A stretch of 26,313 nt of DNA, from IMG/VR virus record IMGVR_UViG_3300045253_000164, positions 1-26,313 of that record; one strand, written 5' to 3'. The DNA is from a virus. Numbering within the stretch: position 1 is the stretch's first letter; each line of letters opens with the position of its first letter. The notes beneath the pieces are model-generated. The model saw nothing but the letters and a program-made list of their open reading frames with translations. It ran no database searches and was not told the origin of the DNA. The translations under genes and the position numbers were made by a program. Below are positions 1 through 26,313 of the stretch, piece by piece.

Positions 1-226
1 GTCGAAGCGCGGGGGTCCTCGCAGCCGCACGTGGTAGCGCGGGGGTCCTCGCAGCCGCACGTCGAAGCGCGGGGGTCCTCGCAGCCGCACGTCGAAGCGC
101 GGGAGTCCTCGCAGCCGCACGTGGTAGCGTGGGGGTCCTCGCAGCCGCACGTCGAAGCGCGGGAGTCCTCGCAGCCGCACGTCGAAGCGCGGGAGTCCTC
201 GCAGCCGCACGTGGTAGCGTGGGGGT
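1..226. repeat. 30-bp tandem repeat array with 90-bp higher-order period
   Basis: Seven complete 30-bp units (1-210) and 16 bases of an eighth (211-226) stand head to tail with no spacers. Units differ at only a few positions: GTCGAA or GTGGTA at the start, GCGC or GCGT next, and GGGGG or GGGAG after that. The rest of the unit is constant. The GTGGTA type occurs at units 2, 5 and 8, so the array has a 90-bp super-repeat. The unit length is a multiple of three, and the array is in frame with the downstream gene, encoding a decapeptide of the form V-E/V-A-R/W-G/E-S-S-Q-P-H. The window edge cuts the array, so its true length is unknown. Confidence 0.95.
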
Positions 227-732
227 TTAGCCAACTTGTCGTGCTCGGCGTTGTGCGCGTTGAGGCGAAGCCAACCGTATCCATCGTCGGGTTTGGCAAG
301 CCCATCATTACCGGCACGGAGCGCGTGCAGTTGGTGCAGATTGCCACCGCCGCGCAGTGGTGCGACTTCTACGGCGCAGAGATCGACGCCGACGGTATTG
401 CGATCTTGTATAAGGCCGTGGACAAGGATTTCCGCAGCGGGCGTGGGTTTGCCTATGTCCCCGGCTCGACTCCCGCCGCACCAGATTGGGACGGTGGCAA
501 AGCGGAGTGTGGCGGCGGCTTGCACTTCACGGCGCATCCGTCCGCCGCGCAGGCGTTCTTCCTCGAGGCGACGCGGTTTGTTGCCTGCCCGGTGCGCCTG
601 GACGACATCGTGGTGCATGAGGACGCGCAGTATCCCTCGAAGGTGAAGGCCCCGCGCATCTGCGCACCGATCTACGAAGTGGATCGCTACGGGAAGCCGG
701 TGGCAGCAGCAGGAGCCGAGGCCACGGCATGA
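1..732 (+). CDS. DUF7666-like phage protein, possibly preceded by a decapeptide repeat domain (5' end outside window)
   Basis: The frame is open from the window edge to the TGA at 730-732. The repeat array supplies about 75 residues of decapeptide repeats. A globular part follows with the segments LYKAVDKDF, FAYVPGST, ECGGGLHFTAHP, RFVACPVRLDDIVV and KVKAPR. From memory this resembles the small DUF7666-type proteins found in many phages, whose function is unknown. Whether the repeats are translated is uncertain: all three frames through the array are open, and the globular part could instead start at GTG 241 or GTG 253, neither with a good ribosome site. The next gene overlaps by ATGA. Confidence 0.6.
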   Translation, partial: VEARGSSQPHVVARGSSQPHVEARGSSQPHVEARESSQPHVVAWGSSQPHVEARESSQPHVEARESSQPHVVAWGFSQLVVLGVVRVEAKPTVSIVGFGKPIITGTERVQLVQIATAAQWCDFYGAEIDADGIAILYKAVDKDFRSGRGFAYVPGSTPAAPDWDGGKAECGGGLHFTAHPSAAQAFFLEATRFVACPVRLDDIVVHEDAQYPSKVKAPRICAPIYEVDRYGKPVAAAGAEATA

Positions 733-917
733 GCATCTTCGCCCAACTCCGCGTTGCCAACGACGACGGCGAGCGCCGGGTGCGTATCCGCATCGTCAAC
801 AAGACTGGTGGGGTACGCATGGTGCAGCTGCAGGAGCCCTTGCGCGTCGGGGACTACATCTTGGCGGCGGAGTCCGAGTGGCTGGTGGATCAGCCGGAAG
901 GGAGTGCAGCGCGATGA
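729..917 (+). CDS. Small hypothetical phage protein (62 aa)
   Basis: The ATG at 729 overlaps the preceding stop as ATGA, which suggests translational coupling. The 62-residue product has alternating charged and hydrophobic residues (RRVRIRIVNKTGG, VRMVQLQEPLRVGDYILAA), a pattern expected of a small beta-rich fold. I see no signal peptide, cysteine cluster or membrane segment, and I do not recognise a family. It sits in a run of coupled small early genes. Confidence 0.7.
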   Translation: MSIFAQLRVANDDGERRVRIRIVNKTGGVRMVQLQEPLRVGDYILAAESEWLVDQPEGSAAR

Positions 918-1252
918 GCAGACCAGATGCCGCAACACCGCTGTATGTGATCTTCGACGGGCCACCGTCGCATGAATCGGGGCGCTTCGTCGAAGTCGAG
1001 AACCTCCTGGGCGAGAGCGTCGGGCTCGGCGGCGCCTGGTCGCAGCGCCCTGACGGACTCTGGCAACTGGGTCCGTTCTTCTGTGCGCCAGTAACTGCTG
1101 AGCCTTTGATTGCCGCGCTGCAAGCCATCCACACCGAAGCGCTCGACAACATCGACGGCGCGACGGAATCGACCGGCAGCGATACCCGGTGGACGCGAAT
1201 TGCCGAGCAGGCCGAAACCGCGTTGCGTGCGGCAGGGGCGAGACTTCCATGA
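914..1252 (+). CDS. Hypothetical phage protein with an N-terminal FDGPPSHESGRFVEVE segment (112 aa)
   Basis: I chose ATG 914 because it overlaps the previous stop as ATGA and has a GGAAGGGAG ribosome site just upstream (about 897-904). A longer in-frame start at 878 would overlap the previous gene by 40 bases. The N-terminal segment FDGPPSHESGRFVEVE followed by GAWSQRPDGLWQLGPF is the kind of sequence seen in small conserved phage proteins that sit near replication genes. The C-terminal half is helical. Function is unknown. Confidence 0.75.
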   Translation: MSRPDAATPLYVIFDGPPSHESGRFVEVENLLGESVGLGGAWSQRPDGLWQLGPFFCAPVTAEPLIAALQAIHTEALDNIDGATESTGSDTRWTRIAEQAETALRAAGARLP

Positions 1253-1587
1253 CCATCGCCCACCTCGACGACCATCGCCAGGAGCCGCGCCTGCAGATTG
1301 CGCCGAGCGATGATCCACTGTCCCATCTCAAACGGCGTGGCCACATGGGCGACGTCACCACCGACGAGCATGGCAAGGTCGGCTATCTGCCGATTCCCGG
1401 TAGCCGCCCCCGCCGCTGGCCCGAATGGCTGGTGATCCTGCTCGGCGCGGGGCTGTGTATCGGGCTGGTAGTGGTCAGCGTCCGGTATCACACGCGCCAG
1501 CTCAGGGCGCACGTGGAGTTGCTGGAGTTGGCGCTGAGTCGCTGCGCCGCGCATGCCGGCGAGTTGGCGCGGGAGTGCGGACGATGA
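1249..1587 (+). CDS. Small single-pass membrane protein (112 aa)
   Basis: The start is ATG 1249, in ATGA overlap with the preceding gene. An upstream in-frame ATG at 1189 would lie deep inside that gene. Residues 1-57 are polar and include GHMGDVTTDEHGKVGYLP. One hydrophobic segment, WLVILLGAGLCIGLVVVSV, follows at about residues 59-77. The C-terminal part is a short helical tail of about 35 residues with two cysteines. It is probably an inner-membrane protein. I recognise no family. It is followed immediately by another small membrane protein gene. Confidence 0.7.
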   Translation: MTIAHLDDHRQEPRLQIAPSDDPLSHLKRRGHMGDVTTDEHGKVGYLPIPGSRPRRWPEWLVILLGAGLCIGLVVVSVRYHTRQLRAHVELLELALSRCAAHAGELARECGR

Positions 1588-1868
1588 TCCGCCGCGCCGC
1601 CAGACTCACCGCCACCGCCTGCGCAATCGCTGCCGCGCTGTCCGTGGGCATAGGCGCACTGCTGCTGTCGCTGTTCCGTATCGGCGCAAGCGCGAATCAT
1701 TGGCGCAGCCTGGGCCTGCTCGGCGTCCTGGTCGCGATCGGTGTCGCCGTTCATCACGAATGGCCCGGTTGTCCGCAGTGCCGGCGCCGGACATTCAAGC
1801 GCCGCACCTGGTGTGACTGCGGGATGTATCTCGGCGCGCACGCGGAACGCTGGGAGGTGCAGCCGTGA
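1584..1868 (+). CDS. Small membrane protein with C-terminal zinc-knuckle-like cysteines (94 aa)
   Basis: ATG 1584 overlaps the previous stop as ATGA. Two hydrophobic segments are visible, ACAIAAALSVGIGALLLSLF (about residues 10-29) and SLGLLGVLVAIGVAVHH (about 42-58). A basic, Cys-containing C-terminus follows (CPQCRRRTFKRRTWCDCG), with two CxxC/CxC pairs that could hold a metal ion. A topology with two membrane helices and a cytoplasmic metal-binding tail is an inference. No family is recognised. Confidence 0.65.
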   Translation: MIRRAARLTATACAIAAALSVGIGALLLSLFRIGASANHWRSLGLLGVLVAIGVAVHHEWPGCPQCRRRTFKRRTWCDCGMYLGAHAERWEVQP

Positions 1869-2011
1869 AGTACGACGCCTTCTGTCGCTGGTGCGGCGCC
1901 GCGTTGAACATCAACTACTGGGAAGCCGCCGAGCGCGAACAACGGCTGCGAGAATTCCAGGAGCGTCACGCCCAGTGCGCCCCCGAGCAGCAGGAGGAAG
2001 CCAATGGCTGA
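1865..2011 (+). CDS. Zinc-finger-like microprotein (48 aa, GTG start)
   Basis: GTG 1865 overlaps the preceding TGA (GTGA), and the frame runs 49 codons to the TGA at 2009-2011. The product has CRWCG near the N-terminus and HAQC near the C-terminus, separated by a charged helix rich in Glu, Arg and Gln. This is a plausible Cys2-His-Cys metal site. Support comes from its exact fit between coupled neighbours and from the strong ribosome site for the next gene lying inside its end. Function is unknown. Confidence 0.55.
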   Translation: MKYDAFCRWCGAALNINYWEAAEREQRLREFQERHAQCAPEQQEEANG

Positions 2012-2150
2012 GCTTCGCATCTGCCCTTGCTGCCGCATGGTGTTGCGCGGGGAGCATCAGCAGTCCGACGTTGAAGGGCGAGTGCATCGAGACGGAGCGG
2101 AATGCGGCCGGGCGCATCGTGGCCGTGCGGCGGGTGGGGGAAGCCCGTGA
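2004..2150 (+). CDS. Cys-rich microprotein (48 aa)
   Basis: ATG 2004 overlaps the previous gene by 8 bases and is preceded by a strong ribosome site, CAGGAGGAAG (about 1990-1999). The frame is 49 codons. The product begins MAELRICPCCRMV and has further Cys and His residues (HRDGAECGRAH), compatible with a small zinc-binding fold. The C-terminus is Gly/Arg-rich. The following gene starts in GTGA overlap, which supports this stop. Function is unknown. Confidence 0.55.
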   Translation: MAELRICPCCRMVLRGEHQQSDVEGRVHRDGAECGRAHRGRAAGGGSP

Positions 2151-2347
2151 GTAGCAGCAGGCCCGTACCGACCAAGACGTATCTCGGCGATGCCGTCTAC
2201 TGCGACTTCGACGGCTTCGGCTTCGTGCTCACAACCGAGGACGGCATACGCACGACGAACCGCATTGTCATGGAGCCGGAAGTCTGCGTGGCGTTCATCG
2301 ACTACATGCAGCGCATCAAGGAGATGCTGGAAGGGGCCACCGAATGA
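2147..2347 (+). CDS. Conserved small phage protein of the LGDAVYCDFDG type (66 aa)
   Basis: I place the start at GTG 2147, which overlaps the preceding stop as GTGA. An upstream in-frame ATG (2102) would overlap too far. The product is of the recurring phage type with YLGDAVYCDFDGFGFVLTT, EDGIRTTNRI and MEPEVCVAFIDYMQRIKEM. From memory, close relatives with the pattern LGD-V-x-DFDG and TTEDGI-x-TTNRI are common in siphovirus and prophage early regions, with no known function. The first half looks beta-stranded and the C-terminus is one helix. Confidence 0.8.
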   Translation: MSSSRPVPTKTYLGDAVYCDFDGFGFVLTTEDGIRTTNRIVMEPEVCVAFIDYMQRIKEMLEGATE

Positions 2348-2559
2348 GCAGAACCCGCAAGCTCGATCGCAACGGGCATACTCGCCACGAGCGCCAACGC
2401 ATGGCCTTCATCGCTGGCGTGCTCCAGGCGGTGCAGGAGAAAACCTATCCAGTCTCGTCGTGGTACTACAGCGGCGCCGGGGCTCTGGGTTGCCACAAGC
2501 GCGGGCTCGATCGTGGTCGCGAGGTGCTTGCGGACCTTCTCGAACGGGAAGGATATTGA
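2344..2559 (+). CDS. Small hypothetical protein, basic N-terminus (71 aa)
   Basis: ATG 2344 overlaps the preceding stop as ATGA. The product starts with a basic stretch (SRTRKLDRNGHTRHERQRM) followed by a helix (FIAGVLQAVQEKTY). It ends with a tyrosine-rich turn (SSWYYSGAGALGCHKRG) and a second helix. It could be a small nucleic-acid-associated protein, but only charge supports that. No family is recognised. Confidence 0.65.
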   Translation: MSRTRKLDRNGHTRHERQRMAFIAGVLQAVQEKTYPVSSWYYSGAGALGCHKRGLDRGREVLADLLEREGY

Positions 2560-2562
2560 ACG

Positions 2563-2811
2563 ATGACGCCCAAAAACCGCACCGACTTCGCCGCATTTAC
2601 CCCATTCCCAAGTCCGGCGCATCCCTGCGAAGCCTGCTCACGGACGACGCATGGCGAACGGCTGTGCGGCGTGTGCTGGTCGGCACTTCCGCAGGACGTG
2701 AAGGACGTTTGTTACGATGCGGTTGGCCCGGACAAGGCCGCGTTCGACAAGGCGATGGATGCCGCCGTGGCAGTCGCAAAGGCGACCGACCGCAGATTGT
2801 GGGCGAAATGA
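2563..2811 (+). CDS. Zinc-ribbon-like small protein (82 aa)
   Basis: A GGAAGGAT ribosome site lies upstream of ATG 2563, three bases after the previous stop. The product carries CEACSRTTHGERLCGVCW at about residues 22-39, two CxxC pairs typical of a small zinc ribbon. A helical C-terminus follows with repeated Ala, Asp and Lys. Function is unknown. It is one of a series of Cys-rich microproteins in this arm. Confidence 0.7.
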   Translation: MTPKNRTDFAAFTPFPSPAHPCEACSRTTHGERLCGVCWSALPQDVKDVCYDAVGPDKAAFDKAMDAAVAVAKATDRRLWAK

Positions 2812-3011
2812 ACACCATCCGAGACACCGCCGAATTGTTGCAGATCAAGAAGCAGATCGAGGCCCTGTCGCCGCCCGAGCGGCTGCGGTTAGCCGCGGGG
2901 CTCATCGAGCAAGGGAAGCTCAATCTCGCGGAAACGATTGCCGGCAGAGTCGTGGACGAATTGCGCCTCAAGAGGTTACTGGCGAGCGCGCCGAAGGTGA
3001 GCAATGCCTAA
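2808..3011 (+). CDS. Small helical hypothetical protein (67 aa)
   Basis: ATG 2808 overlaps the preceding stop as ATGA. The product is almost entirely helical and amphipathic (DTAELLQIKKQIEAL, PPERLRLAAGLIEQGKLNLA, IAGRVVDELRLKRLL). This suggests a small coiled-coil or helical-bundle adaptor. There are no cysteines and no membrane segment. Function is unknown. Confidence 0.7.
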   Translation: MNTIRDTAELLQIKKQIEALSPPERLRLAAGLIEQGKLNLAETIAGRVVDELRLKRLLASAPKVSNA

Positions 3012-3143
3012 CTGCTCCTGCTGCCGCACCACGCCCTGTCGCTGCACCATCGGCTGGTGCCTGCGCTGCGTCCGGTGCAGTGGCTGCTGTCAGTGCGTCA
3101 GCGCGGCTTGCGCAGAGAGGGGTGAGCGCCGTACAACGGCAGA
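3004..3143 (+). CDS. Cys-rich coding segment lacking its own stop (in frame with the gene ending at 3930)
   Basis: ATG 3004 has a good ribosome site (GAAGGTGAG) and overlaps the previous gene by 8 bases. The first 35 residues hold 12 cysteines (for example CSCCRTTPCRC, then CLRCVRCSGCCQC), clearly zinc-ribbon-like. No in-frame stop occurs until 3930, but from about 3144 the frame looks non-coding and overlaps a better gene in another frame. A shift of frame near AGAGAGGGGTGAG (3113-3125) would end the protein at TGA 3123-3125. The end given here marks only where coding character is lost. Alternatives are a lost stop, a sequencing error, or a real 308-residue fusion. Confidence 0.4.
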
Positions 3144-3356
3144 ATGGAGCCCAAGGTGCGAACAGTCACGACACGCGACGAGTACAAGAATCGACGCACG
3201 CCAGCCGAGCGCAAGTATACCCGGCTGCAAGTGCTGCTCAGCGGCGACCTGCTGGTGTCGGCCGGCTTCAAGAAGGGCTCCGAGTTTACCGCCGAGCGCA
3301 TCGCGGACGGCGAGATTCTCGTCAAGCGCATCGACCGCAAGCGCAAGAAAGTCTAA
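3144..3356 (+). CDS. SymE/AbrB-fold-like small protein (70 aa)
   Basis: The product has a basic N-terminal third (TTRDEYKNRRTPAERKYTR) followed by LQVLLSGDLLVSAGFKKGSEF and a closing strand GEILVKRI. The spacing of LSG-x-x-L-x-x-AGF-x-x-G matches my memory of the SymE toxin and AbrB/SpoVT superfamily, which forms dimeric swapped-hairpin DNA-binding barrels. The role here (autoregulator, toxin or RNA-binding protein) is unknown. The stop codon lies inside the first of two 11-bp palindromes, which would be a natural place for an autoregulatory site. Ribosome site support for ATG 3144 is weak. Confidence 0.6.
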   Translation: MEPKVRTVTTRDEYKNRRTPAERKYTRLQVLLSGDLLVSAGFKKGSEFTAERIADGEILVKRIDRKRKKV

Positions 3357-3419
3357 TTTAGAGAAGGGCTGCCGTACAAGCACTAATACTGTCGTTTTCC
3401 ACTTGTTGTCTAAATTAGA
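3352..3419. promoter_or_regulatory. Pair of 11-bp palindromes (operator-like) and possible leftward promoter
   Basis: TCTAATTTAGA (3352-3362) and TCTAAATTAGA (3409-3419) are each perfect palindromes around a single central base and differ only at that base. Their starts are 57 bp apart. They bound the most A/T-rich patch of the early arm. On the minus strand a TAGACA (3412-3407) and a TATTAG (3388-3383) are separated by 18 bp, resembling -35 and -10 boxes. The second palindrome overlaps that -35-like box. No protein is known to bind here. Confidence 0.45.
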
Positions 3420-3421
3420 AA

Positions 3422-3437
3422 CCGCTAGAAGTAGCGG
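3422..3437 (+). other. Hairpin one base before a start codon
   Basis: CCGCTA (3422-3427) and TAGCGG (3432-3437) form a perfect 6-bp stem with a GAAG tetraloop. The stem ends one base before ATG 3439, and the only purine-rich stretch that could serve as a ribosome site lies in the loop. It could modulate translation initiation. Confidence 0.5.
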
Positions 3438-3438
3438 C

Positions 3439-3930
3439 ATGGCAAGCACTCGATTTACGCACGCAGCCGAGCTGAGCGACAGACGCCACACACTCCAAGC
3501 GCAAGCAATTCGCGCTGTCAGGCGCGCTGTTCACCGTGGCGATCTCCCGCCATCCTACGAGTACGATTGCGTTGATTGCGGTCTGCGCCCCGCGAACAAC
3601 TACGACCACCGCGACTATCGGAAGCCGCTAGAGGTCGAGCCGGTGTGTGGGCCGTGCAACTTCAAGCGTCCGCCGGCTGCGCCATTCGCGCCGGCTGCTG
3701 CATGGGACTGCACGAAGACGGCGCGCTGTAGGTTCTGCACGTTCAAGCTAGCAACGCTGTTCCCTTACGGAATCCCGTTCTGCACGCCGTCGATGGAATG
3801 GCGCCCGCAACTCGCGCTGCGGCAGTACGAGGCGGCGAAATATCTGTGCATGTATTGCCACGGCCCCCAGTGGCGGCATGGCGGTTCATGCCCTACTCGC
3901 GCCGAGCAGAAGGGGCTGGTGCTCCAATGA
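3439..3930 (+). CDS. HNH/zinc-finger-like phage protein (163 aa)
   Basis: The start ATG 3439 is chosen because coding character begins there, although the frame is open upstream to 3004. Residues 42-76 read as a zinc-bound fold: YDCVDCG (C44, C47), then YDHRDY (D56, H57) and VEPVCGPCNFKR (C70, C73). This layout of CxxC, DH-x-D and CxxCN is that of HNH or endonuclease-VII-like folds common in phages. The canonical C-terminal HNH histidine is not evident, so it may be structural rather than nucleolytic. Further Cys pairs follow (CRFC at about 97-100, CMYC at 137-140, C151), suggesting a second metal site. The next gene overlaps by ATGA. Confidence 0.7.
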   Translation: MASTRFTHAAELSDRRHTLQAQAIRAVRRAVHRGDLPPSYEYDCVDCGLRPANNYDHRDYRKPLEVEPVCGPCNFKRPPAAPFAPAAAWDCTKTARCRFCTFKLATLFPYGIPFCTPSMEWRPQLALRQYEAAKYLCMYCHGPQWRHGGSCPTRAEQKGLVLQ

Positions 3931-4151
3931 GCCGCCCCTACTACCAACAGCAGATCGCCGAAACCCTGGCCCGCACGGGTCGCCTCAACGCCGCGGACCC
4001 GCGCCACGTCGAAGCGTACATGCGCCTCGAATTCAGCACGCTCGACCATCTCGGCGGCGCTGCCTGGACACGTGCTGTCAGCGAAGCGCTGGATTGCGTC
4101 GAGGCCGACCCGGCAATGGCCGAGCGGCTGGCGCAGTCGGAAGGGCTGTGA
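3927..4151 (+). CDS. Conserved small phage protein (74 aa)
   Basis: ATG 3927 overlaps the preceding stop as ATGA. The product is helical, with AEAYMRLEYGTLD-like spacing (VEAYMRLEFSTLDHLGG), then SEALDCVEADPAMAERLAQSEGL. From memory this layout recurs in small early proteins of phages and prophages of proteobacteria. Its function is unknown. It lacks cysteine pairs or membrane segments. Confidence 0.75.
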   Translation: MSRPYYQQQIAETLARTGRLNAADPRHVEAYMRLEFSTLDHLGGAAWTRAVSEALDCVEADPAMAERLAQSEGL

Positions 4152-4161
4152 GGGTGACGCC

Positions 4162-4569
4162 ATGATCGTACCGCGTGAACAGTGGCCTACCGCATTGCAC
4201 CACGGCCCCGAAGGCGCGCTAGTCGGCGTGTTCGTCAACGGCTGCGTCGCTCGCGGCGAAGGCTCGCGCTTCCGCCGACAGGCGCACGCACACACTGATG
4301 GTCCGCACCAAGGCTGGATTTGCATCCTGTCGGCGAAGCGCCTGACGGATACGCCGCTACTCCTGCATGAGTTGGCGCACATCATCACGGGCGAAGGGCA
4401 CACCGACACGTGGCGGCGGATGCTGCTCCAGATCGGCGGCACCTTGGACGGCAGCCGCGATAAGGGCGATTGCCACAAGCGCGAGGCACGCTATCGCGAC
4501 CCGAGGCGTCCCCACCTTGGACGCGCGCACCATACGGCGTGCCCATGTTTCGAGGTCGCCAATGGCTGA
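4162..4569 (+). CDS. Small zinc-metallopeptidase-like protein (HELAH motif, 135 aa)
   Basis: ATG 4162 is preceded by a GAGGGTGAC ribosome site, 10 bases after the previous stop. Residues 69-84 read HELAHIITGEGHTDTW: an HExxH zinc-binding helix (H69, E70, H73) with a likely third ligand at H80, on a short protein of 135 residues. This resembles the minimal SprT/zincin-like proteins of phage early regions. The size leaves little room for more than the core. Peptidase activity is an inference; some relatives may only bind zinc or nucleic acid. A second HExxH protein is encoded at 10676-11197. Confidence 0.75.
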   Translation: MIVPREQWPTALHHGPEGALVGVFVNGCVARGEGSRFRRQAHAHTDGPHQGWICILSAKRLTDTPLLLHELAHIITGEGHTDTWRRMLLQIGGTLDGSRDKGDCHKREARYRDPRRPHLGRAHHTACPCFEVANG

Positions 4570-4897
4570 CCAGACCTACCCCTGCCCCGAGTGCGGCGAC
4601 CCCTGTGAGCTGATGGAAGGCGAGCACCCCAAGTACGACCGGCGAACATTCAGCATCTACTGTGAGGGCTGCGACGAGCACTTCGAGGTCAGCGCCGCCG
4701 ACGTAGACGCTGCACGCACCGAGCAGCAAGGGCCACCCTGCCCCAACTGCGGGAAGCGCTGCGGCTTCGATGAACGCCACGCCCATGTGACCGAAAAGCA
4801 CGGCTTCACCCAGGGCCCCTACGAGGAGTTTGACGAGACATGGTTGGAGTGCCGGGGCTGCCATCAGCCGACGACGGATGCGGAGGTGCACGCATGA
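4562..4897 (+). CDS. Double zinc-ribbon protein (111 aa)
   Basis: ATG 4562 overlaps the previous gene by 8 bases. Four Cys pairs are visible: CPECGDPC near the N-terminus, CEGC in an acidic stretch, CPNCGKRC at mid-protein and CRGC near the C-terminus. A C2H2-like HAHVTEKHGF also occurs. The arrangement suggests two zinc ribbons in tandem, possibly nucleic-acid or protein adaptors. Function is unknown. The strongly acidic composition argues against simple DNA binding. Confidence 0.75.
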   Translation: MADQTYPCPECGDPCELMEGEHPKYDRRTFSIYCEGCDEHFEVSAADVDAARTEQQGPPCPNCGKRCGFDERHAHVTEKHGFTQGPYEEFDETWLECRGCHQPTTDAEVHA

Positions 4898-5196
4898 GCC
4901 GCGCCAGCCGCAACGCCCGTGTCGCCACGCTGTGCGATAGCCGGAGTGCATCGGTGCGCGACCTCGACGCCCAGCGTGTCGCTGAGCCCGAAGCCCGTAC
5001 CTGCCAATTCTGCCACCAGCCCTGGCCCAAGAATGGCCCCGTGTACGACTTCACCCGCGAGCATCTGTCCGGCGAATGCACGCACCCGTCACGGACCTGT
5101 AGCTGCTTCCACTGTCGGCGGGAGTACGGCGTGCAGTCGGTGTGGCTGCCGGAGATTGATCGCCTGGACGTCGAGGCGCTGCGAAAGAAGGGCTGA
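4894..5196 (+). CDS. Cys-rich small protein (100 aa)
   Basis: ATG 4894 overlaps the preceding stop as ATGA. The N-terminal 30 residues are Arg/Ser-rich. Then follow CQFCHQPW, EHLSGEC, CSCFHCRREYGV and a helical C-terminus (LPEIDRLDVEALRKKG). Five to six cysteines plus histidines suggest one or two zinc sites. It is another member of the Cys-rich microprotein series. Function is unknown. Confidence 0.7.
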   Translation: MSRASRNARVATLCDSRSASVRDLDAQRVAEPEARTCQFCHQPWPKNGPVYDFTREHLSGECTHPSRTCSCFHCRREYGVQSVWLPEIDRLDVEALRKKG

Positions 5197-5199
5197 CCG

Positions 5200-5373
5200 A
5201 TGTTCCGCTGCGAGATGTGCCTGAGCCCTGCCACCCACTGCTGTAGCGGCCTCGACGTACCGGCGCTGTACTTCTGCGACCGCTGCATCGTGCTGCATGA
5301 GGCGCAGTGTGACGCGGTGGCGACGGAGACAGCGGCGGTTGTCGCGATAGGGGACGGGAGAATCCAAGCATAG
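5200..5373 (+). CDS. Zinc-ribbon microprotein (57 aa)
   Basis: ATG 5200 follows the previous stop by three bases, and the frame runs 58 codons to TAG 5371-5373. The product opens MFRCEMCLSPATHCC and continues with FCDRCIVLHEAQC, giving two CxxC pairs and a short helical tail. It fits as the last gene of the microprotein cassette before a 74-bp gap that carries a hairpin and a strong ribosome site. Function is unknown. Confidence 0.65.
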   Translation: MFRCEMCLSPATHCCSGLDVPALYFCDRCIVLHEAQCDAVATETAAVVAIGDGRIQA

Positions 5374-5398
5374 GACACGCGACGCGGCGCGTTACCGG

Positions 5399-5445
5399 GC
5401 CAGCCCTGCCGCGCTTCGGGCTGGCTCAAGGAGAGAAGGAGAAAG
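5399..5445 (+). promoter_or_regulatory. 8-bp stem hairpin followed by a strong double ribosome site
   Basis: GCCAGCCC (5399-5406) pairs perfectly with GGGCTGGC (5418-5425) across an 11-base loop. No T-run follows, so an intrinsic terminator is unlikely. The stretch AAGGAGAGAAGGAGAAAG directly after it contains two GGAG cores upstream of ATG 5448 and is the strongest translation signal in this arm. It separates the microprotein cassette from the replication-like block and may mark an RNA processing or regulatory point. Confidence 0.5.
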
Positions 5446-5447
5446 AG

Positions 5448-6005
5448 ATGAAAGTATCCGACCAATTTCCGAGCAAGTACCTCCGCGTTGAAGATTTAGA
5501 CGACGCCGACATGACGTTGACCATCAAGCGCGTCACCACGGAGGACTTGGGACAGGGCAACGAAAAGCAACGCAAGATCATCGTCTACTTCCGCGAGTGC
5601 GAGAAGGGGCTTGCCTGCAACAAGACCAACGCCGGCGTCATCGCAAAGCTCTATGGCGACGACACGGATATGTGGCTCGGCAAGCGCATCACGCTCTGGC
5701 CGAACCATGACGTGGAGTTCAAGGGCGAGATCGTCTCGGCGATTCGCGTGCGCAGCAAGGCGCCGGCACCGACAACCAATGGCGCAGCGACGAACGGCAA
5801 CGGCGTACTGACGTTCAAGAACGCTGTCGAGCTGTGCGAGCGCAACGGCATCGCCGTGCAGGAGCTGAAGGACTACCTGAAGTCGTGCGGCGTGAACGGC
5901 TGGACGCCGGACACCGCGGCGCAGTGCTCGGAGCTGACGCAGAAGTTCATCGCGGGGCTGGTCCCGCCCACCACGGACGCCAACGAAGACGTGCAGTTCA
6001 GCTAG
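5448..6005 (+). CDS. Conserved phage protein with SSB-like acidic C-terminal tip (185 aa)
   Basis: The start ATG has a very strong ribosome site. The N-terminal 105 residues are beta-rich (MKVSDQFPSKYLRVEDLDD, MTLTIKRVTTEDLG, KIIVYFRE, LACNKTNAGVIAKLYGDD, WLGKRITLWP) and match my memory of a widespread phage protein that lies near recombination and replication genes. A Thr/Asn/Ala linker leads to a helical segment with LCERNGIAVQELKDYL, a small winged or SAP-like helix pair. The tail ends NEDVQFS, resembling the DDIPF tip of single-strand DNA-binding proteins. An ssDNA-binding accessory role is plausible but unproven. Confidence 0.75.
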   Translation: MKVSDQFPSKYLRVEDLDDADMTLTIKRVTTEDLGQGNEKQRKIIVYFRECEKGLACNKTNAGVIAKLYGDDTDMWLGKRITLWPNHDVEFKGEIVSAIRVRSKAPAPTTNGAATNGNGVLTFKNAVELCERNGIAVQELKDYLKSCGVNGWTPDTAAQCSELTQKFIAGLVPPTTDANEDVQFS

Positions 6006-6008
6006 GCC

Positions 6009-6359
6009 ATGCCCAGCGTCAGCGATACCTACGGCTCGCAGTTGGAGCCCGATCAGCTCTACGCCCAGCTCTGTGCCGCCGGCGAAGCATGGGCCGACCA
6101 CGAAGCTGCCGCATCGTTGCTGGAAGAGACACGGAAAGTCGTGCTCGCCGAGCTGAAGAACCAGAGCGCTGCGAAGAGTGACGCCGCAGCCGAGACGCTG
6201 GCCCTCGCAGACCCAGCGTATCGGCTGCACGTCACCAACATGGTGAACGCTCGGCGCGACGCCAACGTAGCCAAGGTGCGGTACGTGTCGTTGCAGATGT
6301 TGGTGGAGCTGCGACGTAGCCAGGAATCGACACGGCGAGCCGAGATGAAGCTGGTATGA
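6009..6359 (+). CDS. Helical conserved phage protein (116 aa)
   Basis: The gene starts three bases after the previous stop. The product is nearly all helix: YAQLCAAGEAWADHEAAASLLEE, TRKVVLAELKNQ, YRLHVTNMVNARRDANVAKVRY and LRRSQESTRRAEMKLV. From memory it is a recurrent companion of the preceding gene type in phages, with the conserved core V-x-x-MV-x-AR-x-x-AN-x-AKVRY. The function is not known. A coiled-coil partner or scaffold in the replication block is the likeliest inference. It overlaps the next gene by ATGA. Confidence 0.75.
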   Translation: MPSVSDTYGSQLEPDQLYAQLCAAGEAWADHEAAASLLEETRKVVLAELKNQSAAKSDAAAETLALADPAYRLHVTNMVNARRDANVAKVRYVSLQMLVELRRSQESTRRAEMKLV

Positions 6360-6787
6360 GTAACTTGGGTCTGTCGATAGAAAATCGCATCGCCGAAGCC
6401 ACGGCGAACGGCGACGAGCCAATCCGGGGGCAGCAAAACCAACTGCTGCTGGATCTCGACACCGCTGAGGACATTGAGCGTCTAGCAGCACGGCTCGACA
6501 AGCTGCGCGAATTTCTCGCCGTTGAGCAAGTCGATTCGTGGACGTCGCAGTCCGGCAAGGGCCGGCACGTCGTGTTAGCCGTGACGACTGCCCAGCACTT
6601 CAACGGGCGCAATCTGACGGTCCCCGAACAGTTGCTGCTGCAGATGTGGCTGGGCTCCGACCCCCTACGAGAGCTGCTGAGTCTCATGCGGTACTGGCAA
6701 GGCTGTGAGCAGCCGAGCTTGCTGGTGCGCCCGAAGGCAGCGGCGCCAGCGCCGTCACCGACGGCTGAACCCGACATCATCTTTTGA
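6356..6787 (+). CDS. Conserved phage protein, possible miniature primase-fold relative with SSB-like tail (143 aa)
   Basis: ATG 6356 overlaps the preceding stop (ATGA). Three conserved-looking blocks occur in order: LLLDLD (residues 30-35), SGKGRHVVL (66-74) and LGSDPLRELLSLMRY (99-113). They recall motifs I (DxD), II (sxH) and the region around motif III of archaeo-eukaryotic primases, but the protein is less than half the usual size and the last catalytic Asp is not obvious. A Pro/Ala linker then leads to a C-terminal tip EPDIIF, similar to the SSB C-terminal peptide. It is certainly coding; the function is inferred only loosely. Confidence 0.75.
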   Translation: MSNLGLSIENRIAEATANGDEPIRGQQNQLLLDLDTAEDIERLAARLDKLREFLAVEQVDSWTSQSGKGRHVVLAVTTAQHFNGRNLTVPEQLLLQMWLGSDPLRELLSLMRYWQGCEQPSLLVRPKAAAPAPSPTAEPDIIF

Positions 6788-6799
6788 ACGGAGGCACCA

Positions 6800-8275
6800 A
6801 TGCGCGTGAGCAGAATCAATATCAAGAATGTGATGGGCGTTACTGAGCTGGAGATTCAGCCCGGCGTCGTCACGTTAATCTCTGGCCGAAACGGTGCGTC
6901 CAAGACTTCGATCATCGAAGCTGTGCGCTCCGCACTTGGAAAGGGGCATGACGCTACGCTCCTTCGCGCGGGCGAAGAACGCGGCGACGTAGTGCTCGTT
7001 CTCGACGACGGGGCAGTCATCCGCGAGAAGATCACCGCCAAGGCGACTGAACGGAAAGTCGAGCACCCGACCTTCGGCAAGATCAGTAAGCCCGCCGACT
7101 ACCTGTCCAAGCTCATCACCGGCGAAGCCGCCAACCCCGTGGCCCTACTGACCACCAAAGGCCCGGAGCTGACCAAGCTGTTCCTCGAAGCTATCCCGCT
7201 GCACGTCACCTCACAGCAGATCGCCGCGATCACCGGGCAGCCGGGGCACGTCGAGTCCTACCGCTTCCCGTGCGAAACCCAACACGCGCTCGTTGTGTTG
7301 GCTGGTGTCGAGAAGAACCACTTCGACAAGCGTACCGACGTGAATCGGGGACTCAAGGAAAAGCAGGGTGCCATCGAGCAACTGACCGGCACGCTCCCCC
7401 CCATGCCCGAAGGCGGCGGCGATTGGGCGGCGACGGTGGAGGACCTGCAGCAGCAACGGGAAGCGCTGGCCGCACAGCGAGCCACGGCCCTGGCCACGGT
7501 CACCGCCGACACGGAACTGGCAGAGCAACGCCGGACCAACGAGCAGCAACAGGAAGCCCAGCGCATCAAGGCCGACATCACTGCCCGCAAGACCGCCATT
7601 GAGACGGAGTGCAACGCCGCCATCGAGCGCATCAAAGCCGACGCCGCACTGAAGCTGGAGTCGCTGAAAACCGAGCTGGCGCAACGGCTGGCAGAATCCG
7701 CCGACGCCCAGCAGGCGATTGCCGCCAAGGATACCGCCGAGCTGACCGAGCGCCGCGAGAACGTCGAGGCGCAATACCTGCCCCAGCTGGTGGAGCTGGA
7801 CCAGCGGCTGGCCGAAGCCTCAGCGAATCTCGAGCAGCAGAACCGCGCCCAAGGGCAACGCGACCTGGTCGCGCAGTACGCCGCCGACGCTGCGACGCTC
7901 GACGCGCAACGCACGAAGCTCACCGAGGTCATCGAAGGCATCCGGGCGTTGACGGTATCGCTGACGGCCAACCTGCCCATCAAGGGCGTGGAGATTGTCG
8001 ACGGTGAAGTGCGAGTGGATGGCGTGCCCTGGAATCGCGTGAATACCGCAAAAAGGATCCAGCTCGCCGTTGAAGTCGCCAAGCTGCACGCGGGGACACT
8101 CGGGCTGCTGCTCGTCGATGGGCTGGAGAATCTGGACCCGCCGACGTTCACCGCGTTCTGCAAGGAGATCGAAGCGTCGGGCTGCCAGCTCATCGGCGCC
8201 CGCGTGACGGAAGGGCCGTTGCGGGTGGAGTCGCATCAGGCGCCTGTCGGCGATGATGCAGGCGTGACGTTCTAG
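6800..8275 (+). CDS. SMC/Rad50-like ATPase (491 aa)
   Basis: GGAGGCACC precedes ATG 6800. The N-terminus is that of RecF/Rad50/SbcC-type ATPases (MRVSRINIKNVMGVTELEI) with a P-loop GRNGASKT at residues 29-36, where the usual second Gly of GxGK is Ser. A coiled coil spans about residues 190-370, rich in Glu, Gln, Ala and Lys. The C-terminal ATPase half has AKRIQLAVEVAKL (417-429) where the ABC signature helix should be, and Walker B LLLVDGLENLD at about 436-446. It is shorter than SbcC and lacks a visible zinc hook. It probably acts in phage DNA recombination or end processing; no partner nuclease is adjacent. Confidence 0.88.
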   Translation: MRVSRINIKNVMGVTELEIQPGVVTLISGRNGASKTSIIEAVRSALGKGHDATLLRAGEERGDVVLVLDDGAVIREKITAKATERKVEHPTFGKISKPADYLSKLITGEAANPVALLTTKGPELTKLFLEAIPLHVTSQQIAAITGQPGHVESYRFPCETQHALVVLAGVEKNHFDKRTDVNRGLKEKQGAIEQLTGTLPPMPEGGGDWAATVEDLQQQREALAAQRATALATVTADTELAEQRRTNEQQQEAQRIKADITARKTAIETECNAAIERIKADAALKLESLKTELAQRLAESADAQQAIAAKDTAELTERRENVEAQYLPQLVELDQRLAEASANLEQQNRAQGQRDLVAQYAADAATLDAQRTKLTEVIEGIRALTVSLTANLPIKGVEIVDGEVRVDGVPWNRVNTAKRIQLAVEVAKLHAGTLGLLLVDGLENLDPPTFTAFCKEIEASGCQLIGARVTEGPLRVESHQAPVGDDAGVTF

Positions 8276-8309
8276 TCGAGCGCGAGCGCAAAGGAGGGGT
8301 GTGGTGGGG

Positions 8310-9962
8310 ATGAACGTCGATGGTCTCATTGTGGATCTCTTCGCCGGCGGCGGCGGCGCGAGCGTGGGCATCGAAGCCGCGATCGGTCGCCCCGTCGACC
8401 TGGCGATCAATCACGACAAGGTCGCCATGGCCGTGCACAAGGCGAACCATCCGACGACGCAGCACCTGCCATCCGACATCTGGGAGGTTCGCCCGGAGGA
8501 TGCCACGCGCGGCCAGCCCGTCGATCTGCTCTGGGCCAGCCCGGACTGCACGCACTTCTCGGTCGCAAAGGGCGGCAAACCGCGCAAGCAGAAGATTCGC
8601 TCGCTCGCCTGGGCTGTCGTTCGTTGGGCGAAGGCGGTGCGCCCGCGCGTGATCTTCCTGGAAAACGTCAGCGAGTTTCGCGGATGGGGGCCGCTTGGTC
8701 CTGACGACAAACCCGACAAGAAGCGGATGGGCGAGACGTTCAAGCGGTGGAAGGCCAAGCTCGAACGCCTCGGCTACGACGTCGATTACCGCATCCTCGA
8801 CGCGTCGCTGTACGGCGCACCGACCCGCCGGCGCCGCTTGTTTCTCGTCGCGCGATGCGATGGGGAGGCGATCTGCTGGCCGGATCCCACGCACGGGCCG
8901 GGCAAGTTGCCGTTCCACACCGCGGCGGAGTGCATCGACTGGTCGATCCCGTGCCCGTCGATCTTCGACCGCAAGAAGCCGCTCGCGGAGAAGACGCTCT
9001 GGCGCATCGCGCAAGGGATTCGGCGTTTCGTGCTGGAGAACCCGGCGCCGTTCATCGTCAAGTTTCGCGGGAACTCCAGCGGCGCGGACATTGATGAACC
9101 GCTGCCGACCATCACTTCCGGTGCTGGGTCGCGGCGGCCGGCTGGGGCCGCGCACGCCCTTGGGATCGTCACCCCCAGCATCGTCAAGGTGAACTACGGC
9201 AAGCAGGAGGCGCGCGGCGAGGCAATCACCGAACCGCTGACCACGGTCACCGCAACTCAGCGCGGCCATGCACTCGTCGCGCCCACGCTGGTACAGACCA
9301 GCTACGGCGAACGGAAGGGGCAACGGCCGCGCTATCTGGACCTGCACCAGCCACTCGGCACCGTCGTGGCCGGCGGCCAGAAGCACGCGCTGGTCTCGAC
9401 CTTTCTGGCGAAGCACTTCGGCGGGCACATGACACCGGGCGCGCCCCTGGAGAAGCCCCTCGATACCGTCACCGCGCGCGACCACCATGCACTGGCTGCC
9501 GCGACGCTGGTGAAGTTCCGCGGCAACGAAGCGAATGGGCACCCCGGCTGCGCACCGGTCGATGAGCCGATGCCGACGCTCACGGCACACGGTACTCATA
9601 TCGCCGAGGTGCGCGCGTTCCTGACTGCGTACTACGGAGCCGACGGCACCGGGGGGCAGGAGCTGCTAGAGCCGCTGCGCACCATTACCACCAAGCACCG
9701 GCTCGGCTTGGTCACGATCGAGGGCACCGACTACCAGATCGTCGACATCGGCATGCGCATGTTGCAGCCGCACGAGTTGCTCCGCGCGCAGTTCGGGCGC
9801 TTCGCCGCCGGCTACGATCTCTCAGCCGCGGTCGGCAAACGCGGCAAGCGGACGCAAGAAGCGCAGGTGCGGCTGATCGGCAATAGCGTGTGCCCCGAAG
9901 TTGCCGAAGCCGTGATCGCAGCGAATCTGCCGACCGATGAAGCGAAGAGATATGCAGCCTAA
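8310..9962 (+). CDS. DNA (cytosine-5) methyltransferase, orphan phage type (550 aa)
   Basis: It transfers a methyl group from SAM to C5 of cytosine in a specific DNA sequence. Motif I is DLFAGGGG (from D9), motif IV SPDCTHFS (catalytic C80, with PDC instead of PC), motif VI ENV (118-120), motif VIII RRRRLFLVA (173-181) and motif X GNSV (524-527). Between VIII and IX the target-recognition region is long (about 262-470) and contains six degenerate copies of a unit centred on EPLxTVTA. GTG 8301 and GTG 8304 are in-frame alternative starts; ATG 8310 lies 12 bases from AAGGAGG. No restriction gene is nearby, so protection against host restriction is the likely role. Confidence 0.93.
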   Translation: MNVDGLIVDLFAGGGGASVGIEAAIGRPVDLAINHDKVAMAVHKANHPTTQHLPSDIWEVRPEDATRGQPVDLLWASPDCTHFSVAKGGKPRKQKIRSLAWAVVRWAKAVRPRVIFLENVSEFRGWGPLGPDDKPDKKRMGETFKRWKAKLERLGYDVDYRILDASLYGAPTRRRRLFLVARCDGEAICWPDPTHGPGKLPFHTAAECIDWSIPCPSIFDRKKPLAEKTLWRIAQGIRRFVLENPAPFIVKFRGNSSGADIDEPLPTITSGAGSRRPAGAAHALGIVTPSIVKVNYGKQEARGEAITEPLTTVTATQRGHALVAPTLVQTSYGERKGQRPRYLDLHQPLGTVVAGGQKHALVSTFLAKHFGGHMTPGAPLEKPLDTVTARDHHALAAATLVKFRGNEANGHPGCAPVDEPMPTLTAHGTHIAEVRAFLTAYYGADGTGGQELLEPLRTITTKHRLGLVTIEGTDYQIVDIGMRMLQPHELLRAQFGRFAAGYDLSAAVGKRGKRTQEAQVRLIGNSVCPEVAEAVIAANLPTDEAKRYAA

Positions 9963-9977
9963 CCCACAGGAGGACCC

Positions 9978-10235
9978 ATGCTCGACCTCGACCCCAAGTA
10001 CACCCTGACCGGCGCCGGCAGCTGCATCGCCACGGTCACCGACGGCAGCCTCGTCGATGATGCCATTATCTTCCGCGCCCAGGACAACGCCTTCGCTGCG
10101 GCACTCCCCGGTTACCTAGCCATGTGCAAGGCCTTGGGCTGCAGCGACGATCATCTCAAGGGCGTGGAGACGTTGATTGACCGGGTGACTGTCTGGCGAC
10201 AGGAGCACCCAGAGCGCTGCAAGGTGCCGGATTGA
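9978..10235 (+). CDS. Conserved small phage protein (85 aa)
   Basis: ACAGGAGGA precedes ATG 9978. The product pattern, DDAIIFRAQDNAFAAALPGYLAMCKALGCSDDH, then GVETLIDRVTVWRQEHPERCKV, matches a small protein I recall from many phage and prophage early regions (core IxFRAxD-x-AxxxxLxxY). A beta hairpin is followed by two helices. Function is unknown. It is coupled to the downstream ASCH gene through TGATG. Confidence 0.8.
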   Translation: MLDLDPKYTLTGAGSCIATVTDGSLVDDAIIFRAQDNAFAAALPGYLAMCKALGCSDDHLKGVETLIDRVTVWRQEHPERCKVPD

Positions 10236-10672
10236 TGCGCGCCCTTAGTCTCACCGAGCCCTTTGCGACGCTGGTCGCGATCGGCGCCAAGTGCTGGGAG
10301 ACCCGCCAGTGGCGCGGCCCATATCGCGGGCCGATCGCGATCCACGCGGCGAAACGCTTCCCGCCGGAGTGTCGCGGGCTCTGTGAGGGCGAGCCCTTCA
10401 AGACCGCACTCGGTGGCGCGCGGTTTGGGCACCTCGGCCACATCATCGCCATCGCCGAGCTGACCGACATGGTCCGCATCACCGACGCCAACGCACCGGA
10501 CGAACCCGAGCGCAGCTTCGGCGACTACACACCCGGCCGCTTCATGTGGCGGCTCGACCACGTGCGCCGGCTGCCGACGCCGATCGCGTGCAAGGGCGCA
10601 CTGGGGCTGTGGGTGGTGCCAGCGGAAACACTCGCGCTCATCAACGACCAACTGGAGAGGGGAGGATTGTAG
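10235..10672 (+). CDS. ASCH-domain protein (145 aa)
   Basis: The start is ATG 10235, sharing its A with the previous TGA. Residues 1-40 carry the ASCH signature: ALSLTEPFATLVAIGAK, ETRQW, GPIAIHAAK. A later HIIAIAELTDMVRI block and the closing LPTPIACKGALGLWVVP follow. ASCH domains are PUA-like beta barrels that bind RNA or modified nucleotides; phage copies of about 140 residues are common and poorly characterised. Its position beside a DNA methyltransferase suggests, but does not prove, a link to modified bases. Confidence 0.88.
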   Translation: MRALSLTEPFATLVAIGAKCWETRQWRGPYRGPIAIHAAKRFPPECRGLCEGEPFKTALGGARFGHLGHIIAIAELTDMVRITDANAPDEPERSFGDYTPGRFMWRLDHVRRLPTPIACKGALGLWVVPAETLALINDQLERGGL

Positions 10673-10675
10673 ACA

Positions 10676-11197
10676 ATGCCGACGACGTACGAAGCCTGCG
10701 GAGATGACGTCAACGACCTGATCGCGCAGGTAATGGCGAAACACCATGGCGAACTGCTGCGGCTCGAAACCACGGTGGCCGCGGTGTTCGTGTCGAAGAC
10801 GGACAAGGACGGTGCCTCCGAGATCGGTTTGAAGCGCAACGGTCTGCCAGCGGCGGCAAAGATCGGTATCACCCCGCTCGCCGATCGCGCCCGCGGCATG
10901 GCCGATGCGAAGCTGACGATCGACGACTACGCCTGGCGGCGGCTGAACGAGAATCAACGCGCTGCGCTGATCGACCACGAGCTGCAACACCTGGAGCCGA
11001 ACCCCAAGGAAGACGAGGACGGCAACACGGAAGAGAGCGACGATCTCGGTCGTCCGCGCCTGAAGCTGCGGCCACACGATTGGGAGTTGGCCGGCTTTCA
11101 GGCTGTCGTGGAGCGTCATGGCGAGAGCGCGATCGAGGCGCTGGAGGTCGCGCGGTTCCGGGCCACCTTCAGTCAGCTGAACCTCTTCCCGGCGTGA
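10676..11197 (+). CDS. Putative phage metallopeptidase (HELQH, 173 aa)
   Basis: GAGGGGAGG precedes ATG 10676. Residues 101-105 are HELQH, an HExxH zinc site, followed by an acidic stretch and then LKLRPHDWELAGFQAVVERHG (H134, D135), which fits the putative phage metallopeptidase family (PhageMetallopep, as I recall it). The upstream segment holds MADAKLTIDDYAWRRL. It is likely a small cytoplasmic zincin. Its substrate is unknown, and deubiquitin-like or anti-defence roles are speculation. Confidence 0.87.
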   Translation: MPTTYEACGDDVNDLIAQVMAKHHGELLRLETTVAAVFVSKTDKDGASEIGLKRNGLPAAAKIGITPLADRARGMADAKLTIDDYAWRRLNENQRAALIDHELQHLEPNPKEDEDGNTEESDDLGRPRLKLRPHDWELAGFQAVVERHGESAIEALEVARFRATFSQLNLFPA

Positions 11198-11203
11198 CCC
11201 CTG

Positions 11204-11557
11204 ATGGCCGTCAGTCTCGCCTCGCTCCGCGCCCTCAGCGCCGCCCGCATCCGCGAGCGCGATCTACAGGAGTGTCTGCGGCAGCTCTGCAAGACGCACC
11301 GGTGGAAGTACTACCACACGCACCGCTCGCAACATTCCCCGGCGGGATTTCCCGACACGGTTGCGCTCCCGCCACTGCGGACGGTCTACGCCGAGCTGAA
11401 GCGCGAGCATGAAGAGCCGAGCGAGGACCAGCGCGAGTGGCTGTGGGCGCTCGCCGAGCGCGGCCACGAAGTCTACCTGTGGCGGCCGTCGCATTGGCTC
11501 GCCGGCACGATCGAGATGACGTTGCGACATGGGCCCGACCGGGCGGCGTGGCGATGA
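11204..11557 (+). CDS. VRR-NUC domain nuclease (117 aa)
   Basis: VRR-NUC proteins are PD-(D/E)xK-type nucleases, often structure-specific. This short stand-alone copy has the expected order: ERDLQECL helix (E23), AGFPDTVAL (catalytic D51), AELKRE (E64, K66) and then PSEDQREWLWAL (Q76) with EVYLWRPS. Phage copies of this size usually act in recombination or Holliday-type junction processing. It starts at ATG 11204, seven bases after the previous stop. Biochemical specificity cannot be read from sequence. Confidence 0.88.
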   Translation: MAVSLASLRALSAARIRERDLQECLRQLCKTHRWKYYHTHRSQHSPAGFPDTVALPPLRTVYAELKREHEEPSEDQREWLWALAERGHEVYLWRPSHWLAGTIEMTLRHGPDRAAWR

Positions 11558-11608
11558 CAACGACTCAAAGGCAGCCGATGGCGAGGCGGCAGAAGGAGGT
11601 GTTGACGT

Positions 11609-11959
11609 GTGGTCTGGATAGGAGTGGGAGGCGTCGCATTCGCGGCATGGGTGATCCTGGCGCTCTGGAGAATAGAGCGCGGGCAACGGCAGTTACTACG
11701 TCTCGCACAGGCGAGCCAAACCCTGATCGAAGGAGAACGGATGGACCTCGCAACAATTCAACAGAAGGTGAACGACTTGACGACCGTCGAGGAGTCCGCC
11801 GAAACGCTGCTCGGCGAACTGTCGACCGAGTTGAAGGCAGCGCTGGCGAACAACGACCAAGCGGCGCTGCAAGACATCGCCGACAAGCTCGACGCCGGGA
11901 AGGCTGGGCTCGCGGCGGCCGTGGCAGCGAACACACTGACGGCGCAACCGGCGGCGTAA
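11609..11959 (+). CDS. Membrane-anchored helical protein with possible internal start (116 or 72 aa)
   Basis: The long form starts at GTG 11609, with GGAGG (11595-11599) nine bases upstream. It has one membrane helix, WIGVGGVAFAAWVILALW, then a basic helix. Residue 45 is ATG 11741, with its own AAGGAG (11730-11735) at ideal spacing; from there the 72-residue product resembles small helical phage proteins with VEESAETLLGELSTELKAAL. Two products from one frame, one membrane-bound and one soluble, is therefore a real possibility. If only one start is used, the internal one is the better supported. Confidence 0.65.
   Translation: MVWIGVGGVAFAAWVILALWRIERGQRQLLRLAQASQTLIEGERMDLATIQQKVNDLTTVEESAETLLGELSTELKAALANNDQAALQDIADKLDAGKAGLAAAVAANTLTAQPAA
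11730..11743 (+). promoter_or_regulatory. Internal ribosome site and start codon
   Basis: AAGGAG (11730-11735), five bases, then ATG (11741-11743) lie inside the frame that begins at GTG 11609. The signal is as strong as that of neighbouring genes, so initiation here is expected. Confidence 0.6.
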
Positions 11960-12129
11960 CCGAGTTGGGAGCCCTGTCGACGAACCGCGTTAGAACGTAC
12001 GAGTTCAAGGGTGAGGGACTGGCCCCAGGGCCGCAGCGGTCCTCACCCGGCCAGCGGCAGGAACGGGACGGCTGTAATGGTGCAGCCGTCCTGACTCCCG
12101 CTTTTCACGGCAAAGGAGAGGTTGAACCC
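11960..12129 (+). other. Structured intergenic region (nested hairpins)
   Basis: No good small gene is visible. GGGTGAGG (12009-12016) pairs with CCTCACCC (12041-12048), extended by AC/GT across one bulged G, and its loop contains a smaller GGCC-CCAG-GGCC hairpin (12021-12032). A second hairpin pairs GGACGGCTG (12066-12074) with CAGCCGTCC (12083-12091) around an 8-base loop. A short CTTTTC follows at about 12100. This may be an RNA regulatory or processing element, or a weak terminator. A ribosome site (AAAGGAGAGG) lies just before ATG 12130. Confidence 0.6.
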
Positions 12130-12540
12130 ATGACGAAGGAAGAGCTGGCAGCGCAACTTAACGGCCGCACCATTGGTCAGGAAATCACGGACGATGAAGC
12201 AGCCGCAGCGAAGGCCGCCGGGCTGGTTGTTGTGTTCGGTGCCTCCGATGACCTCATGGAATTCAGGGGCGCGATCGAGGACGAGGCCGGAGCGTATGAC
12301 GGTGGCGAAGCACAGGTGGACGCCAAGGGATTGCTCCCGGATCGGGGGAGCATCGACGATGATGACCGCCTGGAGGACTTCTTCATGCGTCGCAAGACGG
12401 CGCAGAAGATCGAGGCGCACTGGTGCAAGGCGCCTCCGTTCGCTTGGACTTTCTCGACAGAGATCCCGCACGCCACCTTCACCATCGTCGAGGACGGCGA
12501 CCCGTGGTGCCAGGGCATCGTGTTCGAGTTGCCGAAGTGA
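12130..12540 (+). CDS. Conserved phage protein, MTKEELAAQLNGR family (136 aa)
   Basis: AAAGGAGAGG precedes ATG 12130. The sequence (TKEELAAQLNGRTIGQEI, AAGLVVVFGASDDLMEFRG, DEAGAYDGGEAQVDAKGLLP, FFMRRKTAQKIEAHWC, WTFSTEIPHATFTIVEDG, WCQGIVFEL) matches a very widespread phage/prophage protein that I recall strongly. Its function is unknown. The fold seems alpha/beta with a conserved FGASDDLMEFRG block. The frame is open far upstream, but nothing before 12130 has coding character. The next gene overlaps by GTGA. Confidence 0.88.
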   Translation: MTKEELAAQLNGRTIGQEITDDEAAAAKAAGLVVVFGASDDLMEFRGAIEDEAGAYDGGEAQVDAKGLLPDRGSIDDDDRLEDFFMRRKTAQKIEAHWCKAPPFAWTFSTEIPHATFTIVEDGDPWCQGIVFELPK

Positions 12541-12752
12541 CCTGCACCATCTGTCACACCGAAGGCCAAGACCACGCCACCGCCTTGGGCTGCGTAGAGT
12601 ACCTGACGGGGCTGCTTGCTACCATGCGCGCTGACGCCACGGCGGCTGAACGGGAGCGCTGCGCAAAGGTCGCGCTCGAATGGGAGAAGGGCGGCGACCT
12701 GATGCAGAAGCTGACCGCTGGCAAGATCGCGACCGCGATTCGGAACGGGTGA
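12537..12752 (+). CDS. Conserved small phage protein with N-terminal CxxC (71 aa, GTG start)
   Basis: I start it at GTG 12537, in GTGA overlap with the preceding gene, because the sequence before it is a shadow of that gene. The product begins MTCTICHTEGQ and continues as helices (RADATAAERERCAKVALEWEKG, AGKIATAIRNG). The AERERCA-x-VA block is common in small phage proteins. The function is unknown. Confidence 0.75.
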   Translation: MTCTICHTEGQDHATALGCVEYLTGLLATMRADATAAERERCAKVALEWEKGGDLMQKLTAGKIATAIRNG

Positions 12753-12753
12753 G

Positions 12754-13152
12754 ATGGACAAGCGCACTGAGAACTGGATCGCCGAGACGTTGATCCACTA
12801 CGGGCTCGCGAAGGAAGGCGCAAAGGCGCTGTGCGGTAGCGAGAAAGGCCGACGCCGCACCGCCGTCGCATTGGTCGAGTGCAACTACTGCTTGAATTGC
12901 ATCGACAACCTGGTGCAGGCGCAGATGGACAAGAGCGGCAAGCTCAAGGCCAGCCGACCGCAGAAGCCACGCCACAACTGCGAACGCTACGCGCCGCCAG
13001 ACTTTCTCACGTCCGGCCACCGACAACCGGGTGAGCGCTGGACGTGTCCGAAGTGCGGCACCGTCTGGGTGCACGACTGTGACGAAGCGGAAGGCTGCTG
13101 CTGGGTGCCGGCGAAACGGCAAGCGGCGGTGCCGAAGAAACGGGTGGGGTGA
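12754..13152 (+). CDS. Zinc-ribbon protein (132 aa)
   Basis: It starts one base after the previous stop. The N-terminal 65 residues are helical with CNYCLNC. The C-terminal half carries a classical ribbon, WTCPKCGTVWVHDC, and later EGCCW, ending in a basic tail (PAKRQAAVPKKRVG). The basic tail and ribbon suggest nucleic-acid contact. No family is recognised beyond the ribbon. It lies directly upstream of the DUF5131 gene and might be its partner, which is an inference from position only. Confidence 0.72.
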   Translation: MDKRTENWIAETLIHYGLAKEGAKALCGSEKGRRRTAVALVECNYCLNCIDNLVQAQMDKSGKLKASRPQKPRHNCERYAPPDFLTSGHRQPGERWTCPKCGTVWVHDCDEAEGCCWVPAKRQAAVPKKRVG

Positions 13153-13155
13153 AGG

Positions 13156-14196
13156 ATGAGCGCCGACAGCAAGATCGAATGGACCGATTCAACTTGGAAC
13201 CCGCTGCGCGGCTGCTCACGCGTATCGCCGGGCTGCCAGCATTGCTACGCCGAGCGCGTCGCCGCACGCTTCCGCGGCCCCGGCCAACGCTTTGAAGGGC
13301 TCGTCAAGACCCACCCGAGCGGCGAGCCGCGGTGGACCGGCAAGATTCAGCTCGTCCCGGGGAAGCTCGACGAGCCGCTGCGCTGGCGGCGGCCGCGCCG
13401 CATCTTCGTCAACTCGATGAGCGACCTCTTCCACGAGGGCGTGCCGGACGAGTACATCGCCGCGGTGTTCGGGGTGATGGCGGCGTGCCCGCAGCACACG
13501 TTTCAAATCCTCACCAAGCGTGCGGAGCGGATGCGTCGGTGGTTCGAGCTGTATGCGGACGGGTTTGGGCCGTCGCTCGATCCGCCGGTGATGAAAGCGA
13601 CGCTGTGGATCGAAGCACAGAGGCGACTCGACGTGCCAATGAAGGCGCGGGTAGACCCCCGCGCCTATGGTGGCGAACGCCCCTGGCCGCTGCCGAACGT
13701 GTGGCTGGGCGTCAGCGTCGAGAACCAGGAGCAAGCCGACGTGCGGATTTCCGAGCTATTGCAGACGCCGACGGCGGTGAGGTTCCTGAGCGTCGAGCCG
13801 CTGCTGGGACCGGCGGATCTAACCAGGTGGCTTACCGAGTTGTGTCCGGACTGCGGGGGCACCGGCGAGTGCAGCGCTCAGAACCACGACGATCCGAAGT
13901 TTTCTCCATGCGCACAGTGCGCCGGCCCGTATGCGCGCTTGCGGGCTGGTCGCGTACGAGCGTCGGACCCGCGGCTTCACTGGTGCATCGTCGGCTCCGA
14001 GAGCGGTCCCGGCGCGCGACCGATGCACGTCGAGTGGGCGCGCAGCATCGTCGACCAATGCCTGGCGGCTGGCGTGCCGATGTTCACGAAGCAGATCGCC
14101 ACACCGGAAGGTCGGGCAGCTGGCGATCGCAAAGGCGGTGATCCGCTGCACTGGCCTGCCGGGGAGTGGCCCCGGCAGTTTCCCGAGGTCCCATGA
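13156..14196 (+). CDS. DUF5131 (phage Gp37/Gp68) three-Cys protein (346 aa)
   Basis: The start is preceded by GGGGTGAAGG. The family signature is complete: SKIEWTDSTWNPLRGCSRVSPGCQHCYAE (C20, C27, C30), IFVNSMSDLFHE, FQILTKRAERM, WLGVSVENQEQAD, RFLSVEPLLGP and WCIVGSESGP. These proteins resemble radical-SAM enzymes with a three-Cys motif, but their reaction is not known. An insert at about residues 230-255 adds CPDC and CAQC, a zinc-ribbon-like element. Some family members are paired with a TcmP partner protein; none is recognisable in this window. Confidence 0.92.
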   Translation: MSADSKIEWTDSTWNPLRGCSRVSPGCQHCYAERVAARFRGPGQRFEGLVKTHPSGEPRWTGKIQLVPGKLDEPLRWRRPRRIFVNSMSDLFHEGVPDEYIAAVFGVMAACPQHTFQILTKRAERMRRWFELYADGFGPSLDPPVMKATLWIEAQRRLDVPMKARVDPRAYGGERPWPLPNVWLGVSVENQEQADVRISELLQTPTAVRFLSVEPLLGPADLTRWLTELCPDCGGTGECSAQNHDDPKFSPCAQCAGPYARLRAGRVRASDPRLHWCIVGSESGPGARPMHVEWARSIVDQCLAAGVPMFTKQIATPEGRAAGDRKGGDPLHWPAGEWPRQFPEVP

Positions 14197-14294
14197 TCAC
14201 CGTCGCTCATCCTTCACCGGCAACCGCCGGCGGCCTGCTGATCGCCGGCCTGGTCCTGCTGCTCTGCGGGTTGGCGTGGGTGATCCTCGGCTAG
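14193..14294 (+). CDS. Tiny single-pass membrane protein (33 aa)
   Basis: ATG 14193 overlaps the DUF5131 stop as ATGA. The 34-codon frame ends at TAG 14292-14294. The product has a short polar N-terminus and one hydrophobic helix, GGLLIAGLVLLLCGLAW. Support is its coupling position and coherent hydrophobicity; no homologue is recognised. It is the last rightward gene, and its stop overlaps the stop of the converging gene. Confidence 0.55.
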   Translation: MITVAHPSPATAGGLLIAGLVLLLCGLAWVILG

Positions 14295-14728
14295 TGATGC
14301 CCGCCCTGCGGGAGATGCCGCAGCCAATCCCAGAGCGCCGAGGCCGCCGACTGTAACATCGCCCCGCCGATGGTCACGGCGGACAGCATCAGCGCCCACC
14401 AGCCTTTGGTACGCTCGATGGCGATCGCGCCGTCCGACTCTTGCGCCCCATGTCGCATTTCCCAAATCTGCCGCTGGAGCCCTTCGTCAATCCCTTCCCG
14501 GAATCGCGCGCCGGTTTCGACGGCGGATAGGCGCCCGTGGAAATCGAGACGGACTTGCGTCAGCTCCCGGCGAATATCGTCAAGGCTGTTCGTGACGTGC
14601 GCAACGGAGGCCTCTGTGCGATCCAGGCTGGCTTGCAGCGTGCGCATCGCCTCTTGGTGTGCCTCCCCATTGCGGACGGCATCCTCGAGGGCCGCAATCG
14701 CACGTTCGAGCCGTTCATCGACCGACAC
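14291..14728 (-). CDS. Coiled-coil protein with C-terminal membrane helix (145 aa)
   Basis: The GTG start at 14728 lies after GGGAGGCTGAGG on the minus strand. Residues 1-90 form a long amphipathic helix or coiled coil (ERLERAIAALEDAVRNGE, LDDIRRELTQVRLDFHGRL). One hydrophobic segment, WWALMLSAVTIGGAMLQSA, follows near residues 109-127. The layout of coiled coil then membrane anchor resembles some phage holin-associated or tail-anchored proteins. It is the last gene of the leftward operon, and its TAG shares CTAG with the opposing gene. Confidence 0.7.
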   Translation of the reverse strand: MSVDERLERAIAALEDAVRNGEAHQEAMRTLQASLDRTEASVAHVTNSLDDIRRELTQVRLDFHGRLSAVETGARFREGIDEGLQRQIWEMRHGAQESDGAIAIERTKGWWALMLSAVTIGGAMLQSAASALWDWLRHLPQGGHH

Positions 14729-14897
14729 CCTCAGCCTCCCTCACCAGGAGCCGGAGGCGGAGATTCATGGTCTGCAGCCGCCGCTTGAGCCGTTCGACGC
14801 GCTGGCGAAAGACGTTGCGCTCGTGTGCCTGAATGCGCAAGCGCAACAGCAGTACCGTCGCGCGATCGAGCTGCACCATGAGGGCGTCGGGCTGCAT
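14715..14897 (-). CDS. Small basic helical protein (60 aa)
   Basis: ATG 14897 follows the previous stop directly (TGAATG). The product is an amphipathic basic helix (VQLDRATVLLLRLRIQAHERN, RQRVERLKRRLQTMNLRLRLL), consistent with a short coiled coil. It overlaps the next gene by 14 bases. Another start at 14901 in a different frame (ATGA overlap) gives a Pro/Ala/Arg-rich 56-residue product that looks less like a protein, so I prefer this one. Confidence 0.55.
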   Translation of the reverse strand: MQPDALMVQLDRATVLLLRLRIQAHERNVFRQRVERLKRRLQTMNLRLRLLVREAEGVGR

Positions 14898-15491
14898 TCA
14901 TGACCACCGGGCGTCGGCGTGCTCGAGGAAGTCCTCGATCTCCGCGAGCGTCGTGATTTCATCCCCACTCCAACGGGGATCCGGGTCATTGAGGAGATGG
15001 GCGAGCTCCCAGCGCACCACGCGCATGTGGTCCGTGGTCGTCGGCCAGTCCAGCGGCATGGTGCGGTTGAGACGCGCGGCGCTGCAGAACACTGCGCCGA
15101 TCACACACAGGACCAGCCCCCGCAGTCCGTAGAGGGGCAGCCAAATCACCAGCACGCCCGTCGCCGAGAGCGCAATCCCGCACAGGAAGCACCGAGACAG
15201 CGCGAGATGCGGCATCCGTTCCGACGGCGGACAGTATCGATTGACGGCGCGCCGATGCGTCCACCACGCCAAGGGGATGCACGGCAACGCGATGAGCCCG
15301 TAGCCCACCAAATGCAGGGCAGTGATCCCCGCGTCCCATCGCCAATCGGCGCCATGAGCAATGAACCCGCGTTGCAGCGGATCGGTCAGCCCAATCGCCA
15401 ACAGCACCGCCGCCAAGATCCCCACGGCCATGAGCGCGCGAATTCCCCAGACGACGATCAGGGCAGCGAGGCGATCGAGCGCGCGGGTCAT
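14898..15491 (-). CDS. Polytopic membrane protein (197 aa, about 4 helices)
   Basis: ATG 15491 overlaps the previous stop (ATGA) and follows GGGGGAGA. Hydrophobic stretches are ALMAVGILAAVLLAIGL (about 19-35), ALHLVGYGLIALPCIPLAWW (about 58-77), CGIALSATGVLVIWLPLYGL (about 109-128) and GLVLCVIGAVFCSAA (about 130-144). An acidic cytoplasmic tail follows (DDEITTLAEIEDFLEHA-like). No family is recognised. It belongs to a run of membrane proteins at the end of the late operon, where lysis genes are common. Confidence 0.72.
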   Translation of the reverse strand: MTRALDRLAALIVVWGIRALMAVGILAAVLLAIGLTDPLQRGFIAHGADWRWDAGITALHLVGYGLIALPCIPLAWWTHRRAVNRYCPPSERMPHLALSRCFLCGIALSATGVLVIWLPLYGLRGLVLCVIGAVFCSAARLNRTMPLDWPTTTDHMRVVRWELAHLLNDPDPRWSGDEITTLAEIEDFLEHADARWS

Positions 15492-15691
15492 TCTCCCCCG
15501 TTAACCGGCGACGGCATAGCACTGGGCACGAGCTCCACCGTCGGCACGGCGTACCGCTTCCGACGCTCCGGGCAGGTCGCCGTGGCGCACTCGATCCAGG
15601 CGTCATCGCGGACGTTGGGTCGGCCCTCGTGTGCGATCATCGCCGCCTGACACCGCGGACAGCGGACGTCCGCAATCAACGTCGTCTTCAT
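15488..15691 (-). CDS. Zinc-ribbon small protein (67 aa)
   Basis: GGAGGAGCC directly precedes ATG 15691, which overlaps the preceding stop (ATGA). The product has CPRCQAAMIAHEG and IECATATCPERRKRY, a two-pair zinc ribbon similar in order to small transcription-factor-like ribbons of phages (for example Ogr/Delta-type). The resemblance to Ogr is only by layout. If real, it could be a late-gene activator, but its location at the operon end argues against that. Confidence 0.7.
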   Translation of the reverse strand: MKTTLIADVRCPRCQAAMIAHEGRPNVRDDAWIECATATCPERRKRYAVPTVELVPSAMPSPVNGGE

Positions 15692-16098
15692 GGCTCCTCC
15701 GTTCCCAGCGCCTCGATGCGCAGCGTCGCCTTTGCAGTCACCGCCCCGACGCTGACCGCCAGCTCGAGCAGCCGATCTACGGCGCCAGGGGCAGCGGCAG
15801 CCAGGCGCGCTACGGCGTCGGCTGCGACGCGCACGGACTCCCGGTGCTCGTCGAGCCAGGTCACGCCCTGGTGTAGCAGCTCCGCGGTCACCCGTGCGCC
15901 GTGGAGGGCCTGTCTGGCTGCCAGCCGCAGATCGGCGACTACCGTGTCGTCGAGCTTGCCATCGGTGGCCGCGGCGAAGGCGTCGAGGGCATGGAGCAAC
16001 GGCGCGCCGGCGGCCAGCTTCGCGCGCGCCGCGTCGACCGCACCCTTGACCTCGCTGCCGACTTGCCAGGCGGTGACGATGGAGTTGAGGAGCCCCAT
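15688..16098 (-). CDS. Helical hypothetical protein (136 aa)
   Basis: ATG 16098 directly follows the TAG of the upstream gene. The product is Ala/Leu-rich and helical throughout (LLNSIVTAWQVGSEVKGAVDAARAKL is split here into GLLNSIVTAWQVGSEV and KGAVDAARAKLAAG; later ARVTAELLHQGVTWLDEH). It has no cysteines, signal peptide or clear membrane segment. The function is unknown. It overlaps the next gene by four bases. Confidence 0.68.
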   Translation of the reverse strand: MGLLNSIVTAWQVGSEVKGAVDAARAKLAAGAPLLHALDAFAAATDGKLDDTVVADLRLAARQALHGARVTAELLHQGVTWLDEHRESVRVAADAVARLAAAAPGAVDRLLELAVSVGAVTAKATLRIEALGTEEP

Positions 16099-16248
16099 CT
16101 ACAGCCGGCCGGTCAGCAACAGAATGAGCACGACAATGAGCAGGATCCCGCCGATGCCCGATGGCCCGTAGCCGTAGTCGTGCCCGCTGATGTTCGGCAG
16201 GCCGCCGAAGATGAGCAGCAGCAGGACGATCAATAGGAGCAAGGACAT
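16099..16248 (-). CDS. DUF3309-like tiny membrane protein (49 aa)
   Basis: GAGGTGA precedes ATG 16248. The 50-codon product has two hydrophobic helices, SLLLLIVLLLLIFGG and GGILLIVVLILLLTGRL, joined by a Gly/Tyr-rich turn (HDYGYGPSGIG). This is the layout of DUF3309, a family of about 50 residues common in proteobacterial genomes. In this late-operon position it could act as a small holin-like protein, an inference from size and topology. Confidence 0.78.
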   Translation of the reverse strand: MSLLLLIVLLLLIFGGLPNISGHDYGYGPSGIGGILLIVVLILLLTGRL

Positions 16249-16275
16249 GACGTCACCTCGTCTGTTCTGCGGCGT

Positions 16276-16422
16276 TTAGGCTGGCAGACAGCCCAGCAGC
16301 AGCGCAATCGACAGCAGCAGCACCGAGAGCCACAATGGCCACGCACGACCAGCAGCAGACGCAATAGCGCCCCCACCGGCGATGAGTTCCAGCAGACAGC
16401 GGATGGTGAGTAGACCGTTCAT
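16276..16422 (-). CDS. Small two-helix membrane protein, holin candidate (48 aa)
   Basis: I start at ATG 16422, behind a strong GAAAGGGAGGG site; the longer in-frame start at 16584 adds a non-coding-looking, Ala/Thr/Arg-rich region. Two hydrophobic stretches (LLTIRCLLELIAGGGAIASAA and LWLSVLLLSIALLLGCL) make a hairpin. Size and topology fit minimal class II/III holins, but no endolysin is nearby, so the role is only a guess. Confidence 0.65.
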   Translation of the reverse strand: MNGLLTIRCLLELIAGGGAIASAAGRAWPLWLSVLLLSIALLLGCLPA

Positions 16423-16640
16423 GGTGTTACCCTCCCTTTCGGTTTGCGTGATTTGCTGCGTGGCTTCTTGCGCACCACTCGTTCGATGTTCCCTCCTGGC
16501 TGTGCGAGGAACGCCGGCGGTGGCAACGGACTCCTGGCATCGGCTTGCTGCACCGGCGGCGGATGCACCCAACACCTCCGACACCAGTAGAGCAGGGCAA
16601 CAAGGAATGATGCAGAAGTTATGAGTATGAGAACGTACAT
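16419..16640 (-). CDS. N-terminal membrane anchor with Pro-rich and basic tail (73 aa)
   Basis: GGGGGA precedes ATG 16640, and the stop overlaps the next start by four bases. The N-terminus is a membrane helix (YVLILITSASFLVALLYW), then CRRCW, a proline-rich linker (HPPPVQQADARSPLPPPAF) and a strongly basic tail (VRKKPRSKSRKPKGR). The layout recalls small type II or type III phage membrane proteins; spanin identity is not supported because no partner with an overlapping lipoprotein frame was seen. Confidence 0.65.
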   Translation of the reverse strand: MYVLILITSASFLVALLYWCRRCWVHPPPVQQADARSPLPPPAFLAQPGGNIERVVRKKPRSKSRKPKGRVTP

Positions 16641-16642
16641 CG

Positions 16643-17188
16643 TCAGTCCCCCTTTGGCTTGTCGGTCGTCTGGATCTCTACCGTCGGCACCGCACCGCCG
16701 GCGATCGCCGTCTGCGTACGGGCCGCCGCAGAGATTCCCGCGGCCGCCGCGGCGACCTCCTTGCTCGCCCCGAACTTGTCCAACATCAACTGCGCAGCTT
16801 GACGCGCCAGGATGCTACCGAAGGCGAAGAGTGCGCCCTTCACCATGAGTTGCGTACCGATGCCGTAGCCAGCTTCGATGGCCGACATGATCCCATAGGC
16901 GAGCGCAACCGCCGGCGGCACGACCAGCGACACCTTTTCGCTGATGAGCGCCGAGATATGGAAGTAGATGGCGAGCCCGCAGATACAGACCAGAAAACCC
17001 CAATCGCGGGCTTCAAATTTGATCCAGGAATCGTCGAACGCCTTGGAGGCCGTTTGCGCAACGGCGTCCGCAATGCCCTCTGCGAACCCTGTTCGCGCCA
17101 CCAGAGTGACCAACGCAATACTCAGGAGGCCGCACCACGCCCAACGTGCCGATCGGGCATCGCTGGCTTCGGTCAGTTGACGATACAC
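16643..17188 (-). CDS. Polytopic membrane protein (181 aa)
   Basis: GGAGG (17198-17194) lies five bases before GTG 17188, so I prefer it to the in-frame TTG at 17200. Hydrophobic segments: AWCGLLSIALVTLVARTGFA, GFLVCICGLAIYFHISALI, VPPAVALAYGIMSAIEAGY and LMVKGALFAFGSILA. The C-terminal 50 residues are Ala-rich and polar. No family is recognised. It starts after a 111-base gap, the largest in the late operon, where I see no convincing promoter or terminator. Confidence 0.7.
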   Translation of the reverse strand: MYRQLTEASDARSARWAWCGLLSIALVTLVARTGFAEGIADAVAQTASKAFDDSWIKFEARDWGFLVCICGLAIYFHISALISEKVSLVVPPAVALAYGIMSAIEAGYGIGTQLMVKGALFAFGSILARQAAQLMLDKFGASKEVAAAAAGISAAARTQTAIAGGAVPTVEIQTTDKPKGD

Positions 17189-17299
17189 TCCCACCTCCAA
17201 GCCGTAGGCTCGACGATGGGTGGCGGCGTGGGAACGAAACTTAGAGTCGCACGTTTACGCCCGGATTTCTACAGCCGAGTCGCGAATTCACCTTGGCGG

Positions 17300-18286
17300 C
17301 TAGGCCGCTTGCGCCGTCGGCACCAACGCGTATCGCGCGTACAGCGCTGTCGCGTCGGCGGTCAGCACCTGGCGGTCGATGTCCTCAACGGGCCGACCAC
17401 CGGAGAGTGCCGCCCACTGTTCATCGGTGACGTTCAGCGGCCGCGCTTGCTGAATCGGCAGCTCAGGGGGCAGTGCCCCCCACTTCCCGCGGAAGAGTTC
17501 CCCGTTGCGCCGGAAGGTGGTCTCGTTGCTCTGCGCCAACGCCGGATTGCTGCGAATGGTCAGCGAGCAGTCGTGACGGAACAGGGCACCAGGATCACAG
17601 ACCGCCCGCACGCCGGCGTACTGCATGCGGACATGGTAGTCGTTGTCTTCGAAGTAGGCCGGGCGATACCGGGCATCGAAGAGCCCCCAGTCCCACGGCG
17701 ACATGAACGCCGCCGGCGAGGGTTCGTTGCGTTCTCGGGCCTCATGCTGTCGCTGCATTTCCACGCCAGCATCCCACTTCCCGACAATCTCGATGCACGC
17801 CGGCGTCAGGAGGAAAAAGGAGAAATCCGGCGTCGGTCGCACAGGATCGGTCGGCGCGGCCGCGGCCACCGGTTGTTCAGGTGTGTCGTAGGGAACGGCG
17901 GTGCCGGTCACGAACAGGGCGCCGGCGTCGGTGAGGGCCACCAGCCGCTCGATCGTCCCGGGCATCGGGAGCGTGTCGTGTCCGCACACCAGAATGCGGG
18001 TTGCGCCATTGGCGAGCGCGAAGCGGATCCCCATGTTCCACGCGGCCGCTGCGCCAATGTTCGTTTGATTCGCAATGATCATGATGCCCTGCGGCACCAT
18101 GGGCACCTCGCTGCCGTTCGCCAGCTGGCCCTTGAGCGCCATCAGCCATTCAATCGTGCCGTCGGTGCTTTGCTGATCGACGAGGACAATCCGAAAGGGA
18201 ATGTCGAGCATCGTTTGCGTGAGTTGCGCCAGCAGCCGCTGGACGTGCTGCAGGGCGTTGAGAGTCGCGACGACGATGTACAGCAT
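17300..18286 (-). CDS. Family-2-type (GT-A) glycosyltransferase (328 aa)
   Basis: ATG 18286 shares its A with the previous stop (TGATG) and is preceded by AAAGGA. GT-A landmarks: IVVATLNALQHVQRLL at the N-terminus, VLVDQQSTDGT (D37), NQTNIGAAAAWNMGIRFAL (73-91), ILVCGHDT (HD at about 103-104, the DxD-like position), AYFEDNDYHVRM and FRHDCSLTIRSN. It should transfer a sugar from a nucleotide-sugar to an unidentified acceptor. The DxD metal motif is altered to CGHD, which may affect metal use. A GT-B glycosyltransferase lies two genes upstream in the same operon. Confidence 0.88.
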   Translation of the reverse strand: MLYIVVATLNALQHVQRLLAQLTQTMLDIPFRIVLVDQQSTDGTIEWLMALKGQLANGSEVPMVPQGIMIIANQTNIGAAAAWNMGIRFALANGATRILVCGHDTLPMPGTIERLVALTDAGALFVTGTAVPYDTPEQPVAAAAPTDPVRPTPDFSFFLLTPACIEIVGKWDAGVEMQRQHEARERNEPSPAAFMSPWDWGLFDARYRPAYFEDNDYHVRMQYAGVRAVCDPGALFRHDCSLTIRSNPALAQSNETTFRRNGELFRGKWGALPPELPIQQARPLNVTDEQWAALSGGRPVEDIDRQVLTADATALYARYALVPTAQAA

Positions 18287-18570
18287 CAGTTCGATCCTTT
18301 CAGGATTAACGGCGGAACCTGCCGCCACAGCCAGCTGACGAGCCAGGTGCAGACCCGCGCGCGCCAGCCGATCGACTGCCGCACCTCGAGCTCCACACCA
18401 CCAATATCCCCACCGGGGAAGGTCACCCGCATCAGTACCGGGGCCGCACCGGATGATCGATGCGCTTCCGCCAGCACGCGCAACAGCAATTGCTCGAGCG
18501 GGCCGTGTGCGGTGGCGTGTTGCACCCGCGCAATCTCCGCGGCCGTGAGGCACCACGTCTCCGACGTCAT
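18286..18570 (-). CDS. Small protein between two glycosyltransferases (94 aa)
   Basis: ATG 18570 overlaps the stop of the upstream glycosyltransferase gene (ATGA). I reject the longer frame to 18708 because it would overlap that gene by about 140 bases. The product has a helical N-terminal half (LTAAEIARVQHATAH, LEQLLLRVLAEAH) and a beta segment (VLMRVTFPGGDIGGVELEVR). It ends in an aromatic hydrophobic stretch (TWLVSWLWRQVPPLIL) that could touch membrane. The function is unknown. Confidence 0.65.
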   Translation of the reverse strand: MTSETWCLTAAEIARVQHATAHGPLEQLLLRVLAEAHRSSGAAPVLMRVTFPGGDIGGVELEVRQSIGWRARVCTWLVSWLWRQVPPLILKGSN

Positions 18571-19895
18571 GCCGCGATCCGCACGCCGTTCATCTGGTAA
18601 GGAGGTGCCGTCGTGGATGCCGGTGCTTCGAGGCGCGTCACGCAGTGCTGGAAGATTGCCTCCCATTGCGGCACCACGTGGTGTCGCCACGTCAGCCCCT
18701 GCGCCCACTCGCGCCCCCGGCGCCCCATTTCCCGGGCCCGTTCAGGATGAGCCAGCAGATCACACACCGCGGCCGCCATGTCGCGCACGTTCGCCACCGG
18801 GCGGAGTTGGTCATTGTCCGACAGCATGACGTCGCGATGCTCGAGCGGCGGCACGAGCACGCCGCGGTTGTCGGCCAGGAGCTCGGAGAGGCTCGTGTGA
18901 TCCGGGGCGACGACCGGGATGCCGACGGTCATCGCTTCGGACACCGGCAACTCCCATCCCCCACCCCGGCAGGTCGTCAGCAGGACGTCGGCTGCGTTGT
19001 AGATCATGTTGAGGATCGGCAGCGGTACACCCACGCCCTCGGAGAAGTTCAGCGGGAACAACACGGCATCCTGGGGAATCCGCAACTGGTGTTGGATCCG
19101 CGCCAGGTCGAAACCGGCAGCATCCGCTCGATTCATGTGGAGATACAGCTTGGCATCGGGGTGTACTTTGAGGACCTCGCGGAACACTTGCAGGGTCTTC
19201 GGCACGTCCTTGCGCGGCTGGTTGCGGTTCACGTTGACCAGCAATGGTTGGCCCGGTTGCAACCGCAACTGCTCACAACGGAAGCGCACGCGTTCCTCCG
19301 GCGGCACAGGGAAGAACGTGGCGGGATTGGTCCCGTGCGGAATCACGCGCAGCCGCTCCCGTAACATCGGCACGGTGTCCGTCATCACTCGATGGCCATA
19401 CTGGGTATAGGCAACAGGATAATCCACGCACGAGCTCATCCAGGTCAGCCACTCCGGGCGCACATGATCCCCATCGATCGGGAGATATTGCACCACCAGA
19501 AACGGTGGGCGCCCCTCTCGACACTGTTGGCGCAAGGCTTGGATAAGAGCTGGCATGAACGGCTGGAGCTGATTGTTGAACGGGATGGGATGGGTCAGCG
19601 TGAAACTGTCCTCGAGGAGGAACAGCACGTTGAACGGAATTTCGTTGGACAGGAGCTTCTGGCAGAAGCGCACTCGGCCGAACAAATCCGGATCGCGCGA
19701 TGCTGCGACCTGCGCCGGCCAGATCTTGAACGGCATGCCATGCGGATCACCCAGGTAGTTGATGCCGAAGAAGTTCAGGTCATCGATCGGCACCTGACGG
19801 CGTTCAACGAGACCCGTGAACAGTTCCCGCATGACCGTGCCGAATCCCGTGGGAACGCACGGGGCGTTGGCATAGGTAACGATGCGCAGGCCCAT
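18567..19895 (-). CDS. GT-B (family-4-type) glycosyltransferase (442 aa)
   Basis: The start is ATG 19895, sharing its A with the previous stop (TGATG), after AGAGGA; the longer open frame upstream is the shadow of the neighbouring gene. The N-terminal domain opens GLRIVTYANAPCVPTGFG, typical of GT-B donors. The C-terminal domain has NVNRNQPRKD (221-230), then GGGWELPVSEAMTVGIPVVA (311-330), an E-x-x-x-x-E nucleotide-sugar site (E315, E320), followed by SELL. It probably glycosylates virion or host surface components; the acceptor is unknown. Codon use matches its neighbours. Confidence 0.9.
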   Translation of the reverse strand: MGLRIVTYANAPCVPTGFGTVMRELFTGLVERRQVPIDDLNFFGINYLGDPHGMPFKIWPAQVAASRDPDLFGRVRFCQKLLSNEIPFNVLFLLEDSFTLTHPIPFNNQLQPFMPALIQALRQQCREGRPPFLVVQYLPIDGDHVRPEWLTWMSSCVDYPVAYTQYGHRVMTDTVPMLRERLRVIPHGTNPATFFPVPPEERVRFRCEQLRLQPGQPLLVNVNRNQPRKDVPKTLQVFREVLKVHPDAKLYLHMNRADAAGFDLARIQHQLRIPQDAVLFPLNFSEGVGVPLPILNMIYNAADVLLTTCRGGGWELPVSEAMTVGIPVVAPDHTSLSELLADNRGVLVPPLEHRDVMLSDNDQLRPVANVRDMAAAVCDLLAHPERAREMGRRGREWAQGLTWRHHVVPQWEAIFQHCVTRLEAPASTTAPPYQMNGVRIAA

Positions 19896-20152
19896 CAGTC
19901 CTCTGGGAGCGCGAGCTCGTCGGCGCCACTGACGAGACGCACCGGAGGCGAGGTTGAAGGCACTCCCGGCGGCGCTCCGGTTGCCGCCGCGGGCATGTAT
20001 GCCACCTCGGTCAGCTCCGTCACTCCACCCAGACCTCGGAGCAACTCCACGGATACTATGCCGGGGGGCACCAGGGACAGCGCGCGCACGAGCTCCTGGC
20101 GTTCTGCTTCGGTCAGCTCGATGATCCACGTCGTGCGAGGCGTAACGTTCAT
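19895..20152 (-). CDS. Hypothetical protein (85 aa)
   Basis: ATG 20152 heads an 86-codon frame. The N-terminal part looks like a strand-helix unit (TTWIIELTEAERQELVRALSL), followed by LVPPGIVSVELLRGLGGVTE. The last third is low-complexity Pro/Ala/Ser/Thr, ending in acidic ELALPED. The function is unknown. It is coupled to the glycosyltransferase gene. Confidence 0.65.
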   Translation of the reverse strand: MNVTPRTTWIIELTEAERQELVRALSLVPPGIVSVELLRGLGGVTELTEVAYMPAAATGAPPGVPSTSPPVRLVSGADELALPED

Positions 20153-20169
20153 TGGGCGAAGATCAGGTC

Positions 20170-20451
20170 CTAGAATCGAGACGAGAGATTGTTCAGGTGC
20201 TCGCGCAGGTCATTGACGGACTTGGAGATGTTCTCGACCAAGCCATCGATGCCCATCGGTCCCGCAACAGCGGCGCCGACGCGCTCTATGGAACCGGTGT
20301 CCATTGCGGCAGAAACCGCGTCGACATACCCGTGACAGTCACCCAGAACTCCCCAGATGACGTTGAGGCGTTCGCGAAGATTTGACGGCCCTGGGGAATC
20401 GTTGCCGCTGCGCACCGTGTGCGCAAGTGGCATAGCTGGAGATTGAGGCAT
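20170..20451 (-). CDS. Hypothetical protein (93 aa)
   Basis: I chose ATG 20451, behind AAAGGAGAAGC; the frame continues upstream but that is antisense-like and overlaps a better gene. The product has a Ser/Pro-rich N-terminus and a helical C-terminus (LRERLNVIWGVLGDCHGYV, IDGLVENISKSVNDLREHL). No family is recognised. It might be a small structural or chaperone-like protein, which is a guess. Confidence 0.65.
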   Translation of the reverse strand: MPQSPAMPLAHTVRSGNDSPGPSNLRERLNVIWGVLGDCHGYVDAVSAAMDTGSIERVGAAVAGPMGIDGLVENISKSVNDLREHLNNLSSRF

Positions 20452-20479
20452 TAGCTGCTTCTCCTTTCGTGATTTGAAT

Positions 20480-21061
20480 TCATTGGACGAGGTACCGACC
20501 CGGCGTGTCGCGTTCCAGTTGTTCCGGTTCCCGCAGGTCGACTTCCAACACGAGCCACGTGGCGTCGACCCCTTCGCACAGTCGAATGAGCCCCGCCTTG
20601 GGCTGTGCATGAGGTTTGCGCACGTAGAAGGCAGCGAGCGACGTGGCGATCCGCTCGAGGAGGGGCGCGACAAACTGCGCCAGATGATGATCGATGAAGC
20701 GCCAGCGGCGCCCGTTGACCAGGGACACAAACTCCGCCGGCGTGTTGGCGGACGGGATGTCCCAATGCTCGAAAACGGCTTGCAGGCGGAGCGCCGCGCC
20801 ACGGTCGGTGAGAGCGACCAACACATAGCTGCGCGTGGCGCCCTCGCGGATAGTGAGATCGCGCACCCCGAACACCGCGTATGGCCGCACGTCGCAGTAC
20901 ACCGACAGCTGGTCGGAGAGCGCGCGGATCAGCGGAATGAACAGATCGTCCGCCAGCTCGCCGAACAGATCGGCGCGGCGTCCCAGGTGATCTGCGAGGT
21001 AGCGCTCCAACAGATAGTGCGGTGCGGCGGCTTCGGCAGCTTCGATGGGCTCTGCGGGCAT
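20480..21061 (-). CDS. Hypothetical alpha/beta protein (193 aa)
   Basis: ATG 21061 follows the upstream stop by three bases. The protein has helical N-terminal 65 residues (YLLERYLADHLGRRADLFGEL, FIPLIRALSDQLSVY), a beta segment (YAVFGVRDLTI, SYVLVALTDRGAAL) and a closing helix-strand pattern (GLIRLCEGVDATWLVLEVDL). No signal peptide or membrane segment is present. The function is unknown. Position between a MuF gene and glycosyltransferases suggests a late (structural or assembly) role. Confidence 0.65.
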   Translation of the reverse strand: MPAEPIEAAEAAAPHYLLERYLADHLGRRADLFGELADDLFIPLIRALSDQLSVYCDVRPYAVFGVRDLTIREGATRSYVLVALTDRGAALRLQAVFEHWDIPSANTPAEFVSLVNGRRWRFIDHHLAQFVAPLLERIATSLAAFYVRKPHAQPKAGLIRLCEGVDATWLVLEVDLREPEQLERDTPGRYLVQ

Positions 21062-21064
21062 TGT

Positions 21065-21412
21065 TTACAGTTCGCCGCCGACCACGAGCCAGTTGCTCGT
21101 GCGTTCGAAATACAGCTGGTAGGTGAACACGGACGCCGAGACGAACGTCAGACCACCGGCGCCGAAGTCCATGCGGCCGTCCGTCCGACGATTGGCCTCG
21201 ACCTCATGACAGTAGAGTCGCGCGTTCAGATCGGCGCCCAGACGCATCAGGCGTTGATTGACCATGGCGGCGGCGGCCAGGCGTTGCTCTTGCTCCGCGG
21301 TGATCTGCTCCAACTGCCCCACGCGCGCGGCCAGCGCTTCGAGCGTCAGCGGGACCTCTGCTGGGGCTTCAGGAGGCGTGGAAGAGGGTGTCGATGCTAC
21401 GGCCTTGGCCAT
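21065..21412 (-). CDS. Hypothetical protein with coiled coil and beta C-terminus (115 aa)
   Basis: ATG 21412 has only a weak GAG ribosome site. A Pro/Ala-rich N-terminus (about 20 residues) is followed by a coiled coil (LEALAARVGQLEQITAEQEQRL) and a C-terminal aromatic beta region (LTFVSASVFTYQLYFERTSNWLVV). The layout of coiled coil plus beta C-terminal domain is seen in small phage virion or fibre accessory proteins, but no family is recognised. It is separated from the MuF gene by 75 bp. Confidence 0.65.
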   Translation of the reverse strand: MAKAVASTPSSTPPEAPAEVPLTLEALAARVGQLEQITAEQEQRLAAAAMVNQRLMRLGADLNARLYCHEVEANRRTDGRMDFGAGGLTFVSASVFTYQLYFERTSNWLVVGGEL

Positions 21413-21487
21413 GCGTGCTCTATCGTGGGCCGGCCGCTGGGTGGCGTACGGGCATAAAGCGGCGGGTAACGAGCTTCCGTGCGACTG

Positions 21488-22771
21488 TCAAGCGCATTGT
21501 TGGGCAATTTCACGGAACGCCGCAAAGCGGGACGGTCGGGATTCTCGCACCGGTTGCACCTTCCGCAGCCACCGCGCGAACTCGTCCACGGTGAACCCCC
21601 GGATACCACCGAAGCGTGGCCAGTCCTGCGGATAGGCGCTGCGATAGATACCTTCGGCTTCTGTCGCCGTGCGCGCGCCGAAGATCACCTTGAACTCGTC
21701 GAGGGCGCCAGACGATGCGTGTTGCGTGATGACGAACACCAGGGGGCTGTCGAGGTGCGGCCCGAGGAAGCAGTCGGTCTGTTCGCCATCCTCACCGGTG
21801 CTGCGACAAATGTATCCATATGCGTACGGCAGTACCCGTGACCATGGCGTGCCATCCGCGGTGAATCCGCTGCGTGTGCTGCCGGCTTCGTTCTCTATGG
21901 AGATGCCGAAGCCGTGCAGGTGGACCTTGCGCTTGGGATAGTTGCCCGCCGTGATCTGCGCCAGTGTCGGTTGCGGGCCCGTCGCGGAGACCTCGCGGAA
22001 GCTGGCGAAGCGCGAGAGAGCGACGGTTGTCTCTGGTGCATGCAACGCAACGTCCGGCAACGGCCCACCTAATTCACGAAATGCGGCGAAGCGCGACGGG
22101 CGCCGCGCGGATTCTTCAAACAAGTCGGCATCGCTCGCGCCCCAGGCCTCGCGCTCTGCAGCCATCTCATCGAGCCGGGCTTGGCCAGCGGCGGCGATGT
22201 CCGGGTCGGTCGAATCCGGATCGTCAACGGACTCCAGATCGCAATAGCAATTCCAATGCGACGGGGGCAGTTGCCCGTCGATCTCGTCAAGGGTTTTTCC
22301 ATGCCGCGCAGCACATCCAGCTGTTGTAGTTGGCAACAGTCGAGATCGCCAAGTTAAAACCGTCTGCTCAGTCTGGTTGCCGGCAATCAGGCCTTGGTTC
22401 CACGCCCGCCGTGCTTCCGCAGTGACGCGTGTTTCTAAGTCCCGCAGGGCGCCGCTGGGCTCCTCCGTGTTGATGCCGAGCTCGCGGTAGAGACGGTCCG
22501 TGAAGTCGTCGTAGTTCTCTTGTGCGAGTAGGCTGCGCTCAACGCTAGCGAGCAGGTCACGGCTCAGTGTCGACGTGGCGTGCGTGACCCGATCGGCGAA
22601 CGTCGTCCCCATCCACAGCGCCTGGTCGAGGTTGATAGGTACATTGAGAGCCAGCGGATCGGGCTGATCCTCTGGATGCACCACCTCATCGCGCGGTTCG
22701 GACGGGGGCGGCGCCTTGGGCTTCGGCGCCGGTTTCGGCTTCTCGCCGCGGCGTTCACGTAGACGCGCCAT
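21488..22771 (-). CDS. MuF-type head protein fused to an inorganic-pyrophosphatase-like domain (427 aa)
   Basis: Residues 1-45 are basic and Pro-rich. Residues 46-180 form the MuF/SPP1 gp7 head-morphogenesis region, with RVTAEARRAWNQGLIAG and the metal-site pattern GC-x3-HGK (C153, H157), then LPPSHWNCYC (H172, C175, C177). Residues 270-403 resemble the inorganic-pyrophosphatase-like module of phage polyvalent proteins: HLHGFGISIENEAGS, YAYGYICRSTGEDGEQTDCF, LGP. Three copies of a nine-residue SRFAAFRE-type motif (225-233, 252-260, 413-421) flank that module. MuF proteins bind the portal and are packaged in the head, so the attached enzyme may be ejected with DNA. The domain identity is recalled, not searched. 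Confidence 0.82.
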   Translation of the reverse strand: MARLRERRGEKPKPAPKPKAPPPSEPRDEVVHPEDQPDPLALNVPINLDQALWMGTTFADRVTHATSTLSRDLLASVERSLLAQENYDDFTDRLYRELGINTEEPSGALRDLETRVTAEARRAWNQGLIAGNQTEQTVLTWRSRLLPTTTAGCAARHGKTLDEIDGQLPPSHWNCYCDLESVDDPDSTDPDIAAAGQARLDEMAAEREAWGASDADLFEESARRPSRFAAFRELGGPLPDVALHAPETTVALSRFASFREVSATGPQPTLAQITAGNYPKRKVHLHGFGISIENEAGSTRSGFTADGTPWSRVLPYAYGYICRSTGEDGEQTDCFLGPHLDSPLVFVITQHASSGALDEFKVIFGARTATEAEGIYRSAYPQDWPRFGGIRGFTVDEFARWLRKVQPVRESRPSRFAAFREIAQQCA

Positions 22772-22774
22772 GGC

Positions 22775-22957
22775 TCAATCTCGCAACCGACAGTATGTCT
22801 CGCGGTACACGCTCATGCGATCCTTGTCCGCCACCTGGGCGCACCGGAGGCAGACCCAGTTGCCAACCGTGGATTTGACGATGCGATGGCCATTCAGCAC
22901 CACGGGCGCTTCGTCCTGCTGAGCGTCGCGGGCCGGCCGGAGCTTGATACGGCTCAT
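22775..22957 (-). CDS. Small Cys-containing protein (60 aa)
   Basis: ATG 22957 overlaps the previous stop (ATGA). The product has beta character (APVVLNGHRIVKSTVGNWV) followed by CLRC and RETYCRLRD, giving three cysteines that could bind a metal. The longer frame to 23140 is rejected because its extra N-terminus overlaps the upstream gene. The function is unknown; it lies just before the MuF gene. Confidence 0.65.
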   Translation of the reverse strand: MSRIKLRPARDAQQDEAPVVLNGHRIVKSTVGNWVCLRCAQVADKDRMSVYRETYCRLRD

Positions 22958-23253
22958 GGCGTGACTGCGGACTGCCGCCCTCCGTGATAGGCGCGCACCC
23001 GTGTGGCGTTCAGGATAGCAATCCAATCGTCGCCCACCACCTGCGCCAACCGCACCACCGCCGCGTGAATCTCCGGCGCCAGCTGTTGGCGCCGGGCGGC
23101 GTCGAGCGACCAGCGACCATCCGGCATCCGTCGAAACCATGCGCGCGCCGCGTGCACAAAGGCTTGCGCTCGCGCGCGGACATCCGCTTCCAGCTCGGCA
23201 CGGGCGGCAGTGATCAATGTCTGCCGTGCGGCCACGAGATCGGGCTTAGCCAT
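22954..23253 (-). CDS. Hypothetical helical protein (99 aa)
   Basis: ATG 23253 shares its A with the previous stop (TGATG). The product is largely helical (DLVAARQTLITAARAELEADV, IHAAVVRLAQVVGDDWIAIL) with an Arg-rich middle. It has no cysteines, signal or membrane segment. The function is unknown. It is coupled on both sides within the late operon. Confidence 0.68.
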   Translation of the reverse strand: MAKPDLVAARQTLITAARAELEADVRARAQAFVHAARAWFRRMPDGRWSLDAARRQQLAPEIHAAVVRLAQVVGDDWIAILNATRVRAYHGGRQSAVTP

Positions 23254-23690
23254 CAGCCCACCTGAGCCACGGTTGTCATCGCTGCACGAACCAAATCGCT
23301 GCTGCTGGCGGCCTTGCCCCCACCGATCCCGAACAGGGGCCTGATACCCAATGATTCACACACAGCCAATTCTGGCGTGTTCCGTCCGGTACGGTCACCG
23401 CCGTTCGCAAAGTAGGTGGGGCGATAGCGATGCAGTGCGGCACACACGGTGCCATCCGCATCGTCAACCTCGATCACAAGATAGACGGGTGTGAGCAGCG
23501 ACAGGATGCGCCAGCGAGTCGCCCACGGCAGCAAAGCATAGCCTTTCTTGCGCGTGAGCCATGCGTCGGAGTTGAGAGCGACAACCACACGGCCGTACTT
23601 GGCGGCATGTTCGATGAGATCGAGATGCCCGTCGTGTACAGGATCGAACCCCCCGGATACCATAACCGTCGGATAGCCCAGAGCGGTCAC
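23253..23690 (-). CDS. Cytidylyltransferase-like nucleotidyltransferase (145 aa)
   Basis: It joins a nucleotide to a phosphorylated substrate, releasing pyrophosphate. The Rossmann-type HxGH superfamily signature is clear: VMVSGGFDPVHDGHLDLI (H19 and H22), FANGGDRTGRNTPE near residues 99-112, and GGGKAASSSDLVRA, equivalent to the ISSS-T/S motif. GTG 23690 places the first beta strand correctly; GTG 23717 is an alternative start, and neither has a strong ribosome site. The NTPE-loop and short length recall RfaE/HldE-like or glycerol-3-phosphate-type enzymes. The substrate is unknown. A possible use is making an activated sugar for the nearby glycosyltransferases. Confidence 0.87.
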   Translation of the reverse strand: MTALGYPTVMVSGGFDPVHDGHLDLIEHAAKYGRVVVALNSDAWLTRKKGYALLPWATRWRILSLLTPVYLVIEVDDADGTVCAALHRYRPTYFANGGDRTGRNTPELAVCESLGIRPLFGIGGGKAASSSDLVRAAMTTVAQVG

Positions 23691-23724
23691 CGGCGCGTCG
23701 TTGCTGTTACCGCCCACAGCCCTG

Positions 23725-24177
23725 TTAGCCGACGGGTGTACCCAGCACGCCCGGCACCGCCGACGGCAACCCAAGGCCCCGTGCACAGCCCTGCACGATC
23801 GCCACGGCGACCGACTGCTCGAGCGCGAACGCTGCGTCGACGTCCCCCGGCGTCACTGGCAAGAGCGGTAGACTTGCATGCAGCCCTTCCCACAACAGTG
23901 CGAACAGCGGACCACCGGATTGCGCCAGCGGACCATTGGCATCGTTGAACACGTTCAAGACGACATCAGATTTGCCGAGCGCGATGTCAGCCTGCAGCGT
24001 CTTGATCTCGGCGACAAATGCCGCGTTGCCCTTGGCTTGCGGTAGGAGTTGCGTCACGATCTCGGAGGCTACCGAGGCCACCGTCGCTGGCACGCTGGGA
24101 TTCGCCTTCAGATAGGCGCATCCGGCGATCAGCAGCAGCACCGTGGCGCATAACAGACTGCTCGTACGTGTTCTCAT
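23725..24177 (-). CDS. Phage lipoprotein (150 aa)
   Basis: I start at ATG 24177, after GAAGGAGGATGG; the upstream in-frame ATG at 24228 would add a non-signal-like, charged segment. The N-terminus MRTRTSSLLCATVLLLIAGC is a type II signal peptide, with Cys after the LIAG lipobox as the lipidation site. The mature region is helical and Ala/Val-rich (VASVASEIVTQLLPQAKG, LFALLWEGL). It is expressed with late genes directly after the portal. Superinfection exclusion or an envelope role at lysis are both possible; the sequence does not decide. Confidence 0.8.
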   Translation of the reverse strand: MRTRTSSLLCATVLLLIAGCAYLKANPSVPATVASVASEIVTQLLPQAKGNAAFVAEIKTLQADIALGKSDVVLNVFNDANGPLAQSGGPLFALLWEGLHASLPLLPVTPGDVDAAFALEQSVAVAIVQGCARGLGLPSAVPGVLGTPVG

Positions 24178-24230
24178 TCCATCCTCCTTCACTGCCGGCG
24201 CTTGGCTGCGCCCGACATCCTTCATCATCG

Positions 24231-26294
24231 TTAAGCGCCGCCCTGCGGATGCTCGCCCTGCTGCTGACGGAAATCCGACCGCGCATCGACACCCTTCAAC
24301 TGTTCGTGCGGACCGGCCGGCGGCGCTTCGGATTGGGGGGGCGTGGAAGCGCCGCCGGCGGTCCCCGTCGCAGCGGCGACGGCGGGGGGCAGCGGGAATT
24401 GTGTCAGCGGATCAGCTTGCTCGCGGCGGATGCGGGATTGCTCTTCGTCGTAGTCGTACTCATCGAATCCCAACTCTTGCGCCATGCGCAGAGACACCGA
24501 GTAGTGCGATAGTGACCGATTGCTCTCAGCTTGCGTGAGATCACGGAACGTCCCGCCCCGGTCCTCTTCGTACAAGCTTGGCCAGATCCATTCGGGATCC
24601 GCATCTTCACCGCGGAGCAGCGCAGCAGGAATGCGCCCAGCATCCACAGCGACCCGCATCACCTCCTGGTAGATGCTGTCGAGCATCACCTGGAGGACCT
24701 GCTGACGCGTGGCGATCTTCTTGACGAAGGGCTCGCCTTGCACCAGGGCGGTCGCGCGCGCGGATCCGGTACCCGTCATGTTGAAGAAGGCAAGCGGCAT
24801 CTGTTGGCCAGCCGCGAACAGCGCCGTCAGGAACTGTCCCACCGAGCCTTGTCCGAGCCGCCCACCGCCTTGCGACACGTCCTCGTGTAAGGCGTCCAGC
24901 GTCAGCGCGTCATTCTCAATCCAGGTGCCCCCGAAGGCTGGCAGCTGCGAATTGGTCGGGTCATTCAGAAACGCCTGCACGTCGGAGTCGTCCCCGTGCA
25001 CCTTGATCTTCCACACCAGGTTGGCCTGCAGCATGTCCTTCAAGGTGCTGGCGTTGGTCCAATCCCGATGGCGCTTCAACGTGCTGAGCGATGCATAGAA
25101 ATCGGAGCGGCCCCACTTCTCCGTCGACGAGACGTTTTGCTTGATGTGTAGAATTTCCGTCGCAGGATACTGCTGAATGACGTATTGGCTGAGTGGGATG
25201 TTCAGATTCCGGCCGCTTTGGGTTTGCGTGTAGGGCAGCTGCCATTGCGTCGGAAATTGCGCCGAGTAGAAAAAGACCGTCTTGATGTCCGTTGGGTCGG
25301 TCACGATCTCATAGAACGAGCCCGGGTCCATGCTGCGGATTTCCAGGTAGCCCCGGAGGTTCTGGAACTTCCGGATCATCAACTCGCCCTGCCAGGTAAG
25401 ATCATCACACAACGTCCGGATGCCCAGCTCGAGCCCATTACGATCCCAGAACTCCCGCCAGATGGCCGACACGCGAGGGTTGCGAATCTTCCAGATGAAG
25501 CCGCGGCCGAGCGAGAAGTCCGTGGTGATCTCAATGGCGGCGCGCGCGAGCTCCGAGTGATTCTTCATCTCGAAGGCCTTGGCCGTCTGCTCCCAATGCG
25601 CGTACAGGTACAGCTGGCGATAGTAGGGGCCGCCGAGGATCGGCACGAAGTACTGGGCGTCGATGTTCGCCATGACGCCGGCGCCCTCATTGCCGTAGCT
25701 GCCGAAGGCGAAGCCGCCATCACCGTGCGTGACCCCAGCCTCCTTCAGCTTCTTCAGATACTCGGCGACGGCGCCCCGATGAGACTCGACGCACCGCCGA
25801 TAGTTTGCGGAATCGATGCCTCCAGGCTGCCACATGCCCGTCGCTTCCAGGAAGCGACTGCGACGATACGGTGCGGACTCCGTCAGCTCCTCAAGCGCCT
25901 TTCCGCTCTTGACCCATTGCTGCTTCAGCTGATGGACCCACCGACCACCCTCACGGCGCATCTCCACCATCTGCAACCGATGTGGCGACGGTGGATCCAG
26001 ATAGCTCGTGCCGACCCGAGTCGGGACGAAGGCATGGCGCGCGATGTCCTCGGTCGGATGGTAGAAGCTGCGGGCGACGGACTCGGGATCGTAGAGGTCG
26101 TCCAACTGTCCATCGATGGCACCGAGGACGCTCGCCACGGCCCTGCCTACCGGCCGCAGCCGGACACGGGGCAACGTATCGCCGTCCTTCGCTTCCTGCT
26201 GAGCGTAGACGGCTTCTTGAGCGGCTGCACGAATGCTGCCCAAGCCCTGATAAACTGTGTCAGCTGTGATCCGCCGACGTGGCCACCACTTCAC
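24231..26294 (-). CDS. Portal protein (687 aa)
   Basis: The start is GTG 26294 (MKWWPRRRITAD), which probably overlaps the upstream gene's TGA. The protein is 687 residues, in the range of large portal proteins, with typical blocks: PVGRAVASVLGAI, NIDAQYFVPILGGPYYRQLY, VSSTEKWGRSDFYASLSTL, KDMLQANLVWKIKV and the C-terminal helix GTGSARATALVQGEPF near VLQVMLDSIYQEVM. It forms the DNA-entry vertex and contacts the terminase and the MuF protein. The C-terminus is a Pro/Ser/Gly-rich tail. The capsid protease and major capsid genes expected next to it are not recognised here. Confidence 0.88.
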   Translation of the reverse strand: MKWWPRRRITADTVYQGLGSIRAAAQEAVYAQQEAKDGDTLPRVRLRPVGRAVASVLGAIDGQLDDLYDPESVARSFYHPTEDIARHAFVPTRVGTSYLDPPSPHRLQMVEMRREGGRWVHQLKQQWVKSGKALEELTESAPYRRSRFLEATGMWQPGGIDSANYRRCVESHRGAVAEYLKKLKEAGVTHGDGGFAFGSYGNEGAGVMANIDAQYFVPILGGPYYRQLYLYAHWEQTAKAFEMKNHSELARAAIEITTDFSLGRGFIWKIRNPRVSAIWREFWDRNGLELGIRTLCDDLTWQGELMIRKFQNLRGYLEIRSMDPGSFYEIVTDPTDIKTVFFYSAQFPTQWQLPYTQTQSGRNLNIPLSQYVIQQYPATEILHIKQNVSSTEKWGRSDFYASLSTLKRHRDWTNASTLKDMLQANLVWKIKVHGDDSDVQAFLNDPTNSQLPAFGGTWIENDALTLDALHEDVSQGGGRLGQGSVGQFLTALFAAGQQMPLAFFNMTGTGSARATALVQGEPFVKKIATRQQVLQVMLDSIYQEVMRVAVDAGRIPAALLRGEDADPEWIWPSLYEEDRGGTFRDLTQAESNRSLSHYSVSLRMAQELGFDEYDYDEEQSRIRREQADPLTQFPLPPAVAAATGTAGGASTPPQSEAPPAGPHEQLKGVDARSDFRQQQGEHPQGGA

Positions 26295-26313
26295 TGCTCA
26301 CCCACCCCGTAAA
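26295..26313 (-). other. Window edge: end of an upstream gene
   Basis: The minus-strand bases GGGTGAGCAGTGA before the portal GTG suggest the 3' end of another gene, either stopping at TGA 26301-26299 or overlapping the portal start at 26293-26291. By gene order this would be the large terminase subunit, an inference because nothing of it is in the window. Confidence 0.35.

Follow-up and report, generated by a model that had tools for sequence, protein, structure and literature searches.

The stretch of DNA analysed here, which we call the window, comprises bases 1-26313 (26,313 nucleotides) of a viral record of 90,313 bases (IMG/VR IMGVR_UViG_3300045253_000164). Four adjacent genes on its plus strand encode a protein with a predicted OB fold (P0001), a 116-residue protein, a conserved phage protein (P0002), whose gene start overlaps the preceding gene by 4 bases, and an ATPase (Table 1). 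The products of three of these genes end in a way that recalls the acidic-hydrophobic tip of single-stranded DNA-binding proteins (SSBs). P0001 ends in ...VPPTTDANEDVQFS, P0002 in ...PKAAAPAPSPTAEPDIIF and the ATPase in QAPVGDDAGVTF, with DDAGVTF as its last residues. The first-pass annotation had pointed out the ends NEDVQFS and EPDIIF and the neighbouring SMC-like ATPase, and translation and the profile match of the ATPase bear this out; the tail of the ATPase is absent from that annotation.

Table 1. Features of the four-gene locus, in window coordinates.
Feature	Position	Strand	Basis or remark
P0001, predicted OB-fold SSB-like protein, 185 aa	5448..6005	+	phrog_21613/phrog_11517, both unknown function
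P0001 predicted OB domain, residues 1-102	5448..5753	+	b-b-b-a-b-b model and conserved core in alignments
P0001 extra helical domain (predicted), residues 117-172	5796..5963	+	missing in most relatives
P0001 degenerate tip NEDVQFS, residues 179-185	5982..6002	+	translation and tip scoring
116-aa protein between P0001 and P0002, no family assigned	6009..6359	+	tipless, C-terminus RRAEMKLV
P0002, 143 aa, phage family with invariant DhD, S, H, LGSDPxRE	6356..6787	+	
P0002 Pro/Ala linker and tip-like end AEPDIIF, residues 127-143	6734..6784	+	lineage-specific
SMC/RecF-like ATPase, 491 aa, phrog_1499	6800..8275	+	profile match
ATPase tip-like end GDDAGVTF	8249..8272	+	in extension missing from 9/9 relatives examined

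Elsewhere in the window, the start of the record is a tandem array (1-226) of a 30-base unit in 7.5 copies with 91% matches, and the DNA of a C-5 cytosine methyltransferase gene (8301-9962) is about 71% identical to Myxococcus phage Mx4. The stretch 17300-19895 encodes nucleotide-sugar epimerases, glycosyltransferases and a Nol-like carbamoyltransferase, and such genes also occur in two of our comparison loci (L023, 15651-18376; L024, 8983-11176). On the minus strand, a single protein (21488-22771) combines a weak Mu F-like match with an inorganic pyrophosphatase (InPase) domain.

Both PHROGs families of P0001 are labelled unknown function, neither P0001 nor 7 of its relatives has a Pfam match of useful score, and no SSB domain is matched significantly by sequence. 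An alignment-guided scan of IMG/VR found 56 loci of the family and a scan of prokaryote genomes found 15, the latter in Mesorhizobium, Rhizobium, Bradyrhizobium, Methyloceanibacter, a further Hyphomicrobiales MAG and several Planctomycetes-type MAGs; scanning the genome contigs with the first P0001 alignment gave no match. A search of plasmids for a P0001 relative gave nothing, and the family profile did not match any PDB sequence. A keyword search of open-access titles and abstract beginnings returned no paper on the family, which does not establish priority. The match of one member (L007) to phrog_18154, labelled 'single strand DNA binding protein', was rejected as evidence for an OB domain, since it covers the linker and tip only.

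A typical relative has 110-150 residues and consists of a conserved core of about 100 residues, a linker rich in Pro, Ala and Gln, and a tip. Homologues of 120-145 residues end, for instance, in DDDIPF, DDEIPF, DDQIPW, NDDIPF or DDDVPF. Before counting tips we removed the copy of the window protein (L003), a weak hit (L073) and a locus whose complete ORF is missing (L064). Under a strict rule, which asks for at least two acidic residues near the end and a terminal Pro-Phe/Trp/Leu, 37/54 distinct family members carry a tip, compared with 13/1542 control ORFs of at least 100 residues. Nine of these 13 are annotated SSBs and a tenth is a phrog_4932 SSB. With a slightly looser rule and the genome-contig members added, the tip is found in 51/73 members, or in 28/44 clusters at 60% identity. 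Linker positions have an information content of about 0.4-0.8 bits, and at the end of the protein it climbs to 1.30 for I/V, 1.79 for P and 2.98 for the terminal F. Twelve of the 54 members fall outside all tip classes; two of these twelve (L026 and L054) end in PF and one (L035) has an internal DDIPF. In 10/10 genomes with P0001 relatives the best SSB ends in acidic residues followed by PF, so the tips of the family match those of host SSBs.

The window member is one of the less typical proteins of its family. Its tip NEDVQFS lacks the Pro and has one Ser beyond the Phe; a free terminal Phe is important for SSB docking. We scored tails with a position-weight matrix trained on the tips of 37 relatives. 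NEDVQFS has an in-register score of -13.9 bits, and must therefore be called non-canonical; the score is 6.65 once the last Ser is ignored, and the training tips have a minimum of 11.6 and a mean of 20.2. Two relatives from Planctomycetaceae MAGs end in PVQF and AVQF, showing that a VQF variant exists beyond the window. The resemblance to SSB tips suggested by the first-pass annotation is clear for the P0001 family, degenerate in the window's own P0001 and weak in P0002. The same annotation placed both tails after low-complexity linkers. This is right for P0002, in which the Pro/Ala linker leads straight to the tip, but in P0001 the low-complexity stretch (about residues 103-120) lies N-terminal to a helical domain predicted at 123-171, and only about 13 residues of tail follow that domain, with pLDDT <50 at 175-184.

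The AlphaFold2 model of P0001, built from 8 sequences, has a mean pLDDT of 78, with about 90 in the core apart from the 31-40 loop. The predicted order of strands and helices, b-b-b-a-b-b, is that of an OB fold, followed by helices at 123-132, 137-146 and 157-171 and a disordered tail. The PDB match with the best probability is PrgE (Foldseek probability 0.96, E 7.6e-3; VIA Z 5.0, rmsd 5.1, 90 aligned). Further matches include baculovirus LEF-3 (Z 4.9, rmsd 4.0, 70 aligned), S. aureus SsbA (Z 4.8, rmsd 3.3, 69 aligned), the RB69 ssDNA-binding core (Z 4.8, rmsd 3.4, 80 aligned) and PriB (Z 4.8, rmsd 3.2, 66 aligned). The PDB matches are largely OB folds with low scores, all with Z <6 and Foldseek E >0.001. 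As a Z <8 may reflect merely a common arrangement, they back the predicted fold and not a function, and any OB protein could give scores like these. P0001 matches models of viral proteins, most of them uncharacterised, better than it matches PDB entries; 15 of these models have E up to 0.001, and DUF669 models rank lower in the Foldseek list (E 5.9e-3 to 1.1e-2).

No PF00436 SSB was found in 49/49 tested viral records with the P0001 family, nor in the window's own 90-kb record, while the same search detected an SSB in 10/12 cultured-phage records used as positive control. The test covered 49/55 loci (L012, L029, L030, L032, L046 and L073 were left out) and counts viral records only, with the 15 genome-contig loci outside the count. 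One of the 49 records (L057) carries another tip-bearing SSB, phrog_4932, so that the absence of PF00436 does not mean the absence of every SSB. In this locus (5001-6564) and in L004 (4968-5809) a tipless family member has a separate SSB with a DDLPF tip as its direct neighbour or one gene away, and the P0001 family may therefore not be a phage's sole or principal SSB. Distant tipless members adjoin genes for exo VIII (L004), DUF3799/exo VIII (L057) and YqaJ (L006).

The wider neighbourhood of the family shows an upstream Sipho_Gp157/Mu Gam-like gene in 8/54 clustered loci and a downstream HNH/DUF968 gene in 11/54, each label being taken from one representative; L003, L012, L029, L032, L046 and L073 were left out of the clustering. 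The accessible part of PMC8093625 reports Gam-like and orf157-like genes upstream of phage erf-ssb modules. No RecT was found in the window's own record. We also considered whether the tip moves to a neighbour once the OB protein has lost its own. This rule was rejected: a convincing neighbour exists only in L004 and L057, and 5/22 tipless or weak loci have any ORF over the threshold (the window and its copy L003 counted separately).

P0002 belongs to a separate conserved phage family unrelated to that of P0001. An ordinary search found no relatives in phages, and patterns from the single sequence found none in viral contigs. The relatives were reached solely via a DNA pattern for LGSDPxRE, a motif which we assumed rather than computed. 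The pattern occurred in 7 stretches, 5 of them with a P0002-like ORF (L102 and L103 being the same protein), and an alignment scan resulted in 36 loci with 31 distinct ORFs. Invariant in 21/21 aligned members are D33, D35, S64, H71, L99-P103, R105, E106 and L108. To judge from the alignment these residues look like an active site, and P0002 is possibly an enzyme (DhD...H...D). The family (window 6356-6787; loci L102-L144) has no significant database family and could be a small nucleotidyl-transfer or primase-like enzyme. Most members end about 20-45 residues past the motif, before any tail. A loose rule for an acidic-plus-hydrophobic end picks out 4/30 motif-bearing relatives (L107, L130, L134 and L139), and since only two of the 30, L107 (DADVDYPY) and L139 (GDDDPPVF), are tip-like, the tail is not a feature of the family. 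The conservation of the last six residues on which the earlier reading depended is hence found in the P0001 family but not in that of P0002. A search without positive control found the P0001 family in 0/29 P0002-family records (of 36 loci). The single-sequence model of P0002 has a pLDDT of 52, and its fold matches were discarded because the model is too poor.

The ATPase matches the phrog_1499 profile over residues 1-472, Walker region included, with E 2.4e-61, and is 35.6% identical to the AAA-ATPase of phage Jeremy; patterns from the single sequence gave no match in viral contigs. In 9/9 cultured-phage loci the phrog_1499 ATPase is tipless, and the window copy has an extra C-terminal stretch. 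An exonuclease is found near the ATPase in 7/9 of these loci (in L016 called by similarity), and the eighth has a PD-(D/E)XK nuclease and RecT. In the seven phages the exonuclease is followed by the ATPase and then by a third protein; L014 and L015 have one additional gene in between. The third protein belongs to phrog_3657 according to tests of L015 and L018, and depositors of the mycobacterial relatives label it RecT-like ssDNA binding. All seven of these putative annealases end in a linker, acidic residues and Phe: NDVF, EDDVF, VDDDPF, VDYF, EDDVF, EPPVF and EDDYF (L013 6371-7519, L014 6396-7529, L015 6968-8089, L016 6383-7654, L017 6408-7529, L018 6377-7825, L019 5384-6682). The phages that encode them also encode a canonical SSB ending in DDDIPF. 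Eight more distant phrog_3657 members are mostly without a tail, only L151 (LKEVF) being loosely similar; the 7/7 tail is therefore a trait of this clade, and the idea that it is conserved across the wider family was rejected. Helicases in three of these phages (L014 1542-3245, L016 1953-3680, L019 840-2570; minus strand) share the C-terminal helical domain of phrog_3657 and end in DKPVF, PQYF and PQYF, respectively. A 35.8-kb record labelled Microviridae (L152, PP511318.1) contains an exonuclease, a putative annealase and a replisome organizer, and its taxonomy label looks wrong.

In the window, the tail scores are 6.65 for the gene at 5448 (last Ser ignored), 4.42 for that at 6356 and 4.89 for that at 6800. 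With a shift of one residue allowed, 29, 39 and 34 ORFs, respectively, score at least as high in a control set of 2150, which also includes true SSBs and many mechanical non-gene ORFs. Among the 99 predicted genes of the phage itself, the best are 5448, 6800, 68190 (EPDDRIVEL) and 6356, and the next one scores -3.3. The tails of P0002 and the ATPase are thus each a 1-2% event among control ORFs, and 3/4 adjacent genes carry tip-like ends. A chance origin of this cluster seems unlikely from the sequences, with the reservation that it was noticed post hoc and that the test was designed only after the tails had been seen.

Several known systems can be compared with P0001. Like canonical SSBs (PF00436), the family has an OB topology as predicted, a disordered linker and, in most relatives, an acidic-IPF tip; it differs in having no sequence match to them, and the window protein in its degenerate tip and extra helical domain. 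SSB_HK620 is described in the accessible part of PMC5928155 as a divergent phage SSB with a working tip NDYPPF, and shares with P0001 the C-terminal tip and a place near recombination genes. The P0001 family, however, has no sequence match to PF05037 (DUF669) among 8 members, no Sak4 was identified, and DUF669 gave 0 hits in the window's own record in a search without a working positive control. Enc34 ORF6 and T7 gp2.5 (DUF2815, PF10991) also combine an OB fold with a C-terminal segment that the accessible part of PMC5686142 describes as acidic. PF10991 matches none of the 8 members and gave 0 hits in the own record, again without a working positive control. PrgE of pCF10, a small OB-fold DNA-binding protein of a mobile element, is a structural match of weak score, and the words 'acidic' and 'C-terminal tail' are absent from the accessible text of PMC11137577. 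The tailed phrog_3657 annealases resemble the window proteins in their ends and occur in phages sharing the ATPase family, but have no homologue in the window's phage.

Taken together, P0001 is probably the SSB-type protein of this phage, from a family outside Pfam, and forms with P0002 and the ATPase what appears to be an operon for ssDNA handling or recombination. The reading of P0001 rests on family membership, the predicted OB topology, the conservation of the tip across the family, the absence of PF00436 from the records and the recombination-type neighbourhood of relatives. The locus is most likely a phage SSB/recombination module, with the P0001 family a new one of a known kind. The first-pass annotation had suggested a possible ssDNA-handling module, which the gene context supports, and that this module mimics SSB to recruit host factors. 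For P0001 mimicry is better replaced by the view that it is probably the phage's own SSB-type protein, and P0002 is not an SSB mimic by descent. In the module as we picture it, the modelled OB domain of P0001 would coat ssDNA, and the predicted disordered tail would present a tip of the kind SSBs use for docking partners, here of the host or the phage. Either NEDVQFS may still work, or the docking job may have passed to the tails of the neighbours, which are lineage-specific additions.

Another possibility is that P0001 is a recombination accessory for ssDNA annealing or loading rather than a replicative SSB, with its tip docking a dedicated phage partner. The exonuclease neighbours of the distant tipless members and the separate tip-bearing SSBs next door in L004 and L057 point in this direction, as does SSB_HK620, whose tip is required for Sak4 stimulation according to the accessible part of PMC5928155. 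The 49/49 records free of PF00436 fit an SSB role better, even if this model misses some SSBs (L057), and we regard the accessory role as a serious but less probable alternative. The acidic tail might instead act mainly within P0001, as a competitor of ssDNA for the OB groove that confers specificity for ssDNA, rather than in recruitment. The accessible part of PMC5686142 reports such a role for Enc34 ORF6 and cites it for T7 gp2.5, and it would tolerate NEDVQFS, in which the charge is kept and the exact end is not. It is unlikely, as conservation in the family peaks at the last two residues, Pro-Phe, beyond what charge needs.

For the other two tails it is about an even question whether P0002 and the ATPase simply have chance C-termini with no docking role. 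They are missing in 28/30 P0002 relatives and 9/9 ATPase relatives, and each score is matched by 34-39/2150 control ORFs; against this, three of the four adjacent genes are tailed, only one other gene of 99 (68190, ending in L) scores comparably, and the putative annealases beside the same ATPase family carry similar tails (7/7). The opposite view, that the recruitment tip is spread over several operon proteins, with that of P0001 decayed and P0002 and the ATPase having gained their own, is speculative and to us rather unlikely. On this view different recombination proteins would each dock on, or block, host SSB-tip pockets. It seems improbable, finally, that P0002 serves the module as a minimal enzyme of the archaeo-eukaryotic-primase-like type (hhhDhD, sxH, D). 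Its LLLDLD, with D33 and D35 invariant in 21/21, fits motif I (hhhDhD/E), and GRH in the window, with H71 invariant, fits motif II (sxH), as these are defined in the accessible part of PMC5862659, while residue H-2 is not small in all rows. Pfam Prim-Pol is hit with E 0.13 at residues 25-81, and the invariant D102 could be motif III. This motif (hD/E) asks for a hydrophobic residue, however, and a Ser precedes D102 in 21/21; no significant match to P0002 was found in Pfam and none to a primase in PHROGs or PDB, and the model (pLDDT 52) is unusable.

With P0001 as a probable SSB-type protein, a likely function can be offered for a phage family that has no Pfam model and an 'unknown function' label in PHROGs, and which occurs, among others, in contigs of Hyphomicrobiales and Planctomycetes-type assignment. 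The same reading hints at a way for phages that lack a PF00436 SSB to handle ssDNA. Should the tip indeed be spread over several proteins of the operon, the tailed annealases (7/7) would mean that mimicking the tip with proteins other than SSBs is a strategy that recurs among phages. The prediction would then be that phage recombination proteins other than SSBs, such as the ATPase and the annealases, bear SSB-type tips to reach the host SSB interactome.
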